Assembly: GCF_030148435.1 (NCBI RefSeq)
Contig: NZ_JASBTN010000007.1
Location: forward strand, 1-64,000
Length of the DNA: 64,000 bases
Direction: 5' to 3'
From: Aliiroseovarius sp.
GTDB lineage: Bacteria > Pseudomonadota > Alphaproteobacteria > Rhodobacterales > Rhodobacteraceae
The notes under the pieces were generated by a model, which had not been told where the DNA came from, did not search any database, and worked only from the letters and a program-made list of their open reading frames with translations. Made by a program: the position numbers and the translations under genes. How positions within the stretch are numbered: position 1 is the stretch's first letter; each line of letters opens with the position of its first letter. This document shows positions 1 to 64,000 of this stretch, piece after piece.

Positions 1-201
1 GCCCATGACCAGGGATATGTTACCTCAGCGGCCTATTCGCCGATCCTGGAAAGCTCGATCGGGTTGGGTTTCGTCAAAGGCGGGTTCGACCGCATGGGTG
101 AGCACCTGCGCCTTGTAAACCCCTTGGAGAGACAGGAAATCATTGTCGAAATCACCAGCCCGCATTTTGTCGATCCGGAAGGAGAGAAGCTCCGTGCATA
201 A
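1..201 (+). CDS. soxA: Sarcosine oxidase alpha subunit, C-terminal fragment (GcvT-like C-terminal region); truncated by window start
   Basis: Frame 1 reads AHDQGYVTSAAYSPILESSIGLGFVKGG...PHFVDPEGEKLRA* and stops at 199-201, overlapping the start of a gamma-subunit-like gene. Confidence 0.75.
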   Translation, partial: AHDQGYVTSAAYSPILESSIGLGFVKGGFDRMGEHLRLVNPLERQEIIVEITSPHFVDPEGEKLRA

Positions 202-745
202 GTTGAAACCCATCACCCCGCTTGGGGCCGATGCCCCGCGTATCGACAGCATCGGCGGCCTGACGATCACCGAAAACACGGATATGGCGCTGGCTTCGGT
301 GACGGCCCGCCGGGGCCAGCTTCCGGCCCTGCGGGAGGCCCTCGTCCTTCCCCTGCCAGAGGTCGGGAAGTCCGCAGGCACCAGTGACTTCATCGCGTTC
401 TGGACCGGGCCAGAACAATGGATGATCTCGGCCGCGCATGACAGGCACGAGTTGCTGGCCGCAGAGCTGAAAGCCATGGTCGGGGCAAGCGCCTCGGTGG
501 TGGAACAGACCGACGCCTGGTGCCGGTTCGACGTGTCGGGACCGACCCTGGCCGACCTGTTTGAACGGCTGAGCAATATCCCCGTGCGGCGCATGGCGGC
601 CGGGGATGTCATTCGTGGCACGGTGGAGCATCTGGGCGCCTTCCTGTGGCGGGTCGCCGAGGACAGGATGGCCGTGATCGCCCCACGCTCCTCCGCGGCA
701 TCGCTCCATCATGCGCTGGCCGCTGCCGCGCGGTCGATCGCCTGA
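194..745 (+). CDS. soxG: Sarcosine oxidase gamma subunit
   Basis: GTG start at 194 overlaps the soxA stop; MHKLKPITPLGADAPRIDSIGGLTITE... with SoxG-like length (~183 aa) and position after alpha subunit. Confidence 0.8.
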   Translation: MHKLKPITPLGADAPRIDSIGGLTITENTDMALASVTARRGQLPALREALVLPLPEVGKSAGTSDFIAFWTGPEQWMISAAHDRHELLAAELKAMVGASASVVEQTDAWCRFDVSGPTLADLFERLSNIPVRRMAAGDVIRGTVEHLGAFLWRVAEDRMAVIAPRSSAASLHHALAAAARSIA

Positions 746-748
746 ACC

Positions 749-1756
749 TCAGTCATAGGGCAGCGCATCGCTGTCCTTGACCCGCATCGAGTTCTTCGCA
801 CGCCGGTCGCTGATCGGCGTGACCCCGTAGGTTTCGCGGTAGTGGCGCAGGAAGGTGCCCGGCGTGTCATAGCCGACCATATAGGCGACCTCGGTCACGG
901 GCGTGTTGGAATAGAGAACCAGCTGACGCGCCTGGCTCATGCGCATCTTGCGATAGTATTTCAGCGGACTCTGGCCGGTTGCCTCCTTGAAACTGCGTTC
1001 CAGCGTCCGGGTGGACAGGCCGACCACCTCGGCCACTTCGCTGATCTGCACCGGGCTTTCGATATGATCCGCGAAATGCTGGATCGCGCGTGCAACCGGT
1101 TTGGGCAGAAGATCCAGGCTTTTGCCGGTGGAATGGGCCGGGGTCTTCTGTGCCGTCGCGGCGCTGCGGATGAACGGGTGCTGGAACCAGCAGGCGACCT
1201 CGGCCATGACATCGCCGCCCAGGCGCCGTTCGATCAGGGTCAGCATGTGATCGAAAGCCGCCGAGGCGCCGGAGATGGTGGTGAACCCCCGCTCTTCGCA
1301 GACCACGGTACTGCGGACCGCTATGTCGGGAAAGGCGCTTTGGAACGCAGCCTCATAGCACCAGTGGACCGAAAGCGGCACCTCGCCGGTCAGTCCGGTG
1401 TCGGCCAGGGCGAAGACCCCGGCGCTGATTGCGCCCAGCTCTGTCCCGGACCGGCGCAGCCGTTGCAGCGCGGCGTTCGCCCGCGCGCGGTTTGCGAACC
1501 GGGCGTTCGGGCTGGCGGTGAACAGGATCAGGTCCAATGCTTCGATCTCTGCCAGAGTGCGATCCGGCGCGAATGTCACCCCGGCCGAGGAGGTCACTGC
1601 CCCGTCCCGTTCGGCGATTACAGTCCAGCGGAACGCCTCCTGCCCGGAAATCTCGTTTGCGGCCCGCAGGGGTTCGATACAGGAGGTCAGACAGGCCATC
1701 GGGAACCCCGGAAAAAGCAGGATCCCAAGGGTGAAGGGGGCGGGATTTGGGGTCAT
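749..1756 (-). CDS. GlxA-type transcriptional regulator (DJ-1/GATase1-like N-terminus plus AraC HTH); GbdR/SouR-like by context
   Basis: PFTLGILLFPGFPMACLTSCIEPLRAAN...N-terminus; C-terminal AraC HTH (EVAEVVGLSTRTLERSFKEATGQSPLKYYRKMRM); convergent with soxG. Confidence 0.85.
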   Translation of the reverse strand: MTPNPAPFTLGILLFPGFPMACLTSCIEPLRAANEISGQEAFRWTVIAERDGAVTSSAGVTFAPDRTLAEIEALDLILFTASPNARFANRARANAALQRLRRSGTELGAISAGVFALADTGLTGEVPLSVHWCYEAAFQSAFPDIAVRSTVVCEERGFTTISGASAAFDHMLTLIERRLGGDVMAEVACWFQHPFIRSAATAQKTPAHSTGKSLDLLPKPVARAIQHFADHIESPVQISEVAEVVGLSTRTLERSFKEATGQSPLKYYRKMRMSQARQLVLYSNTPVTEVAYMVGYDTPGTFLRHYRETYGVTPISDRRAKNSMRVKDSDALPYD

Positions 1757-2649
1757 GAAAGCTCTCCCAATGCCATCTCGTGCGTGCATTCACGAATGCG
1801 ATCTTCCAGCAGCCGGGCGGCCGGAGACATGGTGGAATCAGCCCGGCGCAGCAGGTGAATTGTGCGTTTCGCCTGCGTATCTGCCAGCGGGCGGAAGGTC
1901 AGATTGGGTGAATATGACGCGCGAACCGCCATTTCCGGCAGGATCGTCACCCCGATTTCCGCATGCACCATGGCCAGGATCGAGGTCAGGTTGTGCGCCG
2001 ACAAAAGCGCGCGCGCGTGCAGCTCGCGGGACGGTTCGGCTCTGATTCCGGCCGACAGGCTGTTGGCGATCAGGCGTTCCCCGGCCAACTCCGCCCAGGA
2101 CACCGGCCCTGCCTCCTGCGCCAGCGGATGCGTGGGGGCGCAGATCACGCCGAACCTGTCCGACAGCAGGGGTTCGCTTTGCAGTCCGACGCCATTGTCG
2201 CCCAGGGTCGCGATGCCGATATCAACACGGTTGCGTGACAGCTCATGCAGAATCGAACTGCTGTCCATATCCCGCAACTCGATGTCCAGTTTTTTGAACT
2301 CATTGATATACCGTGAAAAAATCCGGGGAATGATGGTCCCCGCCACCGAGGGCACTGTGGCGATGCGCACATGCCCGTGCGTCGCCTTGGCATGGCCCTC
2401 GATCGCTTTCACCGTATTGTCGAACTGTTGCAGCTCCCGTTCTGCCTGTTCCAGAACGAAACTCCCCAGGGCGGTGAGCTTGTTCTTGCGGTCGGTTTCG
2501 AACAGCGGTTCGCCCAGGTGGGTTTCAAGCTGTTTCAGCATCATCGACACGGCAGAGGGGGTGCGCCCGAGCCTCTCGGCCGCGTCGCTCAGATTGCCGC
2601 TGCGGGCCACGGCCGCGAAGCCGCGTAACATCTCGATTTTCAGCGCCAT
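1753..2649 (-). CDS. LysR family transcriptional regulator
   Basis: N-terminal HTH MLRGFAAVARSGNLSDAAERLGRTPSAVSMMLKQLETHLGEPLFETDRKNKLT; divergent from the ALDH-led operon. Confidence 0.92.
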   Translation of the reverse strand: MALKIEMLRGFAAVARSGNLSDAAERLGRTPSAVSMMLKQLETHLGEPLFETDRKNKLTALGSFVLEQAERELQQFDNTVKAIEGHAKATHGHVRIATVPSVAGTIIPRIFSRYINEFKKLDIELRDMDSSSILHELSRNRVDIGIATLGDNGVGLQSEPLLSDRFGVICAPTHPLAQEAGPVSWAELAGERLIANSLSAGIRAEPSRELHARALLSAHNLTSILAMVHAEIGVTILPEMAVRASYSPNLTFRPLADTQAKRTIHLLRRADSTMSPAARLLEDRIRECTHEMALGELS

Positions 2650-2670
2650 CAGGTCACAATTTCAGTTTGG

Positions 2671-2707
2671 TTGAAGTTTAGTTCAATTATTTGAGTTTGA
2701 TTGAAAT
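2671..2707. promoter_or_regulatory. Candidate LysR operator (TTGAAgtttagTTCAA plus TTGA direct repeats) in the divergent promoter region
   Basis: Inverted repeat TTGAAGTTTAGTTCAA at 2671-2686, then TTGAGTTTGATTGAAAT; AT-rich island between divergent LysR gene and operon. Confidence 0.6.
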
Positions 2708-2760
2708 GGAGCGAAGAGTCCATACCCATGGAAACGAATACCGTCTGAGGCGACATATCC

Positions 2761-4209
2761 ATGACTGATCTTCAAAAGAACCTGATTGCCGGCGAATGGC
2801 TGGCGGGCGTTGGCGAAATCGAAAACCGCAACCCGTCGGACCTGTCCGACCTGGTTGGCGTGTTTGCGCAGGCCAGCAGCGACCAGCTGGACGCCACGCT
2901 CGATCAGGCCCGTATCGCACAGCGCGAATGGGCAGCTTTCGGCCTGGAGCGCAAGCAGGCGGTTCTGATGGCGATCGGCAACGAGCTGATGGCGCGTGCC
3001 GAAGAACTGGGCACGCTTCTGTCGCGCGAAGAGGGCAAACCCTTTGCCGAGGGCAAGGGCGAAGTATATCGCGCCGGACAGTTCTTTACCTACTACGCCG
3101 CCGAATGCCTGCGCCAGCTGGGTGAAAACGCGGACAGCGTGCGCCCCGGCGTGGAAATCGACGTGCGCCGCGAAGCGGTCGGCACCGTGGCAATCATCAG
3201 CCCCTGGAACTTCCCGACCGCGACTGCTTCTTGGAAAATTGCGCCTGCGCTCTGCTACGGCAATGCGGTGGTGTGGAAACCGGCCAACGTGACGCCCGCC
3301 TCGGCCGTGGCCCTGGCCGAGATCATCAATCGGCAGGACATTCCCAAGGGCCTGTTCAGCCTGGTCATGGGCGCGGGCCGCGAGATCGGTCAGCGTCTGG
3401 TCGAAAGTCCCAAGGTGAATGCGATTTCCTTCACCGGTTCGGTGCCGGTGGGCAAGGGCATCGCCTCTGTCGCGATCCAGAACCTGACCAAGGTGCAGAT
3501 GGAGATGGGATCGAAAAACGCCTTGGCCGTGATGGATGACGCCGACCTTGATCTGGCCGTGACCCTTGCGCTGGGCGGCGCCTTCGGCGGCACCGGCCAG
3601 AAATGCACCGCGTCCTCCCGGCTCGTGGTCCACGAGGCCGTGCACGACGCCTTTGTCGAAAAACTGGTGGCCGGAACGCAAGCAATGAAAGTGGGCCACG
3701 CGCTGGAAGAGGGCACCCAGATGGGGCCTGTCGTCAGTCAGCAGCAGCTGTCCGAAAACCTGGCCTATGTCGACCTGGGCAAGTCGGAAGGCGCGGAACT
3801 TGCCTGCGGCGGCGCACAGCTCGACATGCCGACCCGTGGTTTCTACATGTCGCCGGGCGTGTTCCTGAACACCACAAATGACATGCGGATCAACCGCGAG
3901 GAAATGTTCGCTCCGCTGACCTCGGTGATCAAGGTCGGCAGCTATGACGAGGCGCTGGCCACGGTGAACGACACCAACTTCGGCCTGACCTCGGGCATCG
4001 TGACGACATCGCTGGCCCGCGCCACCCATTTCCGCCGCAACGCCCGGACCGGCGTCGTCACCGTGAACCTGCCGACCGCCGGCACCGATTATCATGTGCC
4101 CTTCGGTGGCCGGGGAGACAGCTCCTACGGGCCGCGCGAACAGGGCAAGGCGGCGGCGGAGTTCTACACTACCGTCAAGACCGCCTATATCAGCGCGGGC
4201 CCGGTCTGA
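2761..4209 (+). CDS. NAD(P)-dependent aldehyde dehydrogenase (alpha-ketoglutarate-semialdehyde dehydrogenase-like)
   Basis: ALDH motifs: ISPWNFPTAT, ISFTGSVPVGKGI, VQMEMGSKN (Glu), GGTGQKCTASSR (catalytic Cys). Confidence 0.93.
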   Translation: MTDLQKNLIAGEWLAGVGEIENRNPSDLSDLVGVFAQASSDQLDATLDQARIAQREWAAFGLERKQAVLMAIGNELMARAEELGTLLSREEGKPFAEGKGEVYRAGQFFTYYAAECLRQLGENADSVRPGVEIDVRREAVGTVAIISPWNFPTATASWKIAPALCYGNAVVWKPANVTPASAVALAEIINRQDIPKGLFSLVMGAGREIGQRLVESPKVNAISFTGSVPVGKGIASVAIQNLTKVQMEMGSKNALAVMDDADLDLAVTLALGGAFGGTGQKCTASSRLVVHEAVHDAFVEKLVAGTQAMKVGHALEEGTQMGPVVSQQQLSENLAYVDLGKSEGAELACGGAQLDMPTRGFYMSPGVFLNTTNDMRINREEMFAPLTSVIKVGSYDEALATVNDTNFGLTSGIVTTSLARATHFRRNARTGVVTVNLPTAGTDYHVPFGGRGDSSYGPREQGKAAAEFYTTVKTAYISAGPV

Positions 4210-5189
4210 TGCGTATCGACGGTCTGCAATATGCCAACTGGTCGGAAAAGATCTTCCGCCAGCTGAGAGAAGGGGGCGTGGACGCGATTCATGTCACCAT
4301 CGCCTATCACGAGAACTTTCGCGAAACGGTTCTGAACTTCGAGAAGTGGAACCGCTGGTTCGAGCAGTACCCGGACCTGATCATGAAAGGTCAATGGGCA
4401 TCTGACATCGACGTGGCCCGCGAAACCGGGCGCACGGCGGTGTTCTTCGGCTTCCAGAACCCGTCGCCCATCGAAGACGATATCGGCCTGATCGAGATCG
4501 TGCACACTCTGGGCGCGCGCTTCATGCAGTTGACCTACAACAACCAGTCGCTGCTGGCGACCGGTTGTTACGAGGCCGAGGACACCGGGCTTACCCGCAT
4601 GGGCAGGCAGGTCGTTCGCGAGATGAACCGCGTGGGGCTGGTGGTGGACATGAGCCATTCAGCGGACCGGTCGACCATCGAAGCGGCGGAGTTTTCCGCC
4701 CGCCCCATCGCCATCACCCACGCCAACCCGCATGACTGGTCGCCGGCCCTGCGCAACAAGAAGGACGCAGTCATTCGTGCGGTCATCGAAAACGGCGGCA
4801 TGTTCGGCTTTTCGGTCTATCCGCACCACCTGAAGGACAAGTCCGACTGCACGCTGGAAAGCTTCTGCGAGATGATCGCGCGCACGGCGGACAGATACGG
4901 GGTGGAGCATCTGGGGATCGGCACGGACCTCTGCCAGGACCAGCCTGACAGCATCGTCGAATGGATGCGCGTGGGGCGCTGGACCAAGGACATCGACTAT
5001 GGCGAAGGATCGAGATCCGCGCCCGGTTTCCCGGCCATGCCCCGCTGGTTCGAGGACAACCGCCATTTCGGCAACATCGAAACGGGCCTGCGCACGGTGG
5101 GCATGAGCACGACCGAGGTCGCCGCCATCATGGGCGGCAACTGGTACCGCTTCTTTGCAGAGAGCTTTGGTCCGCAAGCAGGACGCTGA
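4209..5189 (+). CDS. Peptidase M19 (renal/membrane dipeptidase) family protein with divergent metal-site motifs
   Basis: VDMSHSADRS, THANPHDWSP, YGVEHLGIGTDLCQD, MGGNWYRFF are M19-like; canonical DGHND and GVEG motifs replaced by DGLQY and GFQN; start overlaps upstream stop. Confidence 0.85.
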   Translation: MRIDGLQYANWSEKIFRQLREGGVDAIHVTIAYHENFRETVLNFEKWNRWFEQYPDLIMKGQWASDIDVARETGRTAVFFGFQNPSPIEDDIGLIEIVHTLGARFMQLTYNNQSLLATGCYEAEDTGLTRMGRQVVREMNRVGLVVDMSHSADRSTIEAAEFSARPIAITHANPHDWSPALRNKKDAVIRAVIENGGMFGFSVYPHHLKDKSDCTLESFCEMIARTADRYGVEHLGIGTDLCQDQPDSIVEWMRVGRWTKDIDYGEGSRSAPGFPAMPRWFEDNRHFGNIETGLRTVGMSTTEVAAIMGGNWYRFFAESFGPQAGR

Positions 5190-5253
5190 CGGACCCGGGG
5201 GAGTGAAACTTGGCCTGAAGCGAACAGGACAGGCCATACTTAGGGAGGAATAG

Positions 5254-6798
5254 ATGACTGAAACATCTATGGAAATGAACAAGCAGAAAAGCCGCGTGAA
5301 CAAGCCGCTTTTCCTGATTTCGGGGGGCTTCATCGCGCTCTTCTGCGTGGCTGCGCTGGTCAATCTCGACGCGCTGTCGTCGGCTGTGGACTGGGGCTTC
5401 AATGTCTCGGCCACCTATTTCGGGCTCTACTGGCAGGTGCTGCTTCTGGCGACCTTCCTGATCGGGCTGGTCCTGTGCGTCCTGCCCGGTGGCAAGGCGA
5501 TCATGGGCGGGCTGGCCGCGCCCGAGTTCACCGTGTTCCAATGGGGCTCGATGATCATGTGTACGCTGTTGGCTGGCGGCGGTGTGTTCTGGGCGGCCGG
5601 TGAGCCGATTGCCCATTTCCTCTACTCCCCGCCGCTTTATGGCGCCGATGGGGGCACCGCAGAGGCCGTGAACCCGGCCATTGCGCAGAGCTTCATGCAC
5701 TGGGGCTTTTTGGCCTGGGCGATCCTGGGCTCGCTTTCGACCGTGATGCTGATGCACTACCACTATGAAAAGGGTCTGCCGCTGGCACCGCGCACGTTGC
5801 TGTACCCGCTGTTCGGCGACAAGGCGATCCACGGCCCGATCGGTCTGATTGCCGATGCCTCGTCGATCATTGCCGTGGTCGCGGGCACCGTGGGGCCGAT
5901 CGGCTTTCTCGGCCTGCAGGTCAGCTATGGCCTGTCCGACCTGTTCGGCATTCCCGACGTTTTCGCCACCCAGTTCGTGGTGATCGCGGGCCTGGTTGCG
6001 ATCTACACGGTCTCGGCCATGACCGGGTTGTCGCGCGGCATTCAGCTTCTGTCCAAGGTCAACGTGATCCTGGCCGCCGCCCTTCTGGTCTTCGTGCTGG
6101 TGGCCGGTCCGACCGGGTTCATCTTCGGCTCGTTCTTCTCGGGTTTCGGCACCTACCTGGGCAATTTCTTCCAGATGGCTCTGTATCGCGGTGACGCTGG
6201 CATCTTCGGCGAGCCGGGCTGGCTGGGCTGGTGGACGGTGTTCTTCTGGGGCTGGTTCATGGGCTACGGTCCGCTGATGGCGATGTTCATCGCCCGCGTG
6301 TCGCGCGGCCGGTCAATCCGGTCGATCATCATCATGCTGTCGCTTGTCGCCCCGATCGTGACCAACTTCTGGTTCACCATCATCGGCGGCACCGGCATCT
6401 CGATGGAACTGGCTGAAACCGGCACCATCTCGACCGCCTTCGAAGGCTTCAACCTGCCCGCCGCGCTGCTGGCGATCACCTCGAACCTGCCGATGGGTTT
6501 CCTGGTGTCGCTGCTGTTCCTGATCCTGACCACGATCTTCGTGGCCACCACCGGGGATTCGATGAGCTACGTGATTTCCGCTACCATGAGCGACGGAGAC
6601 AACCCGCCCGCCATGGTGCGCGTGTTCTGGGGCGTGGCCATGGGGGTGATGGCGGTGATCCTGATCTCGGTCGGGTCGGGCGGCGTGTCCAAGCTGCAAA
6701 GCTTCATCGTCGTGACCGCCGTTCCGGTGTCGCTGATCCTGCTGCCCTCGCTGTGGGATGCCCTGCGCATCACCCTGGCCAAGGGCAAGGAAAGCTGA
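5254..6798 (+). CDS. BCCT family transporter
   Basis: ~12 hydrophobic segments; WGFNVSATYFGLYWQ, FWAAGEPIAHF, WTVFFWGWFMGYGPLMAMFIARVSRGRSIR. Confidence 0.92.
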   Translation: MTETSMEMNKQKSRVNKPLFLISGGFIALFCVAALVNLDALSSAVDWGFNVSATYFGLYWQVLLLATFLIGLVLCVLPGGKAIMGGLAAPEFTVFQWGSMIMCTLLAGGGVFWAAGEPIAHFLYSPPLYGADGGTAEAVNPAIAQSFMHWGFLAWAILGSLSTVMLMHYHYEKGLPLAPRTLLYPLFGDKAIHGPIGLIADASSIIAVVAGTVGPIGFLGLQVSYGLSDLFGIPDVFATQFVVIAGLVAIYTVSAMTGLSRGIQLLSKVNVILAAALLVFVLVAGPTGFIFGSFFSGFGTYLGNFFQMALYRGDAGIFGEPGWLGWWTVFFWGWFMGYGPLMAMFIARVSRGRSIRSIIIMLSLVAPIVTNFWFTIIGGTGISMELAETGTISTAFEGFNLPAALLAITSNLPMGFLVSLLFLILTTIFVATTGDSMSYVISATMSDGDNPPAMVRVFWGVAMGVMAVILISVGSGGVSKLQSFIVVTAVPVSLILLPSLWDALRITLAKGKES

Positions 6799-6804
6799 AC
6801 AACC

Positions 6805-6830
6805 TGCCGGGCGTCCCTGGGCGCCCGGCA
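6805..6830 (+). other. Intercistronic hairpin (perfect 9-bp arms, no U-tract)
   Basis: TGCCGGGCG-TCCCTGGG-CGCCCGGCA just after the BCCT stop. Confidence 0.65.
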
Positions 6831-6908
6831 TCCGCCCCGATTGCATCGCCCGACCTGTTCACCCACTTTCGGGCCTTCTGAACGTCCTGACTGCAAAGGC
6901 TGACCAGA

Positions 6909-8612
6909 ATGACCGACATTCTCTGCCGCGACCCGAACACCGTAATGCGCCTTCAGCGCCTGGGGTCCATCCACCAATCCCGCCTGTCCTTCATGCGCCT
7001 GTTGACCCGTCGCCTGGCCCGCGAGGGCTGGCGTTTCCAACAGACCGCCTTCGAGGTGAACGACAAGGGCGAGGGCCACGCGGTCTATACCGCTCATGGG
7101 CCCGACCGTGCCTATTCCCTGATCGCCTATGCCCATGACCTGCCGGCCGAAAAACGCTCGGACCGGGTCATTGCGGACGCCTGGGATGCCACGTTCACCC
7201 TGTTCGACGGGGTGCCGACTGCTGCCGACATCGAACGCCTGTCGCACAATATCCCGGTGCAGGAAGCGGGGCGCGTGACCGGCACGGAACTGTCGGTGTC
7301 GCGTGCCAACCGTTCGGTGCGCCTGTGGGAACACGTGGTCAGCGAACTGGCCGCCGGGCGCCAGCCTGATGCGGCCCAGATCGAGGCCGTGGGCTACCTG
7401 ATGCGCACAACCGCCGTCTATGGGTCCGGCAAGCTTGGCGCGGCGGATCGCGAGATGATCGCCGACCGTGCCGAATTCCGCGCACCTTTCCAGGTCGAGA
7501 TGCTGTCGGTTTACCTGACCCGCTGGTTCGTGCTGGATCTGGTGCAGCACATGGCCAACCTGCGTGCCGCCGCTGCGGGTGCCGAGGCCGCGCAGCTGTC
7601 GCCTGAGCTGGCCCGGTCCATGGGTATCGGCAACTCGACGGGTTTGGGCATGGCGCCCTTCCTGCTGAACCACCCGGTGCTGTTCAACAACTGGGTCGCC
7701 GCGCGCGAAAACGCCATTCGCGCCGTGCGCAACCTGGCCAAGGCCAGCGCCGACGAAGTTGCCCTGTTCCGTGAACTTGTGGATCGTAGCAAGCTCTCGA
7801 TCGCAGCCTGGCACAGCGAACACCCGATCCAGATCGAAAAACTTGGCGACCTGCGCGCGGATGTGGCCAAGCTGGATACCTACCTGGCGCAGCATGGTCT
7901 GACCGGTGCGCAGCCCTGGGACGTCCTCTACAGCTGGGCTGAACAGGCGCTGTCTCTGGAAGGGCAGGAATGGATCGCCTCGCTGATCCTGGAACCCTAC
8001 GGCGCGCTGGTCGATGGGTTTGCCGAGGAGATGGCCGCCGACAATACCGCCACCTTCCGCATTGCCGGGGCGATGAGCATCGGCGATCTGCGCGCGCTGC
8101 TCAAGGATGTCTACGCCTGGGCCATCGACATCGACTGGCAGGCGCCCGAGAACCGCGCCCGCGCCTGGTATGTCTCGGAAGAGAAGCTTGAACCGCGCCT
8201 GGGCGAACGGTTCGAAGAGCCGATCGAGGAATATGAACAGCCCCTGGCGCCGGGTCGTGATGCTGCGCAGCTATACCAGGCGCTGGCCCACTGGCCGGAC
8301 GAGGCACAGGTGGCCGAGTTCCTGCTGCGCCACCCCGAACACCGCCATGTTCTGCGCCGCGCCCAGATCGTGGGCCGCGCCCCTTACGCCGAGATCCGCG
8401 ACAATACGATCTCGGACCGGGTTCTGCCGATCGACATGCTGCGCTGCAAGCTGGCCTTTTTCGGTGCCACGCAGTTCGACCCTCGGTCGGACCGCTGGGT
8501 GCGCATCTGCATGTATGGAAACGCCCCGCTGCCAACCGAACTGACCGTCGAGAATGCCGATTTCTGGGTCTTTCCCGATCAGGAAACCGTGCTTGAGGAG
8601 ACCGGAGCATGA
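6909..8612 (+). CDS. Conserved-looking protein of unknown function (567 aa), no recognised family
   Basis: Long ORF with codon usage consistent with operon; stop overlaps start of next gene (ATGA); motif-like stretch GIGNSTGLGMAPFLLNHPVLFNNWV. Confidence 0.85.
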   Translation: MTDILCRDPNTVMRLQRLGSIHQSRLSFMRLLTRRLAREGWRFQQTAFEVNDKGEGHAVYTAHGPDRAYSLIAYAHDLPAEKRSDRVIADAWDATFTLFDGVPTAADIERLSHNIPVQEAGRVTGTELSVSRANRSVRLWEHVVSELAAGRQPDAAQIEAVGYLMRTTAVYGSGKLGAADREMIADRAEFRAPFQVEMLSVYLTRWFVLDLVQHMANLRAAAAGAEAAQLSPELARSMGIGNSTGLGMAPFLLNHPVLFNNWVAARENAIRAVRNLAKASADEVALFRELVDRSKLSIAAWHSEHPIQIEKLGDLRADVAKLDTYLAQHGLTGAQPWDVLYSWAEQALSLEGQEWIASLILEPYGALVDGFAEEMAADNTATFRIAGAMSIGDLRALLKDVYAWAIDIDWQAPENRARAWYVSEEKLEPRLGERFEEPIEEYEQPLAPGRDAAQLYQALAHWPDEAQVAEFLLRHPEHRHVLRRAQIVGRAPYAEIRDNTISDRVLPIDMLRCKLAFFGATQFDPRSDRWVRICMYGNAPLPTELTVENADFWVFPDQETVLEETGA

Positions 8613-9259
8613 GCCATTCGCTGAATGAAATCGAAGCCATGAGCAAACGCGCCGCCCGGGGGGCTGGACTGTCCTGGGGCTTGGCCGAGGAGGCTGCCAA
8701 GGGCACACGCTGGCTGTCCGCCTTCGGTTTTCCGGGGACCGAGATGCTGGCCGAACTCCTGACGCTCAACGACCGCATCCCGCCTGTCGATGTCTCGCCC
8801 GTATCGCTGCGCGCCGAAGTTTGGCATGCGCCCGCCCGGCGGATGAGCCCGCTGATCGCCGGGGCCTCGCTGAGCGACTGTGCCGTGCGCCTTCTGGAGC
8901 GTGGCACGATCACCATGGAAAACGTCAGCCTGCCGCTTCTGGCCGTGCCTTTCATGGGCGGGGCGGCGCTGCGGCTGGGGGTGCCGGTGGCTGCCGAATG
9001 GCAGGGCGCGCGTCTGGCGACCGATGGCCGACAGCTCTGCGTTCAAGGGGAGGCCGACGCGCTGCGCACTGCCCAGGTGGACCGGCTGGTCTTTTCGGCA
9101 CCCGCGGAAATGACCGGGCGCCGTGAACCGGTGACGCGCGCCGAGGTGTGCGAGGACAGTTGGGACACGCTGGGAGGTTTCGCCCACCGGACCTTTGCCC
9201 CTGCCACCGAGGAAAGCCGCCTCCTGGGTGCCGGTGCCGGGCTGAGCGACAACGACTGA
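8609..9259 (+). CDS. DUF3726-like protein
   Basis: N-terminus MSHSLNEIEAMSKRAARGAGLSWGLAEEAAKGTRWL resembles DUF3726 proteins; 4-nt overlap with upstream gene. Confidence 0.75.
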   Translation: MSHSLNEIEAMSKRAARGAGLSWGLAEEAAKGTRWLSAFGFPGTEMLAELLTLNDRIPPVDVSPVSLRAEVWHAPARRMSPLIAGASLSDCAVRLLERGTITMENVSLPLLAVPFMGGAALRLGVPVAAEWQGARLATDGRQLCVQGEADALRTAQVDRLVFSAPAEMTGRREPVTRAEVCEDSWDTLGGFAHRTFAPATEESRLLGAGAGLSDND

Positions 9260-9313
9260 CAGAAAAGACTGACCCCGGGCTCATCCCGTGCTGAAACAAC
9301 AAGAAAGAGCGAC

Positions 9314-10321
9314 ATGACCGCGACCGAAATCCTCTCCCTCGCCGAGATCGAAGATCTGGCCTTCCGAGCCCTTGTGAAAGCAGGCACGTCCGAGGCCAAC
9401 GCCCGCCCGCTGGCCGTGGCCACGGCGATGACCGAGGCCGATGGCGTCGCTTCCCACGGGCTGGCCTATATCCCGATCTACGCCCAACATGTCGACTGTG
9501 GCAAGGTGGACGGGCAGGCGGTGCCGGTGCTGGATCAACCCCGCCCGGCGGCTGTGACCGTGGATGCGGCCACCGGTTTTGCCCACAGTGCGATCGACCT
9601 GGGCTTTGAAAAACTGATCCCTCTGGCCAAGGAAATGGGTGTCGCTGTGCTGGCGGTGAACAATTCCTACAACTGCGGCGTTCTGGGCGTGCACACCCAG
9701 CGCCTGGCTCAGGCGGGGCTGTTGGGGCTGGGCTTTACCAATGCGCCCGCCTCGATCGCGCCTTCGGGCGGGGCCAGGCCGGTGGTTGGCACCAACCCGT
9801 TCTCGATCGCGGCACCCGGGCCGGAGGGTGCCGCCGCGCTGCTGATCGACCAATCCGCCAGCACCATCGCCAAGAGCGAGGTGATGAAACACGCCCGTGA
9901 GGGCAGGCCGGTGCCGGAAGGCTGGGTGCTGGACGCCCAGGGCCAGCCAACCACCGATCCCGACGCCGGGCTGAAGGGCTCCATGGTGCCCTCGGGCGGC
10001 TACAAGGGTGTGGGCATCGCGCTGACGGTCGAGCTGATGGCCGCCGCCATGACCGGCGCCACGCTGGGCGCGGTGGCAAGCCCGTTTTCGGGAACCGCCG
10101 GGGGGCCGCCGAAAACCGGCCAGTTCTTCATAGCCATCGACCCCGGCGCGACCTCGGGTGGGGTGTTTGCCGAAAAACTGGCCGACCTGATCGCGTCGAT
10201 CCGGGGCCAGGATGGCGCGCGGCTGCCTGGCGACGGCCGCCAGTCCTGCCGCATCCGCGCGGCCAGGGAGGGTGTGGCCGTGAATGCGGCATTGCTTGAA
10301 AAGGTGCGCGCCCTGATCTGA
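9314..10321 (+). CDS. Ldh_2 family NAD(P)-dependent oxidoreductase (malate/L-lactate/ureidoglycolate dehydrogenase; imine reductase-like family)
   Basis: Ldh_2 signatures: ADGVASHGLAYIPIYAQHVDCGK, VNNSYNCGVLGVHTQRLAQAGLLGLGFTNAPASIAPSGG, GTNPFSIAAP. Confidence 0.9.
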   Translation: MTATEILSLAEIEDLAFRALVKAGTSEANARPLAVATAMTEADGVASHGLAYIPIYAQHVDCGKVDGQAVPVLDQPRPAAVTVDAATGFAHSAIDLGFEKLIPLAKEMGVAVLAVNNSYNCGVLGVHTQRLAQAGLLGLGFTNAPASIAPSGGARPVVGTNPFSIAAPGPEGAAALLIDQSASTIAKSEVMKHAREGRPVPEGWVLDAQGQPTTDPDAGLKGSMVPSGGYKGVGIALTVELMAAAMTGATLGAVASPFSGTAGGPPKTGQFFIAIDPGATSGGVFAEKLADLIASIRGQDGARLPGDGRQSCRIRAAREGVAVNAALLEKVRALI

Positions 10322-10361
10322 GCAGGTGCAGGGTCTACCGCGGAAGGGGCGAAGCCGGGGA

Positions 10362-10967
10362 CTACTTGCGGCCGATGCGTGGCTCTTCTCCGGCCAGGAT
10401 GCGCAGGATGTTGGCCTTGTGCCGGATCAGGATCAGAGCGGCCAGCGCAAAGCTGAGCAGAATGGCTTGCGGCGTGCCCAGTACTGCAGCCCAGAGCGGG
10501 GTCAGGACGGCGGCAATCAGCGCTGCCAGCGAGGAAATTCGGAACAGGGCGGCGCTGGCCAGCCAGGTGGCGCAGGCTGCCAGGCCCACCGGCCAGGCCA
10601 GGGCCAGAAGCGTACCCAGCCAGGTCGCCACCCCCTTGCCGCCCCTGAACCCCAGGAACACCGGGAAGCAATGACCGAGGAAGGCGGTGAAACCGGCGAG
10701 CTGGGCCGCATCCTCACCCACGAGCGCCCGTGCGATCAGAACCGCGGCCCCTGCCTTGCCCGCGTCACAAACAAGGGTCAGGAAGGCTGCCAGCTTGTTC
10801 CCGGTCCGCAGAACGTTTGTTGCGCCGATATTGCCCGAGCCGATCTGGCGCAGGTCGCCCAGTCCGAAAACACGCGCCATGACAATGCCAAAGGGGATCG
10901 AGCCCAGCAGGTAGCCGACAAGACTGATGGCGGCCAGCACGGGCAGGGCAGAGGTGATCTCGGGCAT
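10362..10967 (-). CDS. plsY: Glycerol-3-phosphate acyltransferase PlsY
   Basis: GYLLGSIPFGIVMARVFGLGDLRQIGSGNIGATNVLRTG; GHCFPVFLGFRGGKGVAT. Confidence 0.96.
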   Translation of the reverse strand: MPEITSALPVLAAISLVGYLLGSIPFGIVMARVFGLGDLRQIGSGNIGATNVLRTGNKLAAFLTLVCDAGKAGAAVLIARALVGEDAAQLAGFTAFLGHCFPVFLGFRGGKGVATWLGTLLALAWPVGLAACATWLASAALFRISSLAALIAAVLTPLWAAVLGTPQAILLSFALAALILIRHKANILRILAGEEPRIGRK

Positions 10968-11140
10968 GGCGGGCGTCCTTTTGCTCGCGCACAGGAATGG
11001 GCCGGTTGCCGGGGGAGGTCAAGGGGGCGCGGACGCGCGGGCTGAGGGCTCCGGCCCGTTGTCGGGGCTTTCGGACCCTCCTTCGGTTGGGGGAATCCGC
11101 CCGGGTAAGGGCGAGGCGCTTTTGCAGTGCGAAAGCGCGG

Positions 11141-11203
11141 TGGGGGCGCTGCCCCCCTGCGCGTGCCGCGCAGTCCCCCGGGATATTTTCAGCAAGATAA
11201 AGA
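11141..11203 (+). repeat. Dispersed GC-rich hairpin repeat, copy 1 (TGGGGGcgctGCCCCCC...CCCCGGGATATTTT..AAGATAAA)
   Basis: Shares core with inverted copy at 23155-23213. Confidence 0.65.
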
Positions 11204-11214
11204 GAAGGGGTTGC

Positions 11215-12474
11215 CTATCCGTGAACCCGCGTGCCCGCGACCCAGGTGCCCAGCACCCTGCCCTCCATGCGGGCGCCGTCAAAGGGGGTGTTCTTGGATT
11301 TCGATTGCAGCGCGAACCTGTCCAGCACGAAGGGCGCGTCGGGGTCGAACAGAACCAGGTCGGCGGGGGCACCCTCGGCCAGACGGCCACCGGGCAGGCC
11401 GAGGCGCCTGGCCGGGTTCGCCGACATGGCGCGCCAGAGCGTCGGCAGGTCGATCAGTTCTGCATGGACAAGGCGCATGGCGGCGGGCAGCAGGGTTTCC
11501 AGCGCCACGGCGCCGGAGGCGGCCTCTTCGAAGGGCAGGCGCTTGCTTTCCTCGTCCTGCGGCGTGTGCATGGACGAGATCACGTCGATGAGACCATCGG
11601 CCACGGCGGCGACCATGGCCAGTCGATCATCCTCGCTGCGCAGGGGTGGTTTGAGCTTGAAGAAGGTGCGGTAGTCGCCCACGTCCAGTTCGTTCAGCGT
11701 CAGGTGGTGGATGTTGACCCCGGCGGTCACATCGAGCCCGGCGTCCTTGGCGCGCGCCAGCACCGGCAGTGCCGTGGCGGTGGACAGGCTGTCCGCATGA
11801 TAGGCCACGCCGGTCATCTCGACCAGCGCCATGTCACGCTCCAGCCCCATGCGCTCGGCCATGGGGGACACGGCAGGCAGCCCGCGCAGAGAGGCGAACT
11901 TGCCCGAGGTCACGGCCGCCCCCTTGGACAGGGTCGGATCCTGCGGGTGGGCAATGACCAGCGCGCCCAGCGATTTCGCGTAAGTCATGGCGCGGGCGAA
12001 GGTCTTGGGGTTTTCGACCACATGGTCGCAATCGGTAAACGCCACGGCGCCGGCGTCCCTGAGGAAGCCGACCTCGACCATCTCGCGCCCCTCGCGCCCC
12101 TTGGTAAGCGCCGCCATGGAGTGCACGTTCACCGGCGCGGTCCGTCCGGCCCTGCGGGTGACGAATTCAAGCGTTTCAGGCGTGTCAACGGCGGGGGTGG
12201 TGTCGGGGCGGATGACCATGGTGGTGACTCCGCCCGCCGCTGCCGCCGCGCCTGCCGTGCGGAAGCTTTCCTTGTGACGCTCACCCGGTTCGCCGATCTT
12301 GACGCCCAGATCGACAATGCCCGGTGCGAGGCACTTTCCACCACAGTCGATCACCTGGCCCGCCTCCGACCCGTTCAGCGCGGTGATCACCCCGCCGTCG
12401 ATGGTCAGGCTGCCGATCTCGTCCGTTCCGGTTTCGGGGTTGATCAGGCGGGCATTGGTGAATGTGGTGATCAT
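11215..12474 (-). CDS. Dihydroorotase-like protein, probably non-catalytic PyrC'/PyrX type
   Basis: Amidohydrolase-type fold sequence (ITTFTNARLINPETG...LAPGIVDLGVKIGEPGERHKES...HHLTLNE), but HxH and other ligands are missing. Confidence 0.85.
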   Translation of the reverse strand: MITTFTNARLINPETGTDEIGSLTIDGGVITALNGSEAGQVIDCGGKCLAPGIVDLGVKIGEPGERHKESFRTAGAAAAAGGVTTMVIRPDTTPAVDTPETLEFVTRRAGRTAPVNVHSMAALTKGREGREMVEVGFLRDAGAVAFTDCDHVVENPKTFARAMTYAKSLGALVIAHPQDPTLSKGAAVTSGKFASLRGLPAVSPMAERMGLERDMALVEMTGVAYHADSLSTATALPVLARAKDAGLDVTAGVNIHHLTLNELDVGDYRTFFKLKPPLRSEDDRLAMVAAVADGLIDVISSMHTPQDEESKRLPFEEAASGAVALETLLPAAMRLVHAELIDLPTLWRAMSANPARRLGLPGGRLAEGAPADLVLFDPDAPFVLDRFALQSKSKNTPFDGARMEGRVLGTWVAGTRVHG

Positions 12475-12604
12475 CGTCGTGTCCTTGAGCTCCGGCGGGG
12501 CACAGCCGCCCGGCGCCTGTTTGCCATGGATCGCGGCGGGCGGGAAGGGCAATGGCGCAGCCCGTCCCTTCCCTAGCGCGGGCGGCAGACGGGTAGGCCC
12601 GGCT

Positions 12605-13027
12605 TTATGCGGCTGCCGCGGCCTGTTCGATCTCGGCCTTGGTGCGGGCGGTGTCTTCCTGGTATTTCAGCAGGTATTTGTCGCCGGTGCGGGTGACTAC
12701 CTGGGCTGCCGAGAAGATCGTGTTCACCTTGTCGACATTCGTCAGGCTGATGGATCTTTCCCCCGGGCCGATCAGGCGGCGGTCGGTCAGGTGCCAGGTA
12801 AAACCCAGCTGCTCTCTGGCCACGTAGAGCCCGCGCACGAGAATTGCCCCAACCGCGCCCACCACGCCGGTCCATGCATGCGGGTTGCCCATGTAGAACA
12901 GCACGCCCGCCATCAGGAAGGATCCCAGCGCCGCCAGCATCACATGTTCCTTGATATAGGTCGTGCGATTTCCACTGAAGGAGGCAAGCAGCCTTTCGCC
13001 CGGTTCCAGGGTAGGGGTGTCTGTCAT
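12605..13027 (-). CDS. Small membrane protein with bacterial PH-like domain (hypothetical)
   Basis: GERLLASFSGNRTTYIKEHV, two hydrophobic segments, then FTWHLTDRRLIGP typical of bPH domains. Confidence 0.7.
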   Translation of the reverse strand: MTDTPTLEPGERLLASFSGNRTTYIKEHVMLAALGSFLMAGVLFYMGNPHAWTGVVGAVGAILVRGLYVAREQLGFTWHLTDRRLIGPGERSISLTNVDKVNTIFSAAQVVTRTGDKYLLKYQEDTARTKAEIEQAAAAA

Positions 13028-13118
13028 GGTTTGGCCTCGTTTGTCATCCGTTCCGGGATAGGCGAAAGCGGCGCAGAGATCAAACCCCCTGCCGGGCTTG
13101 TGGCCTCGGGTCGCAGGG

Positions 13119-13619
13119 TCAGGTGGCGAGGACCCGGTCGATCCTGGCGGCCAGTGCCTCGGGTTCGGCCAGGTCGGTCAGGTGGATCGGGGCATGGCCC
13201 TGTCCGGGTGTTGGTTGCAGCGTGAGCGCATGCGGGGCGACGTCGACCCGGTCGAGCGCCTCGAGCGGCAGGGTCAGGCTGCCTGCCGCCACATCTTCCA
13301 TCCCGGCAATCCGAGCGGCCGGTCCCGTTGGCGGCGCCCAGATGCCGACGCGCCGGTCGGTGAGAAGATAGATATCCCGTTCCCGCGCCCGCCGGGCGAT
13401 GCCTTGCGCCACGAGCTGACTGGGCACGATCAGGATCGGCACCAGGATCAGCCCGGGCTGACGGGTGAAGAGCAGGATCACCGCGGCCAGCACGGCGGCC
13501 AGAGCCGCGCCCCAGACAACGCGGCGCAGCTGGCGGCGGATCAGCAGGGACATGTCGACCTGGCCTGTCCAGAGCAGGATCTCGTCGGTGTGCAGGGCAT
13601 GGTCGGGCAGGGTGGGCAT
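13119..13619 (-). CDS. Small membrane protein with bacterial PH-like domain (hypothetical)
   Basis: DEILLWTGQVD, hydrophobic segments, RDIYLLTDRRVGIW; start set at MPTLPDHALHTDE. Confidence 0.68.
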   Translation of the reverse strand: MPTLPDHALHTDEILLWTGQVDMSLLIRRQLRRVVWGAALAAVLAAVILLFTRQPGLILVPILIVPSQLVAQGIARRARERDIYLLTDRRVGIWAPPTGPAARIAGMEDVAAGSLTLPLEALDRVDVAPHALTLQPTPGQGHAPIHLTDLAEPEALAARIDRVLAT

Positions 13620-13747
13620 TGGGAAACCTGTGCAGGAAAAGCCGCATGATAGTCGCTTCGGGGATACAGGCAACCCGTTCAAGAGCACGGGGCCGTAGCC
13701 GGGAGCAACGTGCTATCCCGTCCAGACTCGCCGTCGCGGGGGGGAGG

Positions 13748-15034
13748 TCAGCCGATCAGCATTTCCCCGTTCGCCCAGACGGCCCGCACTGCCCGGTCAT
13801 CCCCCATCATGATGGTGGGAAAGAGCGCCTCCCACAGGGTTTCGGCGCGCGCGGCGCGTTGGGCTATGGCGGGGGTGGAGGCAAGGTCGATCACCACGAG
13901 GTCCGCCTCCATGCCGGGGGCGAGCGTGCCGATCCTGTCCTCCATCCGAATCGCCCGGGCCGACCCCGCCGTCGCCAGCCACCACAGCTGTGCCGGGTGC
14001 AGCGAGGCGCCGCGCAGGTGGGCGACCTCATAGGCGGCGGCCATGGTGCGCAGCATGGAAAAGCTCGATCCGCCGCCGGTGTCGGTGGCAAGGCCGATGC
14101 GCTGACCCTCGGCCATCAGCCCCTCCATGTCGAACAGGCCCGAACCGATGAAAGTGTTCGAGGTCGGGCAGTGGATCAGGCTGGCGTCCAGTTCCTTGAG
14201 CCGTGCGCGCTCGCGCTCTGTCAGGTGAATGGCGTGACCCATCAGCGCACCGGGGCCAACAAGGCCGAAGTCCTCGTAGACATCCAGATAATCGCGCGCC
14301 CTCGGAAACAGATCGGCGACCCAGGCGATTTCCTCGTGCTGCTCGCTGATATGGGTCTGCATCAGGCACTCCGGGTGTTCGCGCCACAGCGCACCGAGCG
14401 CAGAGAGCTGTTCCGGCGTCGACGTGGGCGCAAAACGCGGGGTGATCACGTAGGAGGCCCGGCCGCGTCCATGCCAATGTTCCAAGAGCCGCTTGCTGTC
14501 GTCATAGGCCGACTGCGCCGAGTCGCGCAGCCCGTCCGGCGCGTTTCGGTCCATGCAGGTCTTGCCGCCAAGTACGCGCAGGCCGCGTCGCGCGGCTTCG
14601 GTGAAATATGCGTCAACGCTATCAGGATGGATGGTGCAGTAGCTGACCGTGGTGGTGGTGCCGTTGGCCGTCACCAGGTCGAAATAGGTCGCGGCGATCT
14701 CGGTGGCATGGGCGGGATCGGCAAAACGCGTTTCCTCGGGAAAGGTATAGGTGTTCAGCCAGTCGATCAGCCGTTTGCCCCAGCTCGCGATGACCGCGGT
14801 CTGCGGGTAATGCACATGGGTGTCGATGAACCCCGCGCTGATCAGGGCGGCGCCATAGTCGGTGACTTCGGCCTGCGGATGGGCCCTGCGCAGGGTGTCG
14901 GCTGGTCCGACCTCGACGATCCTGCCCGCCTCCACGGCCACGGCGCCGCGCTGCTCATGGCACACCACCTCGTCGATGGGCGCGTGGAACGGATTCCCCG
15001 CGAATGTCAGCACCTGGCCCAGGATCAGCTTCAT
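13748..15034 (-). CDS. guaD: Guanine deaminase
   Basis: FIDTHVHYPQTAVIASWGKRLIDWLNTYTFPEE, MQTHISEQHEE, ALMGHAIHLTE. Confidence 0.93.
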   Translation of the reverse strand: MKLILGQVLTFAGNPFHAPIDEVVCHEQRGAVAVEAGRIVEVGPADTLRRAHPQAEVTDYGAALISAGFIDTHVHYPQTAVIASWGKRLIDWLNTYTFPEETRFADPAHATEIAATYFDLVTANGTTTTVSYCTIHPDSVDAYFTEAARRGLRVLGGKTCMDRNAPDGLRDSAQSAYDDSKRLLEHWHGRGRASYVITPRFAPTSTPEQLSALGALWREHPECLMQTHISEQHEEIAWVADLFPRARDYLDVYEDFGLVGPGALMGHAIHLTERERARLKELDASLIHCPTSNTFIGSGLFDMEGLMAEGQRIGLATDTGGGSSFSMLRTMAAAYEVAHLRGASLHPAQLWWLATAGSARAIRMEDRIGTLAPGMEADLVVIDLASTPAIAQRAARAETLWEALFPTIMMGDDRAVRAVWANGEMLIG

Positions 15035-15158
15035 GTTGCGTCTTTCAGTCAAACCGTCGCCCAGCCTAGGGGTCTAAAATCCACCGCGCAATATCTTTGA
15101 CCGGTTCCAATCTGGCGACGCCTGCCCTATGGTCCGGCCCAACCAATAGGAGGGCGCC

Positions 15159-16544
15159 ATGATTGATGAAAACATGACCGACGACCTCCTTGAGGAAGGC
15201 GACTACGAGCTCGACCACGAGGTGTTCGGCCCGGTTCTGTCCGCCCTGAAAGCGCAGGACGCCGAGGCCCTGGCACGGGTTCTGGACCCGTTGCACCCCG
15301 CCGACATCGCCGACCTCCTCGAACAGCTCGATCCGCGCCTTCGTACCGATCTGGTCCACCTCTATGGAATCGAGCTGGATGGCGAGGTTCTGTCGGAGCT
15401 GGATGAGAGCATTCGCGAGGACATCGTCGCCCATATGGCGCCCGAAGTCCTGGCCGAGGCCGTGCGCGACCTGGAAACCGACGATGTCGTCGACCTGATC
15501 GAGGACCTTGACGAGCCGCAGACCGAGGCCGTTCTGGACGCGTTGGATGATGACGACCGGGTGGTGGTCGAACAGTCGCTTGCCTATCCCGAGGACTCCG
15601 CCGGCCGCCTGATGCAGCGCGAGCTGGTGATGGCGCCCGAACACTGGGACGTGGGTCAGGCGATCGACTACATGCGGTCCGAGGATGACCTGCCGGAACA
15701 GTTTTACCATGTGATCCTGATCGACCCGCGCATGCGCCCGACCGGCTATGTGACACTCGGGCGGATCATGGGCAGCCCGCGTGAGGTCAAGCTCAAGGAA
15801 ATCACCGAGGAAAGCTTTCGCACCATCCCCGTGCTTCAGGACGAGGGCGAGGTCGCTTATGCGTTCAACCAGTACCACCTGATCTCGGCCCCGGTAGTGG
15901 ACGGAAACGACCGGCTGGTCGGTGTGATCACCATCGACGACGCCATGGCGATCTTGGACGAGGAGCACGAGGAAGACATCCTGCGCCTGGCCGGTGTGGG
16001 CGAGGAAAGCTCGCTTGCCGACCGCGTGATCAGCACCACCCGGCGCCGCTTTCCCTGGCTTGCCGTGAACCTGGTCACGTCGATCCTGGCCTCGCTTGTC
16101 ATTGCCCAGTTCGAAGCGGTGATCGCGCAATTCGTGGCCCTTGCCGTGTTGATGCCGATCGTGGCGTCGATGGGCGGAAATGCGGGCACGCAGAGCCTGA
16201 CCGTCGCCGTGCGCGCCCTGGCCACGAAAGACCTGACCTCCGCCAACCTCTGGCGGGTGATCCGGCGTGAGGTGCTGGTGGGCGTGGTCAATGGCGCAAT
16301 CTTTGCGGTTGTCATGGGAGTGGTCGGCGTACTGTGGTTCGGTACGCCGCTATTGGGTGTGGTCATCGGTGTCGCGATGGTGATCAATCTGGTCGTGGCC
16401 GGGCTCGCCGGGGTGGTGATACCCGTCGTATTGGAACGTCTGGATATCGACCCGGCGCTGGCCTCGGGGGCGTTTGTCACCACGGTGACGGATGTTGTGG
16501 GCTTCTTTGCCTTCCTTGGCCTGGCCGCCATCATGCTGTTGTGA
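15159..16544 (+). CDS. mgtE: Magnesium transporter MgtE
   Basis: MgtE_N acidic domain, CBS pair, C-terminal membrane domain (MPIVASMGGNAGTQSLTVAVRALA). Confidence 0.95.
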   Translation: MIDENMTDDLLEEGDYELDHEVFGPVLSALKAQDAEALARVLDPLHPADIADLLEQLDPRLRTDLVHLYGIELDGEVLSELDESIREDIVAHMAPEVLAEAVRDLETDDVVDLIEDLDEPQTEAVLDALDDDDRVVVEQSLAYPEDSAGRLMQRELVMAPEHWDVGQAIDYMRSEDDLPEQFYHVILIDPRMRPTGYVTLGRIMGSPREVKLKEITEESFRTIPVLQDEGEVAYAFNQYHLISAPVVDGNDRLVGVITIDDAMAILDEEHEEDILRLAGVGEESSLADRVISTTRRRFPWLAVNLVTSILASLVIAQFEAVIAQFVALAVLMPIVASMGGNAGTQSLTVAVRALATKDLTSANLWRVIRREVLVGVVNGAIFAVVMGVVGVLWFGTPLLGVVIGVAMVINLVVAGLAGVVIPVVLERLDIDPALASGAFVTTVTDVVGFFAFLGLAAIMLL

Positions 16545-16552
16545 GGGCTGAA

Positions 16553-17125
16553 ATGACCGACCTGCAATCCGATCTGGCCGCTGTCAAGGTCGCGGCCCGC
16601 AAGGCCGCTTTCGCTCGCCGCAAGGCGGCCCATTCCCCTGCCGCCGCCCAGGCGGGAGTGGCCCATCTGATCGAGGCGCTGATGCCCTTCAAGGGCAAGG
16701 TGATCGCGGGCTATATGCCGATCCGTACGGAAATCACGCCACTGCCCGCCATGGCGGCGCTATCCGCGTGGTCCAGCATCGTCATCCCGGTGATTGAAGC
16801 TAGGGGAATGCCGCTGAAATTTGCCAGGTGGACCCCGGACTGTGAAATGGTCGAGGGGGCCTTTGGCGCGCAAGTGCCCGCGGTGAAGGAATATCTGGAC
16901 CCGGAGGTCGTGGTGGTGCCGCTGGTGGCTTTTGACTCCCGGGGCAACCGGCTGGGCTATGGCGGCGGTTTTTACGACCGGACCCTGGAGGGGCTGCGCG
17001 CCAAACGCGCAACACCGGCCCTCGGCTATGCCTATGCCGCGCAGGAAGCCGAGGGGCTGCCGATCGAACCGACCGACCAGCCGCTGGACGGGATCGTGAC
17101 CGAACGGGGCGTGACCTATTTCTGA
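16553..17125 (+). CDS. 5-formyltetrahydrofolate cyclo-ligase
   Basis: AGYMPIRTEITPLPA, VVVVPLVAFDSRGNRLGYGGGFYDRTL; ATG at 16553. Confidence 0.9.
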   Translation: MTDLQSDLAAVKVAARKAAFARRKAAHSPAAAQAGVAHLIEALMPFKGKVIAGYMPIRTEITPLPAMAALSAWSSIVIPVIEARGMPLKFARWTPDCEMVEGAFGAQVPAVKEYLDPEVVVVPLVAFDSRGNRLGYGGGFYDRTLEGLRAKRATPALGYAYAAQEAEGLPIEPTDQPLDGIVTERGVTYF

Positions 17126-17240
17126 GGTTTTGCGCGCGCATGGGACGCCATGGACGAAAATCCAGATATCCTGATTACGATCGGAGCGCGATCCGCGCCC
17201 CCTCTTGCCCTCGCCCGCATCTCGGCCTAGGGCTGGTGCC

Positions 17241-18053
17241 ATGAAAATACTCTTTCTTGGTGATGTCATGGGCCGCGCCGGACGGCGGGCCGTTTCCGAA
17301 CGATTGAAAACGCTGCGCGAGGAGTGGCGGCTGGATTTCGTCGTGGTGAATGCGGAAAATGCGACCTCGGGCGCCGGGCTGACCGCAGCCCATGCAAAGG
17401 CGATCCTCGAGGCCGGGGCCGACGTGATCACCTTGGGCGACCACGCCTTTGACCAGCGCGAGATGCTGACCTTCTGCGAGCAGGAGAAACGGATCATCCG
17501 CCCGCTCAACTTTGCCAAGGGCGCGCCGGGCTCCGGTGCGCGCATCTTCAAGGATGCGCGCGGGCGGCAGATTCTGGTCACTCAGGTCTTGGGCAATGTG
17601 TTCATGAAACGCGCGTTTGACGATCCGTTTTCCGCCGTGGATCAGGTGCTGCGCGCCAACCCCCTTGGGGGCAATGCCCAGGCGATTCTGGTCGATGTGC
17701 ATTGCGAAGCGACGTCCGAGAAAATGGCCCTGGGCCGCTGGTGTGACGGCCGTGCCTCCATGGTGGTCGGCACCCATACCCATGTGCCCACCAGTGACGC
17801 GATGATCCTTGGCAAGGGCACCGCCTATCTGACCGATGCGGGCATGTGCGGGGATTACAACTCGGTGATCGGCATGGAGGCCGAGGAGCCCATGCGCCGT
17901 TTCGTCACCGGCATGGCCAAGGGGCGCTTCACACCCGCGAATGGCGAGGGGACCCTGTCCGGTCTCTATGTCGAGACAGACGATCGCACCGGCCTCGCCA
18001 CCCGGGTCGAGATGGTGCGCAACGGGGGGCGGCTCAAGGACGCGCGCCCGTGA
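17241..18053 (+). CDS. YmdB/TIGR00282-type metallophosphoesterase
   Basis: MKILFLGDVMGRAGRRAV, VNAENATSGAGLT, DVITLGDHAFDQRE, VGTHTHVPTSDAMIL. Confidence 0.92.
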   Translation: MKILFLGDVMGRAGRRAVSERLKTLREEWRLDFVVVNAENATSGAGLTAAHAKAILEAGADVITLGDHAFDQREMLTFCEQEKRIIRPLNFAKGAPGSGARIFKDARGRQILVTQVLGNVFMKRAFDDPFSAVDQVLRANPLGGNAQAILVDVHCEATSEKMALGRWCDGRASMVVGTHTHVPTSDAMILGKGTAYLTDAGMCGDYNSVIGMEAEEPMRRFVTGMAKGRFTPANGEGTLSGLYVETDDRTGLATRVEMVRNGGRLKDARP

Positions 18054-18955
18054 AAGGCCGGGCGGGGCTGGTCGGGTTCCTGGTCCTGCTGGGTGCAGGC
18101 TGGGGGCTGACCGGGGTGCTGGCGAAGATTGCCATCGAGGGCGGACACCGCCATTTCGGCATGATCTTCTGGCAGATGGTAATCAGCGCCCTGGTGCTGG
18201 GAGCGCTGACCTATTTGCGTGGCAAGCGGCCGGGGCTGGGGCGCCGCCAGATCGCATTCTACCTCTTCATCGCGCTCACCGGCACGGTTTTGCCCAATGC
18301 AGCGGGCTACACTGCGCTCGAACGCCTGCCTGCGGGTGTGCAGGCGATCACCATCGCCGCCGTGCCCATGTTCGCCTTCCCCATCGCACTGCTCCTGCGC
18401 AACGAAAGCTTCCGCCTGATGCGCCTGGCCGGGCTTGGCGTCGGGCTGGCCGGGGTTGCGCTTCTGGTCGCGCCCGAAACGTCACTGCCACCCGGTGTTG
18501 CGCTCTGGGTGCCGGTCGCGCTGATCGCGCCGCTGCTTTATGGGATCGAGGGCAACGTGGTCGCGAAATGGGGCACGGCGGGGCTCGATCCGATCCAGGC
18601 GCTGTTCGGGGCTTCGGTCCTGGGCGCCTGCCTGTCCCTTCCGCTGGCGCTGGGCACCGGCGCCTTCATCGACCCGACCCTGCCCTGGAACGGTGCCGAC
18701 TGGGCGTTGATCGGCAGCTCAACCATCCACGCGCTGGTCTATTCGGGCTATGTCTGGTTGGTTGGACGCGCCGGGCCCAGTTTCGCGGCCCAGGTGAGTT
18801 ACCTGGTGACGGGCTTCGGTGTGCTCTGGGCCATGGCGTTGCTGGGCGAAAACTACTCCGGTTGGGTCTGGGCTGCGCTTGGGTTGATGATGCTGGGGCT
18901 TTTCCTTGTGCAACCGCGCGAAAGCCGCTTGCCCGAGGCGCCCGCGCGCGCGTAA
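18050..18955 (+). CDS. EamA/DMT family transporter
   Basis: GTG start overlapping upstream stop; ~10 hydrophobic helices in duplicated EamA arrangement. Confidence 0.85.
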   Translation: MKGRAGLVGFLVLLGAGWGLTGVLAKIAIEGGHRHFGMIFWQMVISALVLGALTYLRGKRPGLGRRQIAFYLFIALTGTVLPNAAGYTALERLPAGVQAITIAAVPMFAFPIALLLRNESFRLMRLAGLGVGLAGVALLVAPETSLPPGVALWVPVALIAPLLYGIEGNVVAKWGTAGLDPIQALFGASVLGACLSLPLALGTGAFIDPTLPWNGADWALIGSSTIHALVYSGYVWLVGRAGPSFAAQVSYLVTGFGVLWAMALLGENYSGWVWAALGLMMLGLFLVQPRESRLPEAPARA

Positions 18956-18986
18956 GTTCCCTGAAAACAAGGGCAGGGAGCCATCC

Positions 18987-20765
18987 ATGGGCATTATCGA
19001 GCTGAGCCAGACCGGACAGGCCATCCTGGCGCTGACCGTGGTCGGCATCATGTTCGTCCTGTTTCTTCGCGAAACCTTTCCGACCGAAGTCGTGGCGATA
19101 GCCGGGGTGGCCCTGATGCTGGTCTCGGGTGTGCTGCCCTATGACGATGCGCTGATGGTATTGTCCAATCCCGCACCCTGGACCATTGCCGCGATGTTCA
19201 TTGTCATGGGGGCATTGGTGCGCACCGGCGCATTGGATTGGTTCACCCAGAAAGCCGAGGCCCAGGCGGCGGTGCGCCCGATGGTGGCGGTCGGCACGTT
19301 GATGGCCTTCGTCATCGTCAGTTCGGCGGTGGTGTCTAACACGCCGGTCGTGGTGGTGATGATCCCGGTCTTCGTGCAGCTGGCGCGCAAGCTGGGCACC
19401 TCGGCGTCGAAACTGCTGATCCCGCTCAGCTATGCCGCCATTTTGGGAGGGACGCTGACCCTGATCGGTACTTCGACAAACCTGCTGGTCGACGGTGTCG
19501 CCCGCGCCCATGACATGAAGCCCTTCTCGATCTTCGAGGTCACGCCCCTGGGTCTGGTCCTGGTCGCCTGGGGCATGCTCTACCTTTATTTCATCGGTCC
19601 GCGTCTGCTGCCGGAGCGTGACAGCATGGCGACGCTGCTTTCCGACCGAAGCCGCAAGAAATTCTTCACCGAGGCGGTCATCCCCCCGGAAAGCAACCTG
19701 GTCGGTCGCGAGGTCACGGGCGTTCAGCTGTTCAAGCGCGAAGGCGTGCGGCTGGTCGATGTCATTCGCGGCGACATGTCGCTGCGCCGCGATCTGAAAG
19801 GTGTCGAGTTGCAGGTCGGAGACCGTGTGGTCCTGCGCACCGCCATGACCGAAATTCTGAGCCTGCAGCGCAACAAGAGCCTCAAACGGGTCGATCAGGT
19901 GAGCGCGGTCGAGACCACAACGGTCGAGACCCTGATCTCGCCGGGCTGCAAGATGGTCGGCAAGTCGCTGGGCCAGCTGCGTCTGCGCCGCCGCTACGGT
20001 GTCTACCCGCTGGCGGTGCACCGCAAGAACCAGAATATCGGGCGGCAGCTTGACGACCTTGTGGTGCGGGTGGGGGATACGCTGCTGCTTGAAGGTGCGC
20101 CGGAGGATATCCAGCGTCTGGCCAGCGACATGGAGCTGGTGGACGTGTCGAAACCCTCGGCCCGCGAGTTTCGCCGCAGCCATGCACCGCTTGCCATTGC
20201 CGCGCTTGTGGGGATCGTCGCCCTGGCCGGTTTCGGTGTTGCACCGATCTTCTACCTCGCGATCCTGGCTGTGGCCGGCGTGTTGGTCACGCGCTGTATA
20301 GACGCGGATGAAGCGTTCGGTTTTGTCGACGGTCGCCTGCTGGCGCTGATCTTTGCCATGCTCGCCATCGGCGCGGCGCTGGAGGCGTCGGGCGCGGTCA
20401 AGCTGATTGCCGAGGGGCTGGCACCGGTGTTGGGCAATTTGCCACCCTTCCTGATCGTCTGGGCGATCTACCTGTTGACCTCGGTTCTGACCGAGCTTGT
20501 CTCGAACAACGCCGTGGCCGTTGTCGTGACCCCCATCGCGATCGGCCTGGCCGGTGCTCTGGGCATCGACGCGCGACCCCTTGTGGTGGCCGTGATGGTC
20601 GCCGCGTCGGCCAGCTTCGCTACTCCGATCGGGTATCAGACCAATATGCTGGTCTATGGTCCCGGCGGATATCGCTTTACCGATTTCATGAAGGTGGGCA
20701 TTCCCCTGAACCTGTCGGTCGGGCTCTTGGCTTCGGCCCTCATTCCCTTCATTTGGCCGCTGTGA
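18987..20765 (+). CDS. SLC13 family permease with internal TrkA-C (RCK_C) domains
   Basis: VSNTPVVVVMIPVFVQLARKLG, LGGTLTLIGTSTNLLVDG, central TrkA-C-like repeats, C-terminal NNAVAVVVTPIAIGLA/TPIGYQTNMLVYGPGGY. Confidence 0.92.
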   Translation: MGIIELSQTGQAILALTVVGIMFVLFLRETFPTEVVAIAGVALMLVSGVLPYDDALMVLSNPAPWTIAAMFIVMGALVRTGALDWFTQKAEAQAAVRPMVAVGTLMAFVIVSSAVVSNTPVVVVMIPVFVQLARKLGTSASKLLIPLSYAAILGGTLTLIGTSTNLLVDGVARAHDMKPFSIFEVTPLGLVLVAWGMLYLYFIGPRLLPERDSMATLLSDRSRKKFFTEAVIPPESNLVGREVTGVQLFKREGVRLVDVIRGDMSLRRDLKGVELQVGDRVVLRTAMTEILSLQRNKSLKRVDQVSAVETTTVETLISPGCKMVGKSLGQLRLRRRYGVYPLAVHRKNQNIGRQLDDLVVRVGDTLLLEGAPEDIQRLASDMELVDVSKPSAREFRRSHAPLAIAALVGIVALAGFGVAPIFYLAILAVAGVLVTRCIDADEAFGFVDGRLLALIFAMLAIGAALEASGAVKLIAEGLAPVLGNLPPFLIVWAIYLLTSVLTELVSNNAVAVVVTPIAIGLAGALGIDARPLVVAVMVAASASFATPIGYQTNMLVYGPGGYRFTDFMKVGIPLNLSVGLLASALIPFIWPL

Positions 20766-21265
20766 GTCCCGGACTCAAACGGCAAACGATCGAGGTGCTG
20801 GCCCACCGGCGCCTGAACCTCCAGATGGCCCGTCAGGCAATAGCCTGGGGCTGGGCGCTGATCGACGAGGGGCTGACTTCGGATGCGGTATTCGTCCTGA
20901 CCGCCCAGACACCCGAGGTGCACTGGGGCGAACTGAACAGCCTGGTCGATCGGGTGGCAGCAGAATTGTCCCTGGCCAGACCTGCGGACGAAGCCACCGC
21001 AACGCGATGGCTTGCGGCGCTTCACCTGCGTGACATTCTGGCGGCAGGCGGCGATGACTTCACCGCGCTCAAGAAGGTTTCGCGCCTCTGGTTCGACCAC
21101 CAGACACCGGATCTTCACCGGTTCTATCGGCTGAAACACGCCATCCGCGAGGTCGAGACCTCCGGCACACAGGGCCACTGGGCGGGTCTGACCCGGGACA
21201 ACTGGCGGACCATCCTCAGTGATGAAGCGGCCCGCTGGCTGGCCGCGTACCCTTTGCCACTGTAA
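20753..21265 (+). CDS. Hypothetical protein (170 aa) overlapping SLC13 gene
   Basis: Start overlaps SLC13 stop; KLKHAIREVETSGTQGHWAGLTRDNWRTILSDEAARWLAAYPLPL. Confidence 0.65.
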   Translation: MAAVSPGLKRQTIEVLAHRRLNLQMARQAIAWGWALIDEGLTSDAVFVLTAQTPEVHWGELNSLVDRVAAELSLARPADEATATRWLAALHLRDILAAGGDDFTALKKVSRLWFDHQTPDLHRFYRLKHAIREVETSGTQGHWAGLTRDNWRTILSDEAARWLAAYPLPL

Positions 21266-21269
21266 CGTT

Positions 21270-23051
21270 TCAGAGCGGCCAGAAGGTCAGGATGGCCGGG
21301 ATCGACACCGCGACAACCAGGACCTCCAGCGGCAGTCCCATGCGCCAGTAATCGCCGAAGCGATAGCCGCCCGGCCCCAGGATCAGCGTATTGTTCTTAT
21401 GCCCGATCGGGGTGAGGAAGGCGCAGGAGGCGGCCACGGCCACTGCCATCAGGAACGGGTCCGGGTTCCTGTCCAGCGCCTGCGCCATCTGGATGCCGAC
21501 GGGAGCCGCGACAATGGTGGTGGCGGTGTTGTTCAGAACGTCCGACAGGGTCATGGTGACGATCATCAGAACCGTCAGCACCGCCCAGGCGGGCAGGCCT
21601 TCGGTGACACCCACGAGGGCCCCGGCGATCAGTTCCGTGCCCCCCGAGGTCTCAAGCGCGGCGCCCAGGGGGATCATGCTGCCCAACAGCACCACGACGG
21701 GCCATTCGATGTGGGTATACAGCTCGGACAGGGGAACGATCCGGGTCAGCACAAAGCCGACCACGACCAGCCCGAGCGCCACCGGCAGATAGACCAGCCC
21801 GAAGCTGGCCGCGGCCACGGCGGCAGCAAACATGCCGATCGCCCACCAGACCTTCCGGTCCTGAGTCACCGACAGGCCACGCTCCGCCAGGGGCAGGCAG
21901 CCCAACCACTCGGTCACATCCGGCTCGGCCCCGGCAGGCACCAGAAGAAGAAGGATGTCCCCCGGCCACACCACCGTCTTGCGTACCTGTTTCGTGATCC
22001 GCTTGCCGCCGCGTGAAATCCCCATCAGCACGGACCGCTGCCGCCAGTTCAGCCCGATTGCCTGTGCCGTCTTGCCATTGATGCGGGCGGTTTCGGGAAC
22101 CACGACCTCGATCTTCGACAGGCCCGCCCCCTCGGCGGTCAGCTTTTCCTGTCGGCCCGCTTCTGCGAAATCCAAAGACAGGGCGACGCGAAATTCATCA
22201 AGCGCCTCGGGCCGGGCTTCCAGCACCAGCGCATCATGTTCACGAATCTCGGTGTAGCGCTGGGTGCCATAACGCCGCTTGCCCCCGCGCACCACGCCCA
22301 GGATCGCCACATCGTTCCGCGCGGCGTCCTCGTCCAGGTGCATCACGCGTTTGCCGATCAGCTTCGAACCTGCGGGCACCGTGAGCTCGGCGATATACTG
22401 GCCATGATCGCCCATCGGGTCGCCGCCATTCCCGGTCTCCTCCGGTTGCGGGATCAGGCGCCAGCCGATCAGCGCCACGAAGGCGAGTCCGACAATCGCC
22501 GTCACCCCGCCCACGGGGGCGAAGTCGAACATGCGAAACGGTTCGCCCAGGGCATCGCCGCGGATCGAGGCAATAATGATGTTGGGCGGCGTGCCGATCA
22601 GCGTGACCATGCCGCCCAGGATGGTGGCGAAGGAGAGCGGCATCAGGCTCAGACCCGTTGCCCGGCCAGCCTTGCGGGCAGTCTGCATGTCGACGGGCAT
22701 GAGCAGCGCCAGTGCGGCCACGTTGTTCATGAAGGCGGACAGAACTCCGCCGATCGCCCCCATGATCGCGATATGCGCACCGAGGCTGCGGGTGGCATCC
22801 ACAAGCGTGCGCGTGATCAGGAACACCGCGCCGGACCTGACCAGCCCGGCCGAAACCACCAGTACCAGGGCCACCACCAGGGTTGCCGGATGGCCGAACC
22901 CGTCGAACGCGTGTTTCGCATCCACCACACCCAGGACCACCGCCAGCATGAGCGCGGCAAAGGCGACGAGATCGTAGCGGAATTTTCCCCAAAGGAGCAG
23001 ACCGAACACGGTCCCGAACAGGCTGAAAAGAATGATCTGGTCATTGGTCAT
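21270..23051 (-). CDS. Second SLC13 family permease with TrkA-C domains
   Basis: FMNNVAALALLMPVDMQTARKAG, LGGMVTLIGTPPNIIIASIRG, TrkA-C-like middle, TPIGHKNNTLILGPGGYRFGDYWRMGLPLE; start MTNDQIILF. Confidence 0.92.
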   Translation of the reverse strand: MTNDQIILFSLFGTVFGLLLWGKFRYDLVAFAALMLAVVLGVVDAKHAFDGFGHPATLVVALVLVVSAGLVRSGAVFLITRTLVDATRSLGAHIAIMGAIGGVLSAFMNNVAALALLMPVDMQTARKAGRATGLSLMPLSFATILGGMVTLIGTPPNIIIASIRGDALGEPFRMFDFAPVGGVTAIVGLAFVALIGWRLIPQPEETGNGGDPMGDHGQYIAELTVPAGSKLIGKRVMHLDEDAARNDVAILGVVRGGKRRYGTQRYTEIREHDALVLEARPEALDEFRVALSLDFAEAGRQEKLTAEGAGLSKIEVVVPETARINGKTAQAIGLNWRQRSVLMGISRGGKRITKQVRKTVVWPGDILLLLVPAGAEPDVTEWLGCLPLAERGLSVTQDRKVWWAIGMFAAAVAAASFGLVYLPVALGLVVVGFVLTRIVPLSELYTHIEWPVVVLLGSMIPLGAALETSGGTELIAGALVGVTEGLPAWAVLTVLMIVTMTLSDVLNNTATTIVAAPVGIQMAQALDRNPDPFLMAVAVAASCAFLTPIGHKNNTLILGPGGYRFGDYWRMGLPLEVLVVAVSIPAILTFWPL

Positions 23052-23154
23052 GGCCCATGGATAGCGCGCCGTTCGGCCCGGGTCATCATCAATCCGCCCC
23101 AGACCGGCTGCCGCCCTGTCACACTCGCCCGTCCCGCCGCTCGGGGTGGGCAAG

Positions 23155-23213
23155 CCTCCTTTCATCTTTCCGGAAATATCCCGGGGGGTCTGGGGGGCTG
23201 GCCCCCCAGTCAC
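23155..23213 (-). repeat. Dispersed GC-rich hairpin repeat, copy 2 (inverted relative to copy 1)
   Basis: Reverse strand TGGGGGGCCAGCCCCCCAGACCCCCCGGGATATTTCCGGAAAGATGAA matches copy 1 core. Confidence 0.65.
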
Positions 23214-23254
23214 GCCCAACCAAAGGCAATGACGGTGAGCGCGCGCCTTACCGC

Positions 23255-23848
23255 TCAGGCGAAGAGCACCGGCAGAATCGAGGCCACCAGCAGCCCCGCC
23301 ATGGTCCAGTTGAACAGGGTCAGCCGCCGCCGGTTGGTCAGCACCCGTTTGATCTCGCGCCCCAGCACGGTCCAGCTCGACACGCAGGGCAGGTTGATCA
23401 GCCCGAAAATCAGCGCCACCACCCCCACCGCCCAGAGACTGCGATCCGGTGCATAGGCGGTGATCGCGGTCAGCGCCATGATCCAGGCCTTCGGGTTGAC
23501 CCACTGAAACGCCGCCGCCTGCAGAAAGGTAATCGGCCGCGCTCCACTGTCCCCGCGCCCCGGCTCACCTGCCCGGGCGATCTTCCAGGCCAGCCAGCAC
23601 AGGTAGGCCAGCGAGGCCCATTTCAACACTTCATGCGCCACCGGCCAGCGGTCGAAGACCTGCATCAGCCCGGCGCCCACCAGCAGCACCATCACCGTGA
23701 AGCCGATCCCGACCCCCAGCATATGCGGCACCGTCCGGCGAAAGCCGAAATTGGCGCCCGAGGCCATCAGCATGAGGTTGTTCGGCCCCGGCGTGATCGA
23801 CGAGACGAAGGCGAAGGTGCACAGGGCAAGGATCAGCTCGATTGACAT
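23255..23848 (-). CDS. LysE family translocator (amino-acid exporter)
   Basis: MSIELILALCTFAFVSSITPGPNNLMLMASGANFGFRRTVPHMLGVGIGF. Confidence 0.92.
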   Translation of the reverse strand: MSIELILALCTFAFVSSITPGPNNLMLMASGANFGFRRTVPHMLGVGIGFTVMVLLVGAGLMQVFDRWPVAHEVLKWASLAYLCWLAWKIARAGEPGRGDSGARPITFLQAAAFQWVNPKAWIMALTAITAYAPDRSLWAVGVVALIFGLINLPCVSSWTVLGREIKRVLTNRRRLTLFNWTMAGLLVASILPVLFA

Positions 23849-23859
23849 GTTCGCAATCA

Positions 23860-23878
23860 TTGCGCAGATTTCGCGCAA
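23860..23878. promoter_or_regulatory. Candidate Lrp/AsnC operator between divergent LysE and Lrp genes
   Basis: TTGCGC-agatttc-GCGCAA inverted repeat. Confidence 0.55.
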
Positions 23879-23921
23879 CAGGGCTGCAATATGTGGTGAA
23901 TGAAAGCTAAATGTGCAATGA

Positions 23922-24374
23922 ATGATGAAGATGGATGACCTGAATCGCCGAATATTGCAGGAGTTCACCCGCAATGCCCGCCTGCCAAACACCGAACTGG
24001 CCGAGCGTGTGGGCCTTTCCCCCTCTGCCTGCCTGCGCCGGGTGCAGGAGTTGGAGCGCAAGGGCGTGATCACCGGCTACCGTGCCACATTGAGCCCCGA
24101 GGCGATGGGCATCGGCTTTACCGCCTATGTCACCGTCGGGCTGAACGATCACACCAAACAGGGACAGGAGTCCTTCGAGCGCGCTGTCGCGATCTATGAC
24201 GAGGTGCGCGAGTGCCACAATATCACCGGCACCGTCGAATACCTTCTGCGGGTCGAGGCCGCGGACCTGATCGCCTACAAGCGCTTTCACACCGACAAGC
24301 TTGGCACCCTGCCGCAGGTGCGCCAGCTTGTAACCCATGTGGTCATGGGGTCTCCGAAGGATGATCGGGCGTGA
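23922..24374 (+). CDS. Lrp/AsnC family transcriptional regulator
   Basis: MDDLNRRILQEFTRNARLPNTELAERVGLSPSACLRRVQELERKGVITGY. Confidence 0.95.
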   Translation: MMKMDDLNRRILQEFTRNARLPNTELAERVGLSPSACLRRVQELERKGVITGYRATLSPEAMGIGFTAYVTVGLNDHTKQGQESFERAVAIYDEVRECHNITGTVEYLLRVEAADLIAYKRFHTDKLGTLPQVRQLVTHVVMGSPKDDRA

Positions 24375-24446
24375 CAGTCTCGTGGTGCTCGGGTCGGGCG
24401 CAATGGAGGGATGGAAACCGCCGCCTTCGGACCCGGAGCGCCGCCC

Positions 24447-25403
24447 TTACACCATCACGCTTTCCGACCCCGCCGCCTCGCGCAGGTTGCGGGCCAGAAG
24501 GTCCATCGCGGCCATGCGGACGGCAACGCCCATTTCAACCTGTTCCTGGATCACCGAGCGGTTGATGTCATCGGCGATGGTGCCGTCGATCTCGACACCC
24601 CGGTTCATCGGGCCCGGGTGCATGACGATGGCATCGTCCTTGGCATGGGCCAGCTTGGCGGCATCGAGCCCGTAGCGGTGATAGTATTCGCGTTCGGACG
24701 GGATGAAGCCACCGTCCATGCGCTCGCGCTGAAGGCGCAGCATCATGACCACGTCCGCGTCTTTCAGCCCCTCTTCCATGTCATGATAGACCTCGACCCC
24801 GAATTGGTCGATCTGGCTGGGCATCAGCGTGGGTGGACCAACCAGGCGCACGCGGTTTTCCATCTTGCCCAGAAGGATCAGGTTCGACCGGGCGACTCGG
24901 CTGTGGGCAATATCACCGCAGATGGCGATGGTCAGCCGGTGCAGGCGGCCTTTCTCGCGCCGGATCGTCAGCGCGTCCAGCAGCGCCTGGGTCGGGTGTT
25001 CATGCTTGCCGTCTCCGGCGTTCAGTACGGCGCAATTCACCTTCTCGGCCAGCAGGTTCACCGCGCCGGAATGGGGGTGGCGCACGACCAGCAGGTCCGG
25101 GTGCATCGCATTCAGCGTCAGCGCCGTGTCGATCAGCGTCTCGCCCTTTTTGATCGACGATGCCTGCATCGCCATGTTCATCACATCCGCACCCAGCCGC
25201 TTGCCGGCAATCTCGAAACTCGCCTGGGTGCGGGTCGAGTTCTCGAAGAACATGTTGATCTGCGTAAGCCCCTTCAGCGCCTTCGATCGCTTAACCGTCT
25301 GCCGGTTCAGGCCGACATAGCGGTCGGCCAGGTCCAGAACGCTGGTGATCTCGGTCGGGTGCAGGGGTTCGATGCCCAGAAGATGGCGCTGGCGGAATGT
25401 CAT
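24447..25403 (-). CDS. pyrB: Aspartate carbamoyltransferase catalytic subunit
   Basis: [55 protein letters not shown]; start [10 protein letters not shown]. Confidence 0.96.
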
Positions 25404-25512
25404 GGGAGCCTCCGGATGGGTCTTGGCCCGGGTATAGGCCGCGCGCGGGGCTTCGTCCATAGGCTGGCGCGCAGCGTTTGCGCCTTGCCGCCCGCGCCCG
25501 TAGATTGGGCGC

Positions 25513-26319
25513 ATGGAATCGGCAAAGGACAGCGCATTGGATTGGCACGTCGCCCGAGCCGCTCTTGAGTGGCAGCTCGAAATGGGCGTGAGCGAGTTCA
25601 TCGGCGAGGCGCCGGTGGACCGTTTTGCCGTTGAACCACCTGCGCCGAAACCGGCCGCCGTGCCGCAGAAGCCGGCCCGGCCGGTCATGCCCGGGAAGAT
25701 CGAGGAGCCCAGGGTCGATCACGTCGCGCTGGCCAAGCAGATGGCGGCGGGGGCGCCCGACCTGGACGGGCTGCGCGCCGCCCTGGGCGCCTTCGAGGGC
25801 TGTGAGCTGAAGAAGGGCGCGCGCAATCTGGTTTTCGCCGACGGCAACCCGGCCGCCCGCGTCATGGTGATCGGCGAGGCGCCGGGCCGCGACGAGGACC
25901 GCGAGGGCAAGCCCTTCGTCGGTCGCGCCGGGCAGCTTCTGGACAGGATGTTCGACGCGATCGGCATGGGCCGCGCAGCGACCCTGTCGAAGGACGCTCT
26001 GTACATCACCAACGTACTGCCCTGGCGACCGCCGCAGAACCGCGATCCGAATCCGGACGAGGTGGCGATGCTGATGCCCTTCGTACAGCGCCATGTCGAA
26101 TTGGTGGCGCCGGATGTGCTGGTGCTGATGGGCAACCACGCCTGTCAGGCGGTGCTGGGCAAACGCGGCATCACACGCCTGCGCGGCCAGTGGGAAGAGG
26201 CTCTCGGGCGCCCGGTTCTGCCGATGTTCCACCCGGCCTACCTGCTGCGCAATCCGCACGCGAAACGCGAGGCCTGGGCGGACCTGCTGGCGCTGCAGGC
26301 CAGGCTGCGCGACCTTTAG
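25513..26319 (+). CDS. Uracil-DNA glycosylase (family 4)
   Basis: [53 protein letters not shown]. Confidence 0.93.
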
Positions 26320-26381
26320 GTCCGTTGCGTCCCGGAGCCGCTTGGGGTTAGCTGCGCGCAACAGAACACAGGAGCCCGCCC

Positions 26382-26924
26382 ATGTCCCGCATCGACGAAA
26401 GCAAGGAATTCATCCCGGTCCGCATTGCGGTCCTGACCGTGTCGGACACGCGGGGCCTGGATCAGGACCGCTCGGGCGACACGCTGGTGGGGCGGATCGA
26501 AGCGGCGGGGCATGTCCTGGCCGACCGAAAGATCATTCGCGACGAACGCGACGAGATTGCCGATCAGCTGCGCGCATGGACGCTGGACCCGGACATCGAC
26601 GTGATCATCTCGACCGGGGGCACCGGGCTGACCGGGCGCGATGTCAGCGTCGAGGCACATCGTGACGTCTATGAGAAAGAGATCGAGGCCTTCGGCACCG
26701 TCTTTACCATCGTTTCCATGAACAAGATCGGCACCTCTGCCGTGCAGAGCCGCGCGACCGGCGGGGTGGCCAATGGCACCTACCTCTTCGCGCTGCCCGG
26801 CTCGACCGGGGCCTGCAAGGATGCCTGGGACGAAATCCTGCAGTATCAGCTGGATTACCGCCATCTGCCCTGCAACTTCGTCGAGATTTTTCCCCGCCTG
26901 GACGAACATAAGCGACGGAAATGA
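26382..26924 (+). CDS. moaB: Molybdenum cofactor biosynthesis protein B
   Basis: VLTVSDTRGLDQDRSGDTL, ISTGGTGLTGRDVS, ALPGSTGACKDAWDEIL. Confidence 0.95.
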   Translation: MSRIDESKEFIPVRIAVLTVSDTRGLDQDRSGDTLVGRIEAAGHVLADRKIIRDERDEIADQLRAWTLDPDIDVIISTGGTGLTGRDVSVEAHRDVYEKEIEAFGTVFTIVSMNKIGTSAVQSRATGGVANGTYLFALPGSTGACKDAWDEILQYQLDYRHLPCNFVEIFPRLDEHKRRK

Positions 26925-27020
26925 CCTGTTCGCCCGTAAAGTGCTTGTGACGGCAGCCCGCTTGCGTCGCGCGCGCACAATGGGCAGATTTGACGAAGGT
27001 TCGAAAAAGCGAGGCATTTC

Positions 27021-28475
27021 ATGCGTTTTCTCACCCGCAGCCTGACCGGGCTGCTGCTCGTCGCGTTGACGCTTGGGCTCCTGGCTTGGGCCGGGCGCAC
27101 CGCCTATGACGCCGTTCAGGCCCGCATGGCGCAGGACACCGGCCTGCGTCCGGCACGTGAACGCGTGTTGGGAGTGAATGTGGTCACAGTGGCCCCCGGT
27201 CAGGCCAGACCGACGCTCAGCGCGTTCGGGGAATTGCGGTCGCGCCGGGTGCTGGAGCTGCGCGCGGCCTCTGGCGGCACGCTGGTCGAGCTGGCGGACG
27301 GGTTCGAAGAAGGCGGCACGGTCACGGCCGGCGACCTACTGGCCCGCATCGACCCCACTGATTTCGAAAGTGCTCTTGTGATTGCCCGGGCCGAGGCGGC
27401 CCAGGCCGCCGCGGACCTGGCCGATGCCGAACAGGCCCTGGAACTGGCGGGCGATGACCTGGCCAATGCTGAACGGCAGGCCGCGCTGCGGGCTGCCGCC
27501 CTGACCCGGCAGAGGGATCTGGTCGCTCGCGGCGTGGGAACCGAGGCCGCAGTCGAAACCGCCGCCCTGGCCGCCGCCGCCGCCGACCAGGCGGTGCTGT
27601 CGCGCCGTCAGGCCCTGGCCACGGCTGCGCTGAAACGTGTTTCCGCCCAAACTGCACTGGAACGGGCCCGGGTCAATCTGGCGGATGCCGAACGCGATCT
27701 GGCCGACACGGAAATCCGCGCCGAATTCTCGGGCACGCTGTCCGACGTCACCGTGGTACGGGGCCGTCTGGTGCAGACGAACGAGAGGTTGGCGCAGTTG
27801 ATCGACCCCGAGGCGCTGGAGGTCAGCTTCCGCCTTTCGACGGCGCAATATACCCGTCTGCTCGATGAAGCTGGTGCACTCAGCCGCACACCGGTGCAGG
27901 TAACAATGGACGTGGCCGGGGTGGACCTGGTCGCAACGGGCGTCATTGACCGTGAAAGCGCGGTGGTGGGGGAAGGGCTGACCGGGCGTCTCCTGTTTGC
28001 CCGCCTCGACGCCGCAGCCGGGTTCCGTCCGGGCGATTTCGTCACGGTATCCGTGGAGGAGCCACCGCTGGAACGCGTGGCGCTGCTGCCGGCATCGGCG
28101 GTGGATGCAATGGGGACCGTGCTGGTGCTGGGCGAGGGCGAGCGGCTGGAGCTGGCCGAGGTCGACCTGCTGCGCCGTCAGGGTGATGATGTGCTGGTAC
28201 GCGCGCCGGGCCTCGCGGGCCGCGAAGTGGTCGCCGAACGCAATCCTCTTCTGGGTGAGGGTATTCGTGTGCGCCCGATCCGCGCCGATGCCAAGGTGCC
28301 CGACGCGCCGGAAACCGTGCGCCTGGATGATGCCCGCCGCGCGGCCCTGGTGGCCTTTGTCGAAAGCAACGCACGCATGCCGGAGGACGTGAAGGCGCGG
28401 CTTCTGAAAACCTTGCAGCAGGACGAGGTTCCGCTTCAGACTGTTGAGCGGCTGGAAGGCCGCATGGGGGGCTGA
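27021..28475 (+). CDS. RND efflux periplasmic adaptor (HlyD/MFP family)
   Basis: Single N-terminal membrane anchor, biotinyl-lipoyl halves, coiled-coil and beta-barrel regions; immediately precedes RND permease. Confidence 0.92.
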   Translation: MRFLTRSLTGLLLVALTLGLLAWAGRTAYDAVQARMAQDTGLRPARERVLGVNVVTVAPGQARPTLSAFGELRSRRVLELRAASGGTLVELADGFEEGGTVTAGDLLARIDPTDFESALVIARAEAAQAAADLADAEQALELAGDDLANAERQAALRAAALTRQRDLVARGVGTEAAVETAALAAAAADQAVLSRRQALATAALKRVSAQTALERARVNLADAERDLADTEIRAEFSGTLSDVTVVRGRLVQTNERLAQLIDPEALEVSFRLSTAQYTRLLDEAGALSRTPVQVTMDVAGVDLVATGVIDRESAVVGEGLTGRLLFARLDAAAGFRPGDFVTVSVEEPPLERVALLPASAVDAMGTVLVLGEGERLELAEVDLLRRQGDDVLVRAPGLAGREVVAERNPLLGEGIRVRPIRADAKVPDAPETVRLDDARRAALVAFVESNARMPEDVKARLLKTLQQDEVPLQTVERLEGRMGG

Positions 28476-28478
28476 GCC

Positions 28479-31400
28479 ATGTTTACGCCCACTGGAATTC
28501 TCAGCTATTTCACCCGCCATGCCACGGTGGCCAACCTGCTGCTGATCATGATGATCGCCGCCGGGCTGGTGACTTACCCGAACATGCGCGCGCAGTTCTT
28601 CCCGGATTCGGTGGTCGAAAGCGTGACCGTGAACGTGGTCTGGGAGGGCGCCGGTGCCGAGGATGTGGACGAGGCCATCGTGCAGGTCATGGAACCGTCC
28701 CTGCTGGCCGTTGAAGGGGTGGAAAGCAGCGCGTCGCGCTCGCGCGAGGGCTCGGCCAGGATATTTCTGGAGTTCGAGACCGGCTGGGACATGGCCCGTG
28801 CCGCCGATGATGTGCAGGCGGCGGTGGACACGATCTCGGACCTTCCGGAGGACGCCGAGGACGCCACCGTGCGCCGTGGCGCCTGGCGCGACACTGTGAC
28901 GGACGTGGCGATCACCGGCCCTGTCGGGGTCGACCAGCTGGGCCGCTTTGCCGACGAATTCACCGTGCGCCTGTTCAACGAAGGCGTGACCCGGACCTCC
29001 ATTACCGGGGTCGTCGCACCGGAAACCATCGTCGAGGTGCCCTCGCTGTCCCTGATGCGCCATGACGTGACCATGGCCCAGATCGCTGCCGCCATTGCCG
29101 AGGAAGCGGATGCGGATCCGGCGGGCAACATGGCCTCCGGCGCGGCCCGGGTGCGCACGGGTGTCGCAAAACGCACACCCGACGAGATTGCCGCGATCGT
29201 CCTGCGCTCGAACGCGGATGGATCGAACCTGACCGTTGGCGACGTGGCAAACGTCCGGGTTGAAGGCATTGACCGGGCACGTGCCTATTTCGTGGGCGAC
29301 GACCCCGCAATTCAGGTCAATGTCGCGCGCTCGGCCCAGGGGGACGCGGTCGAGATACAGGAAGTCGTCGAAGAAGTCGCCGCCGAGATGTTGCTGTCCC
29401 TGCCCAAGGGGGTGGGGATCGAAATGTTCCACACCCGCTCCGAGGTTATCTCCTCGCGCCTCGAAATGCTGACCCGCAACGGGTTGCAGGGGCTCGGGCT
29501 GGTGGTGCTTCTGCTGTTCCTGTTCCTCAACGCGCGGATTGCCTTCTGGGTGGCGGCGGGCATCCCGGTTGCCATGCTGACCGCGATTGCGCTGATGTAT
29601 ATGGCCGGTTTGACCATCAACATGATCAGCCTCTTTGCCCTGATCATCACCCTGGGCATCGTGGTGGACGATGCCATCGTGGTCGGGGAACATGCCGATT
29701 TCCGGTCGCGGCACCTTGGCGAAGGCCCGGTCGAAGCCGCCGAGAATGCCGCCAGGCGCATGTTCCCGCCGGTGTTTTCCTCGACCCTGACCACGGTCAT
29801 AGCCTTCTTTGGGCTGATGGCCATCGGCGGACGGTTCGGCAATACCATCGCGGCCATTCCATTTACCGTCATCGTGGTGCTGATCGCATCGCTCGTGGAA
29901 TGTTTCCTGATCCTGCCGAACCACATGGCCCATGCGCTGACCCATACCGCAAAGCAGCATTGGTATGACTGGCCCTCGCGCCAGGTAAACAAGGGGTTCC
30001 GCCTGGTGCGCGACCGCCTGTTCCGCAGGCTGATGCGGGTGGTGATCTTTGCACGGTACCCGGTGTTGGCGGGGGCCATTCTGGTGCTGGTGTCCGCTGC
30101 GGCCTTCTTCATCCGGGGCGATCTGCCCTTCCGCTTCTTCAACGCACCTGAGCAGGGCGTGGTGTCGGCCAATTTCGCCATGGTCGAAGGGGCCACGCGC
30201 GACGATACGATCGAGATGATGAAACTGGTGCAGCAGGTGGTCGAGGATATCGGCGGCGAGTTCGAGGCCGAATACGGCGTGCATCCGGCCGCCTTTGTGA
30301 TCTCCGGTGTTGGCGGCGGGCAGGGGCGTGGCCTGTCGGGCGTGGACACCAAGGACGCGGATCTGCTGGGCTCGATCTCGATCGAGATGGTGGATGCCGA
30401 CCTGCGCCCCTACACCAGTTTCGACTTTGTCGCCCGCTTGCAGGACGCGGTGCCGCGCCACCCGATGCTGGAGGTGCTGTCCTTCCGTGGCGTCCGCCAT
30501 GGGCCGGGCGGGGACGCGTTGGATATCGATCTTTACGGTGCCGATGCCGAGGTTCTGAAATCCGCCGCCGAAGGGTTGAAGGAACTTCTGGCGCAATTCC
30601 CCGAGATCAGCGCGGTCGAGGATACGCTGGCCTATGACAAGGAAGAGCTGGTGCTGGAACTGACCCCGCAGGGCCAGGCGCTGGGCTTTACCATCGACGC
30701 GCTGGGCCGGGTCATCCGCAACCGTCTGGGCGGGATCGAGGCGGCGACCTACCCGGACGGCACGCGGTCTGCCGCGATCCGGGTGGAGCTGCCCGAAGGC
30801 GAATTGTCTGCAGATTTCCTGGAGGCCGCGCAGATGCGCACCACGGCGGGGGAATACGTGGCCTTGGGCGATATCGTCACCGTGACCTCGCGCAATGGCT
30901 TTTCCACGGTGCGGCGGGAAAACGGTATTCGTCTGGTCGGTGTGAATGGCGATATCGACGAGGGCGACGCGGCCCGGGCCGAGGAAATCACCCGTGCCCT
31001 GACCAGCGAAATCCTGCCCGAAGTGGCGGGGAGGTTCGGCGTGGAATACCGGCTGGGTGGGCTGGCGGAACAGGAAAAGGAATTCCTGAACGAGGCGCGC
31101 ACCGGGCTGATCATGAGCCTTCTGGGCATCTATCTGGTGCTGGCCTGGATTTTCTCCAGCTGGTCGCGCCCGCTGGTGGTCATGTCGATCATCCCCTTCG
31201 GCCTGATCGGCGCGATCTGGGGACACCTGCAATGGGACGTGCCGTTGAGCCTGTTCTCCGTCATCGGGCTCATTGGCATGACGGGGATCATCATCAACGA
31301 TTCGATCGTGCTGGTGGGCACGATCGACGACTACGCGAAGGAAAGGGGCCTGTTCCCCGCCATCATCGACGGCACCGCGGACCGGCTGCGCCCGGTCCTT

Positions 31401-31823
31401 CTGACCACGCTGACCACGGTGCTGGGGCTGATGCCGCTGCTCTACGAAGGTTCACGGCAGGCGGAGTTTCTGAAGCCGACCGTCATTACCCTGACCTACG
31501 GGCTGGCCTTCGGCATGGTGCTGGTGCTGCTGGTGGTGCCGGCGCTGTTGGCGATGCAGAGCGACCTTGGCCGCATGACCCGCGCCCTGCGGCGCGTGCC
31601 CCGCGCGCGTCGTGCCCGGGGGCTGCAGGCCGGGCTGGCGCTTGTCGCGCTGGGGCTGGTTGGCGTCTTTGCCGCGACCCTGGGGCCCGCGGTGGTCAGC
31701 GGCACCGGCATGACCGCTGCTTTCGGCCAATTTGCCCTGGGGTCCTTGGCCGTGGTGACTGGTGGCGGTGTGATCCTGGGACTGGTGATGTGGCTCGCTT
31801 CCCGGCGTGGCTCCCACCCTTGA
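28479..31823 (+). CDS. RND family efflux permease (AcrB-like) with C-terminal hydrophobic extension
   Basis: GILSYFTRHATVANLLLIMMIAAG, LGIVVDDAIVVGEHADFR, GLIGMTGIIINDSIVLVGTIDD; 1114 aa. Confidence 0.95.
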   Translation: MFTPTGILSYFTRHATVANLLLIMMIAAGLVTYPNMRAQFFPDSVVESVTVNVVWEGAGAEDVDEAIVQVMEPSLLAVEGVESSASRSREGSARIFLEFETGWDMARAADDVQAAVDTISDLPEDAEDATVRRGAWRDTVTDVAITGPVGVDQLGRFADEFTVRLFNEGVTRTSITGVVAPETIVEVPSLSLMRHDVTMAQIAAAIAEEADADPAGNMASGAARVRTGVAKRTPDEIAAIVLRSNADGSNLTVGDVANVRVEGIDRARAYFVGDDPAIQVNVARSAQGDAVEIQEVVEEVAAEMLLSLPKGVGIEMFHTRSEVISSRLEMLTRNGLQGLGLVVLLLFLFLNARIAFWVAAGIPVAMLTAIALMYMAGLTINMISLFALIITLGIVVDDAIVVGEHADFRSRHLGEGPVEAAENAARRMFPPVFSSTLTTVIAFFGLMAIGGRFGNTIAAIPFTVIVVLIASLVECFLILPNHMAHALTHTAKQHWYDWPSRQVNKGFRLVRDRLFRRLMRVVIFARYPVLAGAILVLVSAAAFFIRGDLPFRFFNAPEQGVVSANFAMVEGATRDDTIEMMKLVQQVVEDIGGEFEAEYGVHPAAFVISGVGGGQGRGLSGVDTKDADLLGSISIEMVDADLRPYTSFDFVARLQDAVPRHPMLEVLSFRGVRHGPGGDALDIDLYGADAEVLKSAAEGLKELLAQFPEISAVEDTLAYDKEELVLELTPQGQALGFTIDALGRVIRNRLGGIEAATYPDGTRSAAIRVELPEGELSADFLEAAQMRTTAGEYVALGDIVTVTSRNGFSTVRRENGIRLVGVNGDIDEGDAARAEEITRALTSEILPEVAGRFGVEYRLGGLAEQEKEFLNEARTGLIMSLLGIYLVLAWIFSSWSRPLVVMSIIPFGLIGAIWGHLQWDVPLSLFSVIGLIGMTGIIINDSIVLVGTIDDYAKERGLFPAIIDGTADRLRPVLLTTLTTVLGLMPLLYEGSRQAEFLKPTVITLTYGLAFGMVLVLLVVPALLAMQSDLGRMTRALRRVPRARRARGLQAGLALVALGLVGVFAATLGPAVVSGTGMTAAFGQFALGSLAVVTGGGVILGLVMWLASRRGSHP

Positions 31824-31864
31824 GGGGGTAGGTCGGGGGTGGGTCCGGGGCAGGTGGCTAAAGG

Positions 31865-33634
31865 CTACACCCCGTAACTCCCATAGGGGTAGAAGGTGAC
31901 AAGGTCGCCCTCGGCGATCTCGCGGCCTTCGTCGCCGAATTCGACCAGCCCGTCGGCCCAGGCGAGGCCCGAGATCAGGCCGGAGCCTTCCGACCGGAAC
32001 GCCTCGACCCGCCCGTCTGCTCCCATCCGCGCGCGTATGAACTCGCGGCGGCCGGGTTTCTTGCGTTTCGAAAAGGCGGCGGGCACCTGGTAGCCCTGCG
32101 GGCTCAGCCAGCCGCTGCCGGCCAGCACCGACAGCGATGGGCGCGCGAAAATCAGCGCGGTGATCAGCGCGGCCACCGGGTTGCCCGGCAGGCCGAAGAC
32201 CGGCACACCCTTCCATAGCGCCAGCGCCAGCGGGCGGCCCGGCTTGATCGCGATGCGCCAGGTCGTCAGTTGCCCTTCACCGGACAGGATGGCCGAGACA
32301 TGGTCTTCTTCGCCCGCCGAGGCCCCGCCGGAGGTCAGAACCACATCGACCCGTTCCGCTGCCGCGTCCAAAGCCGCACGGATGGCCCCCCGGTCGTCGG
32401 GCGCATGGCCCAGGTCCACCGCCTCGTGGCCCCAGCGGGCGGCCAGTGCCAGCAGCATCGGGCGGTTGGCGTCGAATGTGTGGGCCGGGTTGTCCGAGCT
32501 TCCGGGGGTGACGATTTCATCCCCGGTGGACAGTACGCCCACGCGCAGGCGGGTCTGCACCTGCACCCGCGCCACGCCCACGGCGCAGAGCAGGGCAATC
32601 TCCGGTGCACCGATGCGTGTGCCCTTGGGCAGGGCCACGGCGCCCGCGGCCACGTCCTCGCCCGCGCGGCGGGTGTTCGCGCCCTTCTTCGCCCCGGCGG
32701 TGAAGGCCACGTGGCCCTCGCTCAGTGATACGTCCTCTTGCAGGACCACAGTATCCACGCCCGGCGGCACCAGCGCGCCGGTCAGGATGCGCACGGCATG
32801 GCCGGGCGGCACGGTGCCGGGGAAAGGGGATCCGGCAGCGGAGCGGCCTTTGACCAGGGGCAGCACCGGATCGCCCGCAGGCAGGCTGGCATGGGTGAAA
32901 CCATAGCCATCCACCGCCGAGTTCGCGCCCGGAGGGTTGGAGCGTTGCGCCAGCGCGTCAGCCGCCAGCACGCGGCCCGCGGCCTCGGCCACGGCAACCT
33001 CCTCCATTCCCACAACCGGCGACAGCCCGTCGCGCAGCAGGGCCAGCGCGTCATCGACCGGGGTCCAGTTCACGCCCGGCGGCAGGGCGAAACAGTCGTT
33101 CTTGAGCCTGGGCGGGGTGATCTCGGGGGTGCTGCGGGCCGCCAACCCGGTCTGTTGCAGGATGAAATCCGCAAGCGCGGCGGTGTCGTCCAGGTCGAGG
33201 ACGGGTTGGGTCAGCCCGGCAATGGGTTCGTCGCTGGCCACCAGTTTTACCGTGCCATTCTCGCGGGCAATCAGGTCGGTGCCGGTTGCGGCGCGGTGGG
33301 CCTCGATCTTGGGATGTGCCTCGGTCTTGAACCCCTCGACCAGCGCGATGTCGCAGGGGCCCAGACGGGTCAGCAGCTCGGGCAGCGAGGGTTTCGCCTC
33401 CCCGCGCAGCTCATGCATCTGCGCCACCCGCGCCTCGCTGGCCAGCACCACCTCGCGCGCGCCCGCCTGTCGGTGGCGCCAACTGTCGGTGCCCTTGTGA
33501 TCGACATCCGCAGAATGATGGCTGTTCTTGATGGTCGAGACAGTGAACCCGCGCGCGGTCAGGTGTTCGACCAGCCGCACCACCAGCCCGGTCTTGCCGG
33601 AGTTCTTCCAGCCGATGACACCGAAAACCTTCAT
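31865..33634 (-). CDS. Fused MobB-MoeA molybdopterin biosynthesis protein
   Basis: N-terminal MobB: MKVFGVIGWKNSGKTGLVVRLVEHL; C-terminal MoeA: GANSAVDGYGF, STGDEIV, VFGLPGNPVAALI. Confidence 0.92.
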   Translation of the reverse strand: MKVFGVIGWKNSGKTGLVVRLVEHLTARGFTVSTIKNSHHSADVDHKGTDSWRHRQAGAREVVLASEARVAQMHELRGEAKPSLPELLTRLGPCDIALVEGFKTEAHPKIEAHRAATGTDLIARENGTVKLVASDEPIAGLTQPVLDLDDTAALADFILQQTGLAARSTPEITPPRLKNDCFALPPGVNWTPVDDALALLRDGLSPVVGMEEVAVAEAAGRVLAADALAQRSNPPGANSAVDGYGFTHASLPAGDPVLPLVKGRSAAGSPFPGTVPPGHAVRILTGALVPPGVDTVVLQEDVSLSEGHVAFTAGAKKGANTRRAGEDVAAGAVALPKGTRIGAPEIALLCAVGVARVQVQTRLRVGVLSTGDEIVTPGSSDNPAHTFDANRPMLLALAARWGHEAVDLGHAPDDRGAIRAALDAAAERVDVVLTSGGASAGEEDHVSAILSGEGQLTTWRIAIKPGRPLALALWKGVPVFGLPGNPVAALITALIFARPSLSVLAGSGWLSPQGYQVPAAFSKRKKPGRREFIRARMGADGRVEAFRSEGSGLISGLAWADGLVEFGDEGREIAEGDLVTFYPYGSYGV

Positions 33635-34251
33635 GAGGCGGCTCCTTGCAAAAGGGTTTCCGCCCGGGCCAGATCCTCGGGCGTGTTGACGTTGAAGAAC
33701 GGGTCGAAGGGCTGGTCCGGCCATACGGCCTGCGCCGCCCCGTGTGCCCGGGTAAAGACCACGACCTTGCGGGTGCCCGCCTCCAGTGCCGCGCGCAGCT
33801 CGTCGCGCAGGGCTACGGACCAGAGGCCGAAGGTGGGCTGGCGCATCGGCCCGCGTTCCGCATCATGCGTGGCCGCCAGCGCAATCGGGGCGCTGGCCTC
33901 TTCGGCTGCCAGCATCAGGCGCGGGACAAGGTCGCAGGGAAAGAAGGGCGTATCGCCCGCGGCGGTGACGATCCAGCCTGCGCCCTGACCTGCGGCCCAG
34001 TCGAGCCCGGCCAGCACGCCAGCCAGAGGACCCGCGAACCCCCCGATCGAGTCGGCAATGACCGGCAGGGCCCCGTCGAACCGCGCCGGGTCGCCATTTG
34101 CGTTCAGGGCAATGCCTGCCACCTGCGGCTCCAACCGGTCCACGACCGAAGACAGAAGCGTGCCCCGGCCCAAAGGCAGGAGCGCCTTGTCGCCGCCGCC
34201 CATGCGCGTGGCAAGGCCACCGGCGAGGATGATGCCGAGAGGTTGTTTCAT
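33631..34251 (-). CDS. mobA: Molybdenum cofactor guanylyltransferase
   Basis: GIILAGGLATRMGGGDKALLPLG, VTAAGDTPFFPCDLV. Confidence 0.95.
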   Translation of the reverse strand: MKQPLGIILAGGLATRMGGGDKALLPLGRGTLLSSVVDRLEPQVAGIALNANGDPARFDGALPVIADSIGGFAGPLAGVLAGLDWAAGQGAGWIVTAAGDTPFFPCDLVPRLMLAAEEASAPIALAATHDAERGPMRQPTFGLWSVALRDELRAALEAGTRKVVVFTRAHGAAQAVWPDQPFDPFFNVNTPEDLARAETLLQGAAS

Positions 34252-35147
34252 CCCTCACCCCCCTTGCGGCGGTGTTTCCTGTCCTCGCGGGGCGCGTGGG
34301 CCGGGTCCATGTCGCGGACCAGCCGGTCTTCGCCCGACAGGCAGGTAAAGCGCTGGCCCTTCATGCGGCCGATCAGGGTCAGGCCGACCTCCTGCGCGAT
34401 CTCGACGCCCCAGGCGGTGAACCCGGAGCGGCTGGCCAGCGTCGGGATGCCCATCTGCGCGGTCTTGATCACCATCTCCGAGGTCAGCCGCCCGGTGGTG
34501 TAAAGGATCTTGTCCGCCGGATCGACGCCTTCGGCCAGCATCCAGCCGGCCACCTTGTCGACCGCGTTATGGCGGCCCACGTCCTCCATGTAGACCAGCG
34601 GGCGGTCGCCCCGGCACAGCACCGTGCCATGGATCGCGCCGGCCTCCAGATACAGGGACGGGGTGCGGTTGATCTTGTGCGCCAAAGCGTAGAGCCAGCT
34701 GGAGCGCACCGGAGTGGCCGGCAGGGTCAACCCCTCGAGCCCCTCCATCATGTCGCCGAAAACCGTGCCGACCGCACAGCCCGAGGTGCGGGTCTTTTTT
34801 TCCAGCTTCTCTTCATAGGTGGTCTGCGACGCAGTGCGCACGACCACAGTGTCGATGTCCGCGTCGTAATCCACGCCGACAACGTCATCGGCGCCCGACA
34901 GCATGCCCTGGTTCTTCAGAAACCCCAGAGCCAGGTAGTCCGGGTAGTCGCCGATGGTCATGGCCGTGACGATCTCGCGCGCATTCAGGAAGATGGTCAG
35001 CGGGCGTTCCTCCACCACGGCGATCTCGACCGGCTGGCCATGTTCGTCATGCCCCGCCACCCGGCGGGTCAGGCGGGGGGCGGTGGGGTCGGGGGCGATC
35101 AGGTAGTCGGCGGCCGGATCAGAGGCGTTGTCTGTGGTCAATTGCAT
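34248..35147 (-). CDS. fdhD: Formate dehydrogenase accessory sulfurtransferase FdhD
   Basis: VVVRTASQTTYEEKLEKKTRTSGCAVGTVFGD, MEDVGRHNAVDKVAGWML, TGRLTSEMVIKTAQMGIPTLASRSGFTAWGVEIA. Confidence 0.94.
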   Translation of the reverse strand: MQLTTDNASDPAADYLIAPDPTAPRLTRRVAGHDEHGQPVEIAVVEERPLTIFLNAREIVTAMTIGDYPDYLALGFLKNQGMLSGADDVVGVDYDADIDTVVVRTASQTTYEEKLEKKTRTSGCAVGTVFGDMMEGLEGLTLPATPVRSSWLYALAHKINRTPSLYLEAGAIHGTVLCRGDRPLVYMEDVGRHNAVDKVAGWMLAEGVDPADKILYTTGRLTSEMVIKTAQMGIPTLASRSGFTAWGVEIAQEVGLTLIGRMKGQRFTCLSGEDRLVRDMDPAHAPREDRKHRRKGGEG

Positions 35148-35196
35148 CTCCGCTGATTTGCCCCTAGGGGGGTAGAAGGCAATCTAGGACCGAGAC

Positions 35197-35904
35197 ATGG
35201 CAACGTCCAACCGGAAATCTATCTATCTTCAGGGGGTGAGCGATGGCGCGCCCTTCGTTCTGGTGGTGGTGCCCTTTGCGCTGCTCTTTGGTGTGGTGGG
35301 AACCGAGGCGGGGTTGAGCCTGGCCGAGGTCATGGGGTTTTCGGTGCTGGTGATCGCCGGGGCGGCGCAGTTCACCGCGTTGCAACTGATGGTCGAAGAG
35401 GCGCCGACGGTAATCATCATCGCCACGGCGCTTGCGGTTAACCTGCGCATGGCGATGTATTCGGCCTCTCTGACGCCCTACCTGGGGCGGGCGACGGTCT
35501 GGCAGCGGGCTTGCGTGGCCTATCTTCTGGTCGATCAGTCCTATGCGCTGAGTCATCTGAAATACGAGAACGAGCCCAAGCTTACGCTTTCTGAACGGCT
35601 GCGCTATTTCTTCGGTGTGCTCACCCCGGTGGCGCCGGGCTGGTATGTGGCGAGCTTTGTGGGCGCGGTGGCCGGGGGGGCAATCCCGCCGGAATTCGCG
35701 CTGGATTTCGCCGTGCCGATTACCTTTCTCGCGATGATCGCCCCGGCGCTGCGCACGGTGGCCCATGTGGCGGCAGCGGCGGTGTCGGTCTCGGGCACGC
35801 TGGTGCTGGTCTGGATGCCCTATGGCACCGGGTTGCTGGTTGCGGCCGTCGTGGCCATGGTGGTCGGCGCCCAGGTCGAGTTGTGGATGGAGAAACGCGC
35901 ATGA
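35197..35904 (+). CDS. azlC: AzlC family branched-chain amino acid transporter subunit
   Basis: GVSDGAPFVLVVVPFALLFGVVGTEAGLS; followed by AzlD-like partner with overlapping start. Confidence 0.92.
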   Translation: MATSNRKSIYLQGVSDGAPFVLVVVPFALLFGVVGTEAGLSLAEVMGFSVLVIAGAAQFTALQLMVEEAPTVIIIATALAVNLRMAMYSASLTPYLGRATVWQRACVAYLLVDQSYALSHLKYENEPKLTLSERLRYFFGVLTPVAPGWYVASFVGAVAGGAIPPEFALDFAVPITFLAMIAPALRTVAHVAAAAVSVSGTLVLVWMPYGTGLLVAAVVAMVVGAQVELWMEKRA

Positions 35905-36230
35905 ATTTCTCTTCCCCGCATATCTGGTTCATCATTGCCGCCCTCGGGGTAGGCACCTTCCTGGCGCGGTTCAGCTTTCTGGGGCTGATCGGCGATCGGC
36001 CACTGCCGGAATGGGTGCTCAGGCATCTGCGCTATACGCCGGTTGCCGTGTTGCCCGGCTTGGTGGCGCCCCTGGTGCTGTGGCCGGAGGCGACCGGTGG
36101 CGCGCCGGAGCCCGCGCGGCTGAGCGCGGCGGCGGTGACTTTGGCGGTGGGGTACATGACCAGGAACGTGCTGGCGGCCATTCTGGGCGGGGCGGCGACG
36201 CTCTATTCACTGCTCTGGTTGCTGGGCTGA
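35901..36230 (+). CDS. azlD: AzlD family protein
   Basis: MNFSSPHIWFIIAALGVGTFLARFSFLGLIGDRPLPEWVLRHLRYTPVAVLPGLVAP. Confidence 0.92.
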   Translation: MNFSSPHIWFIIAALGVGTFLARFSFLGLIGDRPLPEWVLRHLRYTPVAVLPGLVAPLVLWPEATGGAPEPARLSAAAVTLAVGYMTRNVLAAILGGAATLYSLLWLLG

Positions 36231-36231
36231 A

Positions 36232-36260
36232 AAAAACGGGCCGCAGGGCCCGTTTCAATT
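36232..36260 (+). terminator. Intrinsic terminator after azlD (possibly bidirectional)
   Basis: AAAAAACGGGCC-GCA-GGGCCCGTTTCAATTT. Confidence 0.7.
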
Positions 36261-36278
36261 TCCGGAATCTGGCGGCGG

Positions 36279-36926
36279 TTACTCGCCCGCAGGCAGGGTC
36301 GCTGCCACGACACCCTCCAGCGGCGGGATGCCGCGGGCCAGGATATAGCCGTTCTCGTCGGGGTCGTCGTCGTAAGTCACTGTCTCGACCACGCCGGGCA
36401 TTGCAGCGAAGGCCTTCATCGATCGCTTCGGGAAGGGGCTGCGCGGGACCGTTTCAAACCCTGGCAGCTGGCGCAGGATTTTCGTGATCGAGGTGGAGCA
36501 CATTGCCTTTGGCACTGGCCCGTTTTCCTGCACCAGGCGCAGGGCCAGCTCGGCGACCTCGGGGCTGACAACGATATCCTGGCGCACCGTGCGGTAGGTC
36601 ACGCGGGAATGGTAATCGACGTAGAAGTCGATCGCCGCGTCGTTGATTCCGAAATGCACGTCATGGCGTTCGGGCAGGTAGGGGTGATACCAGGTGCCGG
36701 CAGGATCGAACAGCACCCGTTGTGAGCCCGAGATCATCAGCCCGGAATGCGCGCCTGAATTGGACCGGTTCGAGAGCACGGTGAACAGCGTGATCGTCGG
36801 CGGGCCATCCGCCTTGAATTTTGCCGCCTCGACCTGTTCGTCCGGGGCCCAGACATTGTCCGCCCCGCAGGCGCCCAGCGCACCCAAGGCAAACACCAGT
36901 CCCAAAGCAATCCGAATGCGTCGCAT
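36279..36926 (-). CDS. Hypothetical lipoprotein/secreted protein
   Basis: MRRIRIALGLVFALGALGACGADN has a signal/lipobox-like LGAC; remainder not assigned. Confidence 0.65.
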   Translation of the reverse strand: MRRIRIALGLVFALGALGACGADNVWAPDEQVEAAKFKADGPPTITLFTVLSNRSNSGAHSGLMISGSQRVLFDPAGTWYHPYLPERHDVHFGINDAAIDFYVDYHSRVTYRTVRQDIVVSPEVAELALRLVQENGPVPKAMCSTSITKILRQLPGFETVPRSPFPKRSMKAFAAMPGVVETVTYDDDPDENGYILARGIPPLEGVVAATLPAGE

Positions 36927-36967
36927 GTCACCGGCCTCGCAAGATCAGGAAAATACTGGAGCCCCTT

Positions 36968-37102
36968 TTACGCGCCCACGAGCGCCAGGAAAACCAGAAA
37001 AAGAAGGATGGCGATCACCGAGCGTACGGTGAACTTGACGAAACCTTCATAGGTCTTCTCCTGCACCTTGGTGTCCATCGTGCCGATCTTGTGCTCTGCC
37101 AT
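36968..37102 (-). CDS. aa3-type cytochrome c oxidase subunit IV-like small membrane protein (44 aa)
   Basis: Reverse translation MAEHKIGTMDTKVQEKTYEGFVKFTVRSVIAILLFLVFLALVGA*; absent from provided ORF list because of length. Confidence 0.8.
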   Translation of the reverse strand: MAEHKIGTMDTKVQEKTYEGFVKFTVRSVIAILLFLVFLALVGA

Positions 37103-37221
37103 GTTGCGTGTCCCGTTGGTTCGTGTAGTTCGAATTGATCCAGATCTGATTAGACCATTTGCCCCTGCCTGTCATCCCAAGATGCGCGCTATTGTCGCAG
37201 AGCGGGCCGGGTGTGGCCGGA

Positions 37222-37692
37222 TCACCCCCCGGTCTTTTCCAGGTCCTTGGCCAGACGAAAGCCGATTCGCTTGGGTTCGGGCGCTTCCGGCAGCTTGGGC
37301 AGGGCGCGCAGGATTACCGAGAGCTGGCTGACATGCTGGATCAACTGGGTTTTCGCCCCTTCGGCATCCGCGCCGTAGAAGGTCACAATGTCGGGGTCGA
37401 AAAAACCGATCCCTTCGATGCGCAACACGCCCGCGTCGCTTCCGGCGAAGCCCATGGCGATCTCGTGCTCGTTGTCGAGCTGCTCTTCGAAGTTCTGGAT
37501 GTAGAGAATCAGCCGCTCATAGGCCCATTCGGCGGCGCTCTTCGCCTCCACCGGCGTGTCGGCCACCGCCTCGGGCAGCGGTTTCTGCTCGGCAGTGGGC
37601 GGGGCCCATTCATCGCACATGGCCGCATCCGATTTGGGACCGTTTTCGTTCTTGGTCCCGTTCTTCGGCAGCGGTTCGCCTTCAGTCGTCAT
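37222..37692 (-). CDS. Hypothetical protein (DUF6173-like)
   Basis: SAAEWAYERLILYIQNFEEQLDNEHEIAMGFAGSDAGVLRIEGIGFFDPDIVTFYG. Confidence 0.7.
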   Translation of the reverse strand: MTTEGEPLPKNGTKNENGPKSDAAMCDEWAPPTAEQKPLPEAVADTPVEAKSAAEWAYERLILYIQNFEEQLDNEHEIAMGFAGSDAGVLRIEGIGFFDPDIVTFYGADAEGAKTQLIQHVSQLSVILRALPKLPEAPEPKRIGFRLAKDLEKTGG

Positions 37693-38728
37693 TCGTCTCA
37701 ACCTTTTGCCAGAGCCACGCACCGTCCTCGCGACGCACCCGCGTCACGCGGCCGGTCTGGTAGAGGTGGTTCAGATGCCCCACCGCTTCGACCAGGGCCA
37801 GCCCGTATTCGCCCTCACCGATGGTGCGCTTGAACAGCGGCGGAAAGCAATCCCCTGCCACGTGGGGGTCCGTCAGAAAGGCTTCGAGCCGCTTCAAGGC
37901 ACCGTGATGATTGTCAGTCAACTGACGCATGCGCGTGGGCAGGCCGGTAAAGGGCAGCTTGTGGCCGGGCAGCACAAGCTGGCTTTCACAGGCAAAGTGG
38001 CCGAGCCGTTCGCTGGCCTCCAGCCAGTCCCCCACCGGGTCGGCCTCGGGCTCCGTGGCATAGACGCCCAGGTTCGGGCTGATCGTTGCCAGCAATTGAT
38101 CGCCGCCGATCACCAGCTGCCCGTCGCGTGACCACAGCGTCGCGTGTTCAGGGGCATGGCCATTGCCGATGCGCACGTCCCAGTCGCGCCCGCCAAAGGT
38201 AATGACCGAGCCTTCCTTGATCCGTTTGAAGCCCAGCGGCATGTCGGCCACGATGTCGGCATAGTTGAAGGGTCGCTCACGCAGGCGTTTTTCATAGACC
38301 GTTTTGTTCATCCCCGCCGCGCGCCAATAGGCCAGCGTCTCGTCCACCGGTTCCATCTGCTCGTCCAGCAGCAACATGCGGGCAAACAGCCAGGCGGTGC
38401 GGGTGGTGATCAGCTCGGCGCCGTGGTCCTTCTGGAACCAGCCCGCCAGTCCCACGTGATCCGGGTGGTGGTGGGTCACGATCACCCGCGCAACCGGGCG
38501 GCCCGCCAAGGGGCCATCCAGCAGCTTTCGCCAGATTGCACGGCTTTTGCGGGTGTCGAACCCGGTGTCGACAATGGTCCAGCCGTCGTCATCGGCGAAG
38601 GCAAAGACATTCACGTGATCCAGCGCCATCGGCAGTGGCAGGCGCATCCACAGGACCCCGTCCGCCACCTCGATCGCCTCCCCTTCGCCCGGAGTATCCG
38701 GGAAGGGGAAACTCAGCGGCGCGCTCAA
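37682..38728 (-). CDS. MBL-fold metallo-hydrolase
   Basis: VIVTHHHPDHVGLAGWFQKDHGAELI, GNGHAPEHATL, LVLPGHKLPF; likely TTG start near 38728 overlapping upstream stop. Confidence 0.88.
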   Translation of the reverse strand: MSAPLSFPFPDTPGEGEAIEVADGVLWMRLPLPMALDHVNVFAFADDDGWTIVDTGFDTRKSRAIWRKLLDGPLAGRPVARVIVTHHHPDHVGLAGWFQKDHGAELITTRTAWLFARMLLLDEQMEPVDETLAYWRAAGMNKTVYEKRLRERPFNYADIVADMPLGFKRIKEGSVITFGGRDWDVRIGNGHAPEHATLWSRDGQLVIGGDQLLATISPNLGVYATEPEADPVGDWLEASERLGHFACESQLVLPGHKLPFTGLPTRMRQLTDNHHGALKRLEAFLTDPHVAGDCFPPLFKRTIGEGEYGLALVEAVGHLNHLYQTGRVTRVRREDGAWLWQKVETNDD

Positions 38729-40443
38729 AAGGTCAGATCCTCGACCGACAGCGCATAAAGCCCGGCGGCCCCTGCCTGTGCCTGCGCCATCATGCCGACA
38801 TGTTCCGGCAACAGGCGCTTGATGTGGAAACGGGCCAGTTCCGTGCGCGGACCTTTGCCGCCCTCGGCAATCGCCGCCTTCAGGTGCAGATGCGCGCCCA
38901 GCACGCGGGCCCAGCCCATGAGGAAGGGCACGGCGCCGGCGAAACGGTCCTGCATGTCCTCCTGCGCCACCATCCATTCGGTGGTCTCGCGCAGGGTTTC
39001 GGCGGCGGACCAGACGGCTTCGGACATGTTCGGGAACTGGGCGCGGGCCTTTTCGGCCTGGGTTTCGATTTCCTCAAGCAGGCGGAAGGCGGCCTCGCCC
39101 CCGTCCATCAGCTTGCGGCCGACCAGATCCATCGCCTGAATGCCGTTGGTGCCTTCGTAGATCGCGGTGACGCGCACGTCACGCAGGTATTGCGCGGCGC
39201 CGGTTTCCTCGATGAAGCCCATGCCGCCGTGAACCTGGATGCCCATCTGGCTGACACTGATACCGGTTTCGGTGCCATAGGCCTTGCAGATCGGCGTGAG
39301 GAAGGCCGCGCGGGCCTTCCAATCCACGTCCCCGGTCGCGCGGCCCATGTCCAGGGCAACGGCGACCGACAGGGCGATGGCTCGCGCGGCGAAAAGCTCG
39401 GCCTTCATGGTGGTCAGCATGCGGCGCACATCGGCGAAGTCGATGATCATGCCGGTGCCGTCTGCAATCGGGGTCCGGCCCTGCTTGCGTTCCTGCGCGT
39501 ATTCCAGCGCCTTCTGATAGGCGCCCTCCCCGGCGCCCAGCCCCTGCACGCCCACACCCAGTCGGGCGTTGTTCATCATGGTGAACATGGCGGCCATGCC
39601 CTTGTGCGGCTCACCGATCATCCAGCCTTGGGCCCCTTCGAAGGACATGACGGCGGTGGGCGATCCATGAAGTCCCATCTTGTGTTCCAGGCTGACCACG
39701 CGCAGGGAATTCGCCTCACCCGGAGCGCCATCGGCACCCGGGATGAATTTCGGCACCAGGAACAACGAGATCCCCTTCGTGCCCGGCGCCCCATCGGGCA
39801 GGCGCGCGAGCACCAGGTGGCAGACGTTTTCGGTAATGTCATTGTCGCCCCAGGAGATGAAGATCTTCTGCCCGGTCACGGAATAAGTGCCGTCACCATT
39901 GTCCTCGGCTTTCGAGGACAGTGCGCCCACGTCCGAGCCCGCCTGCGGTTCGGTCAGGTTCATCGTGCCCGCCCATTCGCCAGTGATCAGCTTGGGCAGG
40001 TAGAGCGATTTCAGTTCTTCCGAAGCGTGGTGTTCCAGCGCCTCGATCTGGCCCTGGGTCATCAGCGGGCAGAGTTGCAGCGACAGGGCGGCGGCCGACA
40101 TCATGTCATTCACGGCCGTCTGCAGGGTCAGGGGCAGACCCATGCCGCCGAATTCGGGATCGGCGGCCATGCCGATCCAGCCGCCTTCGGCGATGGCCCG
40201 ATAGGCATCGGCAAATCCGGGTGAGGTGCGCACCACGCCGTTTTCCAGAACCGCCGGCGTCAGGTCGCCGTCGCGGTTCACCGGGGCCATGACCTCTTCA
40301 CACATCTTGCCCGCTTCGGTCAGGATTGCGCTAACCATGTCCGGCGTCGCTTCGGCAAACAGATCGGTGTCCGCCACCTGGTCGAACCCGACCACCTTGT
40401 CGAAGAGAAAACGGAAATCATCGGTGTTGGCGCGATAGGGCAT
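38725..40443 (-). CDS. Acyl-CoA dehydrogenase family protein (572 aa)
   Basis: MNLTEPQAGSDVGALSSKAEDNGDGTYSVTGQKIFISWGDND, QIHGG-type VSQMGIQVHGGMGFIEETGAAQYLRDVRVTAIYEGTNGIQAMDL. Confidence 0.94.
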   Translation of the reverse strand: MPYRANTDDFRFLFDKVVGFDQVADTDLFAEATPDMVSAILTEAGKMCEEVMAPVNRDGDLTPAVLENGVVRTSPGFADAYRAIAEGGWIGMAADPEFGGMGLPLTLQTAVNDMMSAAALSLQLCPLMTQGQIEALEHHASEELKSLYLPKLITGEWAGTMNLTEPQAGSDVGALSSKAEDNGDGTYSVTGQKIFISWGDNDITENVCHLVLARLPDGAPGTKGISLFLVPKFIPGADGAPGEANSLRVVSLEHKMGLHGSPTAVMSFEGAQGWMIGEPHKGMAAMFTMMNNARLGVGVQGLGAGEGAYQKALEYAQERKQGRTPIADGTGMIIDFADVRRMLTTMKAELFAARAIALSVAVALDMGRATGDVDWKARAAFLTPICKAYGTETGISVSQMGIQVHGGMGFIEETGAAQYLRDVRVTAIYEGTNGIQAMDLVGRKLMDGGEAAFRLLEEIETQAEKARAQFPNMSEAVWSAAETLRETTEWMVAQEDMQDRFAGAVPFLMGWARVLGAHLHLKAAIAEGGKGPRTELARFHIKRLLPEHVGMMAQAQAGAAGLYALSVEDLTF

Positions 40444-40530
40444 GGGCGGGTCCTTCTTGGCAATCGTGGCGGGGGCGGTTAGGTGTCCCTTACCCAAGGT
40501 CTGGAACTCGACAAAGGAAAACGCGGCGTC

Positions 40531-41481
40531 ATGGCGGGCGAGAATGTGCAAACCGAGCTTTTGGCGGCTGATCCCGAGGGGATTGCCCGGGCCGGTGCAC
40601 TGTTGGCAGGTGGCGCCCTGGTGAGCTTCCCGACCGAGACGGTTTATGGCCTGGGCGCCAATGCGACCGACGACACGGCGGTGGCGCGCATCTTCGAGGC
40701 CAAGGGGCGGCCCCATTTCAACCCGCTGATCGTGCATGTGCCGACGGTCGGCGCGGCGCGCGAAATTGCCGAATTCGACGATGTGGCCGACCGGTTGGCC
40801 TCGGCTTTCTGGCCCGGGCCGCTCACCCTGGTGCTGCGCTTGAAGGCGGGTTCGGTCTCGCCGCTGGTGTCTGCCGGGCTGGACACGGTGGCGATCCGCG
40901 TGCCGGCCCATCCGCTGGCTGTCTCGGTGCTGGAAGCGGCCGGTGTGCCGGTGGCCGCACCTTCGGCCAACCCGTCGGGCCGAATCAGCCCGACCGAGGC
41001 CGCTCATGTGATCGACGGGCTGTCCGGCCGGATCGCAGCGGTGGTGGACGGCGGTGCCTGTGACGTCGGGGTGGAAAGCACCATTGTCGGGCTTGCCCCC
41101 GAACCCACCCTGCTGCGCCCCGGCGGCTTGCCGGTCGAAGCGCTGGAGGCCTGTCTGGGAGGTCCGTTGGCCGTGCATGCCGGCGAGGATGTCGTGGCCC
41201 CCGGCCAGCTTGCGTCGCATTACGCCCCCGATGCGCCGATGCGGCTGAACGTGGTCAGGCCACATTCGGACGAACGCCTGCTTGGCTTCGGCCATGTGGA
41301 ATGCGACCTGAACCTCTCGGAATCCGGTGATCTGGTCGAGGCGGCGGCGAACCTGTTTCACCATCTCCACGCGCTGGATGCGGGCGGGGATATGCCGATT
41401 GCCGTTTCGCCTATTCCGCAGCACGGTTTGGGGCGGGCGATCAATGACCGGCTCAGGAGGGCGGCAGCCCCGCGCGGCTGA
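40531..41481 (+). CDS. L-threonylcarbamoyladenylate synthase (Sua5/YwlC/TsaC)
   Basis: GALVSFPTETVYGLGANATDDTAVARIFEAKGRPHFNPLIVHV, VAAPSANPSGRISPTEAAHV, GQLASHYAPDAPMRLN. Confidence 0.95.
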   Translation: MAGENVQTELLAADPEGIARAGALLAGGALVSFPTETVYGLGANATDDTAVARIFEAKGRPHFNPLIVHVPTVGAAREIAEFDDVADRLASAFWPGPLTLVLRLKAGSVSPLVSAGLDTVAIRVPAHPLAVSVLEAAGVPVAAPSANPSGRISPTEAAHVIDGLSGRIAAVVDGGACDVGVESTIVGLAPEPTLLRPGGLPVEALEACLGGPLAVHAGEDVVAPGQLASHYAPDAPMRLNVVRPHSDERLLGFGHVECDLNLSESGDLVEAAANLFHHLHALDAGGDMPIAVSPIPQHGLGRAINDRLRRAAAPRG

Positions 41482-41517
41482 CCCCGCTCATACCGTTGAG
41501 TTTTCGATTGTTCGGTC

Positions 41518-42360
41518 TTATGACCCGCAGCCCAAGACATCCACGCCGCGCCCCTCGGCGAGCACGGTGAAGCGCAGCGCCGAACGGTCGAGCACCATCG
41601 GCGTGCCCGGCGGCGGGACCAGCTCGGCGCTGGCGGTCAGCGTGGGGCCGCGGCGGGTGACTTGGGCTTCCGAGACCCAGATCTCGGGGTTTCCCGTTTC
41701 CATCACCACGACTTCCTTGCCGCCCTGGCGGGGCAGGGTGAGGTGGGCGGTGATCTCAAGCCCATCGGCGCTTGGCGTGACCTGGCAGCGCACGGCGCTG
41801 ACCCCCGCCTCGGCGGCGGTGTCCGGGCGCCGGCCCATGGCGCGGGAGATGCGCGCGTCAGGCGCGCCGGGGTTGGGCAATTCGACCTTCAGGAGGCTCT
41901 GCTTCGGCAGGCAGACATCGCGACAGACACCCAAAGTCACGCGGGCCTTGAGCGTCACCGGGGCGGATGGGTCGCGTGGCGTGATCTGGATCGGTAGCAC
42001 CAGTTCGCGCTGATATCCGATGGTGCGCAGGCCGTTCTGTTCGAAGACCTCGGGCAACGGCCATTTGTAGGAGACCGAGGCGAGGTTCCTGGACCCCGAC
42101 CAGTCGATGCTGGGCGGTATGCCCGCATCTCCCGGCGCCCGCCAATAGGTTTTCCAGCCGTCGCCAAGGGCCACGTGCAGGGCAGCCATATGTGTGCCAT
42201 CCGCTTCGCGCCAACCCGGCAGCATCGCAACCCGGGCGGCCTCGTCCGGGTCATAATGCCCGCTCGCCAGGGCGGCCGGCGCGGAAAGGCCAACCGCGGC
42301 GCCCAGAAAGGCTGCGGTCAGGGTCATGGCAAAAGGGGCGATCCAGGTCGGGCTGCGCAT
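41518..42360 (-). CDS. Protein-disulfide reductase DsbD N-terminal-domain-like secreted protein
   Basis: Signal peptide; [60 protein letters not shown]. Confidence 0.85.
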
Positions 42361-42482
42361 CCCCGATACATAGTCGGTTGTTGGGCGGGGGGAAATCAAA
42401 TCTTCCTCACGCCCGCGCGATCTGTCGCCGCCATCAGCCTGTTCCCCTTGTCAATTCCCGGGCCGCGCCCCATGCTGGAATT

Positions 42483-43061
42483 ATGGACACCGCGACCGAA
42501 ACCCCAAACGACCTGTCAGGTCAGCTTCTGATCGCGATGCCGGGCATGGGCGATCCCCGATTCGAGAAATCCGTGGTGTTCCTTTGCGCGCACTCGGCCG
42601 AAGGGGCGATGGGGCTGATCGTGAACAAGCCCACGCCGGACCTGGCACTGGACGATCTTCTGGACCAGCTCGACATCGACAAAGGCGCGGGCAGCCGGGA
42701 CGTTGGCGTTTTCTTTGGTGGCCCGGTCGAGACCGGACGTGGGTTCGTGTTGCACAGCCGGGATTATCATGGCTCGCCCTCGACCCTTCAGGTGGACGAG
42801 GCGTTTTCGATGACCGCGACGCGGGATATTCTGGAGGATATCGCGCGCGGCCTCGGCCCGGCCCAGAGCCTGGCCGCGCTTGGCTATGCCGGTTGGGCGC
42901 CCGGGCAGCTTGAGGGAGAGCTGCAGCAGAATGCCTGGCTGACCGTGGATGCGGATGAAATGATCGTTTTTTCCGCCGATATCGGCGGAAAATGGTCCGC
43001 CGCGCTTGCCAAGCTGGGGATCGACCCGCTGCTTCTGTCGGCCGAGGGCGGGCGCGCCTGA
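42483..43061 (+). CDS. YqgE/AlgH family protein
   Basis: [59 protein letters not shown]. Confidence 0.95.
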
Positions 43062-43086
43062 TCCCGCCCCGCCCGTTCCGGGGCGC

Positions 43087-44013
43087 TCAGCTTTGTGGCC
43101 GTGGGGACAGGTGAATTCCCGCGATGGTGCAGCGCACCGATCCGCCGGCCATTTCGATCGTGGGGATGTCCAGAGGCACCAGGGCGGCGGTCTGTTCGAT
43201 CCGGGCTTTCTGATCGTCGTCCAACGCGTCCAGCGCAGTGGTAGAGAGCGCCAGCAACCGTCCCATAGCCCCCTGCAACTCGATCGCATTGCCTGCAAAG
43301 GCAGCGATCTGTGCCTCGTTCAGCGCGATCACGTCCCGCCCCGCCAGCTCAAGCCGTTGCGTGACTTCGGCACGACGGGCGGGATCGCAGATCATGTCGC
43401 TCCCGATCAGAGCAAACCCCGTACCGACGCACATCAGGACATTGGTGTGATAGACCGGCACGCCCCCTGCGTCCGCCGCTGCAAAGGCCATGGGTTCATA
43501 GTTGAAATGGGTGCAGAAACGCTCCAGCGCGATGGGGCTGGTGCGGTGGCTTTCCACCGCATAGGCGACCCGGTCGATGTGATCCAGAACCATGGCGCCG
43601 GTGCCTTCCAGGAACAGGCCATCCGCCTCCAGCCCCGAGTAGTCGATGATATCCTGCACGCGATAGTCGCGTTTCAGCATCTCGATCACGTCCCGCCGGC
43701 GTTCGGCCCGGCGGTTTTCCGGCTTCATCGGATAGATCGCCACATGCCCGCCCGCGTGCGTCGAGAACCAGTTGTTCGGAAACACGCTGTCGGGCGTGTC
43801 CCGGGTTTCATCCTCGAACAGATGCACCCGCACACCTCGGGCGCGCAGCAGTTCGGCGGCCACGGAGATTTCCGCGTGAGCGGCGGCGGCATCCGCCGGG
43901 CGGTCTGCCTGAAAGGCATTGTCCGCCGCGGTCTGCGCATTCACGGCAAAGTGGTGCGGGCGGATCATCACGACGGAGCCGGGCGCCTGAACCGAAATGG
44001 CGCGGTGCATCAT
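43087..44013 (-). CDS. ctlX: CtlX-type citrulline/arginine dihydrolase-like amidinotransferase family protein
   Basis: VVMIRPHHFAVNAQTAADNAFQ, TPDSVFPNNWFSTHAGGHVAIYPM, LEGTGAMVLDHIDRVAYA. Confidence 0.88.
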   Translation of the reverse strand: MMHRAISVQAPGSVVMIRPHHFAVNAQTAADNAFQADRPADAAAAHAEISVAAELLRARGVRVHLFEDETRDTPDSVFPNNWFSTHAGGHVAIYPMKPENRRAERRRDVIEMLKRDYRVQDIIDYSGLEADGLFLEGTGAMVLDHIDRVAYAVESHRTSPIALERFCTHFNYEPMAFAAADAGGVPVYHTNVLMCVGTGFALIGSDMICDPARRAEVTQRLELAGRDVIALNEAQIAAFAGNAIELQGAMGRLLALSTTALDALDDDQKARIEQTAALVPLDIPTIEMAGGSVRCTIAGIHLSPRPQS

Positions 44014-45080
44014 GCGCTCACTCCCGCCCGCGCCACCATGCCGAACAGGTCGCGCGGATCGTCCGGGTCGGCCAGCATGTCGAGCTGCTGGTAGAGCCCG
44101 GTGCCCTCCAGTTGATCGCGCACGTAGCGCAGGGCGGAAAAGTCCTCGATCGCGAAGCCGACCCCGTCGAACAGGGTAATCTGGCGGGTATCGGTGCGGC
44201 CCGGTTTCGCACCGGTCAGCACCTCCCAGATCTCGGTGACTTGGAAATCCTCGCCCACTTGCTGGATCTCGCCTTCGATCCGGGTCTGTGGTGTGTATTC
44301 GACGAAAACCTCGGCGCGGTGCAGGATGTCCCTGTGCAGTTCCGTCTTGCCCGGGCAGTCACCGCCGATCGCGTTGATATGCACCCCGCTGCCTACCATA
44401 TTGTCGGTCAGGATCGTGGCATATTGCTTGTCGGCAGTGCAGGTGGTGATGACCTGCGCGCCTTCCATGGCCTGTTCGGGCGTCTTGCAGGAGACGACAT
44501 TCATCTTGCCCTTGAGGTTTGCGGCAGCCTTGGCCGTGGCGGCCGGGTCGATGTCATACATGCGCACGGTCTCGATACCGCAGATGGCTTTCAGCGCCAG
44601 CGCCTGGAATTCCGACTGTGCGCCATTGCCGATCATCGCCATGGTGGTCGCGCCTTTGGGGGCGAGGGTTCTGGTCGCCAGCGCCGAGGTCGCTGCGGTG
44701 CGCAGCGCCGTCAGTACGGTCATTTCCGACAGCAATACGGGATAGCCGGTATAGACATCCGCCAGCAGCCCGAAGGCGGTCACGGTCTGCAACCCCTCCT
44801 TGGTGTTCTTCGGATGGCCGTTCACGTATTTGAACCCGTAGACCTCGCCATCCGAAGTCGGCATCAGCTCGATCACCCCCTCGCGCGAATGGCTGGCCAC
44901 GCGCGGGGTCTTGTCGAAAGCCTCCCAGCGGCGGAAATCCTGTTCGAGGTAATCGCAGATGCCGGCGATCATGGTCTCCACGCCCAGACGGTTCACAAGG
45001 CGCATCATGTTCTCGACCGAGACAAAGGGCACGAAGGCGAGTTCGGATGGGGCGGGGGCGGCTTGTCGGGTGGCGGGCAT
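44010..45080 (-). CDS. Ornithine cyclodeaminase
   Basis: AFVPFVSVENMMRLVNRLGVETMIAGICDYLEQDF, MIGNGAQSEFQALALKAICGIETVRMYDIDP, GVHINAIGGDCPGKTEL; overlaps ctlX start. Confidence 0.92.
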   Translation of the reverse strand: MPATRQAAPAPSELAFVPFVSVENMMRLVNRLGVETMIAGICDYLEQDFRRWEAFDKTPRVASHSREGVIELMPTSDGEVYGFKYVNGHPKNTKEGLQTVTAFGLLADVYTGYPVLLSEMTVLTALRTAATSALATRTLAPKGATTMAMIGNGAQSEFQALALKAICGIETVRMYDIDPAATAKAAANLKGKMNVVSCKTPEQAMEGAQVITTCTADKQYATILTDNMVGSGVHINAIGGDCPGKTELHRDILHRAEVFVEYTPQTRIEGEIQQVGEDFQVTEIWEVLTGAKPGRTDTRQITLFDGVGFAIEDFSALRYVRDQLEGTGLYQQLDMLADPDDPRDLFGMVARAGVSA

Positions 45081-45116
45081 TGGCGGACTCCTTTTCAGCA
45101 TACCCCAGTGTCACAT

Positions 45117-45179
45117 TACGCAAATTGCGTAGAAATGGCCAAGTTGGTAGAGATTTGTTGCGCATTCGTGCAATTTGCA
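45117..45179. promoter_or_regulatory. Candidate Lrp/AsnC operators between divergent ocd and Lrp genes
   Basis: TACGCAA-A-TTGCGTA (45117-45131) and TTGCGCATTCGTGCAA overlapping TGCAATTTGCA (45158-45179). Confidence 0.65.
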
Positions 45180-45195
45180 TAGGAAGGATGGCAAA

Positions 45196-45633
45196 ATGGC
45201 AGAAGTTAAGCATGTCTTTGATGATCTCGACCGCCAGCTGATCGCGCTTCTGCGGGCTGATGGGCGGGCGGCGGTCTCGACCCTGGCGGGCGCGCTGGGC
45301 GTGTCGCGCACCACGGTACAGAACCGCATCGACCGGCTGTTGAATTCCGGCGCGCTTCTGGGCTTTACGGTGCGGGTGCGTGAGGATCACGCCGATGACA
45401 CGATCCGCGCGGTGATGATGATCGAGGTGGTGGGCAAGTCGACCAGCCAGGTGATCCGTCACCTGCGCGGATTGCCGGAGCTGCATCTGCTGCACACCAC
45501 GAACGGCAAGTGGGATCTGGTGGCGGAGCTGCGCACCTCGTCGCTGGAGGCCTTCGACCGGGTGCTGCGCGAGGTGCGCATGGTGGACGGGATATCGAAC
45601 AGTGAAACCAGCCTGCTGCTGAGCACCGTCTGA
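45196..45633 (+). CDS. Lrp/AsnC family transcriptional regulator
   Basis: VFDDLDRQLIALLRADGRAAVSTLAGALGVSRTTVQNRIDRLLNSGALLGFTVRV. Confidence 0.94.
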   Translation: MAEVKHVFDDLDRQLIALLRADGRAAVSTLAGALGVSRTTVQNRIDRLLNSGALLGFTVRVREDHADDTIRAVMMIEVVGKSTSQVIRHLRGLPELHLLHTTNGKWDLVAELRTSSLEAFDRVLREVRMVDGISNSETSLLLSTV

Positions 45634-45636
45634 GGG

Positions 45637-46677
45637 TCAGTCGAAAGTGCCCGTGACACGGCCCAGCAGCATGAAGGCGCGGGCGGTGCGGGTCTCGGCC
45701 ATGGCGGCGATGTCCTGGTCGGAAGCGCTTTTTTCGAATGCTGAAAAGACCAGATCGAACTTGCGCAGGAAATGGTGGGCGGCGTCGCGAAAGATGGGAT
45801 CCTTGCGCATGCGGCCTGCCGTCAACGCCAGCGAAGAACGGTCGCGCACCCCGCCGAGCGGCGCAATGGCGCGGCCGCGTTCGCCTTCTGCGAATTTGCG
45901 CCAGACCTCCGGGCGCGCCATGTCGGGGCGCAGGTCATCCATATAGATGCCGTCCTGGCTCATCAGGGTCAGCACGTCCTGCGCGGCCTGCACCAGCCCC
46001 GCGACCTGACGATCCTGCAACGCGCGGCGCAGGGCGCGAAAGCCCTCGGCATCCTTGGCGTTCTCGGGGAAATGCATGGCGCGGATGAAATCACCCATCG
46101 GCAGAGGCGGCGACAGGGCATCGGCCGGGGTGCCCAGGGGCAGGGCAACCTGATCGCCCGCATCCCCGGTGCCGGCATCGCCGACGATGGCCGACCCGGT
46201 CGAGACTTGCGGCGGTTCTCCCGGACGGATCGAGGTAAAGGTCGCGATGGCGCTTTCGGTCTGTTTCTGGGCGTGGGCGATCTCGTCCAGCTTGCGTTCC
46301 ACCTGGCTGGGCTTCACGCCGCCGGCCTGCTGCTGTTGCAGGTAGGTGTGTCGCATGGCGTCGATCGCGGCCTGCAGACGCGCACTTTCCTCGCGCATGA
46401 TCCGGGCCGAGCGCGTCGCCGCTGCGGCAACCCAGATGATCGCGACCGGCATGAAGATGGCCAGCGCCGTCATGACAAAGCGCAGCGGATCGGCCACCAG
46501 GCCCGGTGTGCCCGGGGTATCTCCGCCCCCGAGGACAAGGAAGAACACGGTGCAGCCGACAAGCCAGACCACGGACAGGATCAGGGCGATCATCTCGCTC
46601 GTGCCCAGCACGCGCCGCGGGCCCTGCTGGCCGTAGACGCCCAGCTCGATCGGCGTGTCCTGTCTTTCGTCGCTCAT
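45637..46677 (-). CDS. Hypothetical membrane protein (346 aa)
   Basis: Two hydrophobic segments (SEMIALILSVVWLVGCTVFFLVL; FVMTALAIFMPVAIIWVAAA) then coiled-coil; no recognised family. Confidence 0.75.
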   Translation of the reverse strand: MSDERQDTPIELGVYGQQGPRRVLGTSEMIALILSVVWLVGCTVFFLVLGGGDTPGTPGLVADPLRFVMTALAIFMPVAIIWVAAAATRSARIMREESARLQAAIDAMRHTYLQQQQAGGVKPSQVERKLDEIAHAQKQTESAIATFTSIRPGEPPQVSTGSAIVGDAGTGDAGDQVALPLGTPADALSPPLPMGDFIRAMHFPENAKDAEGFRALRRALQDRQVAGLVQAAQDVLTLMSQDGIYMDDLRPDMARPEVWRKFAEGERGRAIAPLGGVRDRSSLALTAGRMRKDPIFRDAAHHFLRKFDLVFSAFEKSASDQDIAAMAETRTARAFMLLGRVTGTFD

Positions 46678-46731
46678 CCCTGGTCACTCATGACACCGGT
46701 CCCCCTGGTCCGGCCCGTCCCGAAGGCGGGG

Positions 46732-47202
46732 TCAGATCCAATTGATTTCGAGGATCTCGTAGGCCTTTTCACCGCCCGGCGTGCGCACCTCGACGCTGTC
46801 GCCTTCCTCCTTGCCGATCAGGGCACGGGCCAGAGGCGACTTGATGTTCAGCTTGCCGGCCTCGATATCGGCCTCGGGTTCGCCGACGATCTGAAAGGTC
46901 TTTTCCACTTCCGTATCCTCGTCCACCAGCTTGACGGTGGCGCCGAACTTGATCGTGCCCGACAGCGAGGTCGGGTCGATCACATCGGCCAGCGACAGGA
47001 TGCCTTCCAGCTCCTTGACCCGGCCCTCGATGAAGCTCTGTTTTTCACGCGCGGCGTGATACTCGGCGTTTTCGGAAAGATCGCCGTGCTCGCGCGCCTC
47101 GGCGATCGCCTTGATCACCGCCGGCCGCTCGACCGATTTAAGCTGCTTCAACTCGTCATTCAGCGCGTTATTTCCCGCGCGGGTCATCGGTATCTTGTCC
47201 AT
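46732..47202 (-). CDS. greA: Transcription elongation factor GreA
   Basis: [57 protein letters not shown]. Confidence 0.97.
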
Positions 47203-47354
47203 GAAGGCCCTGGCTCTTTTCGGCTCGTTTCGGTGTCGCCCCCGAGTATCCATCGCCCGGAGGGAAAAATGCAACAGCTAGTGTTAAATGCCGGGCGCAT
47301 GGGCAAAGTCAATAGGCCCTGCCGCCATTCGCGAATAGCCTTGCACCCCAGCAG

Positions 47355-48380
47355 ATGACGGGTGCAAAAAACGCCCGCGAAAACGAAAAGAAACGTAAAC
47401 GGAATACGGGCAACCGCATGTTGGGCTACCTGAAACTCGGCTTCGCCTATCTGGCGCTGGCCATCGTGATCGTCTTTCTGACCCGCGACGTCCCGATCGA
47501 TGCACTGGTGGCGGTCTGGACCACGGCCGTCAGCCAGGCGCCGGGCTTGACCCAGGTCGCGGCCGGACTTCTGGGCCTGTCGATGGTGAACTCGGTCCTG
47601 CGTCGCCCGGAAGGCGCGCGTCAGATCGTCGTGGCGGTGATCTTCGCGCTGATCGGCACCCTTGCCTTTCACAGCGCCTTTGGGCTGATCAAGACCTCGA
47701 TGCCCTATATCGTGCCCTTCTGGGCCGATCCGATGTTCGCCGAGCTGGACCGGCTCTTGCATTTCGGCGTCGACCCGTGGCGGCTGACCCATGATCTGGG
47801 CGCGCTTCTGCCGATGGAGGCGATCTTGCCCGTCTATCTGTCGGTCTGGGCCTTTCCGGCGCTCTGCGTGCCGGTCTTTCTGGCGGCCTTCGACAAGGAT
47901 CGGCTTCGCGTACGCCGTTTTATGGTGCTTTATGTGATGGCCTGGGCCTTTATCGGCAACGTGCTGGCGCTGGTGTTCAACTCCGCCGGGCCGATCTTCT
48001 ATGACCGGCTGCTGGAGGCCGACCGCTTTGCCGAGATGATCGCGGTGCTGAAATCGAGCCCGATGGCCGGAACCAATCTCCCGGCCATTCAGGAGAACCT
48101 CTGGACCGTCTATGTCGAAAGGGGCCAGGCCTTCGGGTCGGGCATTTCGGCCTTTCCAAGCGTGCATGTGTCCGTCGCGATGGTCACTGGGCTTTATCTC
48201 ATCGAACGCTCGCGCTGGACCGCACCCATCGGCGTGCTCTTCGTTGCGGTGATCCTGTTCCTGTCGGTCTATACGGGCTACCACTATGCGGTGGATGGCT
48301 ATGTTTCGATCCTGGTGATGACGGGCCTGTGGGTTTGGCTGCGCCGTCGCGACGCCCGCGCGGCCGCGATCATGGTCTGA
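47355..48380 (+). CDS. Phosphatase PAP2 family protein
   Basis: SAFPSVHVSVAMVTGLYL...TGYHYAVDGYVS PAP2 motifs, multiple TM segments; true start may be internal (e.g. MLGYLKLGF). Confidence 0.88.
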   Translation: MTGAKNARENEKKRKRNTGNRMLGYLKLGFAYLALAIVIVFLTRDVPIDALVAVWTTAVSQAPGLTQVAAGLLGLSMVNSVLRRPEGARQIVVAVIFALIGTLAFHSAFGLIKTSMPYIVPFWADPMFAELDRLLHFGVDPWRLTHDLGALLPMEAILPVYLSVWAFPALCVPVFLAAFDKDRLRVRRFMVLYVMAWAFIGNVLALVFNSAGPIFYDRLLEADRFAEMIAVLKSSPMAGTNLPAIQENLWTVYVERGQAFGSGISAFPSVHVSVAMVTGLYLIERSRWTAPIGVLFVAVILFLSVYTGYHYAVDGYVSILVMTGLWVWLRRRDARAAAIMV

Positions 48381-48559
48381 GCAGGGCGATTCCGCCTTCG
48401 CGTTCCGCAAACCGGACCCTCAACACCCTGTCAGCGCAAACATGTCGCGAAAAGCGACGCGGGACGTCGCGGAATACGCCCCGGAGGTCGTGCGGTGATT
48501 GACCCTGTCCGGGGCAGCGGATAACGAAGTTGCGAGAGCTAAGGATCAAAGGAAAGATC

Positions 48560-50212
48560 ATGAGCGAGATCGAACGCGAAAGCATGGAATACGATGTGGT
48601 CATCGTGGGCGCGGGCCCCGCTGGCCTGTCGGCCGCCATCCGTCTGAAACAGCTGGACGAAGACCTGTCCGTCGTGGTCCTTGAAAAGGGCTCGGAAGTG
48701 GGCGCGCATATCCTGTCGGGCGCCGTTCTGGACACCTGCGGTCTGGACAAGCTGATCCCGGACTGGAAGGAAAAGGGCGCGCCGATCAAGACCGAGGTGA
48801 AGAAGGACAACTTCTTCATGCTGGGCGAAGCGGGCCATATCCGCATCCCCAACTGGCCGATGCCGCCCCTGATGAACAACCACGGCAAATACATCGTCTC
48901 GATGGCGAATGTTTGCCGCTGGATGGCCGAACAGGCCGAGGAACTGGGTGTCGAGATTTTCCCGGGCATGGCCTGTTCCGAACTGGTTTATGGTGACAAT
49001 GGCGAAGTGAAGGGCGTGGTTGCCGGCGTGTTCGGGCTGGAGCCCGACGGGTCTTACGGCCCCGGCACCGAACCGGGTATGGAACTGCACGGCAAATACG
49101 TCTTCATCTCGGAAGGCGTGCGCGGCAGCCTCGCGAAAGAGATCATCGCCAAATACGACCTGCAGGCCGGCCGGGATGTGCAGAAATTCGGCATCGGCAT
49201 GAAGGAAATCTGGGAGATCGACCCGGAGAAGCACCGGGAAGGCACCGTGACCCACACGATGGGCTGGCCGCTGGGCGGCAACGCGGGCGGTGGCAGCTTC
49301 ATCTACCACCTGGAAAACAATCAGGTCTTCGTCGGTTTCGTGGTTCACCTGAACTACAAGAACCCGCATCTGTACCCCTACATGGAATTCCAGCGCTTCA
49401 AACATCACCCCGAGATCGCCAAGCTCCTGGAAGGCGGCAAGCGTGTGGCCTATGGCGCGCGGGCCATTTCCGAAGGTGGCTATCAGTCGATGCCCAAGGC
49501 CAGCTTCCCGGGCGGGGCGCTGCTGGGCTGTTCCGTGGGTCTGGTGAACGTGCCGCGCATCAAGGGCAACCACAATGCGATGCTGTCGGGCATGGCTGCC
49601 GCCGAGGCCGCCGTCAAGGCAATCAAAGCCGACCGTTCGGGCGATGACCTGATCGAATACGAACAGGAGCTGCGCTCGGGCCCGGTTGCCAAGGACCTGA
49701 TCAAGGTGCGCAACGTCAAACCGATGTGGTCCAAGTGGGGCATGCTGCCCTCGCTGGTACTTGGCGGGTTCGACATGTGGTTCCAGTCGCTGCTGGGCTT
49801 TTCGCTGTTCGGTACGCTGAAACACGGCAAGAACGACGCGCAGGCGACCGAGCCGGCCGACAAGCACAAGGAAATCGATTATCCGAAACCGGATGGCAAG
49901 ATCAGCTTCGACCGGCTGACCAACGTGTCCTTCGCGGCGACGAACCACGAGGAAAGCCAGCCCTGTCACCTGAAGCTGGCGGACGAAAAATTGCCGATCT
50001 CGGTCAACCTGCCCAAGTTCGCCGAACCCGCGCAGCGCTACTGCCCGGCCGGGGTCTATGAGGTGATCGCGGAAGAGGGCGCCGCGCCGCGCTTCGTGGT
50101 GAACTTCCAGAACTGCGTGCACTGCAAGACCTGCGACATCAAGGATCCCAGCCAGAACATCACCTGGACGGTCCCGCAGGGCGGCGACGGGCCAAATTAC
50201 CCGAACATGTGA
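48560..50212 (+). CDS. Electron transfer flavoprotein-ubiquinone oxidoreductase
   Basis: YDVVIVGAGPAGLSAAIRLKQ, C-terminal 4Fe-4S CVHCKTCDIKDPSQNITWTVPQGGDGPNYPNM. Confidence 0.97.
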   Translation: MSEIERESMEYDVVIVGAGPAGLSAAIRLKQLDEDLSVVVLEKGSEVGAHILSGAVLDTCGLDKLIPDWKEKGAPIKTEVKKDNFFMLGEAGHIRIPNWPMPPLMNNHGKYIVSMANVCRWMAEQAEELGVEIFPGMACSELVYGDNGEVKGVVAGVFGLEPDGSYGPGTEPGMELHGKYVFISEGVRGSLAKEIIAKYDLQAGRDVQKFGIGMKEIWEIDPEKHREGTVTHTMGWPLGGNAGGGSFIYHLENNQVFVGFVVHLNYKNPHLYPYMEFQRFKHHPEIAKLLEGGKRVAYGARAISEGGYQSMPKASFPGGALLGCSVGLVNVPRIKGNHNAMLSGMAAAEAAVKAIKADRSGDDLIEYEQELRSGPVAKDLIKVRNVKPMWSKWGMLPSLVLGGFDMWFQSLLGFSLFGTLKHGKNDAQATEPADKHKEIDYPKPDGKISFDRLTNVSFAATNHEESQPCHLKLADEKLPISVNLPKFAEPAQRYCPAGVYEVIAEEGAAPRFVVNFQNCVHCKTCDIKDPSQNITWTVPQGGDGPNYPNM

Positions 50213-50233
50213 TCCCGCCAAGGATCGCGGCAG

Positions 50234-50260
50234 AGGGGCGTCCGACAGGGCGCCCCTTTT
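50234..50260 (+). terminator. Intrinsic terminator after ETF-QO gene
   Basis: AGGGGCG-tccgacaggg-CGCCCCTTTT. Confidence 0.75.
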
Positions 50261-50436
50261 GCGTTCCGGTCCCGCGCATGCGCAGGGCCAGTCGGGGTTT
50301 CGCGAAGCCGATGTTCGCCCCGCCCCGCCCATAATTCCCAACACGCGCAAATATCCGCGAGGTTTCCGGCTCTCTCATTGCGCCCGGCACCGAGGCCGCT
50401 TAGGTTTCCCCGGAACCCTTTCAGAACGAGGCCCCC

Positions 50437-52155
50437 TTGCCGCATTTCCGCTTTTTCTCCCGCCCGCTTACGGCGCTTGCGCTTGTCCTGTCGTCTCTGG
50501 CTCCGGCGGCCCTCCATGCGGATGGCTCGGCCGGCTCCTACCTCGCCGCACGGTCCGCGGACATGAATGGCGACTACAGCGCCGTGGTCGATTACGGCAC
50601 CCGGGCGCTTGCGCGCGACCCGTCGAACATCGAGATCATGCAGGGCCTGCTGGTGGCGCAGATCGGGCTGGGGGACATTGATCCGGCTGTTCCCGTCGCA
50701 CGGCGCCTGATGCAGTTGGACCCGGGCAACCAGATTGCCGGTCTGGTCCTGCTGTCCGGTGCCATGCAGGCCGAGAACTGGGCGCTGGTGCTGGAAATGC
50801 TGGACGGCGGGGTAAGTGTCGGCGGGTTGATGGATCAGATGATCCGGGCCTGGGCGCATATGGGTGCGGGGCGCATGAGCCAGTCGCTCGCGCTTCTGGA
50901 TGAACTGGCTGGGGATGAAGGGTCGCGCTCGTTCGCGATGTATCACAAGGCGATGGCCCTTGCCCTGGTCGGCGACTTCGAGACCGCAGCCGATATCCTG
51001 ACCCAGGAGGAAGGCACGCTGCAGATGAACCGGCGCGGGGTCATGGGCTATGCGCAGATCCTCAGCCAGCTGGACCGGCAGGAAGAGGCGGTCGCGCTGA
51101 TCGACCGGCTGTTCGCCGAAGATACCGCCGAGGAACTGGTCGGATTGCGGGCGCGCCTGGTCGCGGGCGAAGCCGTGACCTTCACGGCGATCAGCCACCC
51201 TCGGGAAGGCATTGCGCGGGTGTTTTTCACCGTCGCCGATACACTGGCGGCGGAGGCCGATCCACAGTTCGTGCTGCTTTATTCGCGCGTGGCCGAATAT
51301 CTGGACCCGGTGCTGTACGAGGCGGCGATCCTGTCGGCCCAACTGCTGGAAATGTTGGAAAGGTACGAACTGGCTGTCGCCTCATATGGCCGTGTCTCGC
51401 CGGATTTCTATGCCTATCCCGAGGCCGCATTGGGCCGGGCTGATGCGCTGCGGCGCATGGATCGGGTCGAAGAGGCGATTGGCGAATTGAATGCTCTGGC
51501 CAAGTCCTATCCCAACCTGGCGCCGATCCACGTGGCACTGGGCGATACGCTGCGTTTCGAGGATCGGTTCGAAGAGGCCGCAGCCGCCTATGATGCGGCG
51601 ATCACGCTCTATGGCCCCGACCCGGCCAGCCACCGCTGGGGGGTTTTCTTTGCCCGCGCCATCACCCATGAACGGCTCAAGCATTGGCCACAGGCCGAGG
51701 CCGATTTCCGCAAGGCGCTGGAGTTGAACCCGGGCCAGGCGAGCGTGCTGAACTATCTGGGCTATTCCTTTGTCGAAATGCGTACGAACCTCGACGAAGC
51801 CCTGTCGATGATCGAACAGGCGGTCGCGGCCGAGCCCCGCTCGGGATATATCGTCGACAGCCTCGGCTGGGTCTATTTCCGGCTGGGCCGATACGAGGAA
51901 GCGGTCGAGCAGATGGAGCGCGCGGTGGAGCTCATGCCGGTCGATCCGGTGGTCAACGATCACCTGGGCGACACCTACTGGGCGGTCGGGCGCAAGCGCG
52001 AGGCGGAATTCCAGTGGTCCCGCGCCCTGTCCTTCATCGTCGAAGACAGCAACCTGGAGGAAATCAAGCCGGACCGCATCCGCCGCAAGCTCGAAGTCGG
52101 GCTGGACATCGTGCTGGAAGAGGAAGGCGCGAATCCGCTGCATCCGGCCGAGTGA
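50437..52155 (+). CDS. Tetratricopeptide repeat protein (secreted/periplasmic)
   Basis: Signal peptide then TPR units (VVDYGTRALARDPSNIEIMQGLL, AEADFRKALELNPGQASVLNYLGYSFVE, YEEAVEQMERAVELMPVDPVVNDHLGDTYW). Confidence 0.9.
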   Translation: MPHFRFFSRPLTALALVLSSLAPAALHADGSAGSYLAARSADMNGDYSAVVDYGTRALARDPSNIEIMQGLLVAQIGLGDIDPAVPVARRLMQLDPGNQIAGLVLLSGAMQAENWALVLEMLDGGVSVGGLMDQMIRAWAHMGAGRMSQSLALLDELAGDEGSRSFAMYHKAMALALVGDFETAADILTQEEGTLQMNRRGVMGYAQILSQLDRQEEAVALIDRLFAEDTAEELVGLRARLVAGEAVTFTAISHPREGIARVFFTVADTLAAEADPQFVLLYSRVAEYLDPVLYEAAILSAQLLEMLERYELAVASYGRVSPDFYAYPEAALGRADALRRMDRVEEAIGELNALAKSYPNLAPIHVALGDTLRFEDRFEEAAAAYDAAITLYGPDPASHRWGVFFARAITHERLKHWPQAEADFRKALELNPGQASVLNYLGYSFVEMRTNLDEALSMIEQAVAAEPRSGYIVDSLGWVYFRLGRYEEAVEQMERAVELMPVDPVVNDHLGDTYWAVGRKREAEFQWSRALSFIVEDSNLEEIKPDRIRRKLEVGLDIVLEEEGANPLHPAE

Positions 52156-52162
52156 TTCCCGC

Positions 52163-52990
52163 ATGAGCACTCTCAAGGCCTTCGCCCCCGCCAAGGTAAA
52201 CCTGACCCTGCACGTGACCGGGCAGCGGGCGGATGGATACCACCTGCTCGACAGCCTGGTGGTCTTTGCCGATGTGGGCGACCGTGTGACCGTCATGCCC
52301 GCCGAGAAGATGTCGCTGGAGATCACTGGCCCAATGGCTGACGGTGTGCCCACGGACGGGTCCAACCTGGTGATGAAAGCAGCGGACCTGTTCGGGGTGC
52401 CGGTCCGCATGCTGCTGTCGAAACACCTGCCGGCGGCGGCCGGGATCGGCGGCGGAAGTTCGGATGCGGCGGCGACGGTGCTGGCGATTGCCGACCTGCT
52501 CGACGAAAAACGCCTGCCGGACGTGTCCGTTCTGGGCGCGGATGTGCGGGTCTGCCTCCTGCGCCAGGCCGCGCGCATGTCGGGGATCGGCGAGGTGGTG
52601 GAGCCGGTCGCGGGGATGCCCGCATTGCATGCCGTTCTGGTGAACCCCGGCGTGGATGTGCCCACGCCCGTGGTGTTCAAGGCGCTGGCGCAGAAGAAGA
52701 ATGCCCCGATGCCGAAACGCCTGCCGCGCTGGAAAGATGCGGCGGCGCTGACCCAATGGCTCGCCACCCAGCGCAATGATCTGGAGGTTCCGGCGATTGC
52801 CCGGGCTCCGGCGATTGCGGAGGTGATGGAGGCGCTACACGGCTGCGATGGCGTCACACTCACCCGCATGTCCGGCTCCGGCGCGACCTGTTTCGGATTG
52901 TTTCCCACGGCCCAAGCCGCGGCGCAGGCCGCAGAACGGCTTAGGCAAGCCCAGCCGACCTGGTGGGTTCAGGCAACCAGGCTCAGCTAA
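52163..52990 (+). CDS. ispE: 4-(cytidine 5'-diphospho)-2-C-methyl-D-erythritol kinase
   Basis: AFAPAKVNLTLHVTGQRADGYHLLDSLVVF, KHLPAAAGIGGGSSDAAATV, MSGSGATCFGLF. Confidence 0.96.
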   Translation: MSTLKAFAPAKVNLTLHVTGQRADGYHLLDSLVVFADVGDRVTVMPAEKMSLEITGPMADGVPTDGSNLVMKAADLFGVPVRMLLSKHLPAAAGIGGGSSDAAATVLAIADLLDEKRLPDVSVLGADVRVCLLRQAARMSGIGEVVEPVAGMPALHAVLVNPGVDVPTPVVFKALAQKKNAPMPKRLPRWKDAAALTQWLATQRNDLEVPAIARAPAIAEVMEALHGCDGVTLTRMSGSGATCFGLFPTAQAAAQAAERLRQAQPTWWVQATRLS

Positions 52991-52996
52991 GCCAGG

Positions 52997-53998
52997 TCAG
53001 TTGACCCGGGCCACCACGTAGTCGGCAATATCCGTCAGCATCTGGCGGATGTCGCCTTCGGGCAGCAGGGCCATTGCGGTCTTGGCCTTCTCGGCCCAGG
53101 CCAGCGCTTCCTGACGAGTCTCTTCCAGCGCATTGTGCTTGTTCAGAAGCTCCAGCGCATGGTCCAGATCACCGTCTTGCTGGCGGCCCTTCTCGATCGT
53201 GCGGGTCCAGAAGGCGCGCTCTTCGGTATCCGCCTTGGCCACGGCCTTGATCACTGGCAGGGTCAGCTTGCGCTCGCGGAAGTCGTCACCGATGTTCTTG
53301 CCGGTGGCGTCGCCGCCCCAGTAGTCCAAGAGGTCATCGACGATCTGGAAGGAAATCCCCAGCGCATCGCCATAGTCATAGAGCGCCTGTGTCTGGGCCT
53401 CGTCGGCATCGGCAATCACGCCGCCCACCTCGGTTGCCGCCGAGAACAGCGCGGCGGTCTTGCCGCGCACGACCTGCAGATAGATCGCCTCGTCGGTGGC
53501 CAGGTCCTGTGCCGCGGTCAGTTGCAGCACCTCGCCCTCGGCAATCGTGGCCGAGGCATTCGAGAGGATGCGCAATACGTCGATCGACCCGGTTTCGGTC
53601 ATCAGCTGGAATGCGCGCGAGAACAGGTAGTCGCCGACCAGCACGCTGGACTTGTTGTCCCACAAGAGGTTGGCGGTGGGACGCCCGCGCCGCTGGGCGC
53701 TTTCATCGACCACGTCGTCATGCAGAAGAGTGGCGGTGTGGATGAATTCGACCGTCGCGGCCAGGTGTACGTGATAGGGCCCCTCGTAGCCGCACATGCG
53801 CGCGGAGGCCAGGGTCAGCATCGGGCGCAGGCGCTTGCCGCCGGCCTCGACCAGATGTGCCGTGACCTCGGGGATGCGGGGGGCGTGTTTCGACGCCATA
53901 CGGGTGCGAATCAGGTCATTGACCGCGTTCATGTCTTCGGCAAGATGCGCCCCCAGGCGCTCGTGCGGCTTGGTTGCGGCTTCGTCCAGCATCTTCAC
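52997..53998 (-). CDS. ispB: Polyprenyl (octaprenyl/decaprenyl) diphosphate synthase
   Basis: ATLLHDDVVDESAQRRGRPTANLLWDNKSSVLVGDYLFSRAF, FQIVDDLLDYWGG. Confidence 0.95.
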   Translation of the reverse strand: MKMLDEAATKPHERLGAHLAEDMNAVNDLIRTRMASKHAPRIPEVTAHLVEAGGKRLRPMLTLASARMCGYEGPYHVHLAATVEFIHTATLLHDDVVDESAQRRGRPTANLLWDNKSSVLVGDYLFSRAFQLMTETGSIDVLRILSNASATIAEGEVLQLTAAQDLATDEAIYLQVVRGKTAALFSAATEVGGVIADADEAQTQALYDYGDALGISFQIVDDLLDYWGGDATGKNIGDDFRERKLTLPVIKAVAKADTEERAFWTRTIEKGRQQDGDLDHALELLNKHNALEETRQEALAWAEKAKTAMALLPEGDIRQMLTDIADYVVARVN

Positions 53999-54072
53999 GT
54001 TCCCGTCACCCTGACCCCTGCTTGGGCCTTGTATCTCGACAAACCCGGGGGCTTGCCCTTAAGCATCTGATC

Positions 54073-54288
54073 ATGAAAGAGCTTCTGCGCACCACGAACC
54101 CGGTTCTGATCCCATTTGCGACCGCCCTTCTCGAGGGCGAAGGTATAGACTGCTTTGCGATGGACGTCCATATGAGCACGCTGGAGGGATCAATAGGAAT
54201 TTTACCTCGTCGGCTTATGGTCCGGGACCAGGACCTGTTTCGAGCCCGTGCCATCCTGCGGGACAATGACATTGAACTGGAGGGTTAG
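54073..54288 (+). CDS. DUF2007 family small protein
   Basis: MKELLRTTNPVLIPFATALLEGEGIDCFAMDVHMSTLEGSIGILPRRLMVRDQDLFRARAIL. Confidence 0.88.
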   Translation: MKELLRTTNPVLIPFATALLEGEGIDCFAMDVHMSTLEGSIGILPRRLMVRDQDLFRARAILRDNDIELEG

Positions 54289-54289
54289 C

Positions 54290-55051
54290 ATGGGTTTTGC
54301 GCGCGACGCGGTGACTGCGGACAAGTTTCTGGGCGGTGATGTAATGCTGTTCCAACCCCGGAACGGATACCGCGCGGGGGTGGATCCCGTGTTCCTGGCG
54401 GCCTCGATCGCGGCGCATGCTGGCGAAACGGTGCTGGAACTGGGCTGCGGTGTCGGCGCCGCGTCCCTGTGCCTTGGCCGCCGCGTTCCGGGCCTTCGGC
54501 TGGCCGGCGTCGAGCGTATAGCGGAATATGCCGATCTCTGCGAAAAGAACGCGTTCGAAAACTCGATCCCGTTGGATGTGCACAATTGCGATCTGATGCG
54601 GCTGCCGGCCGAAGTGAAGGACGAAAGCTTCGATCATGTCATCATGAACCCGCCCTACCATCTGCGTGACCGCGGCACCGTCGCGCCGGATCCACTGCGT
54701 GAGGCGGCCCTGGTCGAGGATACGCCGCTGCGCGACTGGGTTGACGTGGCGACCAAGCGTCTGAAACACAAGGGATTTCTGACCATGATTCAGAAAGCTG
54801 AGCGGCTGCCCGAGATTCTGGGTGCCATGGATGACCGGCTGGGCTCGGTGCTGGTCAAACCGCTCTGTCCGCGTGAAGGACGCGCCGCCGTGCTGGTTCT
54901 GGTGCAGGCCCGCAAGGGCGGGCGCGGGGCCTTCCGCCTGGCCACGCCGCTGATCCTGCACGATGGGGCGGAACATGTTGGTGATGCCGAAAGCTACCGC
55001 CCCGAGGTCAGCGCGATCCTGCGCGAAGGGGCGGCCTTTCCCCTGTGGTAA
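54290..55051 (+). CDS. tRNA1(Val) (adenine(37)-N6)-methyltransferase-like
   Basis: FLGGDVMLFQPRNGYRAGVDPVFLAASI, VLELGCGVGAASLCLG, HVIMNPPYHLRD. Confidence 0.92.
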   Translation: MGFARDAVTADKFLGGDVMLFQPRNGYRAGVDPVFLAASIAAHAGETVLELGCGVGAASLCLGRRVPGLRLAGVERIAEYADLCEKNAFENSIPLDVHNCDLMRLPAEVKDESFDHVIMNPPYHLRDRGTVAPDPLREAALVEDTPLRDWVDVATKRLKHKGFLTMIQKAERLPEILGAMDDRLGSVLVKPLCPREGRAAVLVLVQARKGGRGAFRLATPLILHDGAEHVGDAESYRPEVSAILREGAAFPLW

Positions 55052-55251
55052 CAGCGTTTCCCTGCGGAGTGACCGGCTGCCCCGAGACATCCGCACGTGG
55101 CACTTTTGTTCTGTTACCGGCCACCGGCCACCAGATGATCGTGCCGTCCGGGGTGCGACGTAATCGCGTCAATCTCTTTGCAACAGGCCCGTGACAAAGC
55201 CCTGAAAGTGTGGTGCACTCGTTGGGCAAAACAGTCAGAGGAGATACGCCC

Positions 55252-55425
55252 ATGAGCATGAGTTCGCATCTGGAAGAACTTCGGAAGAAACACGAACTCC
55301 TCTCCGAAAAGGTCGAAGAGGTGCAACGCGCACCGGGATCGAGCGACCAGGAAATCAGCGAGCTGAAAAAGCAGAAACTCAAGCTCAAGGAAGAGATCGA
55401 GCGCCTGTCGTCGGCCACCGCCTGA
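55252..55425 (+). CDS. DUF465/YdcH family small protein
   Basis: MSMSSHLEELRKKHELLSEKVEEVQRAPGSSDQEISELKKQKLKLKEEIERL. Confidence 0.9.
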   Translation: MSMSSHLEELRKKHELLSEKVEEVQRAPGSSDQEISELKKQKLKLKEEIERLSSATA

Positions 55426-55454
55426 CACGCGCAAGGGGCGGCGATGCGCCCCGC

Positions 55455-56330
55455 TCAAACCTTGGCGCTGGCCCTCGTGCTTGCGCGTGCGGCCAGCGCA
55501 GCGCCCCCGGTGATCAGAACCGCCGCGACGAGAAGGGGCCAGGTGGCTTGGGCCACACCGGCCAGGATCAACGCCAAAGTCGACAGCAGGGGCGCCGCAT
55601 AGGACGCCACGCCCAACAGCTGGATGTCGCCGCGTTTCACCCCCACATCCCAGACATAGAAGGCCAGCCCGACGGGGCCGAGTCCCAGGCCCAGAACCGA
55701 GGCCCAGCCAAGTGCGCCAACCGGCATGACCGTGTCCTCCAGCGCCAGGTGGGCGACGCCTGACAGCAGGGCCGTGGCAAGGCAGAACACCGCGACCGAT
55801 GCGGTCGGCGTCGAGCCCAGACGGCGCGACAGCACCGAATAGCCCGACCAGGTCAGCGCACAGGCAGCGGCCAGGGCAAAGCCGGGCAGGGCGGAGGCGT
55901 CAAACCCGCTCGCGCTCCGCAGCACGATCAACGCGGCGCCCGCAAAAGACACCAGCGCCCCGACCACGTGTCCGCCCCGCAGATGCTCACCGGGCAGCAG
56001 CCCGGAAAACAGAACAATCAACAGGGGCCAGAGATAGGCGATCAGCCCGGCCTCGGCAGCAGGAGCCATGCGCAGGGCGGAAAAATACAGGAAATGATAG
56101 CCGAACAGCCCCGCGGTCCCGAAGGCATAGACCCGCCATGGGATCGTGCGTAATACCCCGAACCCTCCAGTCGCGGCAACCCAGATCAGCCCGATCGTCC
56201 CGCCAATTGCAAAGCTGATCGCGGTCAGCTGAAACGGCGGCACCGGGGCGGAGCCCACGGTGAACAGCGCCAGCAGCGCCCAGAGAAGAACGGCGATGAA
56301 GCCGATGCCGGTGGCCTGTGGGCGTGTCAT
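55455..56330 (-). CDS. EamA/DMT family transporter
   Basis: Ten hydrophobic segments in duplicated EamA pattern; start MTRPQATGIGFIAV. Confidence 0.9.
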   Translation of the reverse strand: MTRPQATGIGFIAVLLWALLALFTVGSAPVPPFQLTAISFAIGGTIGLIWVAATGGFGVLRTIPWRVYAFGTAGLFGYHFLYFSALRMAPAAEAGLIAYLWPLLIVLFSGLLPGEHLRGGHVVGALVSFAGAALIVLRSASGFDASALPGFALAAACALTWSGYSVLSRRLGSTPTASVAVFCLATALLSGVAHLALEDTVMPVGALGWASVLGLGLGPVGLAFYVWDVGVKRGDIQLLGVASYAAPLLSTLALILAGVAQATWPLLVAAVLITGGAALAARASTRASAKV

Positions 56331-57274
56331 GCGGAGGGGATGTCCTCGACGGGGATGACGGTCAGTGCCTCGGACACATAGGCGGTTTTCTCCAACTCGT
56401 CCAAGACCCAGTCGCGAAATGCCTTGATCTGCGGTCGATCCTCGGCGCCTTTCTGGCACAGGAACCGGAACTGGGCCTGGCTTTGCAGTGCGATCTTGTA
56501 GGGTGCGACCAGAGTGCCCTCGTGCAGGGCGCGCACCACCATGGCGCGCCGGCCCAGCACCACTCCGGCCCCGGCCATGGCCGCGTCCACCGCGTGGTCC
56601 GCTTGCGAAAACCGGGGGCCGTGATCCGGTTCAAAATCCATCCCGACGGCGCGAAACCAGGTCGGCCAATCACAGGCGGGTTTCAGAAAGTCGATGGACT
56701 CGTCGAACAGGATGGGGGCCTCTCGCAGGCTTTCCGGCGTAGGGAACTGGCGGGCCAGTTCGGGTATCATGACCGGAGTTACCCACTCTCGGCGCAGGGG
56801 CAGGGAGTAGAGCCCGACATCGTCGCCATACCCGAACCGGATCGCCACGTCGACCTCGTCGCGGGTGAAATCCATCATGCGCAGGCTGGCGACAAAGCGC
56901 AGGTCGATGTCCGGGTACGCGCGGGCAAAGTCGTACAGGCGTGGAGCCAGCCATTTCGCTGTAAAGCCGGGGCCGGCGGTGACTGTCAGGGTGCGATTGT
57001 CCAGCAGGCGGCGCGCGGCACGCCAGGCGGTGGTCAGGGTCTCGAACCCGTCCTTGACCCCGGGGGCCAGGGCGCGGCCTGCCTCGGTCAGTTCGACCGC
57101 GCGGTTCAGACGGTGAAACACGGGTGTGCCCAGATGCTGCTCCAGCGATTTGATCTGAAAGGACAGGGCGGCCGGGGTCACGTTGAGCTCTGCCGCCGCC
57201 TCCTGAAATGACATGTGGCGGGCGGCAGCGTCAAAGGCGCGCAAGGCGGTCAGGGGGGGGAGGCGATTAGGCAT
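56327..57274 (-). CDS. LysR family regulator (GcvA-like)
   Basis: MPNRLPPLTALRAFDAAARHMSFQEAAAELNVTPAALSFQIKSLEQHLGTPVFHRLNRAVELTEAG. Confidence 0.95.
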   Translation of the reverse strand: MPNRLPPLTALRAFDAAARHMSFQEAAAELNVTPAALSFQIKSLEQHLGTPVFHRLNRAVELTEAGRALAPGVKDGFETLTTAWRAARRLLDNRTLTVTAGPGFTAKWLAPRLYDFARAYPDIDLRFVASLRMMDFTRDEVDVAIRFGYGDDVGLYSLPLRREWVTPVMIPELARQFPTPESLREAPILFDESIDFLKPACDWPTWFRAVGMDFEPDHGPRFSQADHAVDAAMAGAGVVLGRRAMVVRALHEGTLVAPYKIALQSQAQFRFLCQKGAEDRPQIKAFRDWVLDELEKTAYVSEALTVIPVEDIPSA

Positions 57275-57385
57275 TTCAATTAAGTATCACTTAACTGATG
57301 CCTTGTGAAGTCTCGTTTGTCGCCTTTTATATAAGGGTGCATATTGAAAACAGTTCAGGAATGATTGATCACTAGGAGAGCGACG

Positions 57386-57493
57386 ATGCTGGAAACTGCA
57401 ACCACACCCGCGATGACCGCGATCTACGCCCGGGCCCATTACGAGCGCGCGATGGCCGTGCGTGCTGCCTGGCGCTGGCTGACGCGCACCTAG
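57386..57493 (+). CDS. Small protein (35 aa), divergent from LysR gene
   Basis: RBS-like aggag upstream; MLETATTPAMTAIYARAHYERAMAVRAAWRWLTRT*; not in provided ORF list. Confidence 0.55.
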   Translation: MLETATTPAMTAIYARAHYERAMAVRAAWRWLTRT

Positions 57494-57920
57494 CGAAAGG
57501 GGCGCAGCAGGTTGCCCCTGCAGCGCCTGCGCCCGGCCCGTGCCCTTGAAAGGGCATGGGCACCGACGAAGAGCTCGCGGAACTCGGGGCTCCGCAACCC
57601 CCGCCCCAACAGGACCTGCACCGCTTCGTTAAGCGGCCGGGCCCGCATCGCAGCACGGCGATTTCGAACAATTGCCGCCCCCCCCGACGATAGTGCTGCT
57701 TCACCCGCTGCATCGTTGCGATGGAGTTGGTGGTGTCACGCGGGACTTCGCTGCTCAGACGGGGTTTTCGTCATGTATGGGACTGGCGATCGCATGGAAA
57801 ATGCCGTGCCAACAACGTCCGATCCCAACCGAAGATCGAGCAGGTCATCGGTTCGGGCGTTACTGGTATAGTTTCTGGGAGGTGTTGAACCGAAGGCGCT
57901 GGCGCCGCCCGTTCGCGGGG

Positions 57921-57951
57921 AAAGGCAGGCCGCACCGGGGCGCAGCCTGCC
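57921..57951 (-). terminator. Intrinsic terminator after phaB
   Basis: Minus strand GGCAGGC-tgcgccccggtgcg-GCCTGCCTTTCCCC. Confidence 0.6.
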
Positions 57952-57966
57952 AAAATCGTATCGCCT

Positions 57967-58689
57967 TCAGACGAAGAACTGCGCGCCGTTGGCCGAGATG
58001 GTCGAGCCGTTGACGAACTCGCTGTCATCGGCGGCCAGGAAGGCCACGCAACGGGCGATTTCCTCGGGCTCACCCAGGCGGCCGGCCGGAATCTGGCCGA
58101 TGATGGCGTCGCGCACTTTCTCCGGCACCGCCATGACCATCTCAGTCGCGATATAGCCGGGGCAGATGGCGTTGGCGGTGATGCCGAAACGGGCGCCTTC
58201 CTGGGCCAGAGATTTGACGATCCCCAGATCGCCAGCCTTGGTGGCGGCATAGTTGACCTGGCCGAATTGACCTTTCTGACCGTTGATCGAGCTGATCACG
58301 ATGACGCGTCCGAACTTGCGTTCGCGCATGCCGGGCCAGATCGGGTGCACAGTGTTGAACACGCCGGTCAGGTTGGTGTCGATCACCTGCTGCCACTGGT
58401 CCTTGGTCATCTTGTGGAACGGCGCGTCGCGGGTGATGCCGGCGTTGGCGACGACCACGTCGACCGGACCCAGGTCGGCTTCGACCTTCGCGATACCGGC
58501 GGCGCTGTCGTCATAGTCGCCGACGTTCCACTTGTAGGTCTTGATGCCGGTCTCTTCGGTGAACTTGGCGGCGGCCTCGTCGTTCCCGGCGTAGGTGGCG
58601 GCGACGTCATAGCCGTCGGCCTTCAGTTTCTTGGAAATAGCCGCGCCAATACCGCGCGAGCCCCCCGTGACGAGTGCAACTTTAGCCAT
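57967..58689 (-). CDS. phaB: Acetoacetyl-CoA reductase
   Basis: MAKVALVTGGSRGIGAAISKKLKADGYDVAATYAGNDEAAAKF; SSINGQKGQFGQVNYAATKAGDLGIVKSLAQEGA. Confidence 0.96.
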   Translation of the reverse strand: MAKVALVTGGSRGIGAAISKKLKADGYDVAATYAGNDEAAAKFTEETGIKTYKWNVGDYDDSAAGIAKVEADLGPVDVVVANAGITRDAPFHKMTKDQWQQVIDTNLTGVFNTVHPIWPGMRERKFGRVIVISSINGQKGQFGQVNYAATKAGDLGIVKSLAQEGARFGITANAICPGYIATEMVMAVPEKVRDAIIGQIPAGRLGEPEEIARCVAFLAADDSEFVNGSTISANGAQFFV

Positions 58690-58776
58690 GTGTCCCTCCA
58701 ATTTGGCGAATCTGTCTCTTGGTAACTTGATTACTCAGTGAAAAACTCTCGCGCAACATTATTGCGCAAACATTTC

Positions 58777-58798
58777 GCCGCGACGCGGCGTTTTTTTG
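58777..58798 (+). terminator. Terminator-like hairpin with T7 tract, plus-strand orientation, between phaB and phaA
   Basis: CGCCGC-GAC-GCGGCG-TTTTTTT. Confidence 0.55.
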
Positions 58799-58808
58799 GA
58801 ATTGCTAT

Positions 58809-58836
58809 AAAAAAGGGCGCCGCAGCGCCCTTTTCA
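58809..58836 (-). terminator. Intrinsic terminator after phaA (minus strand)
   Basis: Minus strand AAAAGGGCGC-TGCG-GCGCCCTTTTTTAT. Confidence 0.75.
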
Positions 58837-58855
58837 TTGAGCTTCCTGCGAACCC

Positions 58856-60034
58856 TTACGGGCGCTCCAGGCACATGGCGACGCCCATGCCGCCACCGAT
58901 GCAGAGCGTGGCCAGGCCCTTCTTGGCGTCCGACCGCTTCATCTCGAACAGCAGGGTGTTCAGAATGCGGCAGCCCGAGGCGCCAATCGGGTGGCCGATG
59001 GCAATGGCGCCGCCGTTCACGTTCACCTTGGCCGGATCCCATTCCATGTCCTTGTTCACGGCGCAGGCCTGGGCGGCGAAGGCTTCGTTGGCTTCGACCA
59101 GGTCCAGGTCGGCGGCGTTCCAGCCGGCCTTGTCCAGCGCCTTGCGGCTGGCGTGGATCGGGCCGACGCCCATGATCGACGGGTCCAGGCCGGCGGTCGC
59201 ATAGGAGGCGATACGGGCCAGCGGCTCCAGGCCGCGTTTCTCGGCTTCTTCGGCCGACATCAGCAGCACGGCGGCGGCGCCGTCGTTGATGCCCGAGGCG
59301 TTGGCGGCAGTCACGGTGCCGCCGTCCCGCACGAAGGCGGGGCGCAGTTTCTGCATCGCTTCCATGGTGGCGCCGTGGCGGATGTATTCGTCCTGATCGA
59401 CGATGATGTCGCCCTTGCGGGTCTTCACGGTAAAGGGTGTGATCTCGTCGGCGAACTTGCCGGCCTTCTGGGCGGCTTCGGCCTTGTTCTGCGAGGCGAC
59501 GGCGAATTCATCCTGCATCTCGCGGGTGATCTGCCACTGTTCGGCGACGTTTTCGGCGGTCTGGCCCATGTGGTAGCCGTTGAACGCATCCCACAGGCCG
59601 TCCTTGATCATCGAGTCGATGAATTTCATGTCGCCCATCTTGTGGCCAGCCCGCAGGTTGGCGACATGGGGCGACATGGACATGTTTTCCTGGCCACCGG
59701 CGGCGACGATTGCGGCATCACCCAGTTGAATGTGCTGTGCGCCCAGGGCGACGGTGCGCAGGCCGGAGCCGCAGACCTGGTTGATGCCCCAGGCAGCGCT
59801 TTCGATCGGCAGGCCGGCGTTGATATGGGCCTGGCGGGCCGGGTTCTGACCTTGGCCGTGGCTCAGCACCTGGCCCAGGATGGTTTCGGAAACGTCTGCC
59901 TTGTCAATGCCGGCGCGTTCCACGATCGCCTCCAGCACGGCGGCGCCCAGATCATGGGCCGGGGTGTTGGCAAACGAGCCCGAGAAACTGCCAACGGCAG
60001 TCCGGGCGGCGGAAACGATTACGACATTGGTCAT
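58856..60034 (-). CDS. phaA: Acetyl-CoA C-acetyltransferase (beta-ketothiolase)
   Basis: [64 protein letters not shown]. Confidence 0.96.
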
Positions 60035-60145
60035 GATGTGGTCCTCTACCTCGTGTCAGTGACGTCGCGGTCACAATACGGGTGCCCCCTCAGCAGGAAC
60101 AGTCCGAATCCTACTTCCGCGTCATTCCGTCGGCGCTTGTGTATG

Positions 60146-60156
60146 CTGCGATGCAG
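60146..60156. promoter_or_regulatory. Candidate PhaR operator upstream of phaA
   Basis: CTGC-GAT-GCAG matches the CTGC-N3/4-GCAG PhaR-type motif; 112 nt upstream of phaA ATG. Confidence 0.5.
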
Positions 60157-60185
60157 AAAAAATCAACCCGCGCGTGCGCGGGCTG
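60157..60185 (-). terminator. Intrinsic terminator downstream of EAL gene
   Basis: Minus strand CCCGCGCACGCGCGGG followed by TTGATTTTTTC. Confidence 0.65.
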
Positions 60186-60266
60186 CCGGAATTGATGAGG
60201 CGGGCGTCGGTTTTCGTGCCCGGCGCGCCGCGCCAAAGGATCCATTGCCCTTGGAATGGCATCGGA

Positions 60267-61139
60267 TCAGGCGTGGGCGCGCTGCTCTTCCTGTTGCCAC
60301 CAAGGGCGGATGGTCGGTGCGCCGAAAAAGTACCCCTGCATGCAATCCACCCCGATCGAGGCCAGGAATTCCGCATCCTCCAGCGTCTCGACGTTTTCGG
60401 CCACGGTGAACATGTCGAAGTGCCGCGCTACGGACAAGAGCGCCTGAGTCAGAACCTGGTTGTCCGGGTTGGCGTGAATGCCCTGGATGAATTCCCCGTC
60501 GATCTTGAGGATGTCGAAAAAGAAATCCTTGAGGTAGCGGAAGGCGGTGTAGCCCGAGCCGAAATCGTCGAGCGCAAAGGAAACGCCACGCGATTGCAGA
60601 TCGGCCATGAAGACCTGAACAAGGTCCGGCATGACGATGGCGGTCCGTTCGGTGATTTCGAGGATAAGGCGCTCCCCGATCAGCGGGTCATGGGCCAGCC
60701 AATGTTTCATCGTCTCGTTCCAGCGTGGATAACCGATGGAGCGTGCCGACATGTTGATCGACAGGCGCAGGCCGGGTTCATCCGCCAGGGACGTCAGTCC
60801 CTTTTCCAGCGCCAGCGTGTCCAGCACGCGGCCGATTTCCTGGTTTTCGACCACGTTGATGAATTCCCGTGCGGGGATCACCCTGCCGCTGTCGTCCAAC
60901 ACCCGGATCAGCCCTTCGTAGAAGGCCACCTGATCGGGGCGTGCGGCCTGAACCACCGGTTGGTAGGCCAGTTCGATCTGGTTGGCGTCGATGGCTTTGC
61001 GCACCATGTCCAACGTGTCCCTGTCACGTTGGTTGATCGCGTGGTCGAGCGGGCTGCTCCAGACCGCCTCGGGGTCGCCTGCCCCCATGTTCCTGTGCTC
61101 GCTCATCCGACGTCTCTCCAATTCAGGTTGGGACATCAT
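60267..61139 (-). CDS. EAL-domain protein (c-di-GMP phosphodiesterase-like), stand-alone domain
   Basis: FYEGLIRVLDDSGRVIPAREFI, LILEITERTAI, FALDDFGSGYTAFRYLKDFFFDILKIDGEFI, AENVET, MQGYFFGAP. Confidence 0.9.
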   Translation of the reverse strand: MMSQPELERRRMSEHRNMGAGDPEAVWSSPLDHAINQRDRDTLDMVRKAIDANQIELAYQPVVQAARPDQVAFYEGLIRVLDDSGRVIPAREFINVVENQEIGRVLDTLALEKGLTSLADEPGLRLSINMSARSIGYPRWNETMKHWLAHDPLIGERLILEITERTAIVMPDLVQVFMADLQSRGVSFALDDFGSGYTAFRYLKDFFFDILKIDGEFIQGIHANPDNQVLTQALLSVARHFDMFTVAENVETLEDAEFLASIGVDCMQGYFFGAPTIRPWWQQEEQRAHA

Positions 61140-61237
61140 TGCGCCTCATCTGCTAAGAACCTGTAAAAGATGGGATTTGTCCTAATTTTTTTGGTTTGCC
61201 TGTCGGCTGGGTTAAGGTCTTGAAAACAGGGGGTAAG

Positions 61238-61801
61238 ATGGAACGCTGCGGTTGGTGCGGATTGGATGAATTGTATTGCGATTATCATGACCGCGAATGG
61301 GGTGTCCCCGAACGCGACGGGCGCGCCCTGTGGGAGAAGCTGATTCTCGACGGTTTCCAGGCCGGGCTCAGCTGGATCACAATCCTGCGCAAACGCGAGG
61401 CCTTTCGCGCCGCTTTCGCGGGGTTCGAGCCGGAGGTCATCGCCGCCTGGGGCGAGGCGGAGGTCGCCCGCCTGCTGGGGAACCCCGGCATCGTGCGTCA
61501 CCGTGGCAAGATCGAGGCAACCATCGGAAATGCGCGGGCCTATCTGGATCTGGGCGGGGCGGAAGCGTTTCGCGACATGATCTGGTCCTATGTCGGTGGC
61601 CAGCCGTTGCAGAACCAGTTTGCCAGCCTGGCGGACGTTCCCGCGCAGACGCCTTTGTCGCAGCAAGTGTCGAAAGACCTGAAAAAGGCCGGGTTCCGGT
61701 TCTGCGGCCCGACCATCGTCTATGCCTGGATGCAGGCCTGTGGTCTGGTGAATGACCACCTGCTGACCTGCCCCAGACACGCGGCGGTCAGGGAGCTTTG
61801 A
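61238..61801 (+). CDS. tag: DNA-3-methyladenine glycosylase I
   Basis: MERCGWCGLDELYCDYHDREWGVPERDGRALWEKLILDGFQAGLSWITILRKREAFR. Confidence 0.96.
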   Translation: MERCGWCGLDELYCDYHDREWGVPERDGRALWEKLILDGFQAGLSWITILRKREAFRAAFAGFEPEVIAAWGEAEVARLLGNPGIVRHRGKIEATIGNARAYLDLGGAEAFRDMIWSYVGGQPLQNQFASLADVPAQTPLSQQVSKDLKKAGFRFCGPTIVYAWMQACGLVNDHLLTCPRHAAVREL

Positions 61802-61947
61802 CGCCCACACCCTCGGCTTTCCTCTTCAATTTTCAATGCAAACCCCCGGCGGGGCCAAGGCGCATTGACACGGGGCAAACCAATTGATTGCCTGTGCGGA
61901 AAGTCTCTGGTAAGAAAACTTGACCAATTTACCGAGGGGAATCACCC

Positions 61948-63114
61948 ATGCCCGTGATCACCGAGATCGAGGACCTCAAGCGCATCTACAAACGCCGTGT
62001 GCCGAAGATGTTCTATGACTATGCCGAAAGCGGCAGCTGGACCGAGCAGACCTTTCGCGAGAACAGTTCGGATTTCGACCAGCTCTATTTCCGCCAGCGC
62101 GTGGCGGTGGACATGGACGGGCGCTCGACCGCGACGCAGATGATCGGACAGGACGTGTCGATGCCGGTGGCGCTGGCGCCCGTCGGGCTTACGGGCATGC
62201 AGGACGCGGATGGCGAGATCAAGGCGGCGCGGGCGGCCGAGAAATTCGGCGTGCCCTTTACCCTCTCGACCATGTCGATCTGTTCGATCGAGGATGTGGC
62301 CGAGCACACGACCAAACCCTTCTGGTTCCAGGTCTATACGCTGAAGGATGACGATTTCATGCAGCGCCTGTTCGACCGGGCCAAGGCGGCGGGCTGTGAT
62401 ACGGTGGTGATCACGGTGGATCTGCAGATGCTGGGCCAGCGCCACAAGGATCTGAAGAACGGGCTCTCCGCCCCGCCGAAACTGACCATTCCGACCATGC
62501 TGAACCTGGCCACCAAATGGCGCTGGGGTCTGGGCATGCTGGGCACTAAGCGGCGCTTCTTCGGCAATATCGTCGGCCATGCGGAGGGGGTCGAGGACCC
62601 CTCGTCGCTGGCCACCTGGACCGCCGAGGCATTCGATCCCTCGCTTGACTGGGACCGCATTCGCCAGTTCCGCAAGATGTGGGACGGCAAGCTCATCATC
62701 AAGGGCATCATGGAGGCGGTGGACGCCAGGGAGGCGCTGAATGTCGGCGCCGATGCGATCATCGTGTCGAACCACGGCGGGCGGCAGCTCGATGGTGCGC
62801 TGAGTTCGATCCGGGCCCTGCCCGAGATCATGGATGCGGTCGGTGACAAGATCGAGGTGCACCTGGACAGCGGTATCCGCTCCGGGCAGGACGTGCTCAA
62901 GGCGGTGGCGATGGGCGCCAAGGGCACCTATATCGGTCGCGCCTTCGTTTATGGCCTGGGCGCAATGGGCGAGGCCGGCGTGACCAGAACGCTGGAAGTG
63001 ATCCACAAGGAGCTGGAAATCTCCATGGCCTTCTGCGGACACACGGACATCAACACCGTGGACCGCTCGATCCTGCGCATTCCGAAAGGGTTCATGGGGA
63101 ACTGGATGGAATAG
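61948..63114 (+). CDS. lldD: FMN-dependent alpha-hydroxy acid (L-lactate) dehydrogenase
   Basis: MFYDYAESGSWTEQTFRENSSDF, MPVALAPVGLTGM, GADAIIVSNHGGRQLDGALSSI, GRAFVYGLGAMGEAGV. Confidence 0.94.
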   Translation: MPVITEIEDLKRIYKRRVPKMFYDYAESGSWTEQTFRENSSDFDQLYFRQRVAVDMDGRSTATQMIGQDVSMPVALAPVGLTGMQDADGEIKAARAAEKFGVPFTLSTMSICSIEDVAEHTTKPFWFQVYTLKDDDFMQRLFDRAKAAGCDTVVITVDLQMLGQRHKDLKNGLSAPPKLTIPTMLNLATKWRWGLGMLGTKRRFFGNIVGHAEGVEDPSSLATWTAEAFDPSLDWDRIRQFRKMWDGKLIIKGIMEAVDAREALNVGADAIIVSNHGGRQLDGALSSIRALPEIMDAVGDKIEVHLDSGIRSGQDVLKAVAMGAKGTYIGRAFVYGLGAMGEAGVTRTLEVIHKELEISMAFCGHTDINTVDRSILRIPKGFMGNWME

Positions 63115-63286
63115 GCGGGAAACAGCGGTGGCCGGGGTGCGAAGTGGCATTCTGGACCCGGCCGGACCCCGCGTTGTTGCGCTATGAATTATGCCTTCCC
63201 TTTGATCTGATTCCCGGCTATAGGCAGCGCTTCACGCGGGGTTACAGCCTTGGAGGAGCCCCGCCTCAACTGAAGGATATATACCA

Positions 63287-63928
63287 ATGGCTAATGAGAT
63301 CCCGAATCTTGAAGCTACGGTGCGTGCGGGGACGGGCAAGGGCGCCGCTCGCCAGGCGCGCCGCGACGGGCTTGTTCCCGGCATCGTTTATGGTGGCGAG
63401 GCCGAACCGCTTGCCATCAACCTCAAATTCAATGACCTGTTCAAAAAGCTGAAAGCCGGTCGTTTCCTGTCGACCCTGTGGAACCTGAAGGTCGACGGTG
63501 AGGAAGATGTGCGCGTGATCTGCCGCGGCGTCCAGCGTGACGTGGTCAAGGACCTGCCGACCCATGTCGACCTGATGCGCCTGAAGCGTAACAGCAAGGT
63601 GAACCTGTTCATCCACGTCGAGTTCATCAACGAAGAAGAAGCCCCCGGCATCAAGAAGGGCGGCGTTCTGACCGTTGTGCGTTCGGAAGTCGAGCTGCGC
63701 GTGACTGCCGGCGACATCCCGGAAAAGATCGTCTGCGATCTGACCGGCCGCGAAGTTGGCGACGTGATCCACATCTCGGATATCCCGCTGCCCGAAGGCG
63801 CCAAGCCGACCATCGACCGCGACTTCGTCGTGGCCAACATCTCGGCGCCCAGCTCGCTGCGCTCGTCGGATGAAGAAGAAGGCGAAGACGGCGAAGTGGC
63901 CGTCGAAGAGGTCGCTGCCGAAGAATAA
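63287..63928 (+). CDS. rplY: 50S ribosomal protein L25/general stress protein Ctc
   Basis: [37 protein letters not shown]-terminal acidic Ctc extension. Confidence 0.95.
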
Positions 63929-63952
63929 TCTCCGTATCAGCGGAGTGACGGG

Positions 63953-63978
63953 AAACGGGTCCTTCGGGGCCCGTTTTT
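63953..63978 (+). terminator. Intrinsic terminator after rplY
   Basis: AAACGGG-tccttcgggg-CCCGTTTTT. Confidence 0.85.
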
Positions 63979-64000
63979 CGTTGCGCAGCCGCCGCCGGGT

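Follow-up and report, generated by a model that had tools for sequence, protein, structure and literature searches.

Genes at the locus and their spread

We analyzed a 64,000-nucleotide stretch of an Aliiroseovarius sp. genome (contig NZ_JASBTN010000007.1, positions 1 to 64,000; hereafter the window), which carries the following genes.

143..745, + strand: gamma/MgdD-type subunit, last gene of a sarcosine-oxidase-like (sox-like) operon (family match, tree)
749..1789, − strand: AraC/DJ-1-type regulator, GbdR/TmaR-like (NCBIfam, identity comparison)
1753..2649, − strand: divergent LysR regulator (Pfam, conserved neighbour)
2761..4209, + strand: aldehyde dehydrogenase (Pfam Aldedh, E = 4.7e-149; NCBIfam)
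4209..5189, + strand: M19-like (GxQN class) protein, 326 aa (Pfam M19, nearest structure 2i5g, ligand map)
5254..6798, + strand: BCCT (betaine/carnitine/choline type) transporter (Pfam, NCBIfam)
6909..8612, + strand: 567-aa protein of no known family (no Pfam match; AF2 model)
8609..9259, + strand: DUF3726 protein (Pfam; AF2, Foldseek)
9314..10321, + strand: Ldh_2 family oxidoreductase, the family of delta1-piperideine-2-carboxylate reductase (Pfam, E = 8.1e-91)

The reading frame at 4209–5189 begins with an ATG that shares one base with the TGA stop codon (4207–4209) of the aldehyde dehydrogenase gene. Its product matched the M19 family (PF01244) over the full length (E = 1.1e-70; score 238.8 bits, cut-off 26), and the nearest PDB sequence was 2i5g, an "amidohydrolase" (E = 2.5e-54). 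The aldehyde dehydrogenase was nearest to the alpha-ketoglutaric semialdehyde dehydrogenases of NCBIfam, with a score below their cut-off.

When each species was scanned through a single genome, close relatives of the M19-like protein came up in SAR11, SAR116, gammaproteobacteria, and Pseudomonas, and the operon was conserved in Roseobacteraceae, Shinella, Aminobacter, Vibrio, SAR116, SAR11, and Pseudomonas. The roseobacter gene order was LysR, aldehyde dehydrogenase, M19-like, (BCCT), 567-aa protein, DUF3726, and Ldh_2, often preceded by the sox-like operon and the AraC gene; the aldehyde dehydrogenase gene adjoined the M19-like gene in most of these loci. Aminobacter and Shinella carried a betaine ABC transporter in place of BCCT, and the Shinella set ended with purU. 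The combination of the M19-like and 567-aa proteins, mostly with DUF3726, recurred in roseobacters, SAR11, SAR116, gammaproteobacteria, and Pseudomonas. Among 88 loci, the 567-aa protein was detectable in 76 (three of the other 12 stop less than 900 bases past the M19-like gene) and a DUF3726-like sequence in 62, while aldehyde dehydrogenase, Ldh_2, or Mgd genes adjoined in some loci, not all. SAR11 carried a lone three-gene core (M19-like, 567-aa protein, and DUF3726), and the nearby operon could be classed as sox-like only. A distant version of the core, consisting of a 567-like gene, a 230-aa gene weakly similar to DUF3726, and an M19-like gene, was found in Sinorhizobium and Alloyangia together with ABC transporter, Rid, and oxidoreductase or aminotransferase genes (L006:6298-9972 and L007:6591-9993).

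The 567-aa protein had no Pfam match and no sequence match in the PDB, and its confident AF2 model (pLDDT 91, pTM 0.92) resembled no fold in the PDB at E ≤ 0.001; judging from this model, a new fold is possible. Conserved motifs of the family (6909–8612 in the window) were GYLMRTTAVYGSGKFG, GIGNSTGLGMAPF, and WYVSEEKLEPRLG. For the DUF3726 protein (AF2 model, pLDDT 93.5), all Foldseek hits with E ≤ 0.001 were to the Ldh_2 fold (lowest value 4e-5, TM ~0.5), and a weak profile similarity to the N terminus of the operon's own Ldh_2 protein was detected (P 0.008). DUF3726 and Ldh_2 are probably related, with DUF3726 the shortened form. Its best-conserved part was the C-terminal tail, GAGAGLxDND; in two copies (L076 and L096) this tail was shortened and ended in AGY. 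Among the papers searched, none dealt with DUF3726 or with PA5396/PA5397, the Pseudomonas genes considered below.

Metal-ligand positions in the M19-like protein and its class

The M19-like protein was aligned to classical M19 proteins and to solved M19 chains, yielding the ligand map below. The classical residue numbers (His20, Asp22, Glu125, His198, His219, and so on) are those of renal dipeptidase.

4218..4232, + strand: strand-1 motif DGLQY, residues 4–8 (alignment)
4224-4226 and 4230-4232, + strand: Leu6 and Tyr8, replacing His20 and Asp22 (alignment)
4455..4460, + strand: Gln83-Asn84 of the GxQN motif, replacing the bridging Glu125 (Q in 31/31 class members, E in 22 classical proteins)
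4656..4658, + strand: His150, equivalent of the kept His198 (conservation among relatives)
4719..4721, + strand: His171, equivalent of the kept His219 (conservation among relatives)

In this alignment, the classical strand-1 HxD, which serves the alpha-site metal, was absent from the M19-like protein, with Leu6 and Tyr8 standing in its place, and the strand-3 bridging Glu was likewise absent, being represented by Gln83. The substrate residue His152 corresponded to Tyr110. The classical set of His198, His219, Arg230, and Asp288 was present in full, as His150, His171, Arg182, and Asp240. A preliminary description made from the DNA letters had read the three substitutions as H, D, and E to L, Y, and Q and had put the missing ligands at about half; the alignment bore out each residue call and set the number at exactly three of five. 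The later His motifs, which the same description regarded as retained, were confirmed as such in 44 close relatives, in which His150, His171, Arg182, and Gln83 were invariant and Asp240 was found in 43. Membership among the classical zinc dipeptidases was excluded because two defining features, HxD and the bridging Glu, failed.

We then asked how far the substitutions extend, using 55 M19 proteins drawn from genomes sampled across the phylum and from the loci gathered in this analysis. The bridging position was Gln in 31 proteins and Glu in 22, the two others being 3b40-like. The 31 Gln proteins, which include PDB 2i5g from Pseudomonas, shared ID-x-L, [WH]E, GxQN, and YN-x-Q motifs and formed a single group in the tree (support 96/79; 96% of bootstrap trees). 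Strand-1 [DE]xHxD was found in 21 of the 22 Glu-class proteins. Nine HxD regex matches in Gln-class proteins proved to be false positives, eight lying in an upstream "LHxD" helix and one in a helix of L057. His150, His171, Arg182, Asp240, Gln83, Tyr110, and Asn111 were invariant in both subsets of the Gln class, and Asn84, Glu35, Gln113, Glu122, and Asp125 were nearly or fully so. The class thus has a nearly invariant polar set (E35, Q83, N84, Q107, Y110, N111, Q113, E122, and D125), in which Glu35, Glu122, and Asp125 are new, near-invariant acids. The sub-group of the window protein additionally fixes His28, His34, His207, Cys214, and Cys242.

Across the Gln class in the 55-protein alignment, no replacement His, Asp, or Glu was found at the lost ligand positions, an occupancy that the preliminary description had named as counter-evidence, and position 8 drifted among Tyr, Ile, Val, Cys, and Thr. 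With the alpha-site ligands missing throughout the class, the earlier proposal that a binuclear zinc dipeptidase is improbable finds support. At the level of sequence, these results indicate that the M19-like protein belongs to a GxQN class of M19-fold proteins (2i5g type), that its alpha site is gone and was not rebuilt in the same place while the beta-site His pair was retained and a new polar set arose, and that ligand loss is a trait of the whole class rather than local decay.

Sequence comparison with structurally solved M19 proteins, which the preliminary description had recommended along with the Pseudomonas homologue, agreed with this assignment. The PA5396-type protein 2i5g is a full-length homologue that shares the IDGL...W, W/H-E, GFQN, and YN-x-Q motifs, and its lost and kept ligands are identical to those of the window protein; the trait is therefore not special to the window gene. 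The 2i5g type nevertheless belongs to another sub-group, whose members are 33–34% identical to the window protein and have Trp where the latter has His34. The PA5396-type gene lacks a 567-aa partner and lies beside DUF5943–dgcA–dgcB, a dimethylglycine catabolism locus. PA5397 was rejected as a counterpart of the 567-aa protein, being a 176-aa DUF5943 protein, and equating the window operon with the Pseudomonas gbc/dgc glycine-betaine locus was rejected because neither gbcAB nor dgcAB lies beside the window gene. Another GxQN-class M19 gene adjoins a Rieske oxygenase gene (L128:5692-8042); with this Rieske neighbour and the dgcA neighbour of the PA5396 type, the class recurs in N-methylamine-type loci.

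Renal dipeptidase and other M19 membrane dipeptidases (1itq, 3id7, and GliJ 5lwz) share the Pfam family and the strand-5, -6, and -8 motifs with the window protein but have the HxD, bridging Glu, and His152 that it lacks, and the operon differs. The 3b40-type probable dipeptidases are also ligand-losing M19 proteins, but they group among the Glu-class proteins and lost other residues (they have Leu for the bridging Glu and Gln for the His of strand 5), implying that loss of the M19 site happened more than once. This second group was represented by L122 and L123 from Pseudomonas genomes (E 1.6e-227 to 3b40), which have HxT in strand 1 in addition to the Glu-to-Leu and His-to-Gln changes.

The neighbouring Mgd-type operon and homarine

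The sox-like operon is split by the contig end, with three genes on another contig (C31; G000:C31:1-4484) and the fourth at 143–745 of the window. In the tree, its beta subunit stood apart from the two other paralogues of its own genome and grouped with a copy in another genome's gmaS–dmm–araC cluster (support 95/95), which adjoins haem-dependent N-demethylase and AraC genes. The window AraC regulator (749..1789) was 51% identical to that encoded beside the mgd operon of the gmaS–dmm cluster, and in Ruegeria pomeroyi the operon beside such an AraC gene (tmaR) is mgdABCD. In five genomes, mgd was not found within ~10 kb of gmaS; in G010, where a larger region was inspected, it lay ~14 kb away. 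A sarcosine oxidase is less likely, because the operon groups with the gmaS–dmm cluster copy and not with its own paralogues, and we assign it, from tree and neighbourhood, to the N-methylglutamate dehydrogenase (Mgd) type. GmaS had no match above the curated cut-off in the same genome, so that Mgd would need another source of N-methylglutamate.

The window block comprises five catabolic genes (aldehyde dehydrogenase, M19-like, 567-aa protein, DUF3726, and Ldh_2) and a LysR gene, and it is conserved; the Mgd-type operon adjoins it, the gene set is present in Rhodobacterales, SAR11, and SAR116, and BCCT or betaine ABC transporters accompany it. In 2026, Ferrer-Gonzalez et al. reportedly described homABCDER, five catabolic genes and a regulator with a similar spread (Rhodobacterales, SAR11, and SAR116), whose pathway is said to convert homarine to N-methylglutamate, which is handled by Mgd and yields glutamate. 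Compared with this description by gene count and spread, the window operon is probably a homABCDER-type homarine operon. According to PMC13390433, Mgd participates in homarine catabolism, for which a 2026 report is cited, and tmaR and mgd remain syntenic even where a strain lacks the upstream TMA genes.

The operon would thus import an N-methylated compound of betaine-like character, for which homarine is the most probable candidate, and turn this compound into N-methylglutamate, which Mgd would convert to glutamate. By family, the aldehyde dehydrogenase would suit oxidation of a semialdehyde and Ldh_2 reduction of a cyclic iminium carboxylate. As a matter of arithmetic only, the net conversion would be homarine (C7H7NO2) + 4 H2O -> N-methylglutamate (C6H11NO4) + formate (HCOOH) + 2[H]; for this balance one carbon has to be lost, and an N-formyl intermediate would provide it. 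The M19-like barrel, the 567-aa protein, and DUF3726 might, more tentatively, carry out the central ring-cleavage or ring-hydration chemistry.

Possible roles of the M19-like protein

Because three ligands are lost class-wide and the operon is probably for homarine, the M19-like protein is almost certainly not a dipeptidase. Most likely it performs or aids a hydration or hydrolysis other than peptide cleavage, using no more than one metal. The retained His-His-Arg-Asp set, with Glu35 and Gln83, would hold the substrate and a single metal at most, and on chemical grounds the protein might, for example, hydrate or deformylate an intermediate with an opened ring, possibly within a complex. On balance, we lean towards the combined reading of a GxQN-class M19 barrel without the dinuclear zinc site, acting as an enzyme of a homABCDER-type operon in a water-adding or deformylating role.

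The main rival to this role, which we favour less, is a non-catalytic subunit: a barrel that catalyses nothing itself but lends structure to, or binds substrate for, the 567-aa protein and DUF3726. The loss of three of five ligands and the near-constant pairing of the M19-like gene with the 567-aa gene speak for it, and DUF3726 too resembles a shortened enzyme, such that catalytic loss would have occurred twice in the gene set. However, His150, His171, Arg182, and Asp240 are nearly always retained, and the new polar set is near-invariant class-wide, even in members without a 567-aa partner; we consider such a pseudo-enzyme doubtful, if a serious candidate. An active mononuclear metallo-dipeptidase or amidase, with a site rebuilt from His150, His171, Asp240, and Glu35 or Gln83, would draw on the same survival of the beta-site His pair and strand-8 Asp and has precedent in the amidohydrolase superfamily, which includes single-metal beta-site members such as E. 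coli NagA. It appears improbable, as the bridging Glu is Gln class-wide, the substrate His152 is Tyr, and a dipeptide has no catabolic logic in this operon. Simple decay of an M19 gene would account for the lost ligands and little credence can be given to it: it is refuted by conservation, with 91% identity between genera, replacement residues that are invariant class-wide, and a gene that overlaps its neighbour within a conserved operon.

The substrate is a separate matter, since the same architecture could act on another N-methylated compound, such as trigonelline or a proline betaine. The transporter types (BCCT and ProVWX-like) indicate merely a "betaine-like" compound, and the related set with an ABC transporter and Rid proteins in Sinorhizobium and Alloyangia would also fit. 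Against this stand the adjacent Mgd-type operon in a genome where GmaS has no match above the cut-off and the agreement of gene count and spread with the reported homarine operon, and we regard a substrate other than homarine as unlikely.

With homarine as the preferred substrate, one may speculate that the M19-like protein, the 567-aa protein with its possible new fold, and DUF3726 are subunits of a single enzyme of a new type, which attacks the N-methylpyridinium ring of homarine by cleavage or hydration with no recognised oxygenase involved, the GxQN class being M19 barrels repurposed for N-methylated-amine catabolism. No recognised oxygenase was found in the operon, and the ring-opening enzyme is not evident from any; the near-constant 567-aa partner, which lacks a known fold, offers an experimental handle on this step. 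Genome annotation labels such genes "membrane dipeptidase", with the term proteolysis. If the class hydrolyses no peptides, this label is wrong in many marine genomes, SAR11 included, and the mislabelled gene probably handles an abundant plankton metabolite, homarine being a common one.
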